This document shows positions 1 to 64,000 of a DNA stretch of 64,000 nt, piece after piece (the stretch's first letter is position 1; the number at the start of each line of letters is the position of its first letter). The DNA is taken from contig JAFSGP010000015.1 in assembly GCA_017440755.1 (NCBI GenBank), positions 1-64,000 of the forward strand, written 5' to 3'. The position numbers were made by a program, and so were the translations under genes. Origin of the DNA: Clostridia bacterium (GTDB lineage Bacteria; Bacillota; Clostridia; Oscillospirales; Acutalibacteraceae). Below the pieces are notes generated by a model. The model did no database searches. It saw nothing but the letters and a program-made list of their open reading frames with translations, and was not told the DNA's origin.

Positions 1-22
1 CATTTTTCTTGTTTACGCTAAC

Positions 23-151
23 TTTTCAGGTCGCTTCCAGAGTAGAAACTTGGGAGAATGACCGGTAGGTCATTCTCGAGACCGTGGTGCAGAAAGTAAC
101 GGGAGGAACGACCCGAGCCACGGTCACTTGGCATGGAAGCGACCTGGAAAA
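23..151. ncRNA. Unidentified structured element (possible non-coding RNA)
   Basis: A long near-perfect inverted repeat closes this element: positions 23-39 pair with 134-151 (about 17 bp, one bulged G). Inside it are two further arms. One is the hairpin 51-80 (10 bp stem, TGGGAGAATG against CATTCTCGAG). The other is a helix formed by GACCGTGG and CCACGGTC around 82-127, enclosing a smaller CGGG/CCCG stem. The layout, a closing stem with two internal arms, resembles a folded RNA, but it matches no riboswitch, SRP, 6S or tmRNA consensus that I know. The first internal hairpin recurs elsewhere in the window, so a palindromic mobile or repeat element is an alternative. Strand unknown. Confidence 0.4.
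51..80. repeat. Extragenic palindrome, copy 1 (TGGGAGAATG..CATTCTCGAG)
   Basis: Hairpin with arms TGGGAGAATG and CATTCTCGAG around a short GACC/GGTC extension. Copies with the same outer arms but different loops occur at 31170-31198 and 57550-57576, in the opposite orientation. Conserved arms with variable loops are typical of REP-like extragenic palindromes. Confidence 0.6.
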
Positions 152-177
152 ATAGGTAGGCGCTAACATACAGAAAA

Positions 178-206
178 GATCCGGACTTCACGTGCGGGTC
201 TTTTTT
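178..206 (+). terminator. Probable intrinsic terminator 1 of a tandem pair
   Basis: GATCCG pairs with CGGGTC (one G-U) and is followed by six T residues. It is preceded by the 12-mer GCTAACATACAG, almost repeated before the second terminator at 300-334, which suggests a local duplication. It probably ends a transcript that starts outside the window. Confidence 0.5.
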
Positions 207-224
207 GTATTCACAGCCCTTCCT

Positions 225-251
225 CTACTATACGGCAACGCCGTATAGTAG
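225..251. repeat. Perfect short palindrome
   Basis: CTACTATACGGC and GCCGTATAGTAG form a perfect 12-bp stem with an AAC loop. It lies between two duplicated terminator-like segments. There is no T-run, so it is not a terminator by itself. Function unknown. Confidence 0.5.
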
Positions 252-299
252 ACCGACTACGGCGTTAGCCGTTTGTCGCGTAGGTGCTAACATACGAAA

Positions 300-334
300 A
301 AGACCTGCAACTTGGTTGCAGGTCTTTTACTTTG
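300..334 (+). terminator. Probable intrinsic terminator 2 of a tandem pair
   Basis: AGACCTGCAA and TTGCAGGTCT form a 10-bp stem followed by a T-rich tract. The upstream word GTGCTAACATACG and the downstream TTGTAT resemble those of the first terminator at 178-206. The remaining DNA up to 486 is pyrimidine-rich and holds no convincing gene. Confidence 0.6.
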
Positions 335-486
335 TATAGACTTTGCCCTTTTGCGGTTTGTACCTACAATTTTTTCTTCCTAAGACCTCCCCCCTTTACA
401 TCTCCTCCCATCTATGCTACACTACTCTTGATCGTGCGCATACTCACCCTTCCTTTTGCATATCTATGCCGTAGGGAGGGATAACT

Positions 487-978
487 ATGTTTATCGTATC
501 AATGAAAACCACCCGCTCGCGGGTGATAGCCTATGCGGCGGTGACAGCGGCGCTGTTTGTGACGGTTCTGTCCTTGGCCGGGCGGCAGGATACATTGCGC
601 GCACAGGCAGCGGCAACCGGCATTGACGATAGCAGCCGAGCGGCCTATTTACAGCAGTTAGGCTATGAGGTGACGCCGCAGGCACTCAGCGTACAGGAGG
701 TTCAGATTCCAGCTGACACCGACGAGGTGTTTACCGCCTATAATGCGTTACAAACGGCGGAGCACGACCTGACCGCCTACTGCGGCGAACGGGTTAAATG
801 CTGGACCTATGCGGTGACCAACTATCCCGGTGAAACGCAGGTGCAGGCGCACCTGTACGTGTACAAGAATCAAATCATCGGCGGCGATATTTCCTCTGTA
901 CGGGAAGGAGGATTCTGCCACGGACTGCAGCCCCTGAGCACCGTCGCCACAGGAGAAGCCAATGGACAGACTGGATAA
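487..978 (+). CDS. DUF4830 family membrane-anchored/secreted protein
   Basis: A 163-residue protein with a hydrophobic segment at about residues 15-32 that serves as a signal anchor, followed by a compact extracytoplasmic domain. The pattern R-AYL-QLGYEV near residue 52, Y-ALQ near 86, NYPGE near 111 and YVYKNQIIGGDIS near 124 matches the DUF4830 family of Clostridia, whose function is unknown. Start chosen because GGGAGG lies 8 nt upstream of the ATG at 487; an internal ATG at 502 is the alternative. The stop overlaps the next gene by 17 bp, so the two are probably translationally coupled. Family assignment is from memory of the conserved pattern. Confidence 0.75.
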   Translation: MFIVSMKTTRSRVIAYAAVTAALFVTVLSLAGRQDTLRAQAAATGIDDSSRAAYLQQLGYEVTPQALSVQEVQIPADTDEVFTAYNALQTAEHDLTAYCGERVKCWTYAVTNYPGETQVQAHLYVYKNQIIGGDISSVREGGFCHGLQPLSTVATGEANGQTG

Positions 979-1681
979 AATTCTATGCTCACAGACCACC
1001 CTCACCCGCACCGAAGCGGGGCGACTGATTAAGATTGGGCGGGTGACGGTGGACGGCAAGGTGTGCAAACAAGCCTCCACCAAATGGGACCCTGCCGCCC
1101 ACGAAATCGTAGTGGACGGCAAACGGTTGGGCTATGCCCAAAACGTATACTGGATGCTGAATAAACCGGCGGGGATACTCTGCGTATCCCGCGACCCCAA
1201 GCAACCGACGGTGGTGGACCTGCTGCCGGAGGAGGCGCGGCGCAAGGGCTTGTTCCCTGCCGGTCGGCTGGACAAGGACACCCACGGCTTGGTGCTGATT
1301 ACCGACGACGGCGCCTTCGCCCACGCGATGCTGTCCCCCCGCCACCACATTCCAAAAACCTACCGCGCCGTGCTGGACAAGCCCCTTTCCGATGAGGCGG
1401 CGGATGCCTTTCGCGCGGGCCCTACGCTGGAGGACGGCACCGAGTGTCTGCCTGCTGAGGTGACCGTGTTGGAGGAGGGGGATACCCCCTTGGTAGAGGT
1501 GGTTATCTACGAAGGAAAATTCCACCAAATCAAGCGTATGTTTGCCGCTGTGGGGTGCCACGTGGTTTGGCTAAAACGTATAGCGATGGGCGGCCTTGTG
1601 CTGGACGAACAGCTGGCAGAAGGGGAGAGCCGCCCCCTGACCGAGGACGAAAAATATAGCATATTGAACGAAAAACACTAA
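962..1681 (+). CDS. RsuA/RluB-type rRNA pseudouridine synthase
   Basis: Converts a specific uridine of rRNA to pseudouridine in the cytoplasm. The protein (239 aa) has an N-terminal S4 RNA-binding domain (about residues 1-60). The catalytic domain follows, with the family signature GRLDKDTHGLVLITDDG at about residues 102-118; its first Asp is the catalytic nucleophile. The C-terminal motif EGKFHQIKRMF (about 181-191) is the conserved K-HQIKRM element. Length is normal for RsuA (about 230-240 aa). It overlaps the DUF4830 gene by 17 bp. Small-subunit position 516 is the usual RsuA target, but target specificity cannot be read from the sequence. Confidence 0.93.
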   Translation: MDRLDKILCSQTTLTRTEAGRLIKIGRVTVDGKVCKQASTKWDPAAHEIVVDGKRLGYAQNVYWMLNKPAGILCVSRDPKQPTVVDLLPEEARRKGLFPAGRLDKDTHGLVLITDDGAFAHAMLSPRHHIPKTYRAVLDKPLSDEAADAFRAGPTLEDGTECLPAEVTVLEEGDTPLVEVVIYEGKFHQIKRMFAAVGCHVVWLKRIAMGGLVLDEQLAEGESRPLTEDEKYSILNEKH

Positions 1682-1848
1682 GGAAATTTGGCATGTTGCT
1701 GGGGGTATATAAATTTTCCATAATATATTCCCCTAAAGTTTGTACATTTTAGGTATGGCTAAAACCAAACAATGGTGGTATAGTATAGGAGTAAGAAATT
1801 GCCCCCCTATGGGTGCGCTTGCATAACATGATTTGGAGGTAAAGTTTC

Positions 1849-2991
1849 ATGGCAGGTCTTTCTTTAAAGCACATCTACAAGAAGTATCCCGGCGGCGTTG
1901 TTGCCGTATCCGATTTCAATCTGGAAATCAAGGACAAAGAGTTCATCATCATGGTCGGTCCTTCCGGCTGTGGTAAGTCCACCACCCTGCGTATGATCGC
2001 CGGTCTGGAAGAGATTTCTTCCGGTGAGCTGTACATAGGCGACCGTCTGGTCAACGATGTAGCTCCCAAGGATCGTGACATCGCGATGGTGTTCCAGAAC
2101 TACGCTCTGTATCCCCATATGACCGTGTTTGACAACATGGCGTTCGGTCTGAAGCTGCGCAAGACCCCCAAGGACGAGATTAAGCGCCGCGTTGAGGAGG
2201 CCGCCCGCATTCTGGATATCGCTCACCTGCTGGACCGTAAGCCGAAGGCTCTGTCCGGTGGTCAGCGTCAGCGTGTGGCTCTGGGTCGTGCTATCGTCCG
2301 TGAGCCCAAGGTCTTCCTGCTGGACGAGCCGCTGTCCAACCTGGATGCTAAGCTGCGTGCCCAGATGCGTACCGAGCTGTCCAAGCTGCATCAGCGCCTG
2401 GGTACCACCTTCATCTACGTTACCCACGACCAGACCGAGGCTATGACCATGGGTGACCGCATCGTGGTTATGAAGGACGGTCTGATTCAGCAGGTAGATA
2501 CGCCTCAGCATCTGTACGACCTGCCTTGCAATATGTTCGTTGCCGGCTTTATCGGCAGCCCCCAGATGAACTTCATCGAGTCCGTTATCGTCAAAGAGGG
2601 CGACCGGTATCTGGTGGAGTTTGGCTCCGAGGATACCAAGACCCGTCGCGGCGTGAAGTACCGCATTCCTCTGCCCGCTGCCAAGATCGAGGGCAAGGGC
2701 TTGGAAGAGTACGTGGGCAAAGAGGTTATCATGGGTATCCGTCCTGAGGACGTTCACGATGAGCCCCGTCTGCTGGAGGAGTTCGCCGATTGTAAGGTTA
2801 CCGCCAACGTGGAGGTTACCGAGCTGATGGGTGCCGAGACCTTCCTGTACCTGAACGTGGAGGGTTTCAACTTCACTGCTCGCGTGGAGCCCACCTCCAC
2901 CGCTCACCCCGGCGACACCATCGAGGTTGCGCTGGAGAACGTGAAGATTCACCTGTTCGACAAGGACACCGAGCGCACCATCTGCAACTAA
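1849..2991 (+). CDS. ugpC: UgpC/MsmK-type sugar ABC transporter ATPase
   Basis: ATP-hydrolysing subunit of carbohydrate ABC importers, acting at the inner face of the membrane. The 380-residue protein has Walker A GPSGCGKSTT (about 38-47), the Q-loop at FQNYALYPHM, the ABC signature LSGGQRQR (about 135-142), Walker B VFLLDEPLSNLD, the H-loop THDQ, and a C-terminal MalK-type TOBE region. ATG is preceded by TTTGGAGG. No permease or binding-protein gene is adjacent, and a terminator follows. This fits the family's known shared ATPases (MsmK) that serve several sugar importers. The codon choice looks like that of a highly expressed gene. The specific sugar is unknown. Confidence 0.93.
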   Translation: MAGLSLKHIYKKYPGGVVAVSDFNLEIKDKEFIIMVGPSGCGKSTTLRMIAGLEEISSGELYIGDRLVNDVAPKDRDIAMVFQNYALYPHMTVFDNMAFGLKLRKTPKDEIKRRVEEAARILDIAHLLDRKPKALSGGQRQRVALGRAIVREPKVFLLDEPLSNLDAKLRAQMRTELSKLHQRLGTTFIYVTHDQTEAMTMGDRIVVMKDGLIQQVDTPQHLYDLPCNMFVAGFIGSPQMNFIESVIVKEGDRYLVEFGSEDTKTRRGVKYRIPLPAAKIEGKGLEEYVGKEVIMGIRPEDVHDEPRLLEEFADCKVTANVEVTELMGAETFLYLNVEGFNFTARVEPTSTAHPGDTIEVALENVKIHLFDKDTERTICN

Positions 2992-3004
2992 TTTGCATTG
3001 CAAA

Positions 3005-3036
3005 AGAGCCGTTCCCTGCGGGGAACGGCTCTTTTT
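3005..3036 (+). terminator. Intrinsic terminator of ugpC
   Basis: AGAGCCGTTCCC and GGGAACGGCTCT form a perfect stem followed by six T residues, 13 nt after the ugpC stop. Confidence 0.9.
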
Positions 3037-3118
3037 TACGTTTTTTACAGCAACGTTATCTGTTTCCTGTTAAAATCGGCTTTTTCTATAAAAAATAAGA
3101 ATTTTTAGTGAAATTGTC

Positions 3119-3147
3119 TTGCAAAATAGGTAAAAATTGTGTAAAAT
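3119..3147 (+). promoter_or_regulatory. Sigma-A-type promoter for cdaR
   Basis: TTGCAA, 17-bp spacer, TAAAAT. Transcription would begin near 3154, leaving a GC-rich 5' leader of about 115 nt before the cdaR start. This rules out the upstream in-frame ATG at 3137, which lies inside the promoter. Confidence 0.6.
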
Positions 3148-3268
3148 AGAGAGGGTATCCTGTCAAGATGGGCGCACGAGAGGCGTCGCCGCGGCAGCGG
3201 TGGAAATTCAGGGCAGGACCATAGACGCCGCAGTATGCGGAGAGTGTAGAAAAAAGGAGTGCTATCCA

Positions 3269-4351
3269 ATGTCAAATCGTATGTTCCAAGGGATTATCCA
3301 CCAGATGAAGGACGCTATTGACCGCACCGTTGGTATTGTGGACGAGAGCCTGACCGTCATTGCCTGCAGCGATTTGGGGCGCGTGGGCGAGCGTGCCGCT
3401 ATCAGCGTGGAGGCGTTCATCGGAGAGGGAACTTTTGTGCTGGACGGATATACCTATATGCCCTTTGGGGAGCAGCCCCATTGCGAGTACGTGCTGTTTG
3501 TGGAGGGCACCGACGACAACGCGGTGCGGTATGCGTCGTTGCTGGCAGTTTCTTTGTCCAACATTAAGCAGTATTATGACGAGAAATACGACCGCGGCAA
3601 TTTCATCAAAAACGTTATTTTGGACAACATTTTGCCCGGTGACATTTACCTGAAGGCGCGGGAGCTGCATTTCAACAGTGATGTGTGTCGTGTGGTGCTG
3701 CTGATTCGCATTCACTCTCACACCGACGTGTCCGCCTTTGACGTGGTGCAGAATCTGTTCCCCGATAAGGCGAAGGATTTCGTTATCAACATCAACGAGA
3801 GCGATATCGCCTTGGTCAAGGAGATTCGCTCCGGCATCGACTCTAAGGACCTGGAGAAGCTGGCTCGTTCCATCGTGGATACGCTGGGCAGCGAGTTCTA
3901 CACCCAGGCATCGGTGGGTATTGGTACTGCCGTGGAGCGCATTAAGGACTTGGCCAGCTCCTTCAAGGAGGCGCAGGTGGCGCTGGAGGTGGGCAAGGTG
4001 TTTGACAACGAGCACCCCATCATTCGCTATGACCATCTGGGCGTGGCCCGTCTGATTTATCAGCTACCCACCACCATGTGCGAGATGTTCCTGCGCGAGG
4101 TATTCAAAAAGGGCTCCATCGAGTCCTTGGATCAGGAGACGCTGTTCACCATTCAGAAGTTCTTCGAGAACAACTTGAACGTGTCGGAGACCTCCCGCAA
4201 GCTGTTCGTACACCGCAATACGCTGGTGTACCGCTTGGAGAAAATCAAGCGGCTTACCGGCTTGGATCTGCGCGAGTTTGACGATGCTATCGTCTTTAAG
4301 GTTGCGCTGATGGTGAAAAAATATCTCAGCGCCAACCCCGTTAAATATTAA
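3269..4351 (+). CDS. cdaR: CdaR/PucR-family transcriptional regulator
   Basis: Predicted DNA-binding regulator of 360 residues. The C-terminus carries the PucR-type helix-turn-helix: QKFFENNLNVSETSRKLF, then VHRNTLVYRLEKI and LTGLDLREFDDAIVFKVAL, the classic HTH_30 pattern. A central GGDEF-like CdaR domain lies around residues 130-260, and the N-terminal sensory part includes VGIVDESLTVIACSD. The ATG at 3269 has AAAGGAG upstream. CdaR proteins respond to sugar diacids in E. coli and to various metabolites in Firmicutes. Adjacency to ugpC suggests, but does not prove, a role in carbohydrate uptake. Confidence 0.85.
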   Translation: MSNRMFQGIIHQMKDAIDRTVGIVDESLTVIACSDLGRVGERAAISVEAFIGEGTFVLDGYTYMPFGEQPHCEYVLFVEGTDDNAVRYASLLAVSLSNIKQYYDEKYDRGNFIKNVILDNILPGDIYLKARELHFNSDVCRVVLLIRIHSHTDVSAFDVVQNLFPDKAKDFVININESDIALVKEIRSGIDSKDLEKLARSIVDTLGSEFYTQASVGIGTAVERIKDLASSFKEAQVALEVGKVFDNEHPIIRYDHLGVARLIYQLPTTMCEMFLREVFKKGSIESLDQETLFTIQKFFENNLNVSETSRKLFVHRNTLVYRLEKIKRLTGLDLREFDDAIVFKVALMVKKYLSANPVKY

Positions 4352-4359
4352 GAAAAAGC

Positions 4360-4388
4360 GGCCGCCGACAGCAGCTCTGTCGGCGGCT
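4360..4388 (+). terminator. Hairpin after cdaR, weak U-tract
   Basis: GCCGCCGACA and TGTCGGCGGC form a strong stem, but no T-run follows directly; a T-rich stretch occurs about 35 nt later. It may slow or end transcription or protect the 3' end. Confidence 0.45.
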
Positions 4389-4416
4389 GAGATTGCTTGT
4401 TGGCAGTATTTTTCAG

Positions 4417-4445
4417 TTGCTCTGTTTTCGTTTTTTTGGTATACT
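4417..4445 (+). promoter_or_regulatory. Promoter of the ftsEX operon
   Basis: TTGCTC, 17-bp spacer, TATACT. It lies about 120 nt upstream of ftsE, so the ftsE-ftsX-M23-S41 operon would carry a leader of about 115 nt. Confidence 0.65.
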
Positions 4446-4568
4446 GGATAGGCGCCTGTCCGGTGAGAGAAAGAGGCGCACACCGACTTTGATAGCTACG
4501 GCATCGACGGAGAAGCTCTGTCGCATGCGTTGATTGTATAAGAAGGATGACTCTAAGGAGGCTACGGT

Positions 4569-5297
4569 ATGATAGAATTTCAGAACGTCTACAAAACCTA
4601 TAACACCGGCAGCCACGCGCTGGAGGATGTAAATCTGCATATTGACGACGGCGAGTTTGCGTTTATTGTGGGCGCATCCGGCGCCGGTAAAAGTACGTTC
4701 CTTAAGCTGATACGGCGAGAGGAGACCCCCACCTCCGGCGAAGTGATTGTGAATAATTATCGTCTGTCCCGCCTTAAGCGGAAGGAGATTCCCTATTTCC
4801 GCCGCACGATGGGCATTGTGTTTCAGGATTTTCGCCTGATTAACACCATGACGGTGTACGATAACGTGGCGTTTTCCATGCGTGTCATCGGACGTCCCCG
4901 CAAAGAGATTCACCGCCGTGTGCATGCGGTGCTGAAGCTGTTGGATTTACAGGGCAAGAGCAACCGCTATCCGCTGGAATTGTCCGGCGGTGAGCAGCAG
5001 CGTGTGGGTCTGGCGCGGGCACTGGTGAATAAGCCGGCACTGATTATCGCGGACGAGCCTACGGGCAACGTGGACCCGCAGATGTCCCACGACATCGTGG
5101 AGATGCTATCCCAGATTAACGAACACGGCACCACCGTGCTGATGGTGACCCATGAGCACGAGCTGGTTAACCAGTTTAACCACCGTGTCATCACCCTGGA
5201 AAAGGGGCACATTGTATCGGATACCGGTGCGCCGGTGCGTCCCGCCACGGTCTCCCTCGGCTCTGCCGCGGGTGAGATAGGGGGTGTAGGCGAATGA
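4569..5297 (+). CDS. ftsE: Cell-division ABC ATPase FtsE
   Basis: Cytoplasmic ATPase of the FtsEX complex, which transmits ATP hydrolysis across the membrane to activate peptidoglycan hydrolases during division. Walker A is GASGAGKSTFLKLI (about 37-50), the Q-loop lies in VFQDFRLI, the signature LSGGEQQR at about 138-145 and Walker B ALIIADEPTGNVDP. Length (242 aa) is slightly above the usual 222-230 because of a C-terminal tail. Start has CTAAGGAGG upstream. It overlaps ftsX by 4 nt (ATGA), as usual for this pair. Confidence 0.95.
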   Translation: MIEFQNVYKTYNTGSHALEDVNLHIDDGEFAFIVGASGAGKSTFLKLIRREETPTSGEVIVNNYRLSRLKRKEIPYFRRTMGIVFQDFRLINTMTVYDNVAFSMRVIGRPRKEIHRRVHAVLKLLDLQGKSNRYPLELSGGEQQRVGLARALVNKPALIIADEPTGNVDPQMSHDIVEMLSQINEHGTTVLMVTHEHELVNQFNHRVITLEKGHIVSDTGAPVRPATVSLGSAAGEIGGVGE

Positions 5298-6199
5298 TGC
5301 GTTTCCATGACGTGCAGTATCTGGTGCGCGAGGGCTGTCGCAACACCTGGCAGAACCGCCTGATGGCGTTGGCGTCGGTGGGCGTGCTGGTGTGCTGTTT
5401 GCTGCTCACCGGTTTCTCCTATCTGGTATTTGTCAACGTGGACCAGATGTTCCAGAACGCCTACGAGCAGAACGTGATGGCGGTGTACCTGAACAGCGAC
5501 CAGACCGACGAGGACGTGGTCCGCATCGGTGAGGCGCTGGAGGAGATGGACAACGTGGCCTCGGTCACCTATCTGTCCAAAGAGGAGTTTTTGGCGCAGT
5601 ACGGCGCCGCACTTCAGGAAAATACGATGGAGAGCTTCGAGGGGGAGAATAACCCCCTCCCCGACACCTACATTGTGTCCATGAAGGACCTGGCGCTGTT
5701 TCAGCAGACCTTAGATGCGGTGTCCGCCATGCCCGGCGTGGAGGAGGTATCCTACGATGCCGATACGGCGGCGACACTGACCAAGGTACGTCAGGTGGTT
5801 ATGGTGGTGGGCGGCACCATTATTGTGGTGCTTCTGGCGGTTTCCCTGTTCATCATCGTCAACACCATCAAGCTGACGGTGTACAACCGCCGCTTGGAGA
5901 TTTACATTATGAAGTCGGTGGGCGCCACCGACGGCTTTATCCGTTTCCCCTTCGTCGTGGAGGGTATGCTGGTGGGTCTGATAGCCGGCGGCGTCGGCTA
6001 CGGACTTATCGCCTTGCTGTATCGCACGCTGGTGAAGAACTTTGTGTTCGAGAACCCGCTGTTGGCGCTGGTTCCTTTTTCGCAGGAATGGATGCCGCTG
6101 CTGATTGGCTTCTTGGCGGGCGGCACGCTGGTCGGCATCTGCGGCAGTGTCATCTCTATGGGCAAGTACCTTAAGCAAGAGGGAGGGTACGGCGCATGA
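5294..6199 (+). CDS. ftsX: Cell-division membrane protein FtsX
   Basis: Permease-like partner of FtsE (301 aa). The N-terminus has the FtsX pattern YLVREGCRNTWQNRLMALASV, followed by a first membrane segment. An extracellular domain at about 55-170 contains the family motif VTYLSKEEFL. Three further membrane helices follow (about 172-195, 220-245, 265-290). The extracellular loop normally contacts the coiled coil of a PcsB/EnvC-type activator, and such a protein is encoded next. The gene overlaps both neighbours by 4 nt, so coupled translation is likely. Confidence 0.95.
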   Translation: MMRFHDVQYLVREGCRNTWQNRLMALASVGVLVCCLLLTGFSYLVFVNVDQMFQNAYEQNVMAVYLNSDQTDEDVVRIGEALEEMDNVASVTYLSKEEFLAQYGAALQENTMESFEGENNPLPDTYIVSMKDLALFQQTLDAVSAMPGVEEVSYDADTAATLTKVRQVVMVVGGTIIVVLLAVSLFIIVNTIKLTVYNRRLEIYIMKSVGATDGFIRFPFVVEGMLVGLIAGGVGYGLIALLYRTLVKNFVFENPLLALVPFSQEWMPLLIGFLAGGTLVGICGSVISMGKYLKQEGGYGA

Positions 6200-7440
6200 G
6201 AAAGCTGAAAATGCAGTCGCTTACGTGGCTGGCGGTGGCGGTTCTGCTGCTGTCTTCGGTGGGTGGCATGTCGGTAACCGCCGACACCCGTACCGAATTG
6301 GAGAACAAGCTGGAACAGCTGGAAAAAGAGGAGAAGGAGATTAAAAATAACCTCTCCGCGGCCAGCTCCGACCTGTCCGCCAGTAAAGAGCGTAAGGAAT
6401 TGTTGGATTCCCAGATATCCAATGTGACCGAACAGATTGAACTGCTCAACGGGCAGTTGGGCACCATCAACGCGAATATTAACAAAAAGAATGCCGAGAT
6501 TTCGCAAGCGGAAAAGGATATCACGGCTAAGGAACAGGCGATAAGCGCCACCCACGAGGCTTTGGGACAGCGGCTGCGTGCCATTGCCAAGAGCGGCAAC
6601 TTGTCCGCCATACAGCGTCTGCTGAATACGGACAATTACACCGAGTATCTGCTGAAATCCAAGGCGGCGGAGTGCATTGCCCGTCGGGACCAGCAAACAA
6701 TGGATACGCTGGAGGCGGCGCTGGAAGATATCCGCAAGCAAAAGGCGGATTTAGAAAAGCAAAAAACCGACATTGTAAACCAAAAGGCGCAGGTGGAGTC
6801 CATCAAGGCCTCCTCCAACCAGAAGAAGCAGCAGTTGGACACCCTGTATGCTGCGGCGCAGACCGAGGTGCACAAGCTCCAGTCCAGCGTGTCCGAATAC
6901 AATTCGCAGCTGGCGGAAACCCAACGGAAGATTGAAGAGGCGAATAAGGCCATTGAGGAATTGATTAAAAGCACCGCGTCGGTAGGACGGTATGACCAGA
7001 ATATGATGTTCTGGCCCGTCCCCTCGGTGCGCGCCGTTTCCTCCCACTACGGTCCTCGCTGGGGTGGTATGCACCGCGGTCTGGATATTGCTAACGGACC
7101 TATTCCGATATACGGCGAGAACATCGTGGCGGCGGCGGACGGCGTGGTCATTGCCGCGAACTATTCCAGCCGCTGGGGTACGGGTTGGAGCTACGGCTAC
7201 GGCTACAGCTGTATCGTTGACCATGGTACCGACAGTCAGGGGCGCAAGATTCACACTCTGTATGCCCACTGCTCTAACCTGAATGCCCGTGTGGGGCAGA
7301 AGGTGACGGGCGGTCAGACGGTGCTGGGTCAGGCGGGCAATACCGGTGACGTGAACGGTCCCCACCTGCATTTTGAGGTGCGTGTGGACGGTGTGCGGGT
7401 TAACCCCTACGGAAAGTACGTGCTTCCCAACGTGAACTAA
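6196..7440 (+). CDS. EnvC/PcsB-like M23 murein hydrolase or activator
   Basis: Secreted peptidoglycan hydrolase or hydrolase activator (414 aa), the expected extracellular effector of FtsEX. A signal peptide occupies about residues 1-29. A long coiled coil, rich in Lys/Glu/Gln, covers about 30-255 and is the expected FtsX-binding part. The C-terminus (about 270-414) is an M23/LytM domain. It retains GPRWGGMHRGLDIA (His and Asp zinc ligands), LYAHCS and GPHLHFEV (HxH). These metal ligands suggest an active endopeptidase rather than a degenerate EnvC-type activator. Overlaps ftsX by 4 nt. Confidence 0.9.
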   Translation: MRKLKMQSLTWLAVAVLLLSSVGGMSVTADTRTELENKLEQLEKEEKEIKNNLSAASSDLSASKERKELLDSQISNVTEQIELLNGQLGTINANINKKNAEISQAEKDITAKEQAISATHEALGQRLRAIAKSGNLSAIQRLLNTDNYTEYLLKSKAAECIARRDQQTMDTLEAALEDIRKQKADLEKQKTDIVNQKAQVESIKASSNQKKQQLDTLYAAAQTEVHKLQSSVSEYNSQLAETQRKIEEANKAIEELIKSTASVGRYDQNMMFWPVPSVRAVSSHYGPRWGGMHRGLDIANGPIPIYGENIVAAADGVVIAANYSSRWGTGWSYGYGYSCIVDHGTDSQGRKIHTLYAHCSNLNARVGQKVTGGQTVLGQAGNTGDVNGPHLHFEVRVDGVRVNPYGKYVLPNVN

Positions 7441-7463
7441 CCCCTCGCACAAGGAGGTTTCCT

Positions 7464-8747
7464 ATGAGAAAAAAGATTAGTTTGAGCACCTTAGTGACGC
7501 TGATTTTTCTGACGGTGGCGCTGACGGTTTCGCTGACGATGATGTTGGCGATTCGGTATTTCAACAACCAGATGCGCTCGGTGGAAGAGCGACAGGCGAT
7601 GTACTCCCATATCAATGCGGTGGACAGGCTGGTGCGGGAATGGTATCCCGATTTGGACGAAGAGGTGCTGCGGCAGGCGCTTTCCCAGGGTTATATATAC
7701 GGCATCGGCGACACCTATGCGGCGTACTACACCCCCGCTCGCTACACGGCGGAGCAGTTGCGTCTGGCAGGTAAAGCCACCAACATCGGCATCACCCTGT
7801 GCCTTAACAGCCAGGGCGAGATTACCGTGGGGCGGGTGCAGCCCGATTCGGCCGCCGGTAAAGCGGGCGTGCAGTCGGGCGACGTACTCACGGCGGTGGA
7901 CGGCACCGAGATAGCGGGCAAGAGCTTGTCGGAACTGCAGACGCAGGTCAGCTCTGCCGAGAAAATGCTTTTATCGGTAAAGCGTGGCAAAGAAACCCTT
8001 GCCTACGAAATGTCTGCCTATAAATACACGGTGCGCTCGGTGCAGAGCGCGATGCTCAGCGATACGGTAGGCTACATTCGCATCACCGCTTTCTACAAGA
8101 ACACGCCGGACCAGTTCCGCGCGGCGGTGGACTCCTTGCTCAAGCAGGGGGCGACGGGGCTCCTGTTCGACCTGCGCAACAATGCCGGCGGCTTGCCAGA
8201 AGCGGTGCAGGAGGTGCTGTCGTACGTGATGCCGCTGGGCGCCTACGGCACGATAACGGATATCAACGGCAACGTGACCAAGCTGTCCTCTAACGTGAAT
8301 AACCAGCTGGGTGTTTCCACCGTTTCGCTGGTGAACAGTGGTACGGCGGGCGAGGCGGAGTTTTTCGCCGGCGTGCTGCAGGAGGCGAGCTTGACCACCG
8401 TGGTGGGGCAGACCACCACCGGCAAGGCTAAGTATCAGGAATATTTTGTGTTGGAATCCGACTCGTCTGCGCTCAAGCTGACGGTGGGCGAGTATGGGCT
8501 TCTCAAGAGCGGCTCCTGGCAGGGGACGGGGCTTATCCCTGCGGTAGAGGCGGAGCTGCCGCTGGAGCAGGCATCGGTGTATATGCTGCTGGAGGCTAAG
8601 GACGACGCCCAGATACAGGCGGCGCTGTCGCAATTTGCCGCTCCGCCCACGGTAGTGACCACCACAACCACCGAAAAGACGAAGGCGGAAAAAACCACCG
8701 AGGGGACGGCGGAGGAAACCACCGGAACCACGGCGGATACGGAGTAA
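7464..8747 (+). CDS. S41 (CtpA/CtpB)-family protein lacking the catalytic serine
   Basis: A 427-residue membrane-anchored protein: signal anchor at about 8-30, a helical N-terminal region, a PDZ domain (about 105-185, VQPDSAAGKAGVQSGDVL), an S41 domain (about 190-375) and a Thr-rich tail (about 390-427). In S41 proteases the Ser of the S-A-S motif lies 25 residues before the catalytic Lys, with Gln four residues after the Lys. Here the Lys (K321) and Gln (Q325) are present in TGKAKYQ, but position 296 is Gly (motif NSGTAGEAEFF). It is probably a pseudoprotease acting as a scaffold or peptide binder for the FtsEX module. It lies 23 nt after the M23 gene. Confidence 0.88.
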   Translation: MRKKISLSTLVTLIFLTVALTVSLTMMLAIRYFNNQMRSVEERQAMYSHINAVDRLVREWYPDLDEEVLRQALSQGYIYGIGDTYAAYYTPARYTAEQLRLAGKATNIGITLCLNSQGEITVGRVQPDSAAGKAGVQSGDVLTAVDGTEIAGKSLSELQTQVSSAEKMLLSVKRGKETLAYEMSAYKYTVRSVQSAMLSDTVGYIRITAFYKNTPDQFRAAVDSLLKQGATGLLFDLRNNAGGLPEAVQEVLSYVMPLGAYGTITDINGNVTKLSSNVNNQLGVSTVSLVNSGTAGEAEFFAGVLQEASLTTVVGQTTTGKAKYQEYFVLESDSSALKLTVGEYGLLKSGSWQGTGLIPAVEAELPLEQASVYMLLEAKDDAQIQAALSQFAAPPTVVTTTTTEKTKAEKTTEGTAEETTGTTADTE

Positions 8748-8755
8748 AGAAAAAA

Positions 8756-8792
8756 GACCGATTACGGCATTGCCGTAATCGGTCCTTTTTTT
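8756..8792. terminator. Bidirectional terminator between the FtsEX operon and uppP
   Basis: GACCGATTACGGCA and TGCCGTAATCGGTC form a strong stem with T7 on the plus side and A6 on the minus side. It can therefore end both the convergent S41 and uppP transcripts. Confidence 0.9.
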
Positions 8793-8799
8793 GTGTGAT

Positions 8800-9735
8800 T
8801 TAGCTAAACAGCTGCGGGGCGAAGAGAACCACCAGCAGCACCACGATGCCCAGCGCAATGCGGTACCAGCCGAAAGGCTTGAAGCTGTGCTTCTTGATGA
8901 ATGCCATCAGGAAGCGAATGACCAGCAGGGACACCACGAAGGAAACCACCGTGGCTACCGCCAGCAGAATCCATTCCTGCGCGGTGAAGGTGACGTGGGT
9001 CACCGCGGTATGGCAATGGGCGCACAGCCCGTCGACCACCTCTTCGCTTTCCAGAATCTGCCGACAAACGCCGCAGTAATCGTCCAGCAGGAAGGCCTTG
9101 ACCATCTTCAGTCCGCTGGCGCCCAGCATGACGGGAATCGCCATAAAGAAGGAGAATTCCGCCGCCACCGTGCGGGAGGTCCCCAGCAGGGAGGCGCCCA
9201 GAATGGTGGAGCCGGAGCGGGAGGTGCCGGGTATCAGCGCCAGCATTTGGAAGGCGCCGATGCCGAGCGCCCGCTTGTAGCTAAGCTCCTCCAGCGAGTT
9301 GACGGTGATGGTGTGGTCCTTGCGGCTTTCCATCCAGATGAAGCCGATGCCGTACACAATCAGTGCGGTGGCAATCACCACCGGAACCGACAGCACGTTA
9401 TCGATGATGTCGTCCAGCAGCAGACCGGCTACCGCCGCGGGAATGCTGGCAAACAGCACCTTATACCACAGGCGCCAGGTGTCCTTTCTCTGCTCGTAGG
9501 TTTTACGGCGGGAGAAGGGGTTGAGCTTATGAAAATACAGCACCACCACAGCCAGAATGGAACCCAGCTGAATGATAACCTTGAACACGTCAAAGAAAGC
9601 GGTGCTGGCGTCCATCTTCCAAACGGCGTCCAGCAGCAGAATGTGTCCGGTGCTGCTCACCGGCAGCCATTCGGTGATGCCTTGCACGATGCCTTGCAGA
9701 ATAGCTTTAATAATCTCAATCAAGAACATCGGCAT
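8800..9735 (-). CDS. uppP: Undecaprenyl-diphosphatase with a CxxC-CxxC insertion
   Basis: Integral membrane phosphatase that recycles undecaprenyl pyrophosphate to the lipid carrier for peptidoglycan and other wall polymers. The catalytic signatures are present: GITEWLPVSSTGH (19-31) and PGTSRSG (169-175), plus the C-terminal KKHSFKPFGWYRIALG. At 311 residues it is about 30-45 longer than usual. The extra length includes a loop at about 214-253 with C221, C224, C238 and C241 (CGVC, then CAHC). This looks like a small zinc ribbon or paired disulfides between two membrane helices. YdbC is encoded 6 nt upstream, so the two are probably cotranscribed. Confidence 0.93.
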   Translation of the reverse strand: MPMFLIEIIKAILQGIVQGITEWLPVSSTGHILLLDAVWKMDASTAFFDVFKVIIQLGSILAVVVLYFHKLNPFSRRKTYEQRKDTWRLWYKVLFASIPAAVAGLLLDDIIDNVLSVPVVIATALIVYGIGFIWMESRKDHTITVNSLEELSYKRALGIGAFQMLALIPGTSRSGSTILGASLLGTSRTVAAEFSFFMAIPVMLGASGLKMVKAFLLDDYCGVCRQILESEEVVDGLCAHCHTAVTHVTFTAQEWILLAVATVVSFVVSLLVIRFLMAFIKKHSFKPFGWYRIALGIVVLLVVLFAPQLFS

Positions 9736-9741
9736 TCTCCT

Positions 9742-9963
9742 TTACAGGTCCAGCTCGTTGAGCAGGTCGCGGAGCAGAATGACCTCGTCGGGGGAGATGG
9801 TGACACCCTTACCCATCTTAGCGTGGTCGGGGGCCCAATCGCGAATGTCATACTTCGGAGCGCGGTCGTTCCAGCTCACCAAATTCAGCTCTTTGGTCCA
9901 ACCGGTGGGGGACTGGGACAGCACACCGCACTCTTTCACAATTTCATACTTCAGTTCAGGCAT
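9742..9963 (-). CDS. YdbC family PC4-like single-stranded nucleic acid-binding protein
   Basis: A 73-residue protein whose pattern (YEIVKECGVLS, GWTKELNLVSWN, PKYDIRDWAPDH, MGKGVTISPDEV) matches the YdbC family. These proteins are bacterial homologues of the eukaryotic coactivator PC4 and bind single-stranded DNA as dimers. Start has AGGAGAT upstream. It lies directly before uppP on the minus strand. The cellular role in bacteria is not settled. Confidence 0.85.
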   Translation of the reverse strand: MPELKYEIVKECGVLSQSPTGWTKELNLVSWNDRAPKYDIRDWAPDHAKMGKGVTISPDEVILLRDLLNELDL

Positions 9964-10066
9964 AACAGATATCTCCTATCAAAAAATTTATATTCAGCGT
10001 AAGACGTGGGGCGGCAAAGCGGTTGCCGCGAAGTCCTCCGCTAAAAATACAGAATGAGGGGCAACG

Positions 10067-10214
10067 TCAGTTGCGGGACAACCAATCCTCGATACGTCCG
10101 AGCAGCCCGCGTTTCGGCGGTGTGGGGCGCAGGATAGGTTTGGGTAAGGTCGGTTCACCACCGCCCATGTTCCTGTCTACGTCAGGTTCCTCCGGACAGG
10201 GGGGCGGCTCAGCG
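10067..10214 (-). other. Displaced C-terminal tail of the DivIVA-like protein (+1 frame)
   Basis: After the T6 run (minus strand, 10220-10215) the +1 frame stays open for 48 codons. It encodes a Pro-rich stretch and ends with RGLLGRIEDWLSRN, which looks like a genuine amphipathic C-terminus. Removing one T would join it in frame to the upstream DivIVA-like gene. It could reflect a sequence error, a recent mutation, or transcriptional slippage at the homopolymer. Confidence 0.4.
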
Positions 10215-11027
10215 AAAAAAGTGGCGGTCTGTGACCGGCTTAGTGGCGGCGGCCTGTCGTGCCTGCGCCATCCAATCGCCAAAGGCGGCGGACAGGCGGC
10301 TGTCGCTGTCGCTCTTGCACCGTTGCAGCGCCTGCCGACGCTGGTCTACGTTCCCTTGCAATTCGCCTAATTGAGCTAACACACCTGCCAGAACGGCCTG
10401 AACGCTGTCCAGGGTTTCGTCCGCCTGACGGTTGGCCTGCTCAATGAAGGGACGCACGATGTTATCTACGTGATGCTGGGCGGTTTCGGCACTGCCCAGT
10501 ACGGCTTCGTAGCGGGCAATCTCCTGCTGGAGCGCAGACAGGCGTGCGCTCTGCTTCGTAAGTTGCTCTTGGGTTTCGTGCAGGCGGCGGGCGGTTGCCT
10601 CCATGTTGGCAACCTGCTCCCGTGCCTCAGCCACGGCAGAAATCGCCTCGTCCCGCTGGGCGGTGAGGGCGCTGACCTCCTGCTCGGCGGCGATGAGGCG
10701 GCTATCCTTCTCCTGCAGCAGTTCTTCCATCGACTGAATGGTTACGTTCTTGGTATCCAACTCGCCGGTGGCATGACGCAGCTGTTCCTCTACCTCCGCC
10801 AGCTGCTCTTTGGCGGCGGCGGCCGCTTTTTGCGCCTCTTCGGCGGCAGCATTCGCCTCGGCGGCGGCCTGCTCGGCGGCGGCTACGCGACCGTCCGCCT
10901 CTTCAGCACGGGCGGTCAGCTGTTGCCGCTCGGCGTCCCACTCGGCGGTGATGCGGTCGATATAGTCCAGCACGTCCTGCTTGTTGAAACCGCTCAGCGC
11001 GGAGCGGAAAATTCCGTTTTCTGCCAT
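10209..11027 (-). CDS. DivIVA-like coiled-coil protein
   Basis: The N-terminus MAENGIFRSALSGFNKQDVL, continuing DYIDRI, resembles the DivIVA/GpsB lipid-binding head (residues 1-30). It is followed by about 190 residues of coiled coil rich in Ala, Glu and Gln (about 35-190). DivIVA-type proteins mark curved membranes at poles and septa and organise growth and division. The start at 11027 was chosen because AGGAGG lies at the correct distance; the in-frame upstream extension overlaps the promoter spacer and leader. The reading frame stops at 10209 just after a T6 run, and the +1 frame continues with a plausible tail. The full product may therefore be about 319 rather than 272 residues. Confidence 0.8.
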   Translation of the reverse strand: MAENGIFRSALSGFNKQDVLDYIDRITAEWDAERQQLTARAEEADGRVAAAEQAAAEANAAAEEAQKAAAAAKEQLAEVEEQLRHATGELDTKNVTIQSMEELLQEKDSRLIAAEQEVSALTAQRDEAISAVAEAREQVANMEATARRLHETQEQLTKQSARLSALQQEIARYEAVLGSAETAQHHVDNIVRPFIEQANRQADETLDSVQAVLAGVLAQLGELQGNVDQRRQALQRCKSDSDSRLSAAFGDWMAQARQAAATKPVTDRHFFR

Positions 11028-11079
11028 GGTGTTACGACCTCCTACAAAAAATGTATGGTCTCGTGCAATAAGTAACTGC

Positions 11080-11108
11080 ATTATAACACACTATGCGGCA
11101 AAAAGCAA
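11080..11108 (-). promoter_or_regulatory. Promoter of the DivIVA-like gene
   Basis: Read on the minus strand: TTGCTT, 17-bp spacer, TATAAT, about 55 nt before the start codon. Confidence 0.65.
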
Positions 11109-11169
11109 ATACTTCCATAAAAATAAAAAAATAAAAGCTCTCCGCATTGCGAAGAGCCGATTGGTAAAT

Positions 11170-11508
11170 ATCTGAGTGAGCCTGTAAGCCGAGTTCTGTC
11201 GAGAACAGCCATCTATCTCGACCGACCGTTGCCGATCGGCTCAAGCCGCCTGTCGAAGCACAGCGGGCAACTGTATCGCTTCTGTCGGCGTTGCATCGGA
11301 TAGGGTTTGCAGGGCCACGCTGTCTCCAACGTGCCGGTGAGCTCTTACCTCGCCTTTCCACCCTTACCTGTGTTGCCACAGGCGGTATATCTCTGTTGCA
11401 CTTTCCCTAGGGTCACCCCCGGCGGCCGTTAGCCGTTATCCTGCCCTGTGATGCTCGGACTTTCCTCACGCACGTAAGGTGCGCGCAGCTGTTCAGCTCA
11501 CTCAGGCT
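11170..11508 (-). ncRNA. rnpB: RNase P RNA, bacterial type A
   Basis: Catalytic RNA that trims the 5' leader of pre-tRNAs. On the minus strand the conserved cores are readable: GAGGAAAGTCCGAGC near the 5' end, CAGGGCAGGATAACGGC, GGGTGACCCTAGGGAAAGTG, then GGTAAGGGTGGAAAGGC, and ACAGAACTCGGCTTACAGG near the 3' end. Helix P1 is closed by CTGAGTGAGC (11505-11496) pairing with GCTCACTCAG (11181-11172). Gene length is about 339 nt. Ends are set from P1 and may be off by a few bases. Confidence 0.95.
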
Positions 11509-11536
11509 ACCAGTTTACCGCACTTTTGCGGTTTTG

Positions 11537-11893
11537 TCAAGCCACTCGCACCAGAGAGCGAGGGGCCTGCCCCCGTTCGGCCGCCAGCTCGAAGGCGGCA
11601 CGGGCACGGGCAACCTGACGGCGACGCTGACGGCGCGCCTGCTTATTGCGCACCTGCACGCGGTCGTGATGCAGCACCGCGCCGCAGCCCAGCAGAACAA
11701 CGATTTGCAGCAAAACCAGCACCGCGGACAGAACGGGGGTGAGGGACAGCTGAATCTGGTGGGCAAACGCCGCATCGACGCATGCTACGGTTAGGGGCGC
11801 CAAGGCTATTTGACGGGTGAGCCCGAAGTGTCCCTTCCACAGCATAACGGCAGCCGTCGCTGCCAAAAGCAAGTCTAAAATGTATGTAAACAT
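11537..11893 (-). CDS. Small membrane protein of unknown function under a LexA-like box
   Basis: A 118-residue protein with two or three hydrophobic segments (about 3-20, 27-45 and 50-75), followed by a strongly basic, Arg-rich cytoplasmic-looking tail (about 80-118). I recognise no family. The gene is supported by AAAGGAGG 9 nt before the ATG and by a good promoter (11932-11959) with a GAAC-N4-GTTC operator over the start site. SOS induction is therefore a reasonable inference. It sits between rnpB and the epimerase gene. A role as a DNA-damage-induced membrane protein, such as a division inhibitor, is possible but unproven. Confidence 0.7.
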   Translation of the reverse strand: MFTYILDLLLAATAAVMLWKGHFGLTRQIALAPLTVACVDAAFAHQIQLSLTPVLSAVLVLLQIVVLLGCGAVLHHDRVQVRNKQARRQRRRQVARARAAFELAAERGQAPRSLVRVA

Positions 11894-11911
11894 AATCGTT
11901 TCCTCCTTTGC

Positions 11912-11925
11912 CGAACAAGTGTTCT
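11912..11925 (-). promoter_or_regulatory. LexA-like SOS operator
   Basis: CGAACAAGTGTTCT on the plus strand matches the Gram-positive SOS box CGAAC-N4-GTTCG at all but the last base, with perfect GAAC/GTTC half-sites. It begins 6 bp downstream of the -10 box and so covers the transcription start. Confidence 0.65.
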
Positions 11926-11931
11926 GTTTTC

Positions 11932-11959
11932 ATTATACACCATTTGCCGATAAATGCAA
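11932..11959 (-). promoter_or_regulatory. Promoter of the 118-aa membrane protein gene
   Basis: Minus strand: TTGCAT, 16-bp spacer, TATAAT, immediately upstream of the LexA-like operator at 11912-11925. Confidence 0.7.
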
Positions 11960-12091
11960 TAGTTTTTTGCAAAAAACCGAACATTTTTTCGTTTTTTGCA
12001 GTTTCTTTCGTATTTTGCCCTGTTTCGCCCCCGTTATCTGTATTTTACAGCAAGCAAAGGGCGATAAAACGGACAATGGAGAGGAAGCGCA

Positions 12092-12124
12092 AAAAAAGTT
12101 CCCACAGCATAGTGCTGTGGGAAC
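12092..12124 (-). terminator. Intrinsic terminator of the aldose epimerase gene
   Basis: On the minus strand GTTCCCACAGCA and TGCTGTGGGAAC form a perfect 12-bp stem followed by a run of T residues. Confidence 0.9.
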
Positions 12125-12134
12125 GGGAAAACTC

Positions 12135-13016
12135 TTAACCGAAGGTCAGGGAATACGTGTTGCGGTAAATCGTCTGGGGTTCCAGCGTAGACATCTCCGG
12201 CTTATCCTCAAAGGCGGCAATGCCGGGACGGTCCCAACCGGGTACGCTGGTCCAGGGCTCGATGCATACGAAGGGGGCGTCCGCGCCGCGGGTATGCCAC
12301 AGACCGATGTATTTCATATCGGGGAATGCCATGTGCACGCTGCGCTCGCCGGTCTTGCTCTTCAGGGCAATCCCCTTAGCGGTGTTGCAGAAGAACAGGG
12401 CATCGTTATCAAACAGGCGGTGATGCAGCGGGATGCGCTTGCCCTCCTCCAGCGGATAGGGAGCGGTATTGCCGGTGTAGTAGCAGGTGTCGGACAGCAC
12501 CAGCAGCCGGGGCTCGCACACCTCGTCAAACTCCACATAGTAGTCGTCAAACTTTTCGCCGTCGGTCAGGGGCACGTTGAAGCCGGGGTGACCGCCTATA
12601 GCGAACAGCATGGTTTTTTCGTCCAGATTGTGCAGAATGGTGGCAACCGACAGGGTGTCTTCCTCCAGCGTATATACCATCTCCAGAGAGAAGTTCCAGG
12701 GGAACATCGCCAGCGTTTCCGCATTAGACTGCAGCTGCAGGGTGAGGGCGTTGGATTTCTGGTGGATAACCTCCCACTCCATATTACGGGCAAAGCCGTG
12801 AATGGGCATGTCGTAGGTGCCACCGGCATAGGTGTACTTACCCTCAATCATACGTCCGCACACGGGGAAAATGTTGCAGGCACGACCCGACCAGAAATCG
12901 GGGTCTCCCTGCCACAGATATTCGGTGTCGGTCTCGGCGCGGTAGATGGATTGCAATTCGGCGCCCATGCTGCTGACCTTGATTTTCAGCTTCTCATTTT
13001 CCAGTATATAAATCAT
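12135..13016 (-). CDS. Aldose 1-epimerase family protein (LacX/YeaD-like)
   Basis: Likely mutarotase acting on a hexose or hexose phosphate in the cytoplasm. The 293-residue protein opens with the beta-rich pattern of this family (KVSSMGAELQSI, EYLWQGDPDFW). It retains candidate catalytic residues in MPIHGFARNMEW (His near residue 73), IGGHPGFNVPL (His near 147) and a Glu in the C-terminal FVCIEPWTS. The arrangement is closer to the LacX/YeaD branch than to GalM. It is monocistronic, with its own terminator. The substrate cannot be told from the sequence. Confidence 0.88.
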   Translation of the reverse strand: MIYILENEKLKIKVSSMGAELQSIYRAETDTEYLWQGDPDFWSGRACNIFPVCGRMIEGKYTYAGGTYDMPIHGFARNMEWEVIHQKSNALTLQLQSNAETLAMFPWNFSLEMVYTLEEDTLSVATILHNLDEKTMLFAIGGHPGFNVPLTDGEKFDDYYVEFDEVCEPRLLVLSDTCYYTGNTAPYPLEEGKRIPLHHRLFDNDALFFCNTAKGIALKSKTGERSVHMAFPDMKYIGLWHTRGADAPFVCIEPWTSVPGWDRPGIAAFEDKPEMSTLEPQTIYRNTYSLTFG

Positions 13017-13152
13017 ATTTCTTCACTCCTTAATCGGATTTACGGCAAAATGGGGGAACCCATTTTTGCGGGGTAATGCCTCCGCTAAGGGGAAGCATCA
13101 TAATTATTATATCATATATATGCCCAAGGTGCAAGAAAAATGTTTGGCGCAA

Positions 13153-13185
13153 AAAAACAGCCCCCTCAGACCGAGGGGGCTGTTC
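13153..13185 (-). terminator. Intrinsic terminator of the cohesin/dockerin gene
   Basis: ACAGCCCCCTC and GAGGGGGCTGT form an 11-bp stem; the minus-strand product ends with a T7 run. Confidence 0.9.
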
Positions 13186-13195
13186 CGAGGATTTC

Positions 13196-14698
13196 TTAGG
13201 CTAAGGGATACAGGTCGGGCAGCAGAGAATGGTACAGCAGATACACCGCATCGCCGCTATCCACCACGCCGTCCCCGTTGTAGTCCGCATTCTGCGCCAT
13301 GGGGTATTGATTGGGCAGCATCGTGTGGTACAGCAGATACACCGCGTCTGCGGACGTGATGACGCCGTCATTATCCAGGTCTCCCTGCTCAAGTATCTGA
13401 ATGGTACCGCCGTTTACGGCAACGGGCACCACTACCTCGCCCGCATCGGTTGCCGCCTTCGCTACGATGTCGCAGGAAACGGGCAGAACGCTGCCGCGTG
13501 TGGCGGTGTCCTTAATGCGGAAGGTGAGGGAGAAGATTTCCCCATTGACATCGGTGTTCTCCGTAAAGGCAATAACCGCGTTTTTCTTATCCGCGTCCCA
13601 GTCGGAAAGAATCCCGTCCAGTTCTGCCCACGCGCCGCCAACCAGCTCCAGACTGTCAGCGTCGTAGGAGATGTTGGATAGCGCCACCGCCTTAAGCGGT
13701 TCCGTATCGCTCAGCGCGAAGGTTACGGTTACCGTGCTCCCAGGTTCGCCCGCCGCATTCCCCAGCTGCAGCGTGGGGACGGGAATGTCGTTTTCATCGT
13801 AGCAGAGGGGGAACATCCACGCCGTGTCTGCGTCCACCGTCTCGTCAACAAACAGGTAGTTGGGGGAGTCGGGGTCGTTCCAGCCGGTGCAGGTGGTGTG
13901 GGTTTGCATAATGTACACCAGATCGTCGGTCAGCGGATAGATGCCGGCATCGGTGTAGCCGTTTACGAACAGACCGGTGGTGTTATCGGTGTAGCCATAG
14001 TATTCGTTGATACAGGTGATGAACTCAATTTTCTTGACAAAGTTGCCGTTCTCATCGTAGATGACGTCCTTCATTGCGCCGTTGGCGGCGGCAGCGGCCA
14101 CCGAGAGATAGGGCGCGTTGGCAAAGTCCATATACAGCTTGGGTCCCTTAGCGCTATCCAGATGATAGTACCCGTCGGTTCCCTTTACCGCGCTGTGGGG
14201 GGCGGTTACGTCCACGTAGGTCAGCGTCACATCGCTCGGCAGGTCAAACTTGGACAGGGTGGCGGTGGTCTCGTAGATCTCGAAGGGGAGAGCGTTGATA
14301 TCAAAGGCGGCATCTCCTACCAGCTGAATGGTCAGGGTGGCGGTGCCGTTACCGGCCACACCGATCAGCATAGGGGAGTTGGCATAGCTTTCCTTGATTT
14401 CCTTATCGAAGGTGTTGCCTGCCGCCGCCTGGGCGTTGAACATGTAGAACAGGCTGCCGTCCACGGTATACAGCTGAGCATCACCGGTCAGAGTAAAACG
14501 GAAAATGCCCGCCTCGCCGGGGGTAAACTGCATCACCGAGATGACGTTTTCGTCGGTTAGGGTGAGGGCGGTGGTGCCGATGGTGGGCACGATGCTTCGA
14601 TTGGCTACCAAACTCTGCGCCGCTACCGAAAGCCCGCACAGCGAGCACAGCAGACAGGCGGACAGCAGGAAGGCCAGCAGTCTTTTGGTCAAGGTCAT
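13196..14698 (-). CDS. Secreted protein with cohesin-like and dockerin type I domains
   Basis: A 500-residue exported protein: signal peptide at 1-27, then a large beta-rich N-terminal region (about 30-310) that I do not recognise. A cohesin-like domain follows (about 315-430), with a TVTVTFALSDTEPLKAV start and SYDADSLELVG. The C-terminal dockerin type I has two Ca-binding repeats: DLDNDGVITSADAVYLLYH and ADYNGDGVVDSGDAVYLLYH. Dockerins bind cohesins in cellulosome-type or adhesion complexes, so a protein with both could act as an adaptor. No glycoside hydrolase domain was seen. Monocistronic, with a promoter at 14741-14769. Confidence 0.85.
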   Translation of the reverse strand: MTLTKRLLAFLLSACLLCSLCGLSVAAQSLVANRSIVPTIGTTALTLTDENVISVMQFTPGEAGIFRFTLTGDAQLYTVDGSLFYMFNAQAAAGNTFDKEIKESYANSPMLIGVAGNGTATLTIQLVGDAAFDINALPFEIYETTATLSKFDLPSDVTLTYVDVTAPHSAVKGTDGYYHLDSAKGPKLYMDFANAPYLSVAAAAANGAMKDVIYDENGNFVKKIEFITCINEYYGYTDNTTGLFVNGYTDAGIYPLTDDLVYIMQTHTTCTGWNDPDSPNYLFVDETVDADTAWMFPLCYDENDIPVPTLQLGNAAGEPGSTVTVTFALSDTEPLKAVALSNISYDADSLELVGGAWAELDGILSDWDADKKNAVIAFTENTDVNGEIFSLTFRIKDTATRGSVLPVSCDIVAKAATDAGEVVVPVAVNGGTIQILEQGDLDNDGVITSADAVYLLYHTMLPNQYPMAQNADYNGDGVVDSGDAVYLLYHSLLPDLYPLA

Positions 14699-14740
14699 GG
14701 GAACGCCTCCTTTGGTGAAAAAATAGTTAATATATGTATA

Positions 14741-14769
14741 ATCATAACACGGGCGGGTTTATAATGCAA
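14741..14769 (-). promoter_or_regulatory. Promoter of the cohesin/dockerin gene
   Basis: Minus strand: TTGCAT, 17-bp spacer, TATGAT. It lies back to back with the thrS T-box promoter (14802-14830). Confidence 0.65.
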
Positions 14770-14801
14770 GAAAATATTTACAGCGCCTTTTTTATCGCCT
14801 C

Positions 14802-14830
14802 TTGACAATTCTTTTTTTAGGTGTTAAACT
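14802..14830 (+). promoter_or_regulatory. Promoter of the thrS T-box leader
   Basis: TTGACA, 17-bp spacer, TAAACT. Transcription would begin near 14837, at the 5' end of the T-box. Confidence 0.75.
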
Positions 14831-14831
14831 A

Positions 14832-15060
14832 AGAAAAAGCGTTGATGGGGACGGCTTTCATCGGGTTCTCCCAGAGAGTGTGCGGTTGGTGCGAGCACAC
14901 AGAGCACGGCGAAACATGCCCACCACCCCGGAGTGCGTACCGACATAAGGTATGCCGGCTGACCCCGTTATCCGTCACCAAAGCGTCGTCCGGCGGACGG
15001 CGGAAATTGGGTGGAACCACGTAGCGTTAGCTTCGTCCCTTTGCGGACGGAGCTTTTTAT
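14832..15060 (+). promoter_or_regulatory. T-box riboswitch upstream of thrS
   Basis: tRNA-sensing leader that lets thrS be transcribed when uncharged tRNA-Thr accumulates. The antiterminator T-box word is seen as GGGTGGAACCACG (about 15009-15021). It is followed by a terminator formed by CGTCC and GGACG with a T-rich tail (about 15033-15060). The upstream Stem I has the AGAGAGTGTG start and a long arm. A candidate threonine specifier ACC lies near 14939-14941, in the context GTGCGTACCGACATAAGG. The specifier is tentative because the fold was done by eye. Confidence 0.88.
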
Positions 15061-15086
15061 TTTTTCGGTAAAAAGGAGCGATTTGT

Positions 15087-17027
15087 ATGTTGAACATTAC
15101 CCTGCCCGGCGGCGATATCCGTCAGGTGGCAGAGGGCACCACGGTGGATGCCCTGTGCCGTGAGATTTCGATGGGTCTGTACCGCAACGCCTGTGCGGCG
15201 TTGGTGGACGGCAAGGTGGCGGACCTGCGCACCGAGCTGACAAGCGATTGCGAGGTGGCCATTCTCACCTTTGACGACCACGAGGGTCGCAAGGCATACT
15301 GGCACACCGTGTCCCACGTGATGGCACAGGCGGTCAAGCGCCTGTACCCTTCCGTTAAACTGACCATCGGTCCCTCCATCGACGAGGGCTTCTATTATGA
15401 CTTCGATTCCGACATCTCCATCACCCCTGAGGTGCTGGCGGAGATCGAGACGGAGATGAAGAAGATTATCAAAGAGGGTTTGGAGATCACCCGTTTCACT
15501 CTGCCCCGCGCCGAGGCGCTGGAGCGCATGGCGGACGAGCCCTACAAGGTGGAGCTGATCAACGACCTGCCGGAGGATGCCGCTATCTCCTTCTACACCC
15601 AGGGCGAGTTCACCGACCTGTGCGCCGGCCCTCACCTGACCGACACCGGTCGCCTAAAGGCGGTGAAGCTGCTGTCCGCCACCGGCGCCTACTGGCGCGG
15701 CGACTCCAACAATAAGATGCTCACCCGCATCTACGGCATCGCCTTCCCCAAGGCGAGCCAGCTGGAGGAACACCTGCTCCGTCTGGAGGAGGCGAAGAAG
15801 CGGGACCACAACAAGCTGGGTCGCGAGATGGAGTTCTTCACCACCGTGGAGTCCATCGGACAGGGTCTGCCCATTCTTCTGCCTAAGGGCGCCCGTGTTA
15901 TCCAGCTCTTACAGCGCTGGGTGGAGGACGAGGAGCAGAAGCGTGGCTACCTGCTGACTAAGACCCCCCTGATGGCGAAGCGGGACCTGTACAAGATCTC
16001 CGGTCACTGGGACCACTATCTGGACGGTATGTTCATTCTGGGCGACCCCTACGATGAGGAGAAAGAATGCTTCGCTATGCGTCCCATGACCTGCCCCTTC
16101 CAGTATCAGGTCTACCTCAACCGTGCCCGTTCCTACCGTGACCTGCCTATGCGTCTGGGTGAGACGTCCACCCTGTTCCGCAAGGAGGAGTCGGGCGAGA
16201 TGCACGGCCTGATTCGTGTGCGCCAGTTCACTATCTCCGAGGGTCACCTGGTACTCCGCCCCGATCAGCTGGAGGAGGAGTTCCGCGGCTGTCTGGAGCT
16301 GGCGAAGTACTGTCTGGATACCGTGGGTATGCTGGAGGACTGCACCTTCCGCTTCTCCCAGTGGGATCCCGCCAACCCCAAGAATAAGTACGAGGGTACC
16401 GCCGAGCAGTGGAACGAGGCCCAGGAGATTATGGGCAAGATTCTGGATAATCTGGGCGTGGAGTACACCATCGGTATCGACGAGGCGGCGTTCTACGGAC
16501 CTAAGCTGGACATTCAGTATAAGAACGTGTTCGGCAAGGAAGACACCATCGTTACCATTCAGATTGATATGCTGCTGGCGGAGAAGTTCGGTATGGAGTA
16601 TACTGACTCCGATGGGCAGAAGGTGCGCCCCTATATCATTCACCGCACCTCCCTTGGCTGCTACGAGCGCACCCTGGCGTACCTCATTGAGAAGTACGCA
16701 GGCGCTCTGCCCCTGTGGATGATGCCTACTCAGGTGATGGTGCTGCCCGTCACCGATCGTGCCCACGAGTATGCTCACGGGCTGGTGGAGAAGCTGGATG
16801 CCGCGGGTATCCGCGTGGAGGGCGACTTCCGCTCCGAGAAGCTGGGCTACAAGATTCGTGAGGCACAGCTGAATAAGATTCCCTATATGCTGGTCGTGGG
16901 CGATCGGGATATGGAGAATGGCACTGTCTCCGTCCGTACCCGTGGCGGCGAGGACTTGGGCGCTATGACCGCCGACGAGTTCATCGCCAAATGCCTGCTG
17001 GAGATTGCCACCAAAAAGAAGGATTAA
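15087..17027 (+). CDS. thrS: Threonyl-tRNA synthetase
   Basis: Charges tRNA-Thr. The 646-residue class II synthetase has an N-terminal TGS domain (about 1-60), an editing/second additional domain (about 65-235), a catalytic core (about 240-535) and a C-terminal anticodon-binding domain. Zinc and active-site elements are visible: MRPMTCPFQ (zinc Cys), MHGLIRVRQF (zinc His, motif 2 Arg) and IHRTSLGCYER (zinc His, motif 3). Length is normal. AAAAAGGAG precedes the ATG. Expression is under T-box control, and a terminator follows. Confidence 0.97.
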   Translation: MLNITLPGGDIRQVAEGTTVDALCREISMGLYRNACAALVDGKVADLRTELTSDCEVAILTFDDHEGRKAYWHTVSHVMAQAVKRLYPSVKLTIGPSIDEGFYYDFDSDISITPEVLAEIETEMKKIIKEGLEITRFTLPRAEALERMADEPYKVELINDLPEDAAISFYTQGEFTDLCAGPHLTDTGRLKAVKLLSATGAYWRGDSNNKMLTRIYGIAFPKASQLEEHLLRLEEAKKRDHNKLGREMEFFTTVESIGQGLPILLPKGARVIQLLQRWVEDEEQKRGYLLTKTPLMAKRDLYKISGHWDHYLDGMFILGDPYDEEKECFAMRPMTCPFQYQVYLNRARSYRDLPMRLGETSTLFRKEESGEMHGLIRVRQFTISEGHLVLRPDQLEEEFRGCLELAKYCLDTVGMLEDCTFRFSQWDPANPKNKYEGTAEQWNEAQEIMGKILDNLGVEYTIGIDEAAFYGPKLDIQYKNVFGKEDTIVTIQIDMLLAEKFGMEYTDSDGQKVRPYIIHRTSLGCYERTLAYLIEKYAGALPLWMMPTQVMVLPVTDRAHEYAHGLVEKLDAAGIRVEGDFRSEKLGYKIREAQLNKIPYMLVVGDRDMENGTVSVRTRGGEDLGAMTADEFIAKCLLEIATKKKD

Positions 17028-17033
17028 AGCAAA

Positions 17034-17065
17034 GAAAGAGCTCGGCTGCGCCGAGCTCTTTCTTT
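17034..17065 (+). terminator. Intrinsic terminator of thrS
   Basis: AAAGAAAGAGCTCGGC and GCCGAGCTCTTTCTTT form a long stem with a TGC loop; the 3' arm is T-rich. Confidence 0.88.
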
Positions 17066-17066
17066 G

Positions 17067-17460
17067 TAGTTAGGAGTTAGGAGTTAGGGGTTAGGAATGT
17101 AGGGGCGAACTGTGTTCGCCCGTTTTGGCGGTACGCACCTACCACGAATTTTATCGTAGGGAACGGATTTATCCGTTCCGTCAGCAATGCCGCAAACCGT
17201 AGGGGAGGGGCTTGCCCCTCCCGTTAACAACCCCTCCGAGTCGCCTACGGCGACCCACCTCCCCTTGCACAGGGGAGGCTGATAAGATGTGTACAGATCG
17301 TAGGGGAGGGACTTGCCCCTCCCGCCAAGGCTCCCTCCCCGAGGGAGCTGTCGCCGCAGGCAACTGAGGGAGTGAAATCGGCACAAACGACAACGGCTCG
17401 CTATACTCCCTCCGTCAAAACCTACGGTTTTGCCACCTAATCCAAAACAGAGGAAACCTT
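17067..17460. repeat. Cluster of extragenic palindromes and short tandem repeats
   Basis: No gene is visible here. The region starts with a 7-nt tandem repeat (about four copies of TTAGGAG, 17067-17096). Palindromes follow: one starting GTAGGGGCGAAC and closing TTCGCCCG (17098-17122); GGAACGGAT/ATCCGTTCC (17159-17179); and two copies of a GTAGGGGAGGG...CCCTCCCG unit (17198-17223, 17299-17324). A longer imperfect element follows, with CTCCCTC/GAGGGAG ends. Related units occur at 27775-28008, 30865-31052 and 43796-44060. Confidence 0.75.
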
Positions 17461-17481
17461 TCGGCTTCCCCTGTACAAATC

Positions 17482-17928
17482 TTATTCCACCGGGGGATCG
17501 CCCGGCTCCCGTAAAAAGTTGAGAATATCCTTGACCCCTTCGCCGGTCAGAGAATTGACGTGAAAAATCGTTCGGCATCCCGCCAGACGCAGCCAATTTT
17601 CTGCCCGCTGGGGGTTGCCGTCGGGGGCGTCGGTGTGGGTGACGATGCCGATGACCACCCGATTACAGGCGGTGGTGCAGCAGGGGGGATACAGGCTGTA
17701 TGGCTCGGTGGCGGAGAGCAGCAGTCCCACCACGTCCGCCTCGTAGCTGTACAGCGCCAGCGCCCGTCCCAGATGCTGGGTCTCGGCGTACTCGCCGGGG
17801 GTGTCGATGACCACGTCGGTGTGCTGAATATACTGGGTCTTGTGATAGTGGATCGCCTCGCCGCGGAGCGCCTGTGTGAGGGTGGTCTTGCCGCTGGCGA
17901 CCCGCCCCATCAAAATAATCTTTTTCAT
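17482..17928 (-). CDS. eutP: EutP/PduV-like small GTPase
   Basis: P-loop GTPase-like protein (148 aa) related to EutP, whose role in ethanolamine-type microcompartment systems is unclear; acetate kinase activity has been reported for a homologue. Motifs: GRVASGKTT (G1, residues 8-16), DTPGEY (G3, near 42), THTD (G4, near 98) and NSLTGEG (G5-like, near 125). It lies 2 nt after eutS. No other eut or pdu genes are in the window; downstream is repeat DNA. Confidence 0.88.
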   Translation of the reverse strand: MKKIILMGRVASGKTTLTQALRGEAIHYHKTQYIQHTDVVIDTPGEYAETQHLGRALALYSYEADVVGLLLSATEPYSLYPPCCTTACNRVVIGIVTHTDAPDGNPQRAENWLRLAGCRTIFHVNSLTGEGVKDILNFLREPGDPPVE

Positions 17929-17930
17929 AC

Positions 17931-18293
17931 TCAGGTGCGGGTGATGTCACACACGGTGAAGCCCAAGGTGTCACGGCAGTAGTCGGTGAGCGCCCGCAGC
18001 GCCGCCTCCACCTCGGATACCCGACCGGTGACGATGAGGGTGCCGCTGAAGCGGTCCACGAAGCCCAACTCCACGCCGGAGGTCTTGATGGCGATGTCGC
18101 CGGCGATGATGGCGGTCTCGGCGGGGGACATGGTGACGATGCCAATGGCCGCACAGGAATAGTCCACCGCCGGGTCAAGCCCTAACTTGCGGTAGATAAT
18201 CTTGTCGGGGTTGGCGATGATGTGGGCGATGGTAATCTGTTTGCCCGGCACCAGCTCCTGTATCAGTCGCATTTTATCCTGCATCGTTTCCAT
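17931..18293 (-). CDS. eutS: EutS-like bacterial microcompartment shell protein
   Basis: BMC-domain protein of 120 residues. The N-terminus MRLIQELVPGKQITIAHIIA, continuing with NPD, is the EutS/PduU signature, with a permuted BMC fold that makes hexameric shell tiles or caps. GIVTMSPAETAIIAGDIA (about 70-87) is the conserved core. The start at 18293 was chosen because the good promoter at 18332-18360 would begin transcription near 18325, leaving a short leader; the longer upstream reading is unlikely. It forms a two-gene operon with eutP. Confidence 0.88.
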   Translation of the reverse strand: METMQDKMRLIQELVPGKQITIAHIIANPDKIIYRKLGLDPAVDYSCAAIGIVTMSPAETAIIAGDIAIKTSGVELGFVDRFSGTLIVTGRVSEVEAALRALTDYCRDTLGFTVCDITRT

Positions 18294-18331
18294 TTGGCTG
18301 TCCCTCACTTTTTGCCTCATGATACGGATAT

Positions 18332-18360
18332 ATTGTACCACAATCGCTGGGATTTGGCAA
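18332..18360 (-). promoter_or_regulatory. Promoter of eutS-eutP
   Basis: Minus strand: TTGCCA, 17-bp spacer, TACAAT. It fixes the 5' end of the eutSP transcript and the choice of eutS start. Confidence 0.65.
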
Positions 18361-18381
18361 CAGGAAAAGTGAAAAAACGGC

Positions 18382-18415
18382 AAAAAAACACCGACCGTAA
18401 TTTACGGTCGGTGTT
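18382..18415 (-). terminator. Intrinsic terminator of the cmk-ispH-rpsA operon
   Basis: ACACCGACCGTAA and TTTACGGTCGGTGT form a stem followed on the minus strand by a T7 run. Confidence 0.88.
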
Positions 18416-18428
18416 TCGTTTTTGCAAA

Positions 18429-20465
18429 TTACTCAGCAGCCTCTTCCGCGGCGGGCTCCTCAGCGGGAGCTTCCACAGCCTCGGCGGGCTCCTCAGCGGG
18501 AGCCTCCTCAGCCACTTCGGGCTCCAGCAGAGCACGAATGGACAGGCTGATGCGCTGGCGGTCGTAGTCGATGGCGGTGATCTTAGCGGTGATCTCCTGA
18601 CCCACCTTCAGCTCGTCCTGGGGCTTCTCCACACGGTGGTTGGCAATCTGGGAAATGTGCACCAGACCGTCAATGCCGGGCAGAATCTGAGCAAAGGCAC
18701 CGAACGCGGTCATGCCCACCACCTTGGCGGTGACGATGCTGTCCACGGGATACTGAGCCTTGAAGATCTCCCACGGATTATCCTCGGCCTTGCGATAGCC
18801 CAGAGAAATCTTGCGCTTCTCGGCGTCCAGAGCCTTGATAAACACGGTGACGGTGTCGCCCACGTTCATCACCTCAGAGGGATGCTTGATGCGACCCCAG
18901 GACATCTCGGAAATGTGAACCATACCGTCCACACCGCCCAGGTCCACGAAAGCGCCGTAGCTGGTCAGGCTCTTCACCGCGCCGGTGTACTCCTGACCCA
19001 CCTCGGCCTGCGCCCAGAAGGCCTCCTCCTGCTCCTTGCGAGCAGCCTGAGCCACCAGACGAATGGAACCCACGGCGTGACGGCGATGGGCGTTAACCTC
19101 GATGATCTTCAGCTGGACGTCCTGACCCTTCAGGGGGCTCAGGTCCTCCATACGGTTGACGGAAGCGTGGGAAGCGGGCACGAATACGCGGAAGCCGCCG
19201 GTGACCACCAGCACGCCGCCCTTGATAACCTCAACGACGGTACCATCGAGAATGTCGCCGTTAGCCTCGGCGTCCACCACGGTCTGCCAGCCCTTGAGCG
19301 CGTCCACGCGCTTCTTGGACAGCATAATGGTGCCCTCCTGATCGTTGGTGCGCATGATGAGCAGCTCCAGCTCATCGCCCACCTTTACCAGATCGGCGGG
19401 ATTGGCGTTGGGGTCGTTGGAAAGCTCGTTAGCGGGGATATAGCCGGTCTGCTTGCGGCCGATGACTTCGACCTGCACTTCGTTGGGGGCAATAGCCACA
19501 ACCAACCCACGGACTTTATCATCAGTGGCGTTCTGCAGAGTTGCGTCGATAGCGGCGGCAAACTCCTCAGAGCTCATCTCCTCATAATTTTTGGTTTCCA
19601 GGACTTCGCTGTTGTTGACGATTTCGGACATGATGTAATGTACCTCCTTTATAATATCGGCGGGTGTGGAAGCACCGGCGGTCAGACCGACCGTCATACC
19701 ACCACGAAAGCGGTCACGAGGGAGCTCGTCTGCCGTCTCGACCCACAGGGTCGGACAGTAGGGAGCGCACACGTCACACAGCTTAGCGGTGTTGGAGCTT
19801 TTACGTCCACCGACAATAACCATTTGATCGCACTGCTTGGCTAATTGGATCGCTTCATCTTGCCTTTTCGCAGTTGCACTGCATATTGTATCAAATATTT
19901 TTAGATTTGTACAGAGTTTTTTTGCGATTTTTTCGCACTTTTTCCATACATTTTTATTAAAAGTGGTTTGCGCCACCATAATACACGAACTTTCGGCAAG
20001 TTGCGGGTTTTCTTTTAGGCAATTTTCCAGTTGCTCTTCATTTTGGAAGGTGTGCACCGTCCCCACGGCATGCCCGCGGATACCCAGCACCTCGGGGTGC
20101 TCCGCATTTCCCGCGATGAGCACGGTGGCTCCCTCGGCGGAATGGGTGGCAACGATGCGATGAATTTTAGATACGAAGGGGCAGGTAGCATCGCAGCAGG
20201 TCAGCCCCAGTTCCCGTATGCGGTCGTACACCGCTTGGGATACCCCGTGGGAGCGAATGACCAGCACGCTGTCGGCGGGGGTGTCCGCGGGGTCCTCTAC
20301 GATGCGCACCCCTTTTGCCGCCAGCTTATCCACCACCTGCGGGTTGTGGATAATGGGGCCGAGGGTGCAGACGGATTTGCCCGCCTCCAACAGGGAATAG
20401 ACTTGGTCAACCGCTTTATTCACGCCGAAGCAAAAGCCGGCGGTTTTCGCCAGATGAACCGACAT
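18429..20465 (-). CDS. ispH: IspH (HMBPP reductase) fused to ribosomal protein S1
   Basis: Bifunctional protein of 678 residues, a fusion known in Clostridia. Residues about 1-282 are 4-hydroxy-3-methylbut-2-enyl diphosphate reductase, the last step of the MEP isoprenoid pathway. Its Fe-S cysteines lie in GFCFGVNKAVD, CCDATCPFV and DTICSATAKRQ, with the AEHPEV motif present. Residues about 310-640 contain four S1 RNA-binding repeats (for example VGDTVTVFIKALDAEKRKISL), as in ribosomal protein S1. The tail (about 645-678) is an acidic Ala/Glu/Pro repeat. It is the last gene of the operon after cmk (12 nt apart). Confidence 0.96.
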   Translation of the reverse strand: MSVHLAKTAGFCFGVNKAVDQVYSLLEAGKSVCTLGPIIHNPQVVDKLAAKGVRIVEDPADTPADSVLVIRSHGVSQAVYDRIRELGLTCCDATCPFVSKIHRIVATHSAEGATVLIAGNAEHPEVLGIRGHAVGTVHTFQNEEQLENCLKENPQLAESSCIMVAQTTFNKNVWKKCEKIAKKLCTNLKIFDTICSATAKRQDEAIQLAKQCDQMVIVGGRKSSNTAKLCDVCAPYCPTLWVETADELPRDRFRGGMTVGLTAGASTPADIIKEVHYIMSEIVNNSEVLETKNYEEMSSEEFAAAIDATLQNATDDKVRGLVVAIAPNEVQVEVIGRKQTGYIPANELSNDPNANPADLVKVGDELELLIMRTNDQEGTIMLSKKRVDALKGWQTVVDAEANGDILDGTVVEVIKGGVLVVTGGFRVFVPASHASVNRMEDLSPLKGQDVQLKIIEVNAHRRHAVGSIRLVAQAARKEQEEAFWAQAEVGQEYTGAVKSLTSYGAFVDLGGVDGMVHISEMSWGRIKHPSEVMNVGDTVTVFIKALDAEKRKISLGYRKAEDNPWEIFKAQYPVDSIVTAKVVGMTAFGAFAQILPGIDGLVHISQIANHRVEKPQDELKVGQEITAKITAIDYDRQRISLSIRALLEPEVAEEAPAEEPAEAVEAPAEEPAAEEAAE

Positions 20466-20477
20466 AACGAAACTCCT

Positions 20478-21149
20478 TTATTTCTCCAGTTGTTGCCTAA
20501 CGACCGCGCGGATACGCGCCACCGACTGCTCCAGCGTGTCGCCGCTGGTGTCCACCGGCACCGCGTCCTCTGCCTGTCGTAGGGGAGCAATCTCCCGATG
20601 GGAGTCGTCGTAGTCCCGCTTAATCATATCCGCCAGCACCTCTTCGTAGGTGGCGGGGTCGCCTTTCTCCTGCAATTCCGCAAAGCGGCGGGTGGCGCGG
20701 GATTCGGGGGAGGCGGTGAGGAAAATCTTCACCTTAGCATTCGGCAAAATGACGGTGCCGATATCCCGTCCGTCCATCACCACCGAGTGGGTGGCGGCAA
20801 TATCCCGCTGGGTCTGCAGCAGGAAAGCCCGTACCGCGGGAATGGCGGATACGCGGCTGGCCGCCATGGAAATGGCGGGGGTGCGGATTTCTCCGCTGAC
20901 GTCCTCGCCGTTCAGCAGAACACGCTGTTCGCCCTCTCGATGGACCAGCTCCACCTTGATACCGTCCAGCGCGGCCACCACCGCCGCCTCGTCGGCAGGG
21001 TCAATCCCCTGCCGCAGAATGTGACAACCGATGGTGCGGTACAGCGCACCGGTATCCACGTAGATGAGCTCCAGCTCCTTTGCCAGAATCTTGGCAATGG
21101 TGCTTTTCCCTGCGCCGGCAGGACCGTCAATAGCAATGGCGTAATTCAT
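20478..21149 (-). CDS. cmk: Cytidylate kinase
   Basis: Phosphorylates CMP and dCMP with ATP. The 223-residue protein has the P-loop IDGPAGAGKSTIAK (about 6-19), VDTGALYRTIG (CMP binding), DGRDIGTVILPNA (about 128-140), and RDYDDSHREIAPLRQAEDA, which closes the active site. Normal length. Positioned before ispH-rpsA, as in many Firmicutes and Proteobacteria, and 11 nt after the flavoprotein gene. Confidence 0.96.
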   Translation of the reverse strand: MNYAIAIDGPAGAGKSTIAKILAKELELIYVDTGALYRTIGCHILRQGIDPADEAAVVAALDGIKVELVHREGEQRVLLNGEDVSGEIRTPAISMAASRVSAIPAVRAFLLQTQRDIAATHSVVMDGRDIGTVILPNAKVKIFLTASPESRATRRFAELQEKGDPATYEEVLADMIKRDYDDSHREIAPLRQAEDAVPVDTSGDTLEQSVARIRAVVRQQLEK

Positions 21150-21160
21150 AATGGCACTCC

Positions 21161-22384
21161 TTATTCTTGGTTTCCGGCGGCCATGCCGGTGGAGAAAGCA
21201 ATCTGCAGGTTAAACCCGCCGGTATAGGCGTCCACGTCCAGCACCTCGCCTGCAAAATACAGGCCGCTTACCAGCTTGGACTCCATGGTTTTCGCGTTGA
21301 TTTCCTTCACGCTGACACCGCCGGCGGTGACGATAGCCTCCGCAAGCGGGCGGAAGCCGTCGATGCGCACCGGCATCGCCTTGATGCCTGCCGCCAGTCG
21401 CTGCCGTTCCTCGCGGGTGACGGCATTGCATTTTTTGTTGGGGGCTATCTGCACCAGCCGCAGCATCACGGGAATGAGGGCGCGGGGGAGCAGCTTGCCC
21501 AAAGCATTAGCCAGGTCGCTGTTGTTCCGCTCGGCAAAATCTCGCAGAATGCGGGCGTCCAGCTGTTCGGGAGTAAGCCCCGGCTTCCAGTCAATCCACA
21601 GGGTATAGCGCCCCGCCGCCATCTGCCGCATATGGGCGCTGGCGGATAGCACCATGGGGCCGCTGACCCCGAAATGGGTGAACAGCATCTCCCCCAAATC
21701 GGTGTAGATGACCTTGTTTTTCTCGTTATCTTTAACGGTCAGACCGCAGTTTTTGAGGGATAATCCCTGCATATCGGGGCAGAAGGGGTCGGGGGACTCC
21801 AGCGCCACCAGAGAGGGGCGGGGGTCGATGACCGTGTGTCCTGCCTGCCGCGCCAGCGCGTACCCGTCGCCGGTGGAACCCGTCCCCGGATAGGAGCAGC
21901 CGCCTGTGGCAACCACCACACGGTCGGCAGCGAGGACGGTGCCGTCCTCCAGCCGTACACCGTTGCATACGCCGTCTTCGATGCACAGCTCGGTTACCCG
22001 TCCCTCAATGAAGCGGGCGCCGCCGCCCTTGGCGTATTTCACGATGCCGTCCACCACGTCCACCGCCTTGTCAGATACGGGGAATACACGGTCGCCTCGC
22101 TCGGTCTTGAGGGGGACGCCCTGTTCCTCCAACAGCGCCATCATATCCTGCGGGGTGAAGGCGGTGAGGGCGCTGTACAAGAAGCGCCCGTTCTCCGGTA
22201 CGTTGGCGATAAAGCGGTCTATGGTACAGTTGTTGGTGACGTTACACCGTCCCTTGCCGGTTATCATCACCTTGCGGGCGGGACGGGGGTTGCGCTCCAC
22301 CACCGTTACGGTGTGTCCCTGCCGTCCTGCGGCGCCGGCGGCAAGGCAGCCGGCCGCGCCACCGCCTACTATGATTACATTCAT
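21161..22384 (-). CDS. HI0933/BaiN-like NAD(P)/FAD-dependent oxidoreductase
   Basis: Flavoprotein of 407 residues with an N-terminal dinucleotide-binding motif VGGGAAGCLAAGAA (about 6-19). KVMITGKGRCNVTN (about 37-50) is the hallmark of the HI0933/YhiN family. A second nucleotide region VATGGCSYPGTGSTGDGY lies near 160, and the C-terminal TAGGVSVKEIN and GLYFAGEVLDVDAYTGG are typical. The physiological substrate is unknown; some clostridial relatives (BaiN) act on bile acids, but that cannot be inferred here. It overlaps the regulator gene upstream by 4 nt. Confidence 0.92.
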   Translation of the reverse strand: MNVIIVGGGAAGCLAAGAAGRQGHTVTVVERNPRPARKVMITGKGRCNVTNNCTIDRFIANVPENGRFLYSALTAFTPQDMMALLEEQGVPLKTERGDRVFPVSDKAVDVVDGIVKYAKGGGARFIEGRVTELCIEDGVCNGVRLEDGTVLAADRVVVATGGCSYPGTGSTGDGYALARQAGHTVIDPRPSLVALESPDPFCPDMQGLSLKNCGLTVKDNEKNKVIYTDLGEMLFTHFGVSGPMVLSASAHMRQMAAGRYTLWIDWKPGLTPEQLDARILRDFAERNNSDLANALGKLLPRALIPVMLRLVQIAPNKKCNAVTREERQRLAAGIKAMPVRIDGFRPLAEAIVTAGGVSVKEINAKTMESKLVSGLYFAGEVLDVDAYTGGFNLQIAFSTGMAAGNQE

Positions 22385-23265
22385 ACGCTCTCGTTCTCCG
22401 TTTCCTCAGGGGACTGGTACACACCGTACTGATGCCACAGCCGCTCCAGCTCCTCCAGCTTGGGGCGGGTACGGTCCACCGTGCGCAGGGATATGGCTAC
22501 GATAAGGGCGTTAATGACGCTCAGGGGCGCCACCAGAGAGTCCACCACCGCCGCCATATCGCTGTGGGCGGTGAGCAGGTCGCCGGCAAAGGGCGCAATA
22601 GGGGACAGGGGACTGTCGGTGAGCGCCACCACGCCCGCCCCCTTGGAGTGGGCATAATGGAGGGTCTGCACCGCCTTTTTGGAATAGCGGGGGAAGCTGA
22701 TGCCGATGACCACGTCCTCGGGGGATACGTCCAGCATCTCCTCAAATATTTCGCTTTGGCTGGAGGCGGCGATACGGCGCACCTGACCGCCCAGCAGCAT
22801 CTGCAGATAGTGGGTGAGGAAGCCTGCCAGATGCTTGCAGCTGCCCGCACCGAACACGTACACCTGTCGGGCGGCGGCAATGCGGTCCACCGCGGAATCG
22901 AAGGCCGCCTCGTCCAGCTCCTCCAGCGTGTGACGGATATTATGCACGTCCGCCGCCGCCACCTGCCGCAGCACCTCGCTGTCGGTCATACGGCTGCGGC
23001 TGACCTCCAGCCGCTGTACCATGGTCAGCTTGCTGCGGATAAGCTCCTGCACCGCCTTTTGCAGTTGAGGATAGCCCGCGAACCCCAGCTCGGTGGCAAA
23101 TCGCACCACCGTAGATTCGCTGACCCCCACCTCTTCGCCCAGACGGGCGGCGGTCATAAAGGCGGCCTCGTCGTAGTGGGTGGTGATGAATTCGGCAATG
23201 CGTCGCTGCCCCTTCGAAAAGCGGGGCGAGCAGGCTTGCATCAAGGCAGTTAAGGACGTGTTCAT
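22381..23265 (-). CDS. MurR/RpiR family transcriptional regulator
   Basis: Sugar-phosphate-responsive repressor or activator (294 aa). The N-terminal HTH_6 domain has the pattern FSKGQRRIAEFITTHYDEA, ARLGEEVGVSESTVVRFATE and LGFAGYPQLQ (about 15-75). The C-terminal SIS domain (about 115-260) contains VYVFGAGSCKHLAG and GISFPRYSKKAVQ. The ATG at 23265 has GAGGAG 11 nt upstream; the upstream GTG overlaps that site. It overlaps the flavoprotein gene by 4 nt, heading an operon with that gene, cmk and ispH-rpsA, which is an unusual partner set for this regulator family. Confidence 0.9.
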   Translation of the reverse strand: MNTSLTALMQACSPRFSKGQRRIAEFITTHYDEAAFMTAARLGEEVGVSESTVVRFATELGFAGYPQLQKAVQELIRSKLTMVQRLEVSRSRMTDSEVLRQVAAADVHNIRHTLEELDEAAFDSAVDRIAAARQVYVFGAGSCKHLAGFLTHYLQMLLGGQVRRIAASSQSEIFEEMLDVSPEDVVIGISFPRYSKKAVQTLHYAHSKGAGVVALTDSPLSPIAPFAGDLLTAHSDMAAVVDSLVAPLSVINALIVAISLRTVDRTRPKLEELERLWHQYGVYQSPEETENESV

Positions 23266-23367
23266 TTTGGCATCCACTCCTCATCAAAATGGCATACATA
23301 CAATCCTATTCTACCTTATAAACGCAAAAAATGCAAGATGCAGTTATGCATCTTGCAAAATTTGTCA

Positions 23368-23907
23368 TCAAAAGCGGAACAGTCGCCGCAAACGGGGGCT
23401 AAACACCGCCACGTAGTGGCTGATAACGCGGGTAAGCCCGATGTCATACAGCAAAAACACCCCATTGCCCAGCAGCAGAAGCAGACCGTACACAGTTTTG
23501 CCCGCAATGGTGAAGGCGGCAGTATCCAGATGTAAAAACGTGAGCAAAACCCAGTAAATTCCTACCACCGTGCCATTGAACAGGGCGAATTTGATCACCC
23601 ATTCCGCCACAGGCTTGCGCAGGGCTTCGATGAGGGATTTCACGATGGGATAGTACCCGAAAAAGCCGATAAACAACAGTTTCGGCTCCCATGCGGGCAC
23701 CAGCAGAAGGGAGAGCAGGCATACCGTGACGTACACCGACAGGGCGTACCGTCGCCCCAGCTCCACCACAGTGGGCACCAGCAGCAGTCCCGCCACCGCG
23801 GGCAGACCGATTTCGCTGACGGGAACCACCGTCAGCAGCATCGCCAGCGTGGCGAGGGCGGCGGTCATACCGCAGAGGGCGACCCGTCCGCCGTTCTTGT
23901 TTTTCAT
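23368..23907 (-). CDS. Conserved membrane protein (ECF S-component-like)
   Basis: A 179-residue integral membrane protein with five or six hydrophobic helices (about 8-30, 32-50, 55-72, 75-95, 105-130, 135-160) and little else. The pattern ALCGMTAALATLAMLL at the start and the general layout resemble substrate-binding (S) subunits of energy-coupling factor transporters, but I see no specific vitamin-binding motif. It is the last gene of a run with DUF5685 and a DnaJ-like gene; spacing to the latter is 12 nt. Confidence 0.7.
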   Translation of the reverse strand: MKNKNGGRVALCGMTAALATLAMLLTVVPVSEIGLPAVAGLLLVPTVVELGRRYALSVYVTVCLLSLLLVPAWEPKLLFIGFFGYYPIVKSLIEALRKPVAEWVIKFALFNGTVVGIYWVLLTFLHLDTAAFTIAGKTVYGLLLLLGNGVFLLYDIGLTRVISHYVAVFSPRLRRLFRF

Positions 23908-23919
23908 GTCCGTGCCCCC

Positions 23920-24531
23920 TTAGCAGCAACGAATCAGGTCGCCGCCCATGCATTCACAGCAGCAGTCGGCGCAGTACAGGCTGGTACACACGTCACAGCC
24001 GGTGCAGCCCTGATTCTGCTCCACCGTGCGGTAGCCGCCGGTCTGGCGGTTGGTGGCGACCCGATTGAGGGCCTGCCGATATTCTAAGTTGCCGGGTTCC
24101 ATGTTGCAGGCGGTCTGGAAATGGGTGTAGGCGTCCTCCAGCCAGCCCTTTTTGAACAGCACGCTGCCCTTGAGGAAATACCACTCTCCATCGCGGGAGT
24201 AGGCGGGCACACCGTCCAGCAGCATCTCCGCGTCCATGATGCGGTTCTGCTGAATCATGCGGCGGATATCCCCGTAGCGGGAGGGGGAGCCGTTCGGCCC
24301 GCGGTAGCCGCCGTTGTTGGCGGAGCTGCCCGCACCACCCTTACGCATGCGCACAATGGCGTCATAGGCTTCGTTTATCTCCTGCATCTTCTCCTGCGCC
24401 AGCTCGGACAGGGGGTTATCCGCATAGTTGTCGGGGTGATATTTCCGCGCCATGTTACGATAGGCGGTTTTCACTTCGTCGTCGGTGGCGGTGGGCTTAA
24501 TGCCCAGCACCTCATAGGGGTCTCGGCTCAT
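23920..24531 (-). CDS. DnaJ-domain protein with cysteine-rich tail
   Basis: J-domain co-chaperone-like protein of 203 residues. The J domain is at about 3-65 with the Hsp70-stimulating HPD in ARKYHPDNYAD. A central region (about 90-165) looks helical and TPR-like (WYFLKGSVLFKKGWLEDAY). The C-terminus is a dense cysteine cluster, CTGCDVC, then YCADCCCECMGGD, ending in CC, with about ten Cys in 28 residues, which probably binds metal. It overlaps the DUF5685 gene by 4 nt. That neighbour also has conserved Cys, so a shared metal-related role is possible but inferred. Confidence 0.85.
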   Translation of the reverse strand: MSRDPYEVLGIKPTATDDEVKTAYRNMARKYHPDNYADNPLSELAQEKMQEINEAYDAIVRMRKGGAGSSANNGGYRGPNGSPSRYGDIRRMIQQNRIMDAEMLLDGVPAYSRDGEWYFLKGSVLFKKGWLEDAYTHFQTACNMEPGNLEYRQALNRVATNRQTGGYRTVEQNQGCTGCDVCTSLYCADCCCECMGGDLIRCC

Positions 24532-25400
24532 TTGGTTTCCTCCTTGGCAATGACTCGCCGCTGAGCGGCGGGCATTCCTTGTTCCAATATATTTCGCAGT
24601 ATGCCGTCGAAGCGGCGCACGTCTAACAGGTTATAGGCGGCAATGCATTCCGCCAGACAGGCGTTGAGGCTTTGGACGGCGTAGGTCTGTACCTCTTTTA
24701 TGGTGCCCTCGTCCGCGTCAGCGGGGAGGGAGCGGGCGGCGATATAGGGGTTGTATCGCCCTTTCGGCAGGTCGTCAGGCAGGTCGTCCACCCCGTCGAT
24801 GAGGTACACCCACCGCCCCAGACAGTAGCCGAAGCGGGCGAGCACCGTCCGCTGTTTTTCGTCAGCGGACAGGTCGGTGGCCAGCGCCTGCAGCAGCAGA
24901 GCGAAAGGCTCTGCCGCGCGGTCTACCGAGGGGCAGTTTTCCGCCTCCAGGGCGGCTTGGCGAGTCATCATCTCCGCCACCAGGCGGTCGGTGGCGGGGC
25001 GACGTTTCATCGCCTTTTTCCGCGCCGCGGCGGCAAAGGGCAGGGCGCACAGGGCACCCAATTTCTTAAAAAAGCCCTCGTCCGCTAAGGTGTCCCGCAG
25101 TTTATAATATGCCAAAAGCATACCGATATCCGCCGCCGCGTCGATGCAGGCGGTGTTCCCGGCTCTCAGGCATTTTTTGGTGGGGTTGAAGCTGCACCGT
25201 CCGCCGCAGAAGGCGGGGTCATCGGCAGCAAGCGCCATGCCCAGCAAGGCGAGGAAGGTCATATCGTAGCTGAGGGTGAAGCGGGACAGCAGCCCGTACC
25301 GCTTGCCCATTTGTTTGCACAGAGTACAGTAGATGCCGCGGTATTGCTCGTATTCGCCCATCGTGATGGTGGGCTTGTGCAGCCGCACGTATCCGAACAT
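24528..25400 (-). CDS. DUF5685 family protein
   Basis: A 290-residue protein of a clostridial family of unknown function, recognised by the start MFGYVRLHKPTITMGEYEQY, the GIYCTLCKQMGKRYG motif and the KKCLRAGN region. Cysteine motifs (YCTLC, FCGGRC, KKC) may bind metal. It is mostly helical and lacks a signal peptide. The start at 25400 was chosen because the family begins with MFGY and a GAGGG site precedes it. Genes for a J-domain protein and a membrane protein follow in the same operon, an order seen in related Clostridia as I recall. Confidence 0.82.
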   Translation of the reverse strand: MFGYVRLHKPTITMGEYEQYRGIYCTLCKQMGKRYGLLSRFTLSYDMTFLALLGMALAADDPAFCGGRCSFNPTKKCLRAGNTACIDAAADIGMLLAYYKLRDTLADEGFFKKLGALCALPFAAAARKKAMKRRPATDRLVAEMMTRQAALEAENCPSVDRAAEPFALLLQALATDLSADEKQRTVLARFGYCLGRWVYLIDGVDDLPDDLPKGRYNPYIAARSLPADADEGTIKEVQTYAVQSLNACLAECIAAYNLLDVRRFDGILRNILEQGMPAAQRRVIAKEETK

Positions 25401-25494
25401 TCCCTCACCCCCTCTTTTGCTATGATACCGCAAAATGCGTCGTATTATATGAAGTAATTGTAAATAATGGAGGGATGTCTTTTTTGATGAAGTC

Positions 25495-25523
25495 TTTACT
25501 TTTTGAAAAATAGGTGGTATACT
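25495..25523 (+). promoter_or_regulatory. Promoter of the structured leader
   Basis: TTTACT, 17-bp spacer, TATACT. The predicted start (about 25530) falls exactly on the first base of the leader RNA's closing helix. Confidence 0.65.
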
Positions 25524-25529
25524 AAGGTT

Positions 25530-25725
25530 ACCACACGAATTGGATAAAGCAAATGTATTTTTGCGGATGAAGTGTACATTTTACCTTTTGGTAAAAATGT
25601 ATGCTCTGTTCTTGTATGCTTTGTCCGTCTGACATTTGCTTACAGATCCAATTTGTGTGGTAGCAATTGTGGGAGCACGCATTTTTCGGTGTGTGCAACT
25701 ACGGTTGCACACACTTTTTTATTTT
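25530..25725 (+). promoter_or_regulatory. Candidate riboswitch/attenuator leader RNA
   Basis: A closing helix pairs 25530-25545 with 25646-25661 (16 bp, one G-U). It continues as 25548-25556 with 25632-25640 (9 bp). Then CGGATGAAG pairs with CTTTGTCCG with two wobbles, and an inner hairpin forms around ACC/GGT (25574-25604). Next comes an intrinsic terminator (25689-25720) placed just before the ribosome-binding site of the lipoprotein gene. The 3' strand of the closing helix (GTGTGG..GCAA, 25655-25666) resembles the terminator 5' arm. It could therefore pair instead with TTGCACACAC of the terminator, giving mutually exclusive states. It matches no riboswitch class I know. Confidence 0.55.
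25689..25720 (+). terminator. Intrinsic terminator inside the leader
   Basis: GTGTGTGCAAC and GTTGCACACAC form an 11-bp stem followed by T6, 20 nt before the lipoprotein start. The second paralogue's upstream region (26650-26664) keeps the GTTGCACACAC arm with TTTT but has lost the 5' arm. Confidence 0.85.
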
Positions 25726-25740
25726 TAGGAGGAATGGGGA

Positions 25741-26619
25741 ATGAAAAGGATAATATGTTTGCTGATGGCGGCATCTCTGTTCGTCAGTTTGACTGCCTGC
25801 GCTAGTGAAAAAGCGGAAAAGTATTGTTCCGAGTGCGGAAACGGAATTGACAAAAACGCTTCTGTTTGCGATGAGTGTAGTGCAGTGGTAAACGGAAAAA
25901 CGGAGAAGAAAGAAACCACCTCGAAGAAGGCGAAAAAGACGAGCAAGAAAACGCAAAAGAAGAAGGAGAGCACGGTTGCTTCGACGACTACTACCACCAC
26001 TACTACTACGACAATAACTGCAACCACTACCACAACTACTGAAATTACTACCACCACTACTGAAATTACTACTACCACAACTACGGCTAAGCCTACGACT
26101 ACTACGCAAAAGCCTACAACCACTATCAAAACGACCACAAAACCTACAACTAAGTCTACAACGACTATTGATGCGACAACAATGACGACTGCAGTTTCAA
26201 CTACAACTACGACTACAACTATGCCAAGAACGACTAGAACTGCTACACAACAAGAAATTGATATGATAGTTGAGCGAATAGTGAATTATTATTTGCCGCA
26301 GTTTCAAAATGCACAGTATCAACAACAATGTGTCATTAATGACATCCGAGCAGAAATAGATGATCTTTGTTATGAACAGGCTGTAAGTACAAAGAAATTA
26401 CAAGAGCAATATGCAAATATGGGGATGTTACAGTCAGGAGCATATGAGAGAGCTTTGCAACAGATGAATGATAAGTATAGGAGAATGATTGCAAACTTAG
26501 AGGAAGATTTGGAGTATGCTCAAGCGCAATATGACGCTTTGGAAGAAGAGTTCAATCAAACAGTTGAGGAAGAGGCATTAAAAGAAATAGAAAGATTTCA
26601 ATTAAGTACACTTTCGTGA
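25741..26619 (+). CDS. Lipoprotein with zinc ribbon, Thr-rich linker and coiled coil
   Basis: A 292-residue exported lipoprotein: signal peptide with lipobox LTAC (lipidated Cys 20), then a four-cysteine zinc-ribbon motif (C29, C32, C43, C46). A Lys-rich stretch follows, then a low-complexity Thr linker (about 80-175), and a C-terminal charged coiled coil (about 178-285) rich in Gln/Glu. No enzyme domain is visible. The region is much more AT-rich than its surroundings. Its first 65 residues are a near copy of the next gene's, so the pair arose by tandem duplication followed by divergence of the C-terminus. GGAGG precedes the ATG. Function unknown. Confidence 0.8.
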   Translation: MKRIICLLMAASLFVSLTACASEKAEKYCSECGNGIDKNASVCDECSAVVNGKTEKKETTSKKAKKTSKKTQKKKESTVASTTTTTTTTTTITATTTTTTEITTTTTEITTTTTTAKPTTTTQKPTTTIKTTTKPTTKSTTTIDATTMTTAVSTTTTTTTMPRTTRTATQQEIDMIVERIVNYYLPQFQNAQYQQQCVINDIRAEIDDLCYEQAVSTKKLQEQYANMGMLQSGAYERALQQMNDKYRRMIANLEEDLEYAQAQYDALEEEFNQTVEEEALKEIERFQLSTLS

Positions 26620-26683
26620 AAGAGCATATCGCTGGGGAGTGTTGAAAGGGTTGCACACACTTTTCGAATTGGGAGGAAGAAAA

Positions 26684-27709
26684 ATGAAAAGGATACTGTG
26701 TTTACTGATGGCGGCGTGTCTGTTTATCGGTTTGACCGCTTGCGCAGACGAAAAAGCAGAAAAGTATTGTTCCGAGTGCGGAAACGGAATTACTAAAAGC
26801 GCTTCTTTTTGCGATGAGTGCGGTGCGGCAGTAAACGGAAACAAGGTAGACGAGGAAAAAACTACCTCAAAAAAGTCGAAAGAGACTACGAAGAAAACAG
26901 AGAAAGAAACTACAGCTAAATCCACTACAACTACAACAACGGCAATTACTACTACGACCGTAACCACAACAACCACTACCAAACCTACTACCACTACCAC
27001 AACAACCACAGCTAAACCTACTACCACTACGACCACGAAGAAAATTATTACAACTGTTAAACCTACCACAAAAAAGACTACCGCTAAACCTACCACAACT
27101 AAGCTTGTGCATAAGCATTCCTACGAGGAGAAAGTGACGCCGGCTACTTGCACAAAGCAGGGTTATACTACCTATACCTGTACTTGTGGTGACACTTACA
27201 AGGCGGACTATGTAGCCCCTGCCCATATTTATGTAGATTATGTCTGCACCGCTTGCGGTGGGGTGGATAAAGCCCACGCGTATGAGTATTTGAAGTTGTG
27301 GGTTAGAGAGAATGGGAAAGTGGATGGAAATACTGTGCAGTGTGATTTTTGGAGCGGAAACAGCAAATACTCAGTGATATACAATGCACAAAATGGGCGT
27401 GTCTATATTGATAAAGGGGAATATGTATCTGGCTTTTATCATTGGTGTGGCTTGTTTTTTGATGATTACATGTATGGTTCGCAAATGGATACTAGCCGTG
27501 TAGCGGGTTACTTGAATGCAGCAAGTTTTACTTCTTCATCTCCAATTACTTATGTAGAGTACACTGGGGTGGAAGAGGTTAAATATCGTATGATAGAAAT
27601 GGCAAGAGTAGATGTTGACTTGCTGGTATACAAAATGGCGCAATTCCTTGAGTTATACCAGTTGGGTATCACCATTGCCGATTTAGGTTTTACTTCCTAC
27701 GAATATTAA
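26684..27709 (+). CDS. Paralogous zinc-ribbon lipoprotein with Cys-motif domain
   Basis: A 341-residue lipoprotein (lipobox LTAC, Cys 20) with the same four-cysteine ribbon (C29, C32, C43, C46) and a Thr-rich linker (about 75-140). It then differs from its neighbour. Residues about 143-195 carry HKHSYEEKVTPATCTKQGY, TYTCTCGDTYKADY and VCTACGG, a repeat type common on clostridial surface proteins. The C-terminal 145 residues form a globular domain I do not recognise. The start at 26684 was chosen because GGGAGGAAG is just upstream; a longer in-frame reading begins within the old leader remnant. Function unknown. Confidence 0.78.
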   Translation: MKRILCLLMAACLFIGLTACADEKAEKYCSECGNGITKSASFCDECGAAVNGNKVDEEKTTSKKSKETTKKTEKETTAKSTTTTTTAITTTTVTTTTTTKPTTTTTTTTAKPTTTTTTKKIITTVKPTTKKTTAKPTTTKLVHKHSYEEKVTPATCTKQGYTTYTCTCGDTYKADYVAPAHIYVDYVCTACGGVDKAHAYEYLKLWVRENGKVDGNTVQCDFWSGNSKYSVIYNAQNGRVYIDKGEYVSGFYHWCGLFFDDYMYGSQMDTSRVAGYLNAASFTSSSPITYVEYTGVEEVKYRMIEMARVDVDLLVYKMAQFLELYQLGITIADLGFTSYEY

Positions 27710-27715
27710 AATGGA

Positions 27716-27754
27716 AAACCGCCGCCTCGGATTTATCCGAGGCGGCGGTTTTTT
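27716..27754 (+). terminator. Intrinsic terminator of the lipoprotein pair
   Basis: AACCGCCGCCTCGGA and TCCGAGGCGGCGGTT form a 15-bp stem followed by T-rich sequence, 8 nt after the second stop. Confidence 0.92.
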
Positions 27755-27774
27755 GTTGTGTTTGTTTTTGAAGG

Positions 27775-28008
27775 AGCGGGACGATGTAGGCATCGTCCCC
27801 TACGATGAGTTTTGTGGCTTGTACAGACTGCTTTGCCTCCCTCATCGAGGGAGGGGGACCGCCGAACGGCGGTGGAGGGAGTAAAGACCGTACAGGCAAA
27901 AACTCCCTCAGTCGCCTGCGGCACCAGCTCCCTCAAAGAGGGAGCCTTGGCGGTTTGTGGTGGGTGCAAGCCGTGAGAGCGGGAGGGGCAAGCCCCTCCC
28001 CTACAGTC
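27775..28008. repeat. Composite extragenic repeat, MITE-like
   Basis: No gene here. Contains GGGACGATG...CATCGTCCCC, then a unit bounded by CCTCCCTCATCGAGGGAGGGGG and CTCCCTCAAAGAGGGAGCC. The unit encloses GCCGAACGGCGG and CAGTCGCCTGCGGCACCAG. It ends with GCGGGAGGGGCAAGCCCCTC, a copy of the palindrome at 17198-17223. The inverted ends and the length of roughly 110-190 bp suggest a non-autonomous element. Confidence 0.65.
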
Positions 28009-28009
28009 C

Positions 28010-30838
28010 TCATTGTTCCAGCATCTTCTTCAGATACTGTCCCGTATACGACCCCTCGCAGGCGGCGACCTCCTCGGGGGTGCCGCAGGCCACCAGATAG
28101 CCGCCCTTGTCGCCCCCCTCGGGACCAAGGTCGATGATGTGGTCGGCGATTTTAATCACGTCCAGATTGTGCTCGATGACGATAACGGTATTGCCGGTGT
28201 CCACCAGCCGCTGCAGCACGTCGATGAGCCGCTGTACGTCGGCGGCGTGCAAGCCGGTGGTGGGCTCGTCCAGAATATACACCGTCCGCCCCGTAGCGCG
28301 GCGGGACAGTTCCGTCGCCAGCTTCACCCGCTGTGCCTCACCACCCGACAGGGTGGTGGCGGGCTGTCCGATCTTCACGTACCCCAGCCCCACGTCCAGC
28401 AGGGTCTGCAGCTTGTGAGCAATCTTGGGTATGGCGGAGAAGAAGGCGACCCCCTCCTCCACTGTCATATCCAGCACGTCGGCGATGGATTTGCCCTTAT
28501 ATTTCACCTCTAAGGTCTCGCGGTTGTACCGCTTGCCGCCGCACACCTCGCAGGGCACGAACACGTCCGGCAGGAAGTTCATTTCAATCTTGAGGATACC
28601 GTCGCCTTGGCAAGCCTCGCACCGTCCGCCCTTCACGTTGAAGGAGAACCGCCCCGGGGTGTAGCCCCGCGCCTTAGCATCGGCGGTGGCGGCATACAGG
28701 TCGCGAATATCGTTAAACACGCCCGTGTAGGTGGCGGGGTTGGAGCGAGGGGTGCGTCCGATGGGGGATTGGTCGATGTCGATGACCTTGTCCAGATACT
28801 CCAGACCTTCCATCTTGTCGTGACGTCCCGCCCGTCCCTGGGCGCGGTTGAGGTCGTGGGCTAACCGCTTGTACAGAATGGCATTGACCAGAGAGGACTT
28901 TCCCGAGCCGGACACACCTGTCACGCAGTTGAATGCCCCTAATTTGAAAGACACGTCAATGTGCTTGAGATTGTTCTGCGCCGCCCCACGGACGGTGAGC
29001 AGATTCCCGCTTCCCTGACGGCGGGAGGCAGGCAGCGGAATGCGTCGCTTGCCGCTGAGATACTGTCCCGTCACCGACGCGTCGCAGGCTTCTATCCCCG
29101 CTACAGGTCCGGAGTAAATCACCTCGCCGCCGTGAATCCCCGCGCCGGGACCGATATCCACAATCCAGTCGGCGGCGCGCATGGTATCCTCGTCGTGCTC
29201 CACCACGATGAGAGTGTTGCCCAGATCGCGGAGATGCCGCAGGGTATCCAGCAGACGGTCGTTATCCCGCTGATGCAGACCGATGCTGGGCTCGTCCAGC
29301 ACGTACAGCACCCCCATCAGATAGGAACCAATCTGGGTGGCCAGACGGATACGCTGGCTCTCGCCGCCGGACAGGGTGGCGGAGCTGCGCCCCAAGGTGA
29401 GGTAGCCAAGCCCCACGCTGTTCAGGAAGCCCAGACGCTCCCGTATTTCTTTAAGAATGCGTTCGCCGATGAATTTTTCCCGCTCGGTAAGCTGCAATTC
29501 CGCCAAGAAGGTGAGCATATCCTCCACCGTCTTGTCGCAAAGCTCCATGATGTTCAGCCCGCCTACGGTGACCGCCAGACTCTCCGGCTTTAAGCGCCGT
29601 CCGTGGCACTCGGGGCAGTTCACCTGGCTCATATAGCTTTCCATTTCCTCCCGCACGATTTGGCTGGAGGATTCGTTATAGCGGCGCTGCATATTGTTCG
29701 CCACGCCCTCGAAGGCGGTGTAGTGGGTGCCGCTGCCGTACTCGCGGGAGTAGGACATTTGAATTTTCTCCCCGTTGGTGCCGTAGAAAATGACGTTCTG
29801 CACCGCTTGGGGCAGTTCTTGGAAGGGGGTATCCAGCGAAAAATTGTAGTGCTGCGCCAGCCCGTCAAAATACATTTTGGCGATGGTGCCGCCGTCCTTG
29901 TAGCTCCAGCCGCTGCCCTGAATCGCCCCTTGGCGAATGGACAGGGAGGGGTCGGGGACAATGCGTTCGGGGTCCATGGACATAAACACGCCCAGTCCCG
30001 TGCACTTGGGGCAAGCGCCGAAGGGGTTGTTAAAGGAGAACATACGGGGCTCCAGCTCCTCCACGCTCACCCCGTGGTCGGGGCAGGCATAGTTGCGGGA
30101 GAAGGTCAGCTCCTCGCCGCCGACCACGTCCACCGTGAGCAGCCCCTCTGCCAGCGCGGTGGCGGTTTCCACCGAGTCTGCCAGACGGCTGCGGATATCT
30201 GCTTTCACCACCAGACGGTCCACCACAATTTCGATGGTGTGCTTCTTATTTTTATCCAGCTCCACCGACTCCATCAGGTCGTACAAAATGCCGTCCACCC
30301 GGGCGCGGGCATAGCCGGCCTTGCGGGCGGAATCCAGTTCCTTCACGTACTGGCCCTTGCGTCCGCGAACGATAGGGGCGAGCAGCTGAATGCGGGTCCC
30401 CTCCTCCAGGGTGAGAATGCGGTCCACGATTTCGTCCACCGTCTGCTGGCGAATCTCCCGCCCGCAGATGGGGCAGTGGGGGATACCGATGCGGGCGTAC
30501 AGCAGGCGGAGATAGTCGAATATCTCCGTCACCGTGCCCACGGTGGAGCGGGGATTCTTGGAGGTGGTTTTCTGGTCAATGGAGATAGCGGGGGACAGAC
30601 CCTCAATGTAATCCACGTCCGGTTTTTCCATCTGTCCCAAGAATTGACGGGCGTAGCTGGACAGGCTCTCCATATACCGCCGTTGCCCCTCGGCATAGAT
30701 GGTGTCGAAGGCGAGGGAGGATTTGCCCGACCCCGACAGACCCGTGAACACAATAAGCTTGTCACGGGGTATCTCCACGTCGATGTTTTTTAGATTATGA
30801 GCGCGAGCGCCCTTGATGATGAGTTTCGTTTCAGCCAT
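28010..30838 (-). CDS. uvrA: Excinuclease ABC subunit A
   Basis: Damage-recognition ATPase of nucleotide excision repair (942 aa). Two ABC ATPase modules are visible: Walker [15 protein letters not shown] (about 31-44) and [14 protein letters not shown] (near 640), with signatures LSGGESQR and LSGGEAQR. Zinc modules include CPICGREI and the C-terminal CEACQGDG...CEVC, the UvrA zinc finger needed for damage discrimination. Length is normal. It lies after uvrB on the same strand but is separated from it by 387 bp of repeats, so the two may be transcribed separately. No SOS box was found before either gene. Confidence 0.97.
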
Positions 30839-30864
30839 AAATGGGTTCCTTTCTGCACGGCCCT

Positions 30865-31052
30865 GTCCTTGCCTCCCCTTGTCAGGGGAGGTGGCACGGC
30901 GAAGGCCGTGACGGAGGGGTAGATAACATGAACAAAAAACGATCTAATGCGACCGAGCAAAAGCGAGCGTCGATGAAGTTCGCTTTGCGAACTCCACTAC
31001 CCCTCAGTCCTCGCAATAGCTCGGACAGCTCCCCTGACAAGGGGAGCCGGGA
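30865..31052. repeat. Composite extragenic repeat with CCTCCCC/GGGGAGG ends
   Basis: Between uvrA and uvrB, about 190 bp bounded by CCTCCCCTTGTCAGGGGAGG on the left and CTCCCCTGACAAGGGGAGCC on the right. Inner inverted parts are ACGGAGGGGTA/TACCCCTCAGT and AGTTCGC/GCGAACT. Same architecture as the unit at 27775-28008. No coding capacity. Confidence 0.65.
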
Positions 31053-31074
31053 GAAAGTGGTCTACAAAATCACT

Positions 31075-31120
31075 TCATACTTTGCAGCTCTTTTATTCGG
31101 TCTCTTAACAACGCGGCGTG
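31075..31120. repeat. Duplicated fragment of the uvrB 3' end
   Basis: About 46 bp here (CATACTTTGCAGCTCTTTTATTC...) are repeated with a single mismatch at 31230-31275, which is the last part of uvrB. The two copies flank about 110 bp that include the palindrome at 31170-31198, consistent with a rearrangement or insertion event that duplicated the uvrB terminus. Confidence 0.7.
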
Positions 31121-31169
31121 CCGTGGGCGCATGTCGTTTTAGCAGACCGCTGATTTTCGCCTCGCCCAC

Positions 31170-31198
31170 CTCGAGAATAGGCTTTGCCCATTCTCCCA
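31170..31198. repeat. Extragenic palindrome, copy 2
   Basis: CTCGAGAATAGG...CCCATTCTCCCA: the reverse complement of the hairpin at 51-80 with a different loop. Lies between the two copies of the uvrB 3' end. Confidence 0.6.
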
Positions 31199-31225
31199 CA
31201 CATCTGCCCCGTAATACGCACGCCG

Positions 31226-33190
31226 CTATCTCATACTTTGCAGCTCTTTTATTCTGTCTCTTAACAACGCGGCGTGCTCGAATTCAAGCAGGCGGGAGGC
31301 ATTGCGCATCTCCTTGGTCAGCTGCTTGATAAGCTCCTCCCGCTCGGTGCGGGTCAGTCGCATGCCTTTGGCGAGCCTGCCCTTCTTGCCTCCGCTGGAA
31401 ATCTCCAGAACCTCCCGCACGCCCTTGCGAATGGTTTGGGGGACGATGCCGTTCGCTTCGTTGTAGGCGGACTGAATGGCGCGGCGGCGGTCGGTCTCCC
31501 GAATGGCCACCTCCATCGAGGGGGTGACGCAGTCGGCATACATAATCACCTGCCCGTCGGCATTACGCGCCGCCCGCCCAATGGTCTGTATAAGGGAGGT
31601 CTCGCTGCGCAGGAAGCCCTCTTTGTCCGCGTCGAGGATCGCCACCAGCGACACCTCGGGGATATCCAGACCCTCACGCAGCAGGTTGATACCCACCAGC
31701 ACGTCAAACTCGCCCAGTCGCAGGTCGCGGATAATTTGCATTCGCTCGATGGTGTCGATGTCGTGGTGCATATACCGCACCTTGACCCCGTGGGTGTCCA
31801 GATAGTTGGTCAGGTCCTCCGCCATCTTTTTGGTGAGGGTGGTGACCAGCACACGCTCCTGCCGCTCCACTCGCTGACGGATTTCCTCCATCAGGTCGTC
31901 GATCTGCCCCTCCACGGGACGGACGGACACGGGCGGGTCCAGCAGACCCGTGGGGCGAATGACCTGCTCCACCACCTGTGCGCTCTTTTCTTTCTCCAGC
32001 CCACCGGGGGTGGCGGAAACGAACACCACCTGATTGATGTGTCCGTAGAACTCCTCAAAGTTCAGGGGACGGTTATCAAAGGCGCTGGGCAGACGGAAAC
32101 CGTAGTCCACCAGACTTTTCTTACGGGCGTAGTCCCCGCCGAACATACCCCGCACCTGGGGCAAGGTCACGTGGCTTTCGTCCACGAACAGCAGAAAATC
32201 GTCGGGGAAATAGTCAAGCAGCGTGCAGGGCATACTGCCTGCGGGACGCCCCGACAGCACACGGGAGTAGTTTTCGATGCCCTTGCAGAAACCGATTTCC
32301 TGCAGCATCTCCATATCGTAGGTGGTACGCTGGAGGATACGCTGTGCCTCCAGCAGCTTGCCCTCTTCGGTGAACCAGCGGTGCCGCTCTTCCATCTCCT
32401 CGCGAATGCGGTCGATGGCGGCTATCATCTTGTCCTGCGGCACAATATAGTGGCTGGCGGGGAAGATCGCCACGTGGTTGACGATGGCTTTTACCTCTCC
32501 CGTGACAGGCTGAATCTCGCAGATGCGGTCGATTTCGTCCCCGAAAAACTCCACGCGAAACAGGGTCTCGCCGTAGGCAGGATAGATTTCTACCACGTCC
32601 CCGCGGACGCGGAATTTGTTGCGGGAGAGGGCGATGTCGTTGCGCTCGTATTGCAGCTCCACCAGCTTGCGGAGTAGCTCGTCCCGATTTTTCTCCATGC
32701 CCTGCCGCAGGCTGATAACCATACTGCGGTAGTCGATGGGGTCGCCCAGAGTGTAGATACAGGATACGCTGGCGACGATGATGACGTCCCGCCGCTCGGA
32801 CAGGGCGGAGGTGGCGGAGTGGCGCAGGCGGTCGATCTCGTCGTTGATGGCGGAATCCTTTTCGATGTAGGTGTCGGTGGTGGGAATGTACGCCTCCGGC
32901 TGATAGTAGTCGTAGTAGGAGACAAAATACTCCACCGCATTTTCGGGGAAGAATTCCTTAAACTCGGTGCAAAGCTGGGCGGCGAGGGTCTTGTTGTGAG
33001 CGAGAACCAGGGTGGGCTTGTTGACGCGGGCGATGACGTTCGCCATCGTGAAGGTCTTGCCGGAGCCCGTCACGCCGAGCAGGGTCTGCTCTTTGAGCCC
33101 GTTTTCGATGCCCTCCACCAGCCTATCAATCGCCTCCGGCTGGTCGCCGGTGGGCTGGTATTCGCTGTGCAGAATAAACTTGTCCGCCAC
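31226..33190 (-). CDS. uvrB: Excinuclease ABC subunit B
   Basis: Helicase-like central protein of nucleotide excision repair (654 aa) that loads UvrC at the lesion. Walker [16 protein letters not shown] is at about 39-53. The damage-probing beta-hairpin has [12 protein letters not shown] (about 92-103), and helicase motifs include [22 protein letters not shown] and TIGRAARN. The C-terminal UVR motif (about 618-653) binds UvrC. Length is normal. A 46-bp piece of its 3' end is duplicated just downstream. Confidence 0.97.
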
Positions 33191-33239
33191 GTCCTCACTC
33201 CTTTCTTTTGGCTGTTTTATTGTCCTAAACTATGCACGA

Positions 33240-34760
33240 TTAAAGAATCAACAACTGTTCCAATTCCTCCGAAAGAGCATCCTTTTGAATATGGACCTTC
33301 ACTTCATTGGATAAAGCGTTGGTTTTAAGGTGCATAACAAGGCTCGTGATACCTGCTTTTTTGCGAAGCGGGGTAGTTATATTCTCTGCCGCAATCAGAT
33401 TTTTAGCCATAAATACGGTAACGTTTTTAGTAAAGCTACCGTAATAAGCGGTTATTTTACCGTTGTTAACGGCAATGCCGTTGTTTTGATAACTGAGGAC
33501 GGCGCTCAATGCTTTTACAGCAAATATAATGGCTCCCACGCCTGCTATTGCAGCAGCAACGGCGGCAATAACGGAGGAGGACACCCCAAACAGCAGCATA
33601 GGCAGAATGGCTTGCAACATCACGACACCCGTAACAATGCCAAGGGTCAAAGCAAACCACGATACGAACGAGAAATAGGAAACAGACTTAGTCTGCTTCT
33701 TGTCCGGAACATAATCCGGCAATACTTTAGCCAATATTTCGCCGATCTCATCGTATTTGCAAAACGGAACAAGCACACCAAGGTCAGCGGCGTTGTTGTT
33801 TTCGCTGTCATTTGTGTATCCGATGACCTCCAACTTGATCACGGCAAAACCCAGCATCCGCTGAACAAGACTTTGGGAGATCTTAACCGCCTTGATCCGG
33901 TCATAGCTGAAGGCGTTGGTATGCCGCTCCAAAAGTCCGAAGGAAATCTGAATATCATTACCCCGTTTGGTGATGTTGAAGTCGTGGTATCCAACAAAGG
34001 AATGGATCATACACCCGACAAAGGAGAATACCGAGAATAACAGCATTGCGCCTACGGTAATTAACACGGCAACCAGGAAATACTCACCCCAGGTGCCGAG
34101 CGTGTCAAGCTGAAGCATCAGTTTGCATATACCGATAACGGTAATGGCTAACACGCCAAATACGGCGATACAAAACGCCGTTGAAAGGATGTTGATGAGC
34201 GTGTACAACAGCTTCTTTTTGGAAGTAAAACGATACAGGCTATCCTTGTCGGAGAGCAGCACTTCTTCTTTTGCATCCGCGGCGGTGCGCACGCCGCCTT
34301 CTTTCAGTGCGTTCAATTCGTCCAGCAGAGCATCAACCGTCTTTGCCTTTTCAACAATGGTGATCTCGGCCTGGTGAGAGGTGTTGGTAGAGCCGCTGTC
34401 AACCGTCAGGATCGCAATGCCGAACAGTCTGTGAAAGAGGTTCTGCTTTTTATTGATCGCGTGCACCTTCTTATAGTCCAAGACAGAGCGTTTTCTGAGC
34501 AGAACGCCTCGGTTGCATTTGATCTCCTTTTCCGTCAGTTCGTATCCGGAGGTCCTGTAATACAAAATTCGGTAAGCAATAAAGCAGAGATAGACCACCG
34601 CAAACGCGATCATCAAAAACGGGGTTGCCGTCACAATATCTTCCGTGTTTGCCTCTTCGTTGAGGAAGAAATCTTTAAGAAAGATAAACACGACCACAAA
34701 GCTGCTGAACAAATCCGACAACAAGCTGGAATAAATATATCCTTTGTCAAATCTCTTCAT
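33240..34760 (-). CDS. YdbT-like membrane protein with bacterial PH domains
   Basis: A 506-residue membrane protein: two N-terminal helices (about 12-32 and 45-66), then a bacterial PH (bPH2, YdbS/YdbT-type) domain starting YRTSGYELTEKEIKCNRGVL. Two more helix pairs (about 190-250, 365-420) alternate with further PH-like segments (about 258-330, 425-500). Function of YdbS/YdbT proteins is uncertain; B. subtilis relatives have been linked to resistance to antimicrobial peptides. It overlaps the smaller PH gene by 14 nt. The gene is AT-rich relative to its neighbours, as is the whole three-gene operon. Confidence 0.82.
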   Translation of the reverse strand: MKRFDKGYIYSSLLSDLFSSFVVVFIFLKDFFLNEEANTEDIVTATPFLMIAFAVVYLCFIAYRILYYRTSGYELTEKEIKCNRGVLLRKRSVLDYKKVHAINKKQNLFHRLFGIAILTVDSGSTNTSHQAEITIVEKAKTVDALLDELNALKEGGVRTAADAKEEVLLSDKDSLYRFTSKKKLLYTLINILSTAFCIAVFGVLAITVIGICKLMLQLDTLGTWGEYFLVAVLITVGAMLLFSVFSFVGCMIHSFVGYHDFNITKRGNDIQISFGLLERHTNAFSYDRIKAVKISQSLVQRMLGFAVIKLEVIGYTNDSENNNAADLGVLVPFCKYDEIGEILAKVLPDYVPDKKQTKSVSYFSFVSWFALTLGIVTGVVMLQAILPMLLFGVSSSVIAAVAAAIAGVGAIIFAVKALSAVLSYQNNGIAVNNGKITAYYGSFTKNVTVFMAKNLIAAENITTPLRKKAGITSLVMHLKTNALSNEVKVHIQKDALSEELEQLLIL

Positions 34761-35241
34761 TCTTTAGTTCCTCGATTCTCGTTTCCAAATTGCGCTCCAG
34801 CTCGTCGATCATACGGTCGGCCTCGTCGGTCGTAAGGGTGGAAATGTTAAAATTCGATCCTGCCGTTGAGATGGTAACGCCGCCGAGTTTCAGCATCATC
34901 ATAAGCGGACCTTGCGTTCTGTGGAGATCCTGGATCTGACAGACGGGGATCACCACTTTTTGTCTGAAAATCACGCCTTGTTTTACGATGATCCGCTTGT
35001 CGTCATAGCCCCAGGCATACATTTTGTAGCGCAGAGCCGGCATGATCAACGTAATGCCGAGGAGCAGAAGGACGGGTATCCCTATGCCCAACAAAACGGC
35101 AAGGGATACGTTGCTTGATGCGCCGGACAGATGCAAAACGATAGCCGCACTCGCAAATATGCCCACCAATGCCAGCGAAGCAAAAGCCGCGCGAATGTAC
35201 CATAATTTAAGAACGTTTTTATTCAACCTTTTCAGTTCCAC
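34747..35241 (-). CDS. YdbS-like PH-domain membrane protein
   Basis: A 164-residue protein with two membrane helices (about 17-35, 41-63) followed by a bPH2 domain (about 65-145). The domain contains MYAWGYDDKRIIVKQGVIFRQ..VVIPVCQIQDL, which is the YdbS consensus. The C-terminus is a charged coil. It is the partner of the YdbT-like gene, which it overlaps by 14 nt. In other Firmicutes the two products are thought to act together in the membrane. Confidence 0.82.
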   Translation of the reverse strand: MELKRLNKNVLKLWYIRAAFASLALVGIFASAAIVLHLSGASSNVSLAVLLGIGIPVLLLLGITLIMPALRYKMYAWGYDDKRIIVKQGVIFRQKVVIPVCQIQDLHRTQGPLMMMLKLGGVTISTAGSNFNISTLTTDEADRMIDELERNLETRIEELKNEEI

Positions 35242-35275
35242 TATGTATTCCTCCCAAAACTTTTTATGTACTGCC

Positions 35276-35617
35276 TCAATCCAAAACGACGGATTTTTTC
35301 TTGCCCTTCTTATTTTTCGGGAACTCTCGGATTCGGATCACGAAGTCAAGGTTAATCGCTTCAATGGCACCGCCCTTTTCCACCAAGATAGCGCCGTCGG
35401 TCACTTCTTTGATCGTACCTTCAAACTGATTGCTGTTAAAAGAATAGATCAGACATTCTTTGTCAATAAATTTTTTTGCCAGTTCTTTCATTTCTGTATT
35501 GCCCTCCGTTTTTCTTTTTTTAATAATTTTCTCAGCGATCGCTGTCTTATTGTTGCGTAGCATAATATAAAGGATAACCCACAGCATGATTATCGGTATG
35601 TATGTTGATGGATTCAT
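35276..35617 (-). CDS. DUF6897-like protein with N-terminal membrane helix
   Basis: A 113-residue protein: a membrane helix at about 5-20 (YIPIIMLWVILYIML), then a small Sm-like beta domain. That domain reads KFIDKECLIYSFNSNQFEG, GTIKEVTDGAILVEK, EAINLDFVIRIREFP and ends in a basic KNKKGKKKS tail. The beta domain resembles the clostridial DUF6897 family. The start at 35617 has AGGAG upstream and shortens the longest reading by 12 codons. It is the first recognised gene of the PH-domain operon behind the LexA-like promoter. Confidence 0.72.
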   Translation of the reverse strand: MNPSTYIPIIMLWVILYIMLRNNKTAIAEKIIKKRKTEGNTEMKELAKKFIDKECLIYSFNSNQFEGTIKEVTDGAILVEKGGAIEAINLDFVIRIREFPKNKKGKKKSVVLD

Positions 35618-35749
35618 TTTGAAAACTCCTGTACTACTCCGTTTTAGAAACACGGTTACACAAATTTGATAGCCGTCTTGTGTTTAGAAGCCGCCAAAAG
35701 CAGCGGGCAGCTTTGCCATAAACTTGGCAAAATACGCCACCTCCTTTAC

Positions 35750-35763
35750 AGAACGAATGTTCG
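35750..35763 (-). promoter_or_regulatory. LexA-like SOS operator of the PH-domain operon
   Basis: CGAACATTCGTTCT on the minus strand, with perfect GAAC/GTTC half-sites spaced by 4 nt. It starts 5 bp after the -10 box, the same geometry as the operator at 11912-11925. About 10 nt downstream is a strong AAAGGAGG (35747-35740) that would fit a 24-codon TTG-start reading frame (35730-35656) rather than any recognised gene. Confidence 0.6.
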
Positions 35764-35768
35764 CCACC

Positions 35769-35797
35769 AGTATACCGCACCGCGGCGGCATTGTCAA
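35769..35797 (-). promoter_or_regulatory. Consensus promoter of the PH-domain operon
   Basis: Minus strand: TTGACA, 17-bp spacer, TATACT. One of the strongest promoters in the window, as expected for a repressor-controlled gene. Confidence 0.75.
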
Positions 35798-35888
35798 GAA
35801 AATTCCCATATAGTATACCATTTTATATGCGAAAAGAAAAGAGCAAACCAAACTTTTTCAAAAATTCTGCCTCTTCGCACATTTCCTC

Positions 35889-35917
35889 TTGCATTTGGGG
35901 GCGGGGTGTGGTATGCT
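35889..35917 (+). promoter_or_regulatory. Promoter of the proline operon
   Basis: TTGCAT, 17-bp spacer, TATGCT, about 55 nt upstream of proB. Confidence 0.6.
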
Positions 35918-35972
35918 TTACTGTAATAAAGTGGAAAAACATCGGCTATCCAAGCAAAAGGAGCGAAAAACA

Positions 35973-36743
35973 ATGCGTATCGTTGTGAAGGTTGGCACCT
36001 CGACTCTGGCCCACGCCACGGGAATGTTGAATATCCGTCGGGTGGAGAAGCTGTGCGGTGTGCTCAGCGACCTGAAGAATGCGGGGCATCAGGTGGTGCT
36101 GGTTTCCTCCGGTGCTATCGGTATGGGTGTGGGCAAGCTGTCCCTGTCGGGGCGCCCCTCGGACATTCCCACCAAGCAGGCGGCTGCCGCCGTGGGGCAG
36201 TGCGAACTGATGTACACCTACGATAAGCTGTTCACCGAGCATAATCACACCGTTGCCCAGATTCTCATCACCGGTGCGGACCTGCAGAACGACGAGCGGC
36301 GGCAGAATTTCCACAACACCCTCTACCGTCTGCTGGAGCTGGGGGTACTGCCCGTCATTAACGAGAACGACTCGGTGGCCACCGAGGAGATTGTCATTGG
36401 CGACAACGACACGCTGGGCGCTATCGTTGCCACCCACGTGGGAGCGGACCTGCTGGTGCTGCTGTCGGATATCGACGGGCTGTACACCGCCGACCCCCAC
36501 ACCGACCCCGCCGCCCGCCTGCTGACGGTGGTGGAGGACATCACCTCCGAAATTGAGGCGATGACCGGCGGTGCGGGCAGTAAGCTGGGCACAGGCGGTA
36601 TGCAGACCAAAATTCACGCCGCTAGAATTGCCACCGAGGCGGGCATCGATATGGTGATTGCCAACGGACAGGACCCGTCGGTGCTGTACGATATTGTCGA
36701 GGGCAAGGCGGTAGGTACCCGTTTTGTTGCTAAGGAGGCGTAA
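35973..36743 (+). CDS. proB: Glutamate 5-kinase
   Basis: First step of proline synthesis: phosphorylates glutamate with ATP. The 256-residue protein is the short form, an amino acid kinase domain without the C-terminal PUA domain. Motifs: VVKVGTSTL (about 3-11), [13 protein letters not shown] (near 49), [11 protein letters not shown] (substrate, near 130), [11 protein letters not shown] and GTGGMQTKI (near 205). AAAAGGAG precedes the ATG at 35973; a longer reading starts inside the promoter. proA follows 4 nt later. Confidence 0.95.
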
Positions 36744-36747
36744 TGCC

Positions 36748-37995
36748 GTGACCACATTGGAGATTTTACAGCGAGCCAAAGGGGCGTCTGCCGCTCTGTC
36801 CACGCTGACCACCGAAAAGAAAAACGCCGCTCTGCTGGCGATGGCACAGGCACTGGTGGCGGATACCGCCGCTATCCTCGCCGCCAACGAGGCGGATATG
36901 GAGGCGGCGAAGGACAGCATCAGCCAAGTGATGCTGGACCGTCTGGCGCTCACCGAGAGCCGCATTGCGGCGATGGCGGAGGGTATCCGTCAGGTGGCGG
37001 CGCTGCCTGACCCTGTGGGGCATACCCTGCAGGAGACCCGCCGCGCCGACGGGCTGTGCATTCGCCGCGTGTCGGTGCCCATCGGGGTGGTGGCGATTAT
37101 CTACGAGAGCCGCCCCAACGTGACCGCCGATGCCGCCGCCTTGGCGGTGAAGAGCGGCAACGTGTGCGTGCTGCGCGGCGGCAAGGAGGCGTACCGCTCC
37201 GCCGCCGCTATTGTGACGGCTTTGCGCCGTGGACTGACCGCGGCGGGGTTGGACCCCAATTTGGTTAACCTCATTGAGGATACCACCCGCCAGAGTGCGA
37301 ACGAATTGATGCGGGCGGATAAATACGTGGACCTGCTCATTCCCCGCGGCGGAGCAGGGCTGATTCGCGCCTGCGTGGAGAATGCCACCGTCCCCTGTAT
37401 CCAGACGGGTACGGGTATCTGCCACGTGTACGTGGACAAGGCGGCGGATTTGGATATGGCGGTGAACATCTTGGATAACGCCAAGATGAGCCGCCCCTCG
37501 GTGTGCAACGCCTGCGAGGTGTGTCTGGTGCATCGGGATATCGCCGCTGATTTTCTCCCGCGGCTGAAAGCTCGCCTGTGTAATCCTGCCCGTGAGCATA
37601 TTGCTGAGCTGCGGCTGGACGAAACAGCCGCCGCCGTCATTGACGGCAAGGCGGCGGGCGAGCAGGATTTCGACACGGAATTCCTCGATTATATCCTCGC
37701 CGTTAAGGTGGTGGCAGACGTGGAGGAGGCGATCTCCCACATCGCCGCCCATTCCACCCACCACAGCGAGGCGATTGTCACCGCCGATCCTGCGGCGGCG
37801 GACCGCTTTACGGCGGCGGTGGACAGTGCGGCGGTGTACGTCAACGCCTCCACCCGTTTCACCGACGGCGGCGAGTTCGGTCTGGGGTGCGAGATGGGCA
37901 TCTCCACCCAGAAGCTCCACGCCCGCGGACCGATGGGTCTGGCGGAATTGACCACCTACAAGTATGTGATTACCGGAGAGGGGCATACGCGATGA
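36748..37995 (+). CDS. proA: Gamma-glutamyl phosphate reductase
   Basis: Second step of proline synthesis: NADPH-dependent reduction of glutamyl phosphate. The protein (415 aa from the GTG at 36748) belongs to the aldehyde dehydrogenase fold. Visible motifs: [37 protein letters not shown], and the catalytic Cys in [13 protein letters not shown]. The C-terminus has [20 protein letters not shown] was chosen because AAGGAGG is 9 nt upstream. The stop overlaps the start of the next membrane-protein gene (ATGA). Confidence 0.95.
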
Positions 37996-38468
37996 AAAAG
38001 GGCAAAGAACTGTTGTGGTTTTTGCTGCCCTTCGTACTGCTGAATGTGTGGTCAATTGTCGGACCTGTTTTAATGATTTGGACATCCGGTGATCCGCTAC
38101 CCCAATTCGTCGGCGTTGGACACTACCTGTACCTGATGCTAAATGACCCGCTGGTTTTGCAGGTAACGGTTAGCACTCTGCTGGGAAGCTGGCTGGCAGC
38201 TGCCGTGCTTGGTGCGGCGTTGGGTGGTCTTGTGCTATTGTTACGGCGGTGGATTCCTCTGTTTCGTACTTGGTGGTATGTGGCGATATTCGCCTTGGCT
38301 GCCTTGACTATGTTGGGAATATGGGTCGCACAGATGCGGTTATTTCCCTCTTTCAATAACTGGACATATTTTCTGCAGACAGGTAATATCGCCGCCTTCT
38401 TCGTGTGGCTGGTGGAGTTGATATGGACGGCTGTGAAAAAGCCGAAACAGGAGGTCGAAACGGAATGA
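37992..38468 (+). CDS. Unknown membrane protein inside the proline operon
   Basis: A 158-residue protein with four hydrophobic helices (about 7-28, 55-82, 93-113, 130-150). It has a basic N-terminus ([10 protein letters not shown]) and a charged tail ending [11 protein letters not shown] recognise no family. It overlaps proA and proC by 4 nt on each side, so it is translated as part of the pro operon. Base composition is more AT-rich than in proA or proC, so it may have been inserted. A link to proline or osmolyte handling is only contextual. Confidence 0.75.
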
Positions 38469-39274
38469 AAATCGGATTTATCGGCATCGGTAATATGGGC
38501 GGGGCGCTGGCCACCGCCGCCGCCAAGGCGGTGGGAGGCGACAGCCTGCTGCTGACCGATCTGTGCACGGAGAAGCTGGTGGGGCTGGCGGCAGCTCTGG
38601 GCGCCACCGCCACCGATACCGCCACCCTGGTGGCGCAGAGCGATTATATTTTCTTGGGGGTCAAGCCTCAGGTGCTGGAGCGGGTGCTCACCGACCTGCG
38701 CCCTGCCTTGGCGAATCGGGTGGTGCCGCCGGTGTTTATCACCATGGCGGCAGGCGTGCCGATGGAGTCGGTGCGCCGTTGGGTCGGCGGCTGTGAGGGC
38801 TACTGCCCCATTATCCGCATTATGCCTAATACCCCCGTGGCGGTGGGCTCCGGTATGGTGCTGTATGCGCTGTCTGCGGAGGTTACGGCGGGGCAGAAGG
38901 CGGACTTCTGTCGTATTCTGTCCGCCGCCGGCAAGCTCAGCGAGATGCCGGAGAAGCTCATCGACGCCGGCACCGCGGTGTCCGGCTGCGGTCCCGCCTT
39001 TGCGGCTTTGTTTATCGAGGCGCTGGCGGACGGCGGCGTGGAGTGCGGTCTGCCCCGTGGGCAGGCGCTGGAATTGGCCGTGCAGACGGTGCTGGGCACC
39101 GCCCGCCAGCTGCAGGCCACCGAGAGCCACCCCGCCGCCCTCAAGGACGCGGTGTGCTCCCCCGGCGGCTCCACCATTGCGGGCGTTCACGCGCTGGAGG
39201 CGGGCGGTTTCCGCTCGCTGGCGATGGACGCCGTCTCCGCCGCCTACGAGCGGACGCAGGAGTTAGCGAAATAA
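38465..39274 (+). CDS. proC: Pyrroline-5-carboxylate reductase
   Basis: Last step of proline synthesis: reduces P5C with NAD(P)H. The 269-residue protein has an N-terminal Rossmann motif GFIGIGNMGGALA (about 4-16), VKPQVLERVL (near 75) and RIMPNTPVAVGSGM (near 120). The C-terminal dimerisation domain carries the signature ALKDAVCSPGGSTIAGVHAL (about 225-244). Length is normal. It completes the proB-proA-orf-proC operon. Confidence 0.95.
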   Translation: MKIGFIGIGNMGGALATAAAKAVGGDSLLLTDLCTEKLVGLAAALGATATDTATLVAQSDYIFLGVKPQVLERVLTDLRPALANRVVPPVFITMAAGVPMESVRRWVGGCEGYCPIIRIMPNTPVAVGSGMVLYALSAEVTAGQKADFCRILSAAGKLSEMPEKLIDAGTAVSGCGPAFAALFIEALADGGVECGLPRGQALELAVQTVLGTARQLQATESHPAALKDAVCSPGGSTIAGVHALEAGGFRSLAMDAVSAAYERTQELAK

Positions 39275-39277
39275 CAC

Positions 39278-39320
39278 AAAAACAGCGGAGAGAACGAACC
39301 GTTCTCTCCGCTGTTTTTAT
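39278..39320. terminator. Bidirectional terminator between proC and trmB
   Basis: AACAGCGGAGAGAACG and CGTTCTCTCCGCTGTT form a 16-bp stem with A-rich and T-rich flanks; it serves both convergent genes. Confidence 0.92.
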
Positions 39321-39982
39321 ATCTTCGCCTCGACCCGATAAATCGGCAAGCCTTGGTCGATGAATTTCTGCTCGTACTCGGTGACGATGTTGCCCTCGAT
39401 GCCGTCGGTGTGGAGGTCCAGCGACACCGCCGTCAGGGTGTAGCCGCTCCCCGACAGGCTCTCCAGCGAGTATTGGAAGAACTCCCGCCCGTCGGTCTTT
39501 TGCACCAGGGAGGCGCCCTGCGCCAACAGCCCCTTATACATCTCCAGAAAATGGGGGTGGGTCAGCCGATGGGTGGCCTGCCGCTTTTTGGGGTAGGGGG
39601 TGGAGAAGTTGAGGTACAGCCGCTCCACACAACCGGCAGGAATAAAGCGGGGCAGATACTCCGCGTCCCCCCATAGAAAATGGACATTGGTCAGTCCCCG
39701 CTCCTGCGCTGCCTCACAGGCGGTCACCAGCACGTTGGCATACTTTTCCACCGCCAGAAAATTTTTATCGGGATTCTGTGCCGCCAATTGGCAAATAAAG
39801 CCACCCTTGCCGCAGCCGATTTCCAATTCCACAGGGTTGTTATTGCCGAAAATCGCCGATAAATTCAGGGTGTGCACCTCGTCGGTGTGGTCAAAGCGGA
39901 CGCTTTCCACCTGCATGTCGGTGAACAGATTTTCACAGTCTGCCAGCCGTTCATTCAGGTGCTTTTTTCGCCGCATTCGCAT
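39317..39982 (-). CDS. trmB: tRNA (guanine-N7-)-methyltransferase
   Basis: SAM-dependent enzyme that makes m7G46 in tRNA. The 221-residue protein has NPVELEIGCGKGGFI (SAM motif I, near 58), FLAVEKYANVL, NVHFLWGDAEYLPRF and LYLNFSTPYPKKRQATHRLT. The canonical NFSDPWPK is here NFSTPYPK, and the following H-RL and C-terminal TEYEQKF are conserved. The start at 39982 was chosen because AAAGGAG is 9 nt upstream. Monocistronic. Confidence 0.94.
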   Translation of the reverse strand: MRMRRKKHLNERLADCENLFTDMQVESVRFDHTDEVHTLNLSAIFGNNNPVELEIGCGKGGFICQLAAQNPDKNFLAVEKYANVLVTACEAAQERGLTNVHFLWGDAEYLPRFIPAGCVERLYLNFSTPYPKKRQATHRLTHPHFLEMYKGLLAQGASLVQKTDGREFFQYSLESLSGSGYTLTAVSLDLHTDGIEGNIVTEYEQKFIDQGLPIYRVEAKI

Positions 39983-40054
39983 AGTTTTTCGCTCCTTTTG
40001 CAAATTATACTGGTAATTTGCCGCAATATGTGTTACAATACATAAAAGGTGGGT

Positions 40055-40648
40055 CTATTCGCCCAACTGAATCACCAGCTGGGTTCCCGCGCGGCGCATC
40101 TGCGCGCCGCCGGTGAGCACCGACAGGTTGGTGCGGTACAGCAAAGAGGGGTCCGTGAGGAATTGCTCCTTGATTTGCTCCGCCTGCCACTTGTCCACCA
40201 CGTACATCGTGACGCTCAGCAGGGTCCGCTTGCCGTCCATCACGGAACAGGTGACCCGATAGCCGCCCTCTTCGGCGGGTTGGATATCCACTTTATTATC
40301 CTTTTCGATCTGACGGCGGCGCAGCAGGAGCAGCGCGGATTTCACCGACCGCTCCCGCAGGGTATAGGGAATGCGGGTGGCCAGCGACTCGCCGATCTGC
40401 CCACCGGTGATGGTGGTGGCGAGCATACGGTCCTCCCCCTGCACCAGATGCTGCAGGCGCAGCAGCTCCTCAATGGCCTCTTCGGTATCAAAATAGTTGG
40501 CCATTCCCCCGCCCACGATGATCTCGGTCACCTGATCGCGGTGAATGGGTTGCCCCGCAGAATGGAGCATGTAGCACAGCAGGATTTTAATCTCCTGTGC
40601 GGTGGTCAGTCCGCCCGGCTCCACACCGGCGGTGAATGCATCAGACAT
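40055..40648 (-). CDS. DUF4364 family protein
   Basis: A 197-residue protein with the DUF4364 pattern: an N-terminal winged-helix-like part (TTAQEIKILLCYMLHSAGQPI, VTEIIVGGGMANYFDTEEAI) and a beta-rich C-terminal part. The family is common in Clostridia and may bind DNA, but its function is unknown. AAAGGAG precedes the ATG at 40648. The gene is divergent from the lipoprotein gene at 40764. Confidence 0.82.
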   Translation of the reverse strand: MSDAFTAGVEPGGLTTAQEIKILLCYMLHSAGQPIHRDQVTEIIVGGGMANYFDTEEAIEELLRLQHLVQGEDRMLATTITGGQIGESLATRIPYTLRERSVKSALLLLRRRQIEKDNKVDIQPAEEGGYRVTCSVMDGKRTLLSVTMYVVDKWQAEQIKEQFLTDPSLLYRTNLSVLTGGAQMRRAGTQLVIQLGE

Positions 40649-40763
40649 AGCGATACTCCTTTGGTAATATCTAATGGGTGTATTATACACCATATTTCTG
40701 CAAAAGAAAAGACGTTGCGAGAGTTTTTATAAAACTTTTTCTCGCGTCAGGAGGGTCTATTTT

Positions 40764-41288
40764 ATGAAGACGTTGTGTAAGATTTTAGTATTGTGTTTGC
40801 TTTGTGCGGTTCTTTTCTGCGGCTGTAATGATAAGCCTGCCGAGAGTGAGCCAGATTACAGCGCCCTGATTTTGCCGCCGGTGGACCTGTCCATTGTCGA
40901 CTGCATCACCGCAGAGGAGCTGACCGCCATTATGGGCAGTCCAATGCAGCTGCTGGGCGTGTTCGAGGATAATTCCCAGGCGGTGTTCACCTCGGAGGAC
41001 GGGAGACACGTGGCGACGGTGAATATGAAGAATCAGACGTCTGCGGGCTTTGAGGCAGAGAAGAACGCCTCGCTGTTTTCCACCACGTTGCAGGACGGCG
41101 TAGGGGAAATGGCGTATTGGTGCGAGGATACGGAGACGGATAACGTCTGGCTGGAGTTTTACAGCGGCGGTTATGCGGTAACGGTGGGGGTAACCTGTCC
41201 CGAAACCGACGACCAGGCGCACAGCACGTATATTAAGCAGATTGCGGAGAAAATCCTCGGCAAGCTGCCTACTGATACACAGAATTAA
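40764..41288 (+). CDS. Small lipoprotein, unknown function
   Basis: A 174-residue exported protein with a lipoprotein signal peptide (KILVLCLLCAVLFCGC, lipidated Cys about 21), a short disordered stretch, then a compact domain. The phrases DCITAEELTAIMGSPMQLLG and VAVTVGVTCPETDD-like segments suggest a small beta sandwich. No known enzyme motif. AGGAGGG precedes the ATG. It lies 28 nt upstream of alr and may be cotranscribed with it, but this is not a typical pairing. Confidence 0.75.
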   Translation: MKTLCKILVLCLLCAVLFCGCNDKPAESEPDYSALILPPVDLSIVDCITAEELTAIMGSPMQLLGVFEDNSQAVFTSEDGRHVATVNMKNQTSAGFEAEKNASLFSTTLQDGVGEMAYWCEDTETDNVWLEFYSGGYAVTVGVTCPETDDQAHSTYIKQIAEKILGKLPTDTQN

Positions 41289-41316
41289 TCATTTCACGTT
41301 AGGCAGGGATGGATGA

Positions 41317-42498
41317 ATGAACGACGGGCTTTCCTTTATGCGGGAACGCACCTGGGCGCAGGTTGATATGGATGCCATCTGCCACAATTATCATACGATA
41401 CGCCGTCAACTGCGACCGGACGTCAAGCTGTGCTGCGTGGTTAAGGCCAATGCCTACGGTCACGGGGTCAGTCGGCTGGCGCCGCTGTATCGGGAGTTGG
41501 GGGCGGATTGGTTTGCCGTCTCCAACATTCAGGAGGCTATGCAGCTGCGGCGGTGTGGCATTACGGGTCCCGTATTGATTCTGGGATATACCCCGCCTGT
41601 CTGTGCCGCCCAGTTGGCGGAGAATGCTTTGTCCCAATGCGTGTACTCTGCGGAGTATGGTCACCAGTTGTCTGCCTGCGCGGCGGCAGCGGGGGTCACG
41701 GTAAAGATACATATTAAGGTGGATACCGGTATGGGCCGTATCGGTTTCGTTTGCCCCGATGGGGACGTGACCGAGATAGCCACCACCTGCCGTCTGGCAG
41801 GGCTGTTGCCGGAGGGCATTTTCACCCACTTTGCCTCGGCGGACGAGGGGGAGGCAGGGGACGCTTTCTCCGAGGAGCAGTATGCCGCCTTTATGACGGT
41901 GGTGGATAATCTGTCCGCCTGCGGCATTGCATTTGCGCTCCGCCATTGTGCCAACAGCGCGGCGCTGGCGGATTACCCCGCCTATCAGCTGGATATGGTG
42001 CGGGCAGGCATCGTGCTGTACGGGCTACCCCCTTCGGATCAGCTGCGCTGCGCCTTGGATTTGCAGCCCGCCATGTCCCTCCACTCGGTGATATCTCACG
42101 TCAAGACGGTGCCGGCGGGCACACCGCTTAGTTATGGTCGCACCTTCGTTACCCCCGCCGAGATGCGGGTTGCTACCGTTCCTATCGGCTATGCCGACGG
42201 CTACTGGCGACATAACGGTGCCGCAGGCGCATCGCTGACGGTGGCGGGACGTCGTGCGCCGATTGTGGGGCGGGTGTGTATGGACCAGCTGCTGATTGAC
42301 GTTACCCATTTACCCGCCGTGCACATCGGCGACAGGGTGGTGGTGTTCGGCACCGCGCCTGCCCTTACGGCACAGGAGCTGGCGGCACTGAATGACACCA
42401 TCGGCTATGAGGTGGTGTGCGGCGTCGGGGAGCGGGTCCCCCGTCTGTATACCCGCGGCGGTGAGGTCGTGGACGTGTTGGATAATATCTTGGAATAA
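41317..42498 (+). CDS. alr: Alanine racemase
   Basis: PLP enzyme interconverting L- and D-alanine for peptidoglycan. The 393-residue protein has the PLP lysine in [10 protein letters not shown] (K43), the TIM-barrel elements [11 protein letters not shown] and THFASADE, and [11 protein letters not shown]. The second catalytic residue, Tyr in LSYGRTFV, is near 268, followed by [10 protein letters not shown] and [13 protein letters not shown]. All catalytic elements are intact. ugd follows 23 nt later. Confidence 0.96.
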
Positions 42499-42521
42499 AA
42501 CAGGATAAGGAGATAAAACGT

Positions 42522-43760
42522 ATGAAAATCGCTGTAGCAGGAACCGGTTACGTGGGTCTTTCCATTGCTGTACTGCTGGCGCAGCACCATGAAGTGACGG
42601 CAGTGGATATCATACCCGAAAAAGTGGAACAGATTAACGCGCGCAAATCTCCCATTCAGGACGACTATATTGAACGGTATTTGGCGGAGAAGGAGCTGAA
42701 CCTGACCGCCACCTTGGACGGGGCTACCGCCTATGCGGACGCGGATTTCGTGGTGATTGCCGCCCCCACCAACTACGACAGCAAGAAGAACTATTTCGAC
42801 ACCTCGGCGGTGGAGACGGTCATTGATTTGGTGATGCAGGTGAACCCCAACGCCATTATGGTGATTAAATCCACCATTCCTGTGGGGTATACGCAGTCTA
42901 TCCGCGAGAAGACGGGCAGTAAGAACATTCTTTTCAGCCCCGAATTTCTGCGTGAGTCCAAGGCGCTGTATGATAACCTGTATCCCTCCCGTATTATTGT
43001 GGGCACCGACCCGGAAGATGCCCGCCTGACCGAGGCAGCGCACACCTTTGCTGCTCTGTTGCAGGAGGGGGCGCTGAAGGAGAACATCGCCACTCTGTTC
43101 ATGGGCTTTACCGAGGCAGAGGCGGTGAAGCTGTTCGCCAACACCTATCTGGCGCTGCGGGTGAGCTATTTTAACGAGCTGGATACCTACGCGGAGATGA
43201 AAGGGCTGTCCACGCGGGACATTATCGAGGGCGTCTGCCTCGACCCCCGTATCGGCGACCACTACAACAACCCCAGCTGCGGCTACGGCGGCTACTGCCT
43301 GCCGAAGGATACCAAGCAGCTGCTGGCCAACTACATGGACGTGCCTCAGAATATGATGACCGCCATTGTGGAGAGCAACCGCACCCGAAAGGACTTTATT
43401 GCGGAGCAGCTGTTGCATATTGCGGGGTACTACGACGGCTACAACCGAGGGGATTATTCCGCCGGCGAGTTCAAGCAGTGTGTCATTGGTGTCTACCGCC
43501 TGACGATGAAGAGCAACAGTGACAACTTCCGCCAGAGCTCCATTCAGGGTGTGATGAAGCGTATCAAGGCAAAGGGCGCCACCGTTATCGTGTACGAGCC
43601 TACCTTAGAGGACGGCAGCACCTTCTTTGGCAGTAAGGTGGTCAATGATTTGGCGGAGTTTAAGCGGCTCAGCCACGCCATTATTGCCAACCGCTACGAC
43701 CCCTGTCTGGACGACGTGGAGGACAAGGTGTACACCCGCGATATTTACCATCGAGATTAA
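42522..43760 (+). CDS. ugd: UDP-glucose 6-dehydrogenase
   Basis: Oxidises UDP-glucose to UDP-glucuronate with NAD, supplying capsule or wall polysaccharides. The 412-residue protein has an N-terminal Rossmann motif [12 protein letters not shown] (about 4-15), KSTIPVGYT (near 119), [11 protein letters not shown] (near 142) and the catalytic Cys 259 in [15 protein letters not shown]. The C-terminal UDP-binding domain includes [19 protein letters not shown]. No glycosyltransferase cluster is adjacent. AAGGAG precedes the ATG. Confidence 0.95.
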
Positions 43761-43763
43761 AGG

Positions 43764-43796
43764 AAAACGAGGCATCGTCACGATGCCTCGTTTTTG
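43764..43796 (+). terminator. Intrinsic terminator of alr-ugd
   Basis: ACGAGGCATCG and CGATGCCTCGT with a TCA loop, followed by TTTT. Confidence 0.88.
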
Positions 43797-44060
43797 CGTA
43801 GGGAACGGAGATGGCACAGACCACAATCGGCATTCGCAGGGGCGATTCACGAATCGCCCGCGGACAGTCGGGGACGCCTGTCCCTACGTTTCGGGGTGGG
43901 TGCAACTTGCGAGACGGGACGGGAAACCCGTCCCCTACGGATTACACAAATCAAAAATCCTATCGTAGGGGAGGGGCTTGCCCCTCCCGTTTCGGGCGAA
44001 CGGTCTGCACAAGCCGCAAACTGTAGGGGCGGGCGTCCCGACCGCCCGTTATCACAAAGA
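43796..44060. repeat. Cluster of extragenic palindromes
   Basis: No gene between ugd and gpsA-tagD. Palindromic units: AGGGGCGATTC/GAATCGCCC (43839-43860), GGACAG/CTGTCC, ACGGGAC/GTCCC (43917-43940), GTAGGGGAGGG...CCCTCCCG (43965-43990), GTAGGGGCGGG...CCGCCCG (44023-44048). The third is a copy of the unit at 17198. The likely gpsA-tagD promoter lies in the AT-rich stretch at about 44070-44105. Confidence 0.7.
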
Positions 44061-44146
44061 TTTCTCATCGTTGCATTTTTTACATAAGTATGGTAAACTA
44101 TAATGGTACGCATAGGCTATGACGGAGAAACGGAGAGGAAATAGCT

Positions 44147-45610
44147 ATGACGCAGACGATCGGAGTTTTGGGCGCCGGCACCTGGGGTATGGCGCTGGCG
44201 CGAATGCTGGCGGTGCAGGGGCATCGGGTGACGGTGTGGTCGGCACTGCCCCACGAGGTAGACCAGCTGGCGGCGGAACGGGTACACCCCAACCTGCCGG
44301 ATATGGTGATTCCCGCGGATATTATTTTTACCAAGAACATAGAGGAGGTCTGTCGCGGTCAGGCGGTGCTGGTGTTTGCGGTGCCGTCCCCCTACGTGCG
44401 GGCTACGGCGGCGGCAGCCCGCCCCTTTATCCCTGACGGACAGATTATCGTGGACGTGGCCAAGGGCATCGAGGCGGACACCCTCTATACCATGACCGAG
44501 GTCATTCGGGACGAACTGCAGCGGGACGGCGGCTGTCGGAACGTGAAATTGGTAGCGCTATCGGGTCCCACCCACGCGGAGGAGGTAGCCCGCGACCTAC
44601 CTACCACCATTGTTTCCGCCGCCACCGACCTGTCGGTGGCACAGACGGTGCAGAGCCTGTTTATGAACACCTGTATGCGTGTGTACACCAACGTGGACAT
44701 ACTGGGCGTAGAGCTGTGCGGCGCGGTGAAGAACATTCTCGCACTGGCGGCGGGTATTTCCGTCGGTCTCGGCTATGGCGACAACGCCAAGGCCGCTATC
44801 ATCACCCGCGGTATGGCGGAGTTGACCCGCTTAGGGCTGGCAATGGGCTGTATGGAGCAGACTTTTTCGGGTCTGGCAGGTATGGGTGACCTCATCGTTA
44901 CCGCCACCAGCCGTCACAGCCGCAACAACCGCTGCGGTCAGCTCATTGGTAGCGGGGTAAGACCTGCCGATGCCATTGCTGCCGTGGGCATGGTGGTGGA
45001 GGGAATCCACGCCATTCCCGCCGCACTTAAATTAGCGCGCCGCTACGGGGTGGAGATGCCCATTGTGGAGGCGGTGGACAGCGTGGTGAGCGGCGGTGCC
45101 GACCCGGCCGAGGCGGTGCGGGAGCTGATGAGCCGCGGCGCTAAGGACGAGCTGACCACCACCCCGTATGACGTGAATTTTGAGAATAACCACCTGTGTG
45201 ATGGGAGAAGAAACGGTATGAAACGAGTGATTACCTACGGCACCTTTGACCTGTTGCATTACGGGCACATCAACCTGCTCCGTCGTGCCAGAGCCTTGGG
45301 GGACTATCTGGTGGTGGCGCTGTCCACCGACGAGTTCAACAGGGACGAGAAAAATAAGACCTGCTATTTCACCTACGAGCAGCGCAAGATGCTGCTGGAG
45401 GCAATGCGATACGTGGATTTGGTGATTCCCGAGAGCGATTGGGACCAAAAGCGGCGGGACGTCCATGAGTACCACATCGACACCTTTGTAATGGGGGACG
45501 ATTGGAAGGGTAAATTCGATTTCCTCAAGGAGGAGGGAGTCGAGGTGGTGTATCTGCCCCGCACACCGGAGGTCAGCACCACCGAAATCAAGCAGGATTT
45601 AGCAAAGTGA
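44147..45610 (+). CDS. gpsA: Fused glycerol-3-phosphate dehydrogenase-CTP:glycerol-3-phosphate cytidylyltransferase
   Basis: One reading frame of 487 residues joins two enzymes. Residues about 1-335 are GpsA (DHAP to sn-glycerol 3-phosphate): VLGAGTWGMALARML, AVPSPYVR, SGPTHAEEVA, GVELCGAVKNILALAAG (catalytic Lys) and GLAGMGDLIVTATS. A 20-residue linker leads to residues 358-487, a complete TagD-like cytidylyltransferase: YGTFDLLHYGHINLLRRA (HxGH) and RTPEVSTTEI (RT-x-STT). Together they would make CDP-glycerol, the teichoic acid precursor. At 45203-45220 a GGGAG site and ATG precede the TagD part, and stops occur nearby in another frame. Separate TagD initiation or a recent frame-fusion event is therefore possible. 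Confidence 0.9.
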   Translation: MTQTIGVLGAGTWGMALARMLAVQGHRVTVWSALPHEVDQLAAERVHPNLPDMVIPADIIFTKNIEEVCRGQAVLVFAVPSPYVRATAAAARPFIPDGQIIVDVAKGIEADTLYTMTEVIRDELQRDGGCRNVKLVALSGPTHAEEVARDLPTTIVSAATDLSVAQTVQSLFMNTCMRVYTNVDILGVELCGAVKNILALAAGISVGLGYGDNAKAAIITRGMAELTRLGLAMGCMEQTFSGLAGMGDLIVTATSRHSRNNRCGQLIGSGVRPADAIAAVGMVVEGIHAIPAALKLARRYGVEMPIVEAVDSVVSGGADPAEAVRELMSRGAKDELTTTPYDVNFENNHLCDGRRNGMKRVITYGTFDLLHYGHINLLRRARALGDYLVVALSTDEFNRDEKNKTCYFTYEQRKMLLEAMRYVDLVIPESDWDQKRRDVHEYHIDTFVMGDDWKGKFDFLKEEGVEVVYLPRTPEVSTTEIKQDLAK

Positions 45611-45622
45611 GGAAGTGTAGCT

Positions 45623-46354
45623 ATGTTTGAGGCGAAGCGAATAAAGGACGAGTGCGTGGCGTGGATACGGCAGTTCTTTGCAGAGAACGGGCCCGACTGC
45701 AACGCGGTGGTGGGCATCTCCGGCGGCAAGGATAGCTCCGTGGTGGCGGCTCTGTGCGTGGAGGCACTGGGGCGGGACCGCGTTATCGGCGTGCTGATGC
45801 CCTGCGGCGAGCAGGCGGACATCGACTGCTCGCAGAAGCTGGTGGACCATCTGGGTATCCGCCACTACACGGTGAACGTGCAGGCGGCGGTGGAGGGGCT
45901 GAAGGCGGCGATGCCTGCGGACCTGCCTCTGTCTGCTCAGAGCATCACCAACCTGCCGCCCCGTATCCGTATGTCCGCGCTGTACGCGGTATCCCAGAGC
46001 TGCAACGGGCGGGTGGCGAACACCTGCAACCTGTCGGAGGACTGGGTGGGCTATTCCACCCGCTACGGCGATGCGGCGGGGGATTTCAGCCCCCTGAGCC
46101 GTCTGACGGTGGCAGAGGTCAAGGAGATTGGTCACCTGTTGGGGCTGCCCTACGATTTGGTGGAGAAAACCCCCATCGACGGGCTGTGTGGCAAGACGGA
46201 CGAGGAGAATTTAGGCTTCACCTACGCCGAGCTGGACCGCTATATCCGCACCGGCGTCATGGAGGACGAGGCAAAAAAAGCCCGCATCGACCGCCTGCAC
46301 CGCATCAACCAATTCAAATTAGAGCTGATGCCGGTATTCGAGCCGAAGCTGTGA
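45623..46354 (+). CDS. nadE: NAD synthase (ammonia-dependent type)
   Basis: Amidates nicotinate adenine dinucleotide to NAD using ATP and ammonia. The 243-residue protein has the PP-loop VVGISGGKDSSVVAALC (about 28-44), NTCNLSEDWVGYSTRYGD (near 133) and DFSPLSRLTVAEV. KTPIDGLCGKTDEENLGFTY lies at the C-terminus. No glutaminase domain. It lies 12 nt after gpsA-tagD. Confidence 0.94.
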   Translation: MFEAKRIKDECVAWIRQFFAENGPDCNAVVGISGGKDSSVVAALCVEALGRDRVIGVLMPCGEQADIDCSQKLVDHLGIRHYTVNVQAAVEGLKAAMPADLPLSAQSITNLPPRIRMSALYAVSQSCNGRVANTCNLSEDWVGYSTRYGDAAGDFSPLSRLTVAEVKEIGHLLGLPYDLVEKTPIDGLCGKTDEENLGFTYAELDRYIRTGVMEDEAKKARIDRLHRINQFKLELMPVFEPKL

Positions 46355-46360
46355 TACAAA

Positions 46361-46388
46361 AAACTTCCCTTTTGGGAAGTTTTTTGTT
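46361..46388 (+). terminator. Intrinsic terminator of nadE
   Basis: AAACTTCCC and GGGAAGTTT with a TTTT loop, followed by T residues. Confidence 0.85.
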
Positions 46389-46449
46389 GTTTACAGGGCT
46401 TTTTTGTGGTATAGTTTACACATAGTCTTTAGTGGGAGGTTTGGTACGG

Positions 46450-48921
46450 ATGAAACACGCACACGCGATAAGCAAAAAAGCCGTCACCATCGGCGTGGGC
46501 GTGGCGACAGGCTGTGCGCTGCTGCTGGCGGTGCTGTGGCTGTGTCTTGTCCGTTTGGCACCGACGGAGCAACCGACGGATGCCTCCTCTGCCGTGTGGG
46601 AGGATACAACCACCGCCGAGACCACCACGACCACTACAGAGGCGGAAACCACCACCGCCGACACCACGGAGGAGTCCACCACCACGACCACGGCCATCAC
46701 CACCACGACCACCAAGCGCAAGGTGGTGCTGGAGGTCACCTCCCATCCCAACAAGGATATCACCGTCACCGAGTCTGCCACCGTATTTACCGGCACCTCC
46801 GACCCCACACAGCCGTTGCTCATCAACGGCAAGGCGGTGGAGCGGGAGCCTGACGGCGCTTTTTCGGTGGAATTCCCGCTGACACCGGGTGCGAATTATT
46901 TTACCTTTTCCCACAAGGGGAAGGAGGCCACCTACATAGTCCGCTATAACTTTGTGATCATTCAGTCCTTTTCGCCCTCCGGCTCCCCACGGTACAAGAG
47001 CGGCTCCACTATGAGCGTGGTCGTTACCGCCCGCAAGGGCAGTACGGTAAAAGCCACCTTCCGCGGGCAGACGGTGACCCTGACACAGGTTGCCGCCCAG
47101 CAGGACAGCGAGCAGGCGGTGGAGAGCCGCACCTTCGTCACCTATGTGGGTAGCTTCGCCCTGCCGAAGGACAACGTCACCGACCTGTCGCTGGGTGCGG
47201 TGAGCATCACCGCCACCTGCGACGGAAAGACCGCCACCCGTACGTCGGGGAACATCGTATGCGAAAAGGCGGCGCTGGAGCCGATCGCGGAGATCATCAC
47301 CTATTCGGCGGAGACCTTTAACGGTAACACCGCCGACGATGCCTCCCGCCCCACCAACAACTACCTGCCACAGGGTACGGTGGACTACGTGGTGGGTCGC
47401 ACCTATTACGAGGATAAGGAATACCTCAACCTGCGTTGCGGGCGACGGGTCTACGTGACCAAAAAGAACGAGCCTGGCAACAATGTGGTGCAGGTGACCA
47501 AGCAATATGCGGGCACCTTGCCCGACACCAACCGCCTGTCGGTGGCGGGGGTGGAGATGGACCCCCGTTTGACCACCGTCACCCTCAACACCCAATGGAA
47601 AGCACCGTTTTTGCTGGATCTACTCCCCCAGACCTATACGGATGCGGTGCATCAGAACTATACCGTCAGCGATGTGACCTGCGCGTATGTGGAGATCAAA
47701 TTCTGCTATGCTTCTGCCCTTACGGGCGACCTCACTTTTCCGAAAAATCACCCCGTTTTTACCCGTGCAGAGATCAAAAAGGGAACGGATAGCTGCACCC
47801 TGCGGTTGTATCTCAAAAAGACGGGCGGTTTTTACGGCTGGGACGCCTTTTACAATGCCAAGGGACAGCTGGTGTTTCAGTTTTTGCATCCGGCACAGGT
47901 GAAGCCCGCCAAAAACGCCTACGGAGCGGACCTGAGCGGGGTGAAGATTCTGCTGGATGTGGGACACGGCGGTGCCAGCTGCGGCGCGGTGGGTCTGGAT
48001 AACGCCCGCCCCGAGGCGGAGCGCAACCTGTATCTGGCAGGACTGCTCAAAAAGGAGCTGGAAAGCATCGGTGCCACCGTTATCCTCAACCGCACCGACA
48101 ACAGCACCGTATTGGCGGATACCCGCTGCCAGCAACTCAAAAAGCTGAAGCCGGACCTCTGCATTGCCATTCACCACGACGCCAACGGGTCCGCCATCGC
48201 CAACGGATTTGGGTCTTTCTATTCCACCCTGTTTTCCCGTGAAGCCGCACGGTATATCTACGAGGAAACGATGAAAACGGGCATTTACAACGGGTCGGCG
48301 GCGGGTAACCGCAACCGCCTGGACTGGCACTATTATTTCGTTGCCCGTATGTCGGATTGTCCTGTGGTGCTGACGGAGAATGGGTTTATGACCAGCGCGC
48401 TGGACCATAAGGGGATTATGAGCGACACCGTCAACTGGCAAAAGGCACAGGCGATCACCCGTGGTGTGGCGAAGTATTTTCTGTCCATTCGGCTGAAGGA
48501 CGCTCCCGTGTTTACAACCACCACCGAAAAGACGACGAAAACCACCATCGAAAAGACGACCGCAACCACTACACAGAAAACGGTGACTACCACCAAGACC
48601 ACCACCACGGTGACCGCCTTGCCGCCTGCTACGACGCAGAACACCACGCACACCACGGCTGCGACTACCTCCGCAACCACCGTTTCCACCACGGCGGAAA
48701 CCACGAGCACGGAGAGCACCACCGTACCCACGATGGATACAGACACCACGGCGGCGGATACCACCCAAACGGAGACCCTCACCACGGGCGGCACCACCGC
48801 AGAAACAAGCGAAACGACGGATAGCACCACCGTGGAAACAAGCGTCACCGAAACCGACAGCACCACCCAAGAGACCACCACCGAAACCGCTCCGCCGACG
48901 CAAACGGATACACTACAATAA
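46450..48921 (+). CDS. Large N-acetylmuramoyl-L-alanine amidase with Thr-rich linkers
   Basis: Cell-surface peptidoglycan amidase of 823 residues: membrane anchor at about 10-35, Thr/Glu linker (about 48-95), beta-sandwich regions (about 97-250) and a region of unknown fold (about 260-490). Then comes an Amidase_3 domain (about 498-690) and a Thr-rich tail (about 695-823). The zinc and catalytic residues appear intact: H506 (LLDVGHGG), E522 (RPEAERN), H575 (AIHHDAN) and E643 (LTENGFM). The start at 46450 was chosen because GGGAGG is 10 nt upstream. The Thr-rich tail has no sorting motif and resembles that of the S41-like protein. Confidence 0.88.
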   Translation: MKHAHAISKKAVTIGVGVATGCALLLAVLWLCLVRLAPTEQPTDASSAVWEDTTTAETTTTTTEAETTTADTTEESTTTTTAITTTTTKRKVVLEVTSHPNKDITVTESATVFTGTSDPTQPLLINGKAVEREPDGAFSVEFPLTPGANYFTFSHKGKEATYIVRYNFVIIQSFSPSGSPRYKSGSTMSVVVTARKGSTVKATFRGQTVTLTQVAAQQDSEQAVESRTFVTYVGSFALPKDNVTDLSLGAVSITATCDGKTATRTSGNIVCEKAALEPIAEIITYSAETFNGNTADDASRPTNNYLPQGTVDYVVGRTYYEDKEYLNLRCGRRVYVTKKNEPGNNVVQVTKQYAGTLPDTNRLSVAGVEMDPRLTTVTLNTQWKAPFLLDLLPQTYTDAVHQNYTVSDVTCAYVEIKFCYASALTGDLTFPKNHPVFTRAEIKKGTDSCTLRLYLKKTGGFYGWDAFYNAKGQLVFQFLHPAQVKPAKNAYGADLSGVKILLDVGHGGASCGAVGLDNARPEAERNLYLAGLLKKELESIGATVILNRTDNSTVLADTRCQQLKKLKPDLCIAIHHDANGSAIANGFGSFYSTLFSREAARYIYEETMKTGIYNGSAAGNRNRLDWHYYFVARMSDCPVVLTENGFMTSALDHKGIMSDTVNWQKAQAITRGVAKYFLSIRLKDAPVFTTTTEKTTKTTIEKTTATTTQKTVTTTKTTTTVTALPPATTQNTTHTTAATTSATTVSTTAETTSTESTTVPTMDTDTTAADTTQTETLTTGGTTAETSETTDSTTVETSVTETDSTTQETTTETAPPTQTDTLQ

Positions 48922-48960
48922 TAAAAGAGCCGCTGTGCATACGCACAGCGGCTCTTTTTG
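48922..48960. terminator. Bidirectional terminator between amidase and valS
   Basis: AAAAGAGCCGCTGTGC and GCACAGCGGCTCTTTT with a short loop; A- and T-rich flanks allow use on both strands. Confidence 0.9.
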
Positions 48961-48969
48961 CGGTTTTAA

Positions 48970-51681
48970 TTACTTCATCGCTTCCATAGACTGGGTGAGC
49001 AGTGCCAGTTTCTCCTGCATCTGCGCAGCCTGTTCGCGGGCACCATTGACAACCGCCTCGGGCGCCTTGTCGGTGAATGCCTTGTTGTTCAGGCGCGCCA
49101 GCACGCCGTCCAGCTGCTTCTGCACATTGGCATACTCCTTTTCCAGACGGGCCAGCTCCGCGGCCTTGTCCACCAGAGCGTCCAGCGGGATTTTCACCGT
49201 GGCGGCGGCGGTGACGATGCTCACCGCACCGGGTACGTCAAAGCTCTCGCCCACCTGCACCTCGGCGGCGGAAGCCAACCGCTGCAGGAAGGGAATACCT
49301 GCCGTAAAGGTGTCCGCAAAGGCGGTCTCGATGTACAGGTCCGCCTTTTTGGAGGGGGGCACGTTCATCTCAGCGCGGCGGTTACGAATGCCGCGGATAG
49401 CCTCCATGATGCGCTCCATCTCTTTCTCCTCGGCGGGGAAGGCATAGGCGGCATCGTAGACAGGCCAAGGAGAAACCATCAGGCTGTCGCCCTCGTGGGG
49501 CAGAGCCTGCCAGATTTCCTCGGTGATGAAGGGCATAAAGGGATGCAGCAGGTGCAGCATACCGTTCATCACGTATAGCAGTACGCGGCGGGCGCTGTCC
49601 GCGCCCTCGCCCTGCAGACGGGACTTGCACAGTTCGATGTACCAGTCGCAGTAGGTATCCCAGATAAAGTCGTACAGTTTGCTGACGGCGATACCCAGCT
49701 CGAACTTCTCCAGATTGTCGGTGACTGCCTGAGTCAGCTCGTTGAAGCGGGACAGCACCCACTTATCCTCCAGCGTCAGCTCCGCGGGCAGGGTGAGCGC
49801 CACCTCGTGCCCCTCTAAGTTCATCCGCAGGAAGCGGGCGGCGTTCCACAGCTTGTTGGCAAAGTTGCGGGAGGCCTCCACCTTGTCGGTCATATAGCGC
49901 ATATCGTTACCGGGGCTGTTACCCGTCGCCAGCATAAAGCGCAGAGCATCGGCACCGTACTTTTCGATTTCCTCCAAGGGGTCCACGCCGTTGCCCAAGG
50001 ACTTGGACATCTTGCGACCTTGGCTGTCACGGACCAAGCCGTGAATCAGCACCGTCTTGAAGGGGCTCTTGCCGGTGTAAGCTAAGCCCGAGAAAATCAT
50101 ACGGCTTACCCAGAAGCCGATGATGTCGTAGCCGGTCACCAGCGTGTCGGTGGGATAGAAGTAGTCCAGCTCCTCCGTCTTGTCGGGCCAACCCAGAGTG
50201 GAGAAGGGCCACAGAGCCGAGGAGAACCAAGTATCCAGTGTATCGCTGTCCTGGGTCAGATGGACACTGCCGCACTTGGGGCAGACGGCGGGCGCCTCTT
50301 TGGCCACCACCGTCTCGCCGCAGTCGTCGCAGTAGAAGGCGGGGATACGGTGCCCCCACCACAGCTGACGGGAGATACACCAGTCGCGGGTGGCGCGCAT
50401 CCAGTTGAGGTAGTTCTTGGTGAAGCGCTCGGGGACGAAGGTGATTTCTCCCTTCTCCACCGCCTCGATGGCGGGACCCGCCAGCGGCTCCATCTTAACG
50501 AACCACTGCTTGGACACCATCGGCTCGATGACCTGATGGCAACGGTAGCAGGTACCCACGTCGTGCTTCAGGTCCTCGGTCTCCTTGAGATAGCCGCCCG
50601 CCTCCAAGTCCACAAGGATAGCCTTGCGTGCCTCCAGAGCGGTCATGCCGGCATACTTGCCGCAGTCCAGTACAGCCGGCTCGTCCGCCGCTGCCTTGCG
50701 GTCGGCGATGTACTCGTCTGCCGCCGCCTTGTCCGCGGCGCCGGTCATATGTCCGTCGTAAGTAAACACACGAATCATCGGCAGGTCGTGGCGACGTCCC
50801 ACCTCAAAGTCGTTGGGGTCGTGGGCGGGGGTAATCTTCACCACGCCGGTACCCTTGGTCATATCCGCGTGCTCGTCGCACACGATGGGAATCTCTTTGT
50901 TCAGCAACGGCAGAATCACGTGGCAGCCGTGAAGGTGCTTGTACCGCTCGTCCTCCGCGTTAATCGCCACGGCGGTATCGCCCAGCATGGTCTCGGGGCG
51001 GGTGGTGGCCAACTCCAGCTGCTCGCCCGTCTCTTTCACGGTGTACAGCAGGTGCCAGAAGTGACCGTCCTTCTCCTCGTACTCCACCTCCGCGTCGGAA
51101 ATCGAGGTGTTGCAGGTGGGACACCAGTTGACCATACGGTTGCCGCGGTAGATGAGACCCTGCTCATACAGGCGAATGAAAACCTCCTTCACCGCCGCAG
51201 AACAGCCCTCGTCCATGGTGAAGCGCTCCCGCTCCCAGTCACAGCTGGAGCCGATGGTTTTCAGCTGGCTGACGATGCGGTTGCCGTACTTTTCTTTCCA
51301 TGCCCAGGCGCGCTCCAAGAAGCCCTCGCGACCCAGCATCTCCTTGGTCAGACCCTCTTCCCGCATGGCCTCCACCACCTTCGCCTCGGTGGCGATGGAG
51401 GCGTGGTCGGTGCCGGGCATCCACAGGGCCTCATAGCCCTGCATACGCCGCCAGCGGATGAGGATATCCTGCAGGGTATTATCCAGCGCATGACCCATAT
51501 GCAGCTGTCCCGTGATGTTGGGGGGCGGCATCATAATGGTGTAGGGCTTTTTCGCCTTGCCGTCCGCGTCCTTGGCGTTGGCGGTGGCGTGGAAATACCC
51601 GCCGTCCACCCAAAATTGATAGGTGCGCTTTTCCACCTCGCGGGGGTCGTACACCTTTGCTAAATCCTTGCTCTGTGCCAT
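48970..51681 (-). CDS. valS: Valyl-tRNA synthetase
   Basis: Charges tRNA-Val; class I synthetase of 903 residues. PPPNITGQLHMGHALD contains the HxGH motif (HMGH, about 48-51). CP1 editing elements include TTRPETMLGDTAVAI. The KMSKS loop is RKMSKSLGNGVDP (near 530). A C-terminal coiled coil (about 840-903) binds tRNA. The ATG at 51681 follows AAAGGA with a longish spacer; an upstream GTG would add seven residues. No T-box was found before it. It follows metG on the same strand 27 nt later, so the two are probably cotranscribed. Confidence 0.96.
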   Translation of the reverse strand: MAQSKDLAKVYDPREVEKRTYQFWVDGGYFHATANAKDADGKAKKPYTIMMPPPNITGQLHMGHALDNTLQDILIRWRRMQGYEALWMPGTDHASIATEAKVVEAMREEGLTKEMLGREGFLERAWAWKEKYGNRIVSQLKTIGSSCDWERERFTMDEGCSAAVKEVFIRLYEQGLIYRGNRMVNWCPTCNTSISDAEVEYEEKDGHFWHLLYTVKETGEQLELATTRPETMLGDTAVAINAEDERYKHLHGCHVILPLLNKEIPIVCDEHADMTKGTGVVKITPAHDPNDFEVGRRHDLPMIRVFTYDGHMTGAADKAAADEYIADRKAAADEPAVLDCGKYAGMTALEARKAILVDLEAGGYLKETEDLKHDVGTCYRCHQVIEPMVSKQWFVKMEPLAGPAIEAVEKGEITFVPERFTKNYLNWMRATRDWCISRQLWWGHRIPAFYCDDCGETVVAKEAPAVCPKCGSVHLTQDSDTLDTWFSSALWPFSTLGWPDKTEELDYFYPTDTLVTGYDIIGFWVSRMIFSGLAYTGKSPFKTVLIHGLVRDSQGRKMSKSLGNGVDPLEEIEKYGADALRFMLATGNSPGNDMRYMTDKVEASRNFANKLWNAARFLRMNLEGHEVALTLPAELTLEDKWVLSRFNELTQAVTDNLEKFELGIAVSKLYDFIWDTYCDWYIELCKSRLQGEGADSARRVLLYVMNGMLHLLHPFMPFITEEIWQALPHEGDSLMVSPWPVYDAAYAFPAEEKEMERIMEAIRGIRNRRAEMNVPPSKKADLYIETAFADTFTAGIPFLQRLASAAEVQVGESFDVPGAVSIVTAAATVKIPLDALVDKAAELARLEKEYANVQKQLDGVLARLNNKAFTDKAPEAVVNGAREQAAQMQEKLALLTQSMEAMK

Positions 51682-51708
51682 AGTGTTACTCGTTCCTTTC
51701 ACGGGTTA

Positions 51709-53664
51709 TTAGTGGATAGCGCTGCCGGGGGTCATTCGGTCCACAAACAGCACCTTGACGTCCTCTTCGCCGTCGGCGGTGTGGTCGGTGGCGGCCAGAA
51801 TCATGCCCTGGCTCTCCACCCCGCACAGCACGGCGGGCTTCAGATTGGCGACCAGCACCACGCGGCGACCGATGAGGTCGTCGGGCTGATACCACTTGGC
51901 GATGCCGGAGGCAACGGTGCGGGGGGTATCGGTGCCGTCGTTAAGGGTAAGCTTCAGCAGCTTCTTCGCCTTCTTAATGGGCTCGCAGGCGGTAATTTCC
52001 GCCACCCGCAGGTCCACCTTGAAGAAGTCGTCAATGGTAATCTCCGGCAGGAAGACGATGCCTTCCTTTCCCTCCTCCGCCTCAGCGGCGGCCTTCGCCT
52101 CTAACTCGGCGGCAATCTCTGCCAGCACCTTTTCGGTGTCCAGACGGGCGAAGAGGGGGGTGGGGGTACCCACGGAGTAGCTGTCCGCGGCGCCGAACTT
52201 GGCGGCGTCCATACCCACGAGGGTATCTGCTACCTGCAGCTGGGCGTGGATAGCGGGACCGGTGGCGGGCATAAAGGGGGTCAGCAGGATACCCAACACG
52301 CGAATGCAGTCGAGGAGGTTGTACAGCACCGCCTCCAACTGGGGCTTATTCGCCTCGTCCTTTGCCAGCGCCCAGGGGGTGGTCTCGTCGATATACTTGT
52401 TGCACCGCTTAGCCAGATTCATCACCGTCTCGGCGGCGTCGGCGTTGTGCCAGGTGTCCATCTGGGCGATAAACTTCTCTACCGTAGCGGCGCAGGTGTC
52501 TGCCAGCTCCTGACCGAGAGCGTCCTGTGCGGCAGGCTTATTCACCGTACCGCCGAAATACTTGTTGGTCATGGCGATGGAGCGGTTGACCAGATTACCC
52601 AGCGTGTTCGCCAGATCCGCATTATAGCGGTTAATCACGTTTTCGTAGGTGATGGTGCCGTCCTGAGCAAAGGGAATCTCGGTGAGCAGATAGTACCGCA
52701 CTGCGTCCACACCAAAGCGCTGTGCCAGCTCGTCGGCGTAGATGACGTTGCCCTTGGACTTGCTCATCTTGTCCTCGCCCGACAGCAGCCAGGGGTGACC
52801 CAGCACCTGCTTCGGCAGGGGCTCACCCAGTGCCATCAGAATGATGGGCCAGTAGATGGTGTGGAACCGCACGATATCCTTGCCGATGACGTGCAGGTCG
52901 GCGGGCCAGTATTTCTTATACATCTCCGAGGGGGTGTCGGGGTCGTAGCCGCAGCCGGTGATGTAGTTGGTCAGGGCGTCCAGCCACACGTACACCACGT
53001 GCTTGTCGTCAAAGTCCACGGGAATACCCCAGGTGAAGGAGGAGCGGGACACGCACAGGTCGTTGAGTCCGGGCTTTAAGAAGTTGTTAATCATCTCGTT
53101 GCGGCGGGACTCGGGGGCGAAGAAGTTCGGATTCTCGTTATAATAGTCCAGCAGGCGGTCCTGATACTTGCTCAATTTGAGGAAGTAGGCCTCCTCCTTG
53201 GCGTCCACGCAGTCGCGCCCGCAGTCGGGGCACTTGCCGTCCACCAGCTGGCTGGGGGTGAAGAAGCTCTCGCAGGGCACGCAGTATTTGCCCTCGTAGG
53301 CCCCCTTGTAGATGTCTCCTTGGTCATACAGTTTGCGGAAAATCTTCTGAATCACCGCCACGTGGTCGGGGTCGGTGGTGCGGATAAAACGGTCGTAGGT
53401 GACGTTCATGGAATCCCACACCTCTTTGATGCCGGCGGCGGCGCGGTCCACAAACGCCTGGGGGGAGATACCCTCCTCGTTAGCGTACTGCTCGATCTTC
53501 AGACCGTGCTCGTCCGAGCCGGTGAGGAACCGCACGTCAAAGCCCATCATGCGCTTGTAGCGGGCAATCATATCCGCCAGCACGATATCGTAGGTGTTGC
53601 CGATATGCGGCTTGCGGCTGGCATAGGCAATGGCGGTTGTGATATAAAATTTCGGTTTTTCCAT
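51709..53664 (-). CDS. metG: Methionyl-tRNA synthetase
   Basis: Charges initiator and elongator tRNA-Met. The 651-residue class I enzyme has PHIGNTYDIVLADMIARY (HIGN, about 19-36), a zinc knuckle CVPCES...CPDCGRDC (about 126-150), and KMSKS in EDKMSKSKGNV (near 297). A helical anticodon domain follows, and a C-terminal tRNA-binding (Arc1/EMAP-like) domain lies at about 545-651 (IDDFFKVDLRVAEI), which usually mediates dimerisation. Length is normal for the fused form. Confidence 0.96.
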   Translation of the reverse strand: MEKPKFYITTAIAYASRKPHIGNTYDIVLADMIARYKRMMGFDVRFLTGSDEHGLKIEQYANEEGISPQAFVDRAAAGIKEVWDSMNVTYDRFIRTTDPDHVAVIQKIFRKLYDQGDIYKGAYEGKYCVPCESFFTPSQLVDGKCPDCGRDCVDAKEEAYFLKLSKYQDRLLDYYNENPNFFAPESRRNEMINNFLKPGLNDLCVSRSSFTWGIPVDFDDKHVVYVWLDALTNYITGCGYDPDTPSEMYKKYWPADLHVIGKDIVRFHTIYWPIILMALGEPLPKQVLGHPWLLSGEDKMSKSKGNVIYADELAQRFGVDAVRYYLLTEIPFAQDGTITYENVINRYNADLANTLGNLVNRSIAMTNKYFGGTVNKPAAQDALGQELADTCAATVEKFIAQMDTWHNADAAETVMNLAKRCNKYIDETTPWALAKDEANKPQLEAVLYNLLDCIRVLGILLTPFMPATGPAIHAQLQVADTLVGMDAAKFGAADSYSVGTPTPLFARLDTEKVLAEIAAELEAKAAAEAEEGKEGIVFLPEITIDDFFKVDLRVAEITACEPIKKAKKLLKLTLNDGTDTPRTVASGIAKWYQPDDLIGRRVVLVANLKPAVLCGVESQGMILAATDHTADGEEDVKVLFVDRMTPGSAIH

Positions 53665-53700
53665 AGGGTATACCCCTCCTTATGCACATTACAATTTTCT

Positions 53701-53729
53701 ATTCTACTATATATTAACAAAAAAAACAA
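53701..53729 (-). promoter_or_regulatory. Possible promoter of metG-valS
   Basis: Minus strand: TTGTTT, 17-bp spacer, TAGAAT in a very AT-rich stretch. Weak match; the region is divergent with the promoter at 53788-53816. Confidence 0.35.
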
Positions 53730-53787
53730 TATTTTTCCGTGGATTTTTTCGGCAGAGGGGCAATTTTTTTGTTTCCGCACAAAAAAC

Positions 53788-53816
53788 TTGATTATTGCAT
53801 GAAAAAGTGCTATACT
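53788..53816 (+). promoter_or_regulatory. Promoter of the binding-protein gene
   Basis: TTGATT, 17-bp spacer, TATACT, about 60 nt before the GTG start. Confidence 0.6.
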
Positions 53817-53875
53817 GTAAACGCTTATGATGTATAAGTATGTCCGCGGATATGTTTTTTAAAGGGGGAACGGCT

Positions 53876-55351
53876 GTGAAAGGGGCTTGCTTTTTGCTGG
53901 CGCTGTGCTGTCTGCTCACCCTGACGGGTTGCGGGGGGCAGCCGGAGGCTTCCGACCCCGTTTCCCGACCGGACGTTCCCCAGACCGACACCCAACAGGG
54001 GCTGACCACCTTTGCGCTGGCTTACAGCTACGAGGACACGCTGGACCCCTTTGCCACCAAGAGCGAGGCAAATTTCTGGCTGGCGGGGCTGTTGTACGAT
54101 GCTTTGGTGGAGATTGAGGACGGCTTTGTGCCCACACTGTCTCTGGCGGCGGCGGTGGACACCCCCGACCCCACCCACCTGACGGTTTCCTTGCGGTCGG
54201 CCGCTTTTTCCGACGGTAGCCCAGTGACACCCGGTGACGTGGTGGCTTCCTTCCGCCGAGCGAAGGAGTCGGTCCATTACCGAGCCTTGCTGGCTAACGT
54301 GACGTCTGCCGCCGTAAGCGGTGACGGGGTTGCCTTTACGTTGGCGGCCGCGGACGTAAATGGGCTGGCGGCGCTGTCTTTCCCTGTGGTGAAGGACGGC
54401 ACCTTCACCGCCGAAGCGGGCAAGGCGCCTGTGGGTAGCGGTCCTTACGTATATGAGCCTACTGCCTCCGGTGCCCGTCTGACGGCACGGGGCGCGGCGA
54501 CCTATCCTACCGTGATGCTGCGGCATCTGCCGAACTCCATGGCGATGTATTACGCGCTGGCATCGGGGGATATCGCCTACTACTACAGCGATTTAGACAC
54601 CGGCGAGCTGCCGCAGCGTATCGGCGCCAACGCGGCGGTGGATATGAACGGGCTGGTTTTCTTGGGCGTGAACAGCGCCCGTCCCCGTTTGGGAGATGCC
54701 ACGGTGCGACGCGCCCTATCGGCGCTGTTGGACCGCGGGGCTATTGCCACCGCTGCCTATTCCGGTTGGGCGACCCCCTCACAGCAGCCCTTTCACCCCA
54801 CGTGGCAGCCGATGACCGCTCTGTCCCTTGCTTCTCCGTTGCGGGTTTTAGACGGTGCGGTACGTCTGCTGGACGAGGCAGGCTGTTCGGTTGGCTCCGA
54901 GGGGAAACGACTGACGCTGGAGCTCCTCTATTGCACCGATAACAGCGACCGCGCCGCCGTGGCGGAGCTTGCCCGCACCCAGATGCTGGGCGGCGGTGTG
55001 GAGATAACCACGGTGGGATTGGCGGAGGAGGAGTACCTCGCCCGCCTGCAAAAAGGTGAGTACGACCTGTATTTGGGGGAGATTCGCCTGACTGCTGATA
55101 TGAGCCTGCGTCCGCTCTTAATGGGCGGTGCCGCCTCCTATGGTGTGCCTGTCGGCGGTGCTGCCGCGGTAGCATACAGCGGCTATCTGCGGGGGGATAC
55201 CGATTTGGCGGCTTTCCTGCAGACCTTTGCGGCGGACCTGCCGTATATTCCCCTGTGCTGGCGCAGCGGCTTTGCCGCCTACGACCGTCAGCTGACTGTT
55301 GTTACCCCTACCGGCTACAATCCGTACAACGGGCTTGCCGGTTGGCAATAA
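53876..55351 (+). CDS. Family 5 (peptide/nickel-type) ABC substrate-binding lipoprotein
   Basis: Exported lipoprotein of 491 residues. The signal peptide ends in LTLTGC (lipidated Cys about 19). The mature part has the SBP_bac_5 pattern: LDPFATKSEANFWLAGLLYDAL, then TVSLRSAAFSDGSPVTPGDVVASFRRA, PVGSGPYVYEPTASGARL and FLGVNSARPRLGDATVRRALSALLDRG. It would capture oligopeptides or similar ligands for an importer, but no permease genes are adjacent, so it is an orphan. The GTG at 53876 was chosen because AAAGGGGG is 7-8 nt upstream. Ligand unknown. Confidence 0.85.
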   Translation: MKGACFLLALCCLLTLTGCGGQPEASDPVSRPDVPQTDTQQGLTTFALAYSYEDTLDPFATKSEANFWLAGLLYDALVEIEDGFVPTLSLAAAVDTPDPTHLTVSLRSAAFSDGSPVTPGDVVASFRRAKESVHYRALLANVTSAAVSGDGVAFTLAAADVNGLAALSFPVVKDGTFTAEAGKAPVGSGPYVYEPTASGARLTARGAATYPTVMLRHLPNSMAMYYALASGDIAYYYSDLDTGELPQRIGANAAVDMNGLVFLGVNSARPRLGDATVRRALSALLDRGAIATAAYSGWATPSQQPFHPTWQPMTALSLASPLRVLDGAVRLLDEAGCSVGSEGKRLTLELLYCTDNSDRAAVAELARTQMLGGGVEITTVGLAEEEYLARLQKGEYDLYLGEIRLTADMSLRPLLMGGAASYGVPVGGAAAVAYSGYLRGDTDLAAFLQTFAADLPYIPLCWRSGFAAYDRQLTVVTPTGYNPYNGLAGWQ

Positions 55352-55407
55352 AATCTCCTCTGTCCCGTGACAGAGTTTACAGCGAAAAAAGGAAAGGTGT
55401 GTTGAGT

Positions 55408-55761
55408 ATGATTCGCATTGATAATCGTTATGGAACCATTGAGGTCTCTCAGGAATATTTCAACTACCTGGTGGGCAACGCGGTGTCCGCCTGCTACGGC
55501 GTAGCGGGCATGGTGCGCAGCGGCCCCCGTCAGGGCCTGCGCTCGGTGCTGTCCCGCCGCGCTTATGCGGACGACGGTGTGCACGTGCGCAGTGACGGCG
55601 ACCGCCTGGTGGTGGATATCCATATTTCTGTTATTTACGGTATGAATATCGCGGCTATCGCCAAGAGCATCGTGAATAAGGTGCGCTATACCGTGGAGGA
55701 AGCCACCGGTCTGACGGTGAAAAAGGTAAACGTGTTTGTGGACGGGATGAAACCCGAATAA
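55408..55761 (+). CDS. Asp23/Gls24 family envelope stress protein
   Basis: A 117-residue protein of the Asp23/Gls24 family: GTIEVSQEYFNYLVGNAVSACYGVAGM, then VDIHISVIYGMNIAAIAKSIVNKVRYTVEEATGLTVKKVNVFVDGM. Family members lie under the membrane in Firmicutes and are linked to envelope stress. The ATG at 55408 has GGAAAGG upstream. It is followed by the DAK2-domain gene, the standard neighbour pair upstream of recG/plsX in Firmicutes. Confidence 0.93.
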   Translation: MIRIDNRYGTIEVSQEYFNYLVGNAVSACYGVAGMVRSGPRQGLRSVLSRRAYADDGVHVRSDGDRLVVDIHISVIYGMNIAAIAKSIVNKVRYTVEEATGLTVKKVNVFVDGMKPE

Positions 55762-55823
55762 TTCGCCGTCCGGCGATGTGATGACGGTGGGATTTGTCCT
55801 GCTATGAAAAGGAGTGCTTGACT

Positions 55824-57500
55824 TTGATACAAGGAGTTATGCTGCGGGATGCGATGATTTCCGCGTCCAATGCATTATCCAATGCCAAACAAGAGGTAGA
55901 TGCTCTTAACGTGTTCCCTGTACCGGACGGCGACACCGGTACCAATATGTCCATGACCATCGGCAATGCCGCCCGCGAGCTGGGTCGGCTGAGCGAGCCC
56001 ACCGCCACCGAGGTGGCGGACGTGGCGTCTGCGGCGCTGCTGCGCGGTGCTCGCGGCAACTCGGGTGTTATTTTGTCCTTGCTGTTCCGCGGCTTTTCCA
56101 AGGGGCTTAAGGGCAAGGAGGCCGCCGACGGTGCCGATTTGGCACAGGCGCTGACTCTGGGTGTGGAGGCCGCCTACAAGGCGGTTATGAAGCCCACCGA
56201 GGGCACCATTCTGACCGTTGCCCGCGAGGCGGCAGCGGTGGGTGTTGCCACCGCCGAGACCGACTCCGACCCCATTGTGGTGTGGGAGGCTATCTGCGTG
56301 GAGGCAGCCGCTTCTCTGGAGCGTACCCCCGACCTGCTGCCCCAGCTGAAGAAGGCGGGCGTGGTGGACGCCGGCGGACAGGGTCTGCTGATTGTCATGC
56401 AGGCAATGCTGGATATCTTCAAGGGCGGCGAAATCGTTGCCGGCGAGAGCAATGTGGCACCTGCCGCCCCTGCGGCGCAGAAGAAGAGCGCCGCCGCTGA
56501 CTTTGACACGGATATCACCTTTACCTATTGCACCGAGTTCATTGTGGGTCGCGACCCCAAGTGCGACCGCGACCCGCTGGCGCTGCGTGCCTATCTGGAG
56601 AGCATCGGCGACTGCGTGGTGGTAGTGGACGATGAGGAGATTATCAAGGTTCACGTACACACCAATAACCCCGGTAAGGCGATGGAAGAGGCGCTGAAAT
56701 ACGGCCAGTTCGAGACCGTCAAGGTGGAGAATATGCGTATCCAGCACGAGAATGCGGGCTGGGTCGAGGAGGAGGATTCCTCCGCTGCCGCGCCTGCGCC
56801 GGAGCGTGTGGAGCCGGAGAATGACTACGGCTTTGTGGCGGTGGCCGCAGGCATGGGTCTGCAGTCCCTGTTCCATGACGATTTGGCTTGCGATCAGGTG
56901 GTTTCCGGCGGTCAGACCATGAACCCCTCCACCGACGACATTCTCACCGCTATCGAGGCGACCCCCGCCAAGACGGTGTTTGTGCTGCCCAATAACAAGA
57001 ATATTATCCTCGCCGCGGAGCAGGCGGTGCCGCTGGCAGACCGTCAGGTCTGCGTGCTGCCCACCCGCACCATTCCGCAGGGCATTGCCGCTATGCTGGC
57101 CTTCAATCCCGACGCGAACAGCGAGGATAACCTCATCGAGATGCAGAAGGCGGCGGATAACGTGTCCACCGGTTCGGTAACCTTTGCCGCCCGCGACAGC
57201 GATTTCGAGGGGCATAAGATTCACGAGGGCGAGATTCTGGCACTGGATAACGGCAAATTGTCCTTTGTGGACACCGAGGTGTCCCACGCCGTACCCAAGC
57301 TGGCGAAAACCCTTATCAACGGTCGCCGCGCGGCGGGTAAGGACGTGAACTTCATCACCGTCATTTACGGCGAGGACGTGACCGAGGAGGAGGCAGAGCA
57401 GGTGTGCGATGCCATCCGCGCCAAGGCAGGGGATAATGTGGACGTGTCCGCCATCCCCGGCGGTCAGCCTGTGTACTATTATTTCATCTCGGTTGAGTGA
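55824..57500 (+). CDS. DAK2 domain protein, YloV/FakA-like fatty acid kinase
   Basis: Cytoplasmic kinase-like protein of about 558 residues. The N-terminal DhaL/DAK2 domain has NVFPVPDGDTGTNMSMTI (metal-binding Asp residues, about 30-47) and LLRGARGNSGVILSLLFRGF. A central region includes YCTEFIVG and VHVHTNNPGKAMEEALKYGQ, and a C-terminal EDD/DegV-like part (about 320-558) has VFVLPNNKNIILAAEQA. FakA phosphorylates fatty acids held by FakB proteins. The start at TTG 55824 was chosen because AAAGGAG is 9 nt upstream; an ATG lies 15 nt further in. Confidence 0.9.
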   Translation: MIQGVMLRDAMISASNALSNAKQEVDALNVFPVPDGDTGTNMSMTIGNAARELGRLSEPTATEVADVASAALLRGARGNSGVILSLLFRGFSKGLKGKEAADGADLAQALTLGVEAAYKAVMKPTEGTILTVAREAAAVGVATAETDSDPIVVWEAICVEAAASLERTPDLLPQLKKAGVVDAGGQGLLIVMQAMLDIFKGGEIVAGESNVAPAAPAAQKKSAAADFDTDITFTYCTEFIVGRDPKCDRDPLALRAYLESIGDCVVVVDDEEIIKVHVHTNNPGKAMEEALKYGQFETVKVENMRIQHENAGWVEEEDSSAAAPAPERVEPENDYGFVAVAAGMGLQSLFHDDLACDQVVSGGQTMNPSTDDILTAIEATPAKTVFVLPNNKNIILAAEQAVPLADRQVCVLPTRTIPQGIAAMLAFNPDANSEDNLIEMQKAADNVSTGSVTFAARDSDFEGHKIHEGEILALDNGKLSFVDTEVSHAVPKLAKTLINGRRAAGKDVNFITVIYGEDVTEEEAEQVCDAIRAKAGDNVDVSAIPGGQPVYYYFISVE

Positions 57501-57549
57501 TGGTGCACACGGCTCGGGACAGTGCTTTCTGAAGAGGGTACACCGTGTG

Positions 57550-57576
57550 CTCGAGAATGGCTGCGCCATTCTCCCA
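57550..57576. repeat. Extragenic palindrome, copy 3
   Basis: CTCGAGAATGGCTGCG, then CCATTCTCCCA; same arms as 51-80 and 31170-31198, loop GCGC-type. Lies between the YloV-like gene and ymdB. Confidence 0.65.
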
Positions 57577-57604
57577 ATTTTGAGCAGAAGAGAACGATAG
57601 AACA

Positions 57605-57633
57605 AACAGCGGAGCGGGTTATCCGCTCCGCTG
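57605..57633 (+). terminator. Hairpin before ymdB
   Basis: ACAGCGGAGCGG and CCGCTCCGCTGT form a 12-bp stem, but only a weak T-tract follows. It may be an attenuating or stabilising hairpin between yloV and ymdB. Confidence 0.45.
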
Positions 57634-57657
57634 TCATTATAGGAAGAAGGAAACACA

Positions 57658-58425
57658 ATGAATATCCTGTGCATCGGTGACGTGGTGGGCAGTGTCGGCT
57701 GCCGCCATTTACAGGAGAATTTACCCCGCATAAAGCGAGAGCTGGCGGTGGACGTGTGTATCGTCAACGGTGAAAATTCCGCTGACGGCAACGGTATCAC
57801 CCCCGTGTCCGCAGGATACATTTTCGATGCGGGGGCGGACGTGATTACCGGCGGCAACCACACCTTCCGCCGTCGGGAGTTTTACGACCTGCTGGAGGAG
57901 AACGAATATCTGCTCCGCCCCGCTAACCTGCCGGCGGGCACTCCCGGTCGCGGCTGGACCACCGTAGACCGCGGACGGTATCAGGTGACGGTGGTTAATC
58001 TGCAGGGCACAGTTTATATGGAAGCGCTTACATCACCCTTTGACGCGTTGGATACCGCCCTCGAGGAGGCGGGCAACCCCACCTTCTGCATCGTGGATTT
58101 TCACGCGGAGGCGACGGCGGAGAAAAAGGCGCTGGGCTTTTATGCCGACGGGCGGATATCCGCCCTGTTCGGTACCCACACCCACGTGGCGACGGCGGAC
58201 GAGCAAATATTGTCCGCCGGCACCGGCTTTATCACCGACGTGGGTATGACCGGTCCCACCCTGTCCTGCTTGGGGGTACGTCCCGAATTGTCTATTGAGA
58301 AGATGCGCACCAAACTGCCTGTGCGGTTTGCCATTGCCGACGGTCCTTGCGAGATGGACGGTGTTTTGTTTACGCTGGACGACAAGACGGGTCGCACCAC
58401 GGCGGTCAAACGAATTCGAGTGTAA
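57658..58425 (+). CDS. ymdB: TIGR00282 family metallophosphoesterase (YmdB)
   Basis: Calcineurin-like phosphodiesterase (255 aa), cytoplasmic. Metal ligands: ILCIGDVVGSVG (Asp near 8), NGENSADGNGITP (Asn and Glu near 40), GGNHTF (His near 67), VDFHAEAT (His near 150) and GTHTHVATAD (His residues near 176). Homologues hydrolyse cyclic nucleotides and influence biofilm and sporulation genes in Bacillus. Length is normal. GGAAGAAGG precedes the ATG. Confidence 0.94.
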   Translation: MNILCIGDVVGSVGCRHLQENLPRIKRELAVDVCIVNGENSADGNGITPVSAGYIFDAGADVITGGNHTFRRREFYDLLEENEYLLRPANLPAGTPGRGWTTVDRGRYQVTVVNLQGTVYMEALTSPFDALDTALEEAGNPTFCIVDFHAEATAEKKALGFYADGRISALFGTHTHVATADEQILSAGTGFITDVGMTGPTLSCLGVRPELSIEKMRTKLPVRFAIADGPCEMDGVLFTLDDKTGRTTAVKRIRV

Positions 58426-58437
58426 GGAGGTCACGCT

Positions 58438-59127
58438 ATGCGTTACGATATTACCAATATCCCCGTTACCGAGGTGTTCGAGGAGGGGGACGGCTGCCCC
58501 ATCTGCCGCCTGCGCAATAAGCTGGAGGAACGGGCGATTGAGTACATCACCGGCGCCGCCATGATGGAGCCAGACATTCGCATCGAAACCAACAAAAAGG
58601 GCTTTTGCCTCACTCACTATCGGCAGATGCTGAAGCAGCGCAACCGCCTGAGCGTGGCGCTGACGCTGGAGACCCGTCTGGACGAGCTGGAAAAGCAGGT
58701 GTTCAGCGGTGTGCCGCTGTTTGGCAAGAGCGCCCAAAAGCAGGCGAAGGACGCGGACCGTCGCAGCGGCACCTGCTTTGTGTGTGACCAGCTGGAGGAC
58801 GCAATGAACAAGATGCTGGCTACCGTCTGCCGCACCTACGAGGGACAGCGGGAGTTCCGCCAGCTGTTCGAGCGGCAGGACTGCCTGTGCCTGCCCCATT
58901 TCGCCGATTTGGTGGCAGCGTCTCAGGGGGCGATGAGCAAAAAGGAGCAGCCCTACTTCGCCAAGGCGGCCTCCGAGCTGGCGCACAAGTACCTCACCGA
59001 ACTGCGGGAGGACGTGCGTCATTTCTGCAAGATGTACGACCACAGCAATGCGGGCAACAACGACTGGGGCAACTCCAAGGACTCCATCGAGCGCGCCATT
59101 TGGTTCCTGACCACAAGAGAGCCGTAA
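58438..59127 (+). CDS. DUF6062 family protein
   Basis: A 229-residue cytoplasmic protein of a clostridial family of unknown function. Motifs: a start DGCPICRLRNKLEERAIEYI (CxxC), GFCLTHYRQML (Cys/His), TCFVCDQL (CxxC) and CLCLPHFADLV, suggesting two metal-binding Cys/His sites arranged as repeats. The C-terminus has DSIERAIWFLT. It follows ymdB by 12 nt and is probably in the same operon. AAGGAGG precedes the ATG. Confidence 0.82.
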   Translation: MRYDITNIPVTEVFEEGDGCPICRLRNKLEERAIEYITGAAMMEPDIRIETNKKGFCLTHYRQMLKQRNRLSVALTLETRLDELEKQVFSGVPLFGKSAQKQAKDADRRSGTCFVCDQLEDAMNKMLATVCRTYEGQREFRQLFERQDCLCLPHFADLVAASQGAMSKKEQPYFAKAASELAHKYLTELREDVRHFCKMYDHSNAGNNDWGNSKDSIERAIWFLTTREP

Positions 59128-59130
59128 GTA

Positions 59131-59160
59131 AAAAAGACCGCCGATAGGCGGTCTTTTTTA
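59131..59160 (+). terminator. Intrinsic terminator of ymdB-DUF6062
   Basis: AAAAAGACCGCC and GGCGGTCTTTTTT with a GATA loop. Confidence 0.9.
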
Positions 59161-59206
59161 TGAAAATCGAATAAAAATTATCGATAATCATTATGCCTTC
59201 TGCGAA

Positions 59207-59235
59207 TTGCTTTGCATTGTTTCTTTTGCTATAAT
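59207..59235 (+). promoter_or_regulatory. Promoter of the 157-aa protein gene
   Basis: TTGCTT, 17-bp spacer, TATAAT, 26 nt before the start codon. Confidence 0.7.
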
Positions 59236-59261
59236 GGAAGCCAACAAGGGGGGGGAGTGGC

Positions 59262-59735
59262 ATGAGAAATAGGTGGAAAGCAATTCTTTGGGTAGCAGGC
59301 ACCATAACCCTGTGCTTTGTGCTGCTTTTGCCGGTGTTGTTTTGGTATTCTCTGTTTCATACAGAGGTGCATACATATGACAGCCTCACGCCGGGACAGC
59401 AGACGGCACTGGAGGAACTGGTTGGTTTTACTTTTCCAAAGGATATGACGAATATAACCTGTGTATTCAGCCAGCATTGGGACGGCGCTGTGCTGGAACT
59501 GGAGGCGCCCTATTCCCACGCCGCTTTCGCGGCGTATGTCGGGCTTGCAGATGTGGACGCACAGAGGGAGATCGATTGCGATGCATTTGGCAGTTTTACA
59601 CCGCCGGGGGCGGCAATAACCGCTTCTTTTGAAACCGTGTCGCGGTTAGATAAGGCAGCAACCAACGGTGAATATATCTATTTTGTCGCATACGATGATA
59701 ACTTAGACTATGCGACATTTTTGAAAGCGGAATAA
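59262..59735 (+). CDS. Membrane-anchored protein of unknown function
   Basis: A 157-residue protein with one N-terminal membrane segment (about 8-30, basic residues before it) and an extracytoplasmic domain with no recognised fold. Its features are TALEELVGFTFPKDM, which recalls small exported immunity-type or lipoprotein-like domains, and a C-terminal YIYFVAYDDNLDYATFL. GGGGGGG/GAG upstream and a strong promoter support expression. It is monocistronic. Confidence 0.65.
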   Translation: MRNRWKAILWVAGTITLCFVLLLPVLFWYSLFHTEVHTYDSLTPGQQTALEELVGFTFPKDMTNITCVFSQHWDGAVLELEAPYSHAAFAAYVGLADVDAQREIDCDAFGSFTPPGAAITASFETVSRLDKAATNGEYIYFVAYDDNLDYATFLKAE

Positions 59736-59739
59736 CGAA

Positions 59740-59775
59740 AAAACAGGGCACCTTCCACACGGAAGGTGCCCTGGC
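59740..59775 (-). terminator. Terminator of the XRE-DUF2975 operon
   Basis: CAGGGCACCTTCC and GGAAGGTGCCCTG form a 13-bp stem; on the minus strand it is followed by a T6 run. Confidence 0.85.
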
Positions 59776-59794
59776 AGCATCAATGCTTCTTCAT

Positions 59795-60007
59795 TCACTT
59801 CTCGTCCGGTACGTATTCGATGATATCCCCCGGCTGGCAGTCCAGCGCCTTGCAGATGGCATCTAAGGTGGAGAACCGTACCGCTTTTGCCCGATTATTC
59901 TTGAGAATGGATAGGTTGGCAAGGGTGATGCCTACCTTGTCGGACAGCTCGGTCAGCCCCATTTTTCGTTTTGCCATCATCACGTCCAGATTAATCATAA
60001 TCCCCAT
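59795..60007 (-). CDS. XRE-family (YozG-like) transcriptional regulator
   Basis: A 70-residue single-domain helix-turn-helix protein: LDVMMAKRKMGLTELSDKVGITLANLSILKNN (HTH), then KAVRFSTLDAICKALDCQPGDIIEY. This is the short Cro/CI-like type usually encoded next to a DUF2975 membrane protein, as here. The ATG at 60007 follows a GAGGG; a TTG two codons earlier (60013) is the alternative. It probably represses its own operon through the palindrome overlapping the promoter. Confidence 0.9.
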   Translation of the reverse strand: MGIMINLDVMMAKRKMGLTELSDKVGITLANLSILKNNRAKAVRFSTLDAICKALDCQPGDIIEYVPDEK

Positions 60008-60024
60008 AGGCAACCCTCACCTCC

Positions 60025-60486
60025 TTAGATAGTCATATCGTTTTCTTCTTTGTAGCGGTTGGCTTGGCAGAAAATCTCCGCCAGCACCAGCAGCAAACAG
60101 CCGCCCAGCACCATGACCACAAACAGAAACGCCATGAAGAACTTGGACACCCACGGCATCGTCAGCAGATAGAAAGCGCCCAGCACCAGTATCTCCACCG
60201 CGGCGGTACGCAGACGGCGCACCGTATCGGCGGAAAACACGTTGCCGCAAATCACGTTGCGCAGCATGCCTCGCGCCTGCCACAGGATAAGCTCACTCAT
60301 TACGCCCGAGTAGGCGAGCACCACCAGATACTTTACGTACATTCCCTCGGGGTCGTCGGGGGTGCGTTCCGTAATCCACGTGATGCTCCACGGCAGGGTG
60401 AGCAGCAGCCCCAAAACGGCTATCATCAGAAATACCAGCCCCCCCTGTAAAACACGGGGGAAATTACGGCTTTTACAAAAACGCAT
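60025..60486 (-). CDS. DUF2975 family membrane protein
   Basis: A 153-residue protein with four membrane helices (about 14-38, 50-72, 95-115, 120-140). It has the DUF2975 pattern, in particular LILWQARGMLRNVICGNVFSADTVRRLR. The family is found beside XRE regulators and its function is unknown. AGGAGG is 7 nt before the ATG at 60486. The regulator gene follows 17 nt after its stop. Confidence 0.85.
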   Translation of the reverse strand: MRFCKSRNFPRVLQGGLVFLMIAVLGLLLTLPWSITWITERTPDDPEGMYVKYLVVLAYSGVMSELILWQARGMLRNVICGNVFSADTVRRLRTAAVEILVLGAFYLLTMPWVSKFFMAFLFVVMVLGGCLLLVLAEIFCQANRYKEENDMTI

Positions 60487-60526
60487 GGCAATTCCTCCTA
60501 CCGATGCCTGATTGTTTTTCGGTAAC

Positions 60527-60555
60527 AGTATACTGTTTTTCGATAATTTTGTCAA
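60527..60555 (-). promoter_or_regulatory. Promoter and likely operator of the DUF2975-XRE operon
   Basis: Minus strand: TTGACA, 17-bp spacer, TATACT. The -10 box lies within the palindrome CAGTATACTG, itself flanked by the inverted arms CGAAAAA/TTTTTCG, a plausible autoregulatory operator. Confidence 0.6.
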
Positions 60556-60604
60556 TAGGGGTTTGTTGACCGTTTTATTCACGGAAAATTTACCCTTTCG
60601 GCAG

Positions 60605-60633
60605 TTGTAAGTTCCGGAAAAGTGTGCTATACT
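60605..60633 (+). promoter_or_regulatory. Promoter of secA
   Basis: TTGTAA, 17-bp spacer, TATACT, about 65 nt upstream of the secA start. Confidence 0.6.
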
Positions 60634-60698
60634 ATTTAGGATAGTGTATTTTTCGGGATATTCCCGTGTATAAACCGACAGAAAGGGTTGAATGACCT

Positions 60699-63428
<2,730 letters not shown>

Positions 63429-63456
63429 GTGGCGATTTCACGAAGGAGTGGAGAGC

Positions 63457-64000
63457 ATGAAGACGTATACCATTGTTGCCGGCGTTAACGGGTGCGGCAA
63501 AAGCAGCTTGACCGGCGTTTTGCGCACAGAGATTGGCAATTTGGGTAAAATTATCGATGTAGATAAACTGACGGTCACTTGCGGCGGCGATGTTGTCGAA
63601 GGCGGCAAGATGGCGGTGGCTATCATTGATGAATGTCTGGAAAAGGAGATTTGCTTCACCCAAGAAACCACCTTGTCAGGCGTAAAAACATTAAATACCA
63701 TTAAGCGAGCTATCGATAAGGACTATTACATTCGCCTGTATTATGTCGGCTTGGATACCAAGGAAGAGAGCTTGTTGCGTATTGCCAACCGCGTAAGAAA
63801 AGGCGGTCACAACATCAATGCCGATGCTGTAGCAAAGCGGTTTGACAAGCGATTTGATGACCTGCTTGCCGTACTGCCCTATTGTAACGAAGCGACTTTC
63901 TATGACAACGATAACGGATTTGTCACGGTGGCAAAATACAAGAACGGTGAACTGCAGACCGTCGGGCAGAACCGGCCGCTATGGCTTGAGGAGCTAATCG
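63457..64000 (+). CDS. Zeta-toxin/COG4185-like P-loop kinase (partial)
   Basis: The gene runs off the window's right edge; at least 181 codons are visible. The N-terminus has a Walker A motif GVNGCGKSSL (residues 9-18). Then come a substrate-binding Asp in IIDVDKL, QETTLSGVKTL, a YYVGLDTKEESLLRIANRV segment and RKGGHNINADAVAKRFDKRF. This is the pattern of the zeta-toxin-like predicted ATPases (COG4185). AAGGAG precedes the ATG, 28 nt after secA. No epsilon-type antitoxin gene lies between them, so a toxin role is uncertain; it could be a housekeeping kinase. Confidence 0.75.
   Translation, partial: MKTYTIVAGVNGCGKSSLTGVLRTEIGNLGKIIDVDKLTVTCGGDVVEGGKMAVAIIDECLEKEICFTQETTLSGVKTLNTIKRAIDKDYYIRLYYVGLDTKEESLLRIANRVRKGGHNINADAVAKRFDKRFDDLLAVLPYCNEATFYDNDNGFVTVAKYKNGELQTVGQNRPLWLEELI

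Follow-up and report, generated by a model that had tools for sequence, protein, structure and literature searches.

The undecaprenyl-diphosphatase UppP (BacA) encoded in the 64,000-nucleotide stretch of Clostridia bacterium DNA that was analysed here (the window) carries a rare, probably extracytoplasmic four-cysteine module of probable leucyl-tRNA synthetase (LeuRS) ancestry on an enzyme of a known family. UppP, a drug target, recycles the lipid carrier on which the synthesis of the cell wall depends. We propose that a Cys4 zinc knuckle of the type found in the CP1 hairpin of LeuRS was taken into uppP in this genus, and that it may serve as a cap or docking surface at the entrance of the enzyme; as a whole, this is the best explanation that we can offer and the one towards which we lean. 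No description of a UppP with a zinc- or cysteine-containing insertion was found in the literature that could be reached, which leaves out most papers in subscription journals and includes some judged by their title or the start of their abstract, and nothing was found there on an extracytoplasmic zinc-ribbon insertion. Among the matches listed for LeuRS zinc knuckles and gene fusions, none was pertinent by title except PMC9424281.

The uppP gene and its four-cysteine insertion

The uppP gene (positions 8800 to 9735, minus strand) codes for a protein of 311 amino acids, which matches PF02673 over the whole profile (positions 1-257 of 257, E 4.1e-83, 279.4 bits with a cut-off of 33.4) and NCBIfam NF001391 with 363 bits (cut-off 293 bits). 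The AlphaFold2 (AF2) model of the whole protein, which has a pLDDT of 95.5 and values of about 89-95 in the blocks of the insertion, superimposes on E. coli BacA (5oon) with a VIA-align Z score of 34.7 over 261 residues at 2.1 Å and has the interdigitated inverted-repeat fold of this family. By coordinates and alignment, E22 and S28 in the BacA1 catalytic motif TEWLPVSS (9652..9675, minus strand) correspond to E21 and S27 of the E. coli protein, R173 in the BacA2 motif SRSG (9211..9222, minus strand; within PGTSRSG) to R174, and the kink proline P201 in the FMAIPV stretch of helix H8 (9130..9147, minus strand) to P202; all of them are invariant in an alignment of 78 UppP sequences. Roles for the catalytic residues and the kink proline of BacA are described in the accessible parts of PMC4641660 and PMC5852022. 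Judged by its sequence, the protein is a sound enzyme of the BacA/UppP family with intact catalytic residues and a predicted C55-PP phosphatase. No other PF02673 match occurs in the host genome (1.8 Mb, 85.6% complete). As two matches above the cut-off to the PAP2 family PF01569 are also present in this genome, UppP is perhaps not the sole C55-PP phosphatase of the host. A gene for a coiled-coil protein (10209-11081, minus strand) adjoins uppP, and relatives of this gene are found near uppP in most loci of the genus.

Alignment with insert-free relatives delimits an insertion of 28 amino acids, residues 221-248 (CGVCRQILESEEVVDGLCAHCHTAVTHV; 8992..9075, minus strand). It contains two CxxC motifs, CGVC at residues 221-224 (C221 and C224; 9064..9075, minus strand) and CAHC at residues 238-241 (C238 and C241; 9013..9024, minus strand), and these four residues, which are all the cysteines of UppP, are invariant in four of four inserts. 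The initial annotation had placed both motifs at residues 221-241, in a loop between two late membrane helices, and this agrees with the sequence and with the AF2 model, in which helices 188-217 and 252-282 flank the insertion; the limits of the span it gave, 8995-9090, are a few bases off. Residues 218-251 are acidic, with six D/E and one K/R, and AF2 folds the insertion as a compact knuckle.

A frameshift or an assembly error at the loop was considered and rejected. The loop recurs in frame in separate assemblies (L032, L033 and L034), in diverged DNA and with all four cysteines retained, which makes an artefact unlikely, and we regard the insertion as genuine with near certainty. The locus L032 also retains the M23-S41-uppP gene neighbourhood of the window.

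The insertion is rare. We read the segment between H8 and H9 in the query and in 259 other UppP loci, all of which match a UppP profile, in a sample weighted toward the query's own family and toward the best-scoring rows. Three of the 259, which are 77-82% identical to the query, carry the loop. With four carriers among 260 UppPs, the query included, the loop is not an ordinary feature of the family, as had been suspected from the start. In an alignment of 241 rows (the query and 240 others), only the four carriers have a segment of 51 amino acids with 4-5 cysteines; in the remaining rows the segment is 16-32 amino acids long and has no cysteine in 229 cases and one in eight. A further 19 rows without the PGxSRS motif, which were left out of the alignment and inspected apart, have 0-1 cysteines in their tail. 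Within the genus, 10 genomes were searched: the loop is present in the host genome G000, in G154 and in G151 and absent from G150, G152, G155, G156 and G157, the gene is cut at a contig end in G027, and G153 gave no match. The insert-free UppP of G156 (L037) is 84-85% identical to the query outside the loop. Scans of 394 genomes of the order and 391 of the class (overlapping samples) at E <= 1e-8, a threshold that would miss a diverged insert, returned only the UppP insert itself besides frames of LeuRS size (six and one, respectively). The carriers are a few related bacteria, mostly from the ruminant gut according to the assembly titles. An insert-bearing UppP was also seen in G306, a genome of another genus (L189/L222), where it lies on a short contig and a second, partial uppP (L223) is present elsewhere in the assembly; L189 and L033 are apparently one sequence (branch lengths 0). 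As this contig is probably mis-binned, we do not claim a spread across genera.

The variation among the carriers bears on whether the loop could be a tolerated decoration, an insertion of no or almost no selective effect that sits in a permissive loop and leaves the enzyme unaffected. Its patchy occurrence in the genus (three of the eight genomes with a readable loop) and the variable length of this loop in the family would fit such a reading, as would the pN/pS of the inserts, which at 0.26-0.77 is above that of the rest of UppP (0.18-0.25) and suggests a looser constraint, the figures being rough due to only 27 aligned codons and no correction. On the other hand, the four cysteines and a core of I, L, V, V and H are invariant in the four inserts, although these are only 53-71% identical to that of the query and their synonymous sites are heavily changed (pS 0.39-0.69). 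We consider mere toleration rather unlikely.

Resemblance to the leucyl-tRNA synthetase knuckle

By profile searches in both directions, profile-profile comparison and Foldseek, the nearest relative of the insertion is the LeuRS zinc knuckle, a resemblance that the initial annotation did not contain. The spacing C-x2-C-x13-C-x2-C is that of a LeuRS-type knuckle. The UppP search in the genus also met a frame in G150 that matched query residues 203-257 with an E-value of 7e-4 and that turned out to be LeuRS, and a profile of the four UppP inserts (A1) matches this LeuRS with 35.6 bits (E 2.3e-8). In genomes of the family, A1 has a match at E <= 1e-4 in 273 of 398, three of which are UppP. The other matches listed are mostly frames of about 550-900 amino acids; all 26 that were fetched (L190-L215), as well as L162, contain a LeuRS knuckle with NE(E/Q)V, and TIGR00396 is over its cut-off in five of six frames tested, the sixth being a fragment of 222 amino acids with 294 bits. 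In the reverse direction, a profile of 13 LeuRS knuckles was run against 16,980 ORFs and ranked the four UppP inserts, with 19.7-25.3 bits, directly behind LeuRS and ahead of the LeuRS proteins of this genus that lack the cysteines (16.1-16.7 bits). In profile-profile comparisons, where each E-value applies to a single pair and 7 of the 13 distinct knuckles went into the LeuRS profile, the insert scored 54.2 with LeuRS (E 3e-13), 26.3 with a knuckle of the LytR-CpsA-Psr (LCP) family and 25.3 with methionyl-tRNA synthetase (MetRS); the match to LeuRS is stronger than that of LeuRS to its accepted cousin MetRS (34.1, E 5.2e-8). The LeuRS knuckle has E-E/Q-V (ANEEV) at the positions that align with EEV at residues 231-233 of UppP (9037..9045, minus strand).

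The structural comparison may point in the same direction. AF2 folds the isolated insert with a pLDDT of 81, and the first nine Foldseek matches in the PDB are LeuRS, with an rmsd of 0.5-0.9 Å over 28-30 residues. Most of the top 20 Foldseek rows have a probability of 0.97-1.00, but the E-values are weak (0.24 at best), and since AF2 was trained on the PDB, it may know the LeuRS knuckle from there and lean to known knuckles. A search of the insert against PDB sequences also has LeuRS in the first nine rows, with E-values of 0.016-0.057 that are not significant alone, and phmmer with the L032 insert peptide gave no match in the PDB.

The insert resembles the CP1 knuckle of bacterial LeuRS (TIGR00396; 3zgz, 7nu4) in spacing and core, and perhaps in its predicted fold. 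The LeuRS knuckle belongs to a cytosolic enzyme and moves over its active site, whereas that of UppP is grafted onto a membrane enzyme and expected to lie outside. The MetRS CP1 knuckle shares the spacing and has a similar fold, but its sequence matches the insert much less well (25.3 versus 54.2). A known Pfam or NCBIfam zinc ribbon was rejected as the identity of the insert, as DZR, DZR_2, zf-C2HC5 and the other Pfam zinc ribbons listed all stayed below the curated cut-off for the four insert peptides, and no NCBIfam zinc ribbon scored above its cut-off.

The resemblance could also have arisen by convergence, in which case the loop would be home-grown or derived from another small ribbon and would owe its likeness to LeuRS only to the general form of small Cys4 ribbons. 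The match covers just 28-34 residues, with 14 of 28 identical at best, there are weak sub-threshold matches to several Pfam ribbons, and VIA-align with the isolated insert places MetRS (Z 5.4, 5.3 and 5.1) level with LeuRS (4.7) and also lists TFIIE and adenylate-kinase ribbons. In addition, a comparison with 32 LeuRS knuckles gave no excess of shared codons (5.44 versus 4.97 expected for the query, and 4.81 versus 5.18 for L033), so that there is no trace of a capture at the DNA level. Spacing by itself does not produce the similarity, however: among 31 distinct C-x2-C-x13-C-x2-C peptides from the 16,980 ORFs, the LeuRS profile gave 61-72 bits for LeuRS, 26-32 for the UppP inserts, only 7-13 for MetRS, including the knuckles of the genus, and at most 0.5 for three others. 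LeuRS is moreover the dominant non-UppP match in the 398 family genomes, and the likeness extends beyond the cysteines to the LeuRS-typical positions L..EEV.(N/D)G.C. Convergence is in our view unlikely, and the insert probably descended from a LeuRS knuckle.

If so, the donor was not the present resident LeuRS of G000, a candidate that was rejected because its knuckle has lost the cysteines. The resident LeuRS lacks them in seven of the eight genus genomes with a readable LeuRS (L129-L135 and L140), whereas G150 has a Cys4 LeuRS (L162, on C60), a pattern that may reflect replacement of the gene or a metal site that was lost; an ancestral or since replaced LeuRS is a possible donor. In the UppP tree the insert-bearing sequences are not grouped and three changes are needed, within a poorly separated genus clade of 12 rows; a single insert clade is compatible with the data (p-AU 0.479).

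A similar cluster, C-x2-C-x13-H-x2-C, is found in G000 in the presumably extracytoplasmic part of an LCP-family protein (PF03816; C12:27801-27884; L128, L169), which belongs to a cell-envelope family and is encoded about 1.2 kb upstream of LeuRS. The cluster also occurs in G156 (L170), together with an insert-free UppP, and in a diverged form in G151 (L181). In G150, a frame of 508 amino acids with a weak A1 match lies about 1.3 kb upstream of the Cys4 LeuRS. The LCP knuckle was rejected as the source of the insert, as it has a histidine instead of a cysteine at the third ligand position and its match is much weaker than that of LeuRS (26.3 versus 54.2).

Location on the membrane and possible role

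A beta-lactamase fusion placed at Ser215 of E. coli BacA gave ampicillin-resistant cells, which places this residue in the periplasm, and fusions at Thr244 and Arg251 were cytoplasmic, according to the accessible part of PMC4641660. With the numbering of the aligned chain running 9 above that of BacA, an offset derived from E21, Ser215 aligns with A214 of the query, seven residues ahead of the insertion. By this homology the insertion faces outward and very likely lies on the extracytoplasmic face, as the initial annotation had surmised. In the AF2 model it follows H8 (188-217). The accessible part of PMC5852022 describes a role for the kink of H8 and a BacA pocket whose periplasmic opening lies between H4 and H8. 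The earlier suggestion that the loop is close to the active site holds in part, judged by helix position, in that the loop ends this gate helix. Query and BacA (5oon, 6cb2; PF02673) are alike in fold, catalytic motifs and H8 kink proline, whereas the short H8-H9 loop of BacA is 28 residues longer in the query and contains the four cysteines.

Based on its LeuRS-type spacing and predicted fold, the insertion is probably a metal site, with zinc as the likely ligand. We propose that the knuckle would hold one zinc ion and be kept as an extracytoplasmic zinc site on the outer end of H8, which together with H4 frames the entrance for undecaprenyl diphosphate. Small, rigid and acidic, it might cap the mouth of the pocket or offer a docking surface there and steady H8 or a partner, while the phosphatase chemistry would be unaltered and catalysis that of an ordinary UppP. 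This capping or docking role is a guess made by analogy, and that the insertion affects the function of the enzyme at all is somewhat doubtful. Cys4 zinc sites are less usual outside the membrane than inside.

In LeuRS, the CP1-hairpin zinc knuckle moves in over the active site, and in the N. gonorrhoeae enzyme E169 on the knuckle makes a steric contact (PMC9424281, accessible part). The acidic EEV of the UppP inserts (DQV in L034) probably matches the place of E169, as far as the numbering can be inferred. One might speculate that a mobile zinc lid of LeuRS was moved outside onto the gate helix, where it would again be a metal-dependent lid that with zinc gives the entrance its shape, sets the rate of undecaprenyl-phosphate recycling and couples wall synthesis to extracellular zinc, but we consider this improbable.

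Alternatively, in line with the redox-sensitive regulation raised as a possibility in the initial annotation, the two CxxC pairs could act as a redox switch, with disulfides formed outside the cell and their reduction or oxidation altering access to the UppP pocket. The outward location by homology, the CxxC pairs themselves and the lack of further cysteines in UppP are in line with this idea. However, order and spacing of the cysteines are those of a zinc knuckle and not of a thioredoxin-like CxxC, and the surroundings of a gut anaerobe are reducing, the gut source being taken from assembly titles. A redox switch is therefore highly improbable, and we prefer a captured LeuRS-type zinc knuckle at the pocket entrance. 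A natural UppP with an outward, removable Cys4 module on its gate helix would allow the role of H8 movement to be tested directly by taking the metal away. Should the insert indeed stem from LeuRS, one structural element of an aminoacyl-tRNA synthetase has found a second use across the membrane, as part of a membrane enzyme.

The window also contains two adjoining genes for threonine-rich, lipoprotein-like proteins (25741-26619 and 26639-27709, plus strand) with an LTAC lipobox identified by eye. Both have a zinc-ribbon-like CxxC...CxxC stretch directly after the anchor, for which Zn_Ribbon_1 was below its cut-off. From their sequences, this pair is expected to provide further Cys4 ribbons outside the membrane in this organism.

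Follow-up and report, generated by a model that had tools for sequence, protein, structure and literature searches.

Transcription-attenuating riboswitches carry a structured domain in the 5′ leader, followed by an antiterminator and a terminator that compete just before the ribosome-binding site (RBS). In trp-type (1:2/3:4) attenuators and T-box leaders, mutually exclusive pairings are arranged in a chain, the terminator being the last of them. The c-di-GMP riboswitches (GEMM classes) occur in many copies per clostridial genome, with a mixed regulon that includes many surface proteins, and second-messenger riboswitches likewise combine many copies per genome with functionally mixed regulons. 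Finally, MITEs and REP-type palindromes are long imperfect palindromes, also present in multiple copies per genome. The leader studied here lies in the window (i.e., the whole 64,000-nt stretch of clostridial DNA that was analysed) and shares these features with each of the four systems, while departing from each in other respects. Unlike known attenuating riboswitches, its family has no Rfam class, and its strongly conserved bases are mostly located in the exchanged strands and the closing helix. In contrast to trp-type and T-box leaders, it involves five strands (A, P1, L, T5 and T3, to which P2 is added; Table 1) and a pseudoknot-type P1:L step, and the T-box covariance model of Rfam does not match it. 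As for the c-di-GMP riboswitches, they too are Rfam classes that the family does not match, and 10 of 22 copy-rich genomes, one of them with 29 copies, are devoid of any GGDEF domain; judging from this gene content, c-di-GMP is an unlikely ligand. Unlike MITEs and REP-type palindromes, the family has arms that vary with compensatory changes, is retained at orthologous loci and keeps a fixed place before genes.

An earlier reading of the DNA from its letters alone (hereafter the sequence-only reading) had recognised no described class in the element, and our comparisons agree with it. No Rfam 15 family exceeds its gathering cut-off for the element (best score 20.5 vs. 70 bits). Over the whole window, RNase P alone matches Rfam 15 (a bacterial class A RNase P RNA at 11169–11504, minus strand). 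No description was found in the literature searched, the supplements of one large catalogue and a survey of 224 motifs lying outside this comparison; the family may figure, uncharacterised, in that catalogue, which lists 3161 candidate RNAs of human microbiomes (PMC8040213). Altogether, sequence comparison indicates that the window hairpin belongs to a large family of switch-like leaders, ~150–230 nt long, which occurs in Clostridia and has apparently not been described.

The leader upstream of the lipoprotein gene

The region 25525–25745 folds at −92.8 kcal/mol, compared to −51.1 ± 3.9 kcal/mol for shuffled sequences (z = −10.8), a stability reached by none of 200 shuffles. The elements that the sequence-only reading had described are all present (Table 1). 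The promoter places the transcription start ~7 nt past the −10 box, at 25529–25530, exactly where the closing helix begins, as had been proposed. The two arms of that helix are 94% complementary, those of the second helix 100%, and the inner hairpin also exists, while the terminator is a perfect 11-bp hairpin before the RBS. The gap between the closing helix and the terminator is real too, but it measures 26–27 nt instead of the 28 announced. Promoters resembling that of the window also precede the other copies inspected.

Table 1. Features of the leader and of the gene behind it (window coordinates).
Feature	Positions	Strand	Basis
Sigma-70-type promoter: −35 TTTACT, 17-nt spacer, −10 TATACT, TG upstream	25495–25523	+	sequence
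Closing helix, 5′ strand (C5), begins at transcription start	25529–25545	+	fold; double changes in 8/9 pairs, 111 copies
Middle helix, outer part, 5′ strand	25547–25556	+	fold, complementarity
Strand A: partner P2 (middle helix inner part) or P1 (extended apical hairpin)	25564–25585	+	partner-swap test, folds
Apical hairpin TTTTACC-TTTT-GGTAAAA	25579–25597	+	fold, alignment of copies
Strand P1 (AAAAATGTATGCTC): mostly unpaired, within the loop, in minimum-energy fold; complements linker L (pseudoknot)	25593–25606	+	folds, partner-swap test
Strand P2, partner of A	25613–25628	+	partner-swap test, folds
Middle helix, outer part, 3′ strand	25632–25641	+	fold, complementarity
Closing helix, 3′ strand (C3)	25646–25662	+	fold, complementarity, covariation
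Linker GCAATTGTGG: outer arm of predicted antiterminator (with 25699–25708)	25663–25672	+	fold
Strand L (GAGCACGCATTTTT): pairs P1 (terminator free) or terminator 5′ arm (antiterminator core 25675–25683/25688–25696)	25673–25686	+	partner-swap test, folds
Intrinsic terminator hairpin: T5 25689–25699, loop 25700–25703, T3 25704–25714; T-run 25715–25720	25689–25714	+	complementarity, covariation
RBS AGGAGG	25727–25734	+	direct reading
Putatively regulated gene: 292-aa lipoprotein, lipobox LTAC, zinc-ribbon-like CxxC pair, Thr-rich linker, ATG 25741	25741–26619	+	

Family members and their downstream genes

When the genome's own DNA was searched with the window element, only weak pieces were returned, yet these proved to be whole copies, having the same architecture but a different sequence, with downstream genes that encode regulators of the XRE and AbrB types and a secreted protein. 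A short sequence pattern yielded more copies within the genus, and a covariance model (R1) was built from an alignment of 13 copies, all of which carry a terminator and, immediately ahead of the closing helix, a promoter, and most of which have a gene behind. The architecture common to copies thus comprises a sigma-70 promoter, a closing helix from +1, an inner hairpin, a linker, an intrinsic terminator and an RBS. In total, 188 unique copies were collected. The RNA is found in 7 of 10 genomes of the same genus, in 56 of 150 of the same family (R1, E ≤ 0.01), in 103 of 295 of the same order (R1, E ≤ 1e-4) and in 78 of 291 drawn at the class level (R1), these draws containing the window genome and overlapping somewhat. 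In a phylum-level draw, none of the 198 other genomes has an R1 match, which indicates that the model is specific. The large searches scored 9–18 candidates per genome, and the copy numbers there are at least those counted, while a fuller search of five genomes gave 4 to 29 matches in each. The highest of them has 29 copies, and the window genome has 7 matches but 6 copies, one of the matches being a copy read on its other strand. Another weak R1 match in the window (11861–11999; 21 bits, E 0.026) is probably due to chance. Named carrier records are metagenome-assembled Oscillospiraceae, Ruminococcus, Ruminiclostridium, Eubacterium and other Clostridia, many of them from ruminant, deer and rabbit guts and most of them uncultured.

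Some units are arranged head to tail, ~40–95 nt apart (L073, i.e., G172:C60, 1066–2043; L074, i.e., G103:C25; G696 contigs C2, C11, C35 and C61; G676 contigs C35 and C42), and four units stand ahead of a single 125-aa gene in L073. Thirteen copies have another unit within 200 nt downstream; those inspected each have their own promoter-like sequence. Hairpins and tandem units had raised the idea of integron attC-like cassette sites, which was rejected by inspection: copies carry a promoter and a terminator, and start with TGCSANACAA, which differs from the attC core motif.

Downstream sequence was sufficient for 182 copies; in 137 of them, a co-oriented start codon follows within 30 nt, and 127 of these 137 have an RBS. 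Such a consistent placement upstream of co-oriented genes is the one expected for a cis-regulatory RNA. Homologous genes recur downstream of copies, and 25 of the 133 distinct downstream proteins match BspA-type LRR repeats, while the others include HTH regulators, AbrB/MazE-like proteins, AMP-binding enzymes and zinc ribbons. According to a simple N-terminal rule, a coarse one but applied alike to the two sets, 80 of the 133 look exported or membrane-anchored, vs. 41 of 249 other ORFs in these loci (odds ratio 7.7, p = 7e-18). An N-terminal zinc-ribbon motif is found in 7 of the 133 (3 of the 249 in the background). The sequence-only reading had proposed a metal ligand on account of the zinc ribbon of the window protein, but zinc ribbons being such a minority, whereas most downstream proteins look exported, neither a metal ligand nor a zinc regulon is supported. 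LRR_5 matches tend to be higher in copy-rich genomes than in ten genomes of the same family without a detected copy, a correlation that is genome-level and not causal. An anti-phage defence theme was also rejected, matches being only scattered.

The history of individual loci was also considered. The abrB leaders of two genomes (G000:C22 and G007:C39) correspond to one orthologous locus, with flanking proteins 87–92% identical, and their inner helices differ in sequence while the pairing is kept. A second orthologous pair (G008:C22/G009:C26) also keeps the leader before abrB. At the window locus (24528–28010; L309–L318), most relatives have the gene 24528–25433 adjoining uvrA, whereas in the window genome the leader and two genes for Thr-rich zinc-ribbon lipoproteins (starting at 25741 and ~26684) stand between the two. 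R1 finds no leader copy before the second lipoprotein gene (26684–27709). At this same locus, G008 and G009 have a very similar promoter followed by a short leader without hairpin and a different Thr-rich lipoprotein gene, which implies that gain or loss of the module can occur. The G009 lipoprotein has, by eye, a thioredoxin-like C-terminus. Comparison of these loci therefore indicates a module that is inherited at some places and gained or lost at others.

Covariation and strand pairing

In an alignment of 111 copies, 99.4% of the cells of the closing helix and terminator are paired, and double changes are observed in 16 of their 19 pairs (e.g., column pair 4:237 occurs as C-G, G-C, U-A and A-U), for a covariation of 0.446, compared to 0.182 after shuffling and to no more than 0.071 after sliding. 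Since this alignment was fitted to the structure of the model, which favours paired cells, we added a partner-swap test, in which partners were exchanged between copies and duplex energies recomputed (176 copies). All six predicted pairings stand out (C5:C3, z = −23.9; A:P1, −18.5; A:P2, −30.8; P1:L, −19.6; L:T5, −10.6; T5:T3, −22.1) and also beat partners taken from the five most similar copies (p from 2e-5 to 5e-30), while ten non-predicted strand combinations, used as controls on the same copies, remain at |z| ≤ 3.1. The middle helix, which was not aligned by MAFFT/RNAalifold on 90 copies, is recovered by partner swap (z = −13.2, 43 copies). Strongly conserved unpaired bases are few, and consist mainly of AATA, which follows the closing helix, and of the GCRRCAA linker. 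With helices covarying across many sequences, the element has the properties of a structured cis-regulatory RNA.

The weakest of the six pairings is L:T5. Against the single nearest relative, it is not significant in 80 copies (p = 0.41), whereas it becomes so with 176 copies (p = 2e-5) or when the antiterminator is made to include the linker and a portion of the terminator 3′ arm (z = −13.8, p = 4e-6). Together with the covariation of the terminator, these values indicate that an intrinsic terminator and a competing antiterminator have both been kept by selection, the antiterminator pairing being the less secure. The covariance search that the sequence-only reading had suggested did recover homologues ahead of genes, and their helices covary, in agreement with its strand-exchange attenuator layout. 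The partners it had named stood only in part: the closing helix 3′ strand and the terminator 3′ arm reach z = −2.8 (−8 to −31 for real pairings), and the main exchange partners are instead the linker (25673–25686) and the inner-loop strand. What survives is the GCAA of the linker (25663–25666), which pairs with TTGC of the terminator 3′ arm (25705–25708) in the predicted antiterminator.

A proposed switch and its alternatives

In the free minimum-energy fold of the window copy, the closing and middle helices form, P1 is mostly unpaired, and the tail adopts the antiterminator rather than the terminator (25669–25672 and 25675–25683 with 25688–25696 and 25699–25702, growing to 25663–25708). The antiterminator tail is estimated at −27.1 kcal/mol, vs. 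−20.9 for the terminator, while P1:L amounts to −15.9 kcal/mol; once P1 and L are engaged with one another, the best fold is the terminator. Among 169 copies, 98 have the antiterminator in their free fold and 78 have the terminator, with possible overlap between the two counts, whereas the terminator forms in all 169 once P1 and L are sequestered. Without counting a loop penalty for the pseudoknot, the sequestered state is lower by a median of 6.9 kcal/mol, and hence the two states differ little in energy, as a switch would show.

On this basis, we propose that transcription begins at the foot of the closing helix and that the leader folds into its closing and middle helices, A pairing with P2, which would leave P1 in the inner loop. 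A P1:L pseudoknot would then occupy L, allowing the T5:T3 terminator to form and transcription to stop ahead of the gene. If P1 were kept by A, or if the pseudoknot were absent, L would pair with T5 and part of T3, and the resulting antiterminator would allow readthrough. A cellular signal stabilising one of the two states would thereby set how strongly a scattered regulon, most of whose proteins are exported, is expressed. That termination and readthrough both occur, that the pseudoknotted state is the OFF state and that the leader senses a signal, whether a ligand, a protein or another RNA, we infer. We thus regard the element, with good though incomplete confidence, as a cis-acting, multi-strand transcription attenuator belonging to a new family of clostridial switch RNAs, in which the leader probably decides on an early stop before the gene. 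Several points fit this attenuator less well, namely the weakness of L:T5 described above, a P1:L pseudoknot that is a predicted pairing whose energies include neither loop cost nor 3D modelling, the approximately one quarter of copies that are not directly ahead of a start codon, and the copies closely followed by another unit, which plain cis control leaves unexplained.

That the element would be a MITE-like transposable palindrome, which happens to carry a terminator, was the alternative raised by the sequence-only reading. The many copies per genome and the hairpin-less orthologous site of G008 and G009, where the module was gained or lost, speak for it, as do the contigs of one genome that end in copies (C3, C9, C19 and C28 of G045 end inside or beside copies, as if within longer repeats). 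In contrast, arms vary among copies of a single genome and are held together by complementarity, copies keep a single orientation and position relative to genes, and orthologous loci retain the element. Nor were conserved terminal inverted repeats, by which a MITE is recognised, found, the repeat sequences differing between copies. The strict pattern has no match among 2.9 million viral contigs (IMG/VR), a second pattern matches one IMG/VR contig, and there is no long plasmid match. Three unannotated 'phage' records from human faeces do match, and the two examined contain true copies, one beside a YicC-like bacterial gene and the other beside an integrase-like gene (by eye); in L255 (MT837627.1), a copy precedes a zinc-ribbon protein gene and has, by eye, an integrase-like gene ~1.6 kb away. 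With such records, which display no enrichment among viral or plasmid sequences, a phage or plasmid element was rejected, and a MITE appears very improbable. Scarcely better placed is a stand-alone small RNA ending at the terminator, the downstream gene being incidental or read by leakage: the unit does have its own promoter and terminator, occurs in tandem and, in a few cases (L060, L083, L118), lacks a clear gene behind, but 75% of copies precede a co-oriented start so closely, mostly with the RBS directly past the T-run, and L:T5 covaries, for which a constitutive small RNA would have no need.

Within the attenuator reading, the nature of the signal has to be weighed. In a strict riboswitch, the closed pseudoknotted fold would be an aptamer through which one small molecule or second messenger controls the whole regulon. 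The strand-exchange layout with its pseudoknot, the many copies ahead of a mixed, mostly exported gene set and the tandem units make this a serious candidate, even if the scarcity of strongly conserved unpaired bases and the poor case for c-di-GMP keep it somewhat below an even chance. Alternatively, the same attenuator could be set by an RNA-binding protein, a trans-acting RNA, transcription speed or temperature. Such control would account for conserved features lying mostly within the exchanged strands, and not in a pocket, and for states so near in energy before the loop penalty, but no partner gene is known for it, co-occurrence having covered GGDEF and LRR_5; we consider it possible, on the doubtful side.

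Being carried by approximately one quarter to one third of the sampled genomes of the family, order and class, and absent from Rfam, the leader would represent a sizeable orphan class of regulatory RNA. It also offers a testable example of a pseudoknot that would choose between terminator and antiterminator. Should it prove to be a novel ligand-sensing riboswitch class in Clostridia, built on a pseudoknot-controlled multi-strand platform, which we advance tentatively, one signal would set much of the surface and exported proteome through up to ~29 copies per genome. The regulon that the leader marks is made of surface and secreted proteins (BspA-type LRR proteins, lipoproteins) and regulators of gut Clostridia, and its signal could show how these bacteria adjust their surface.
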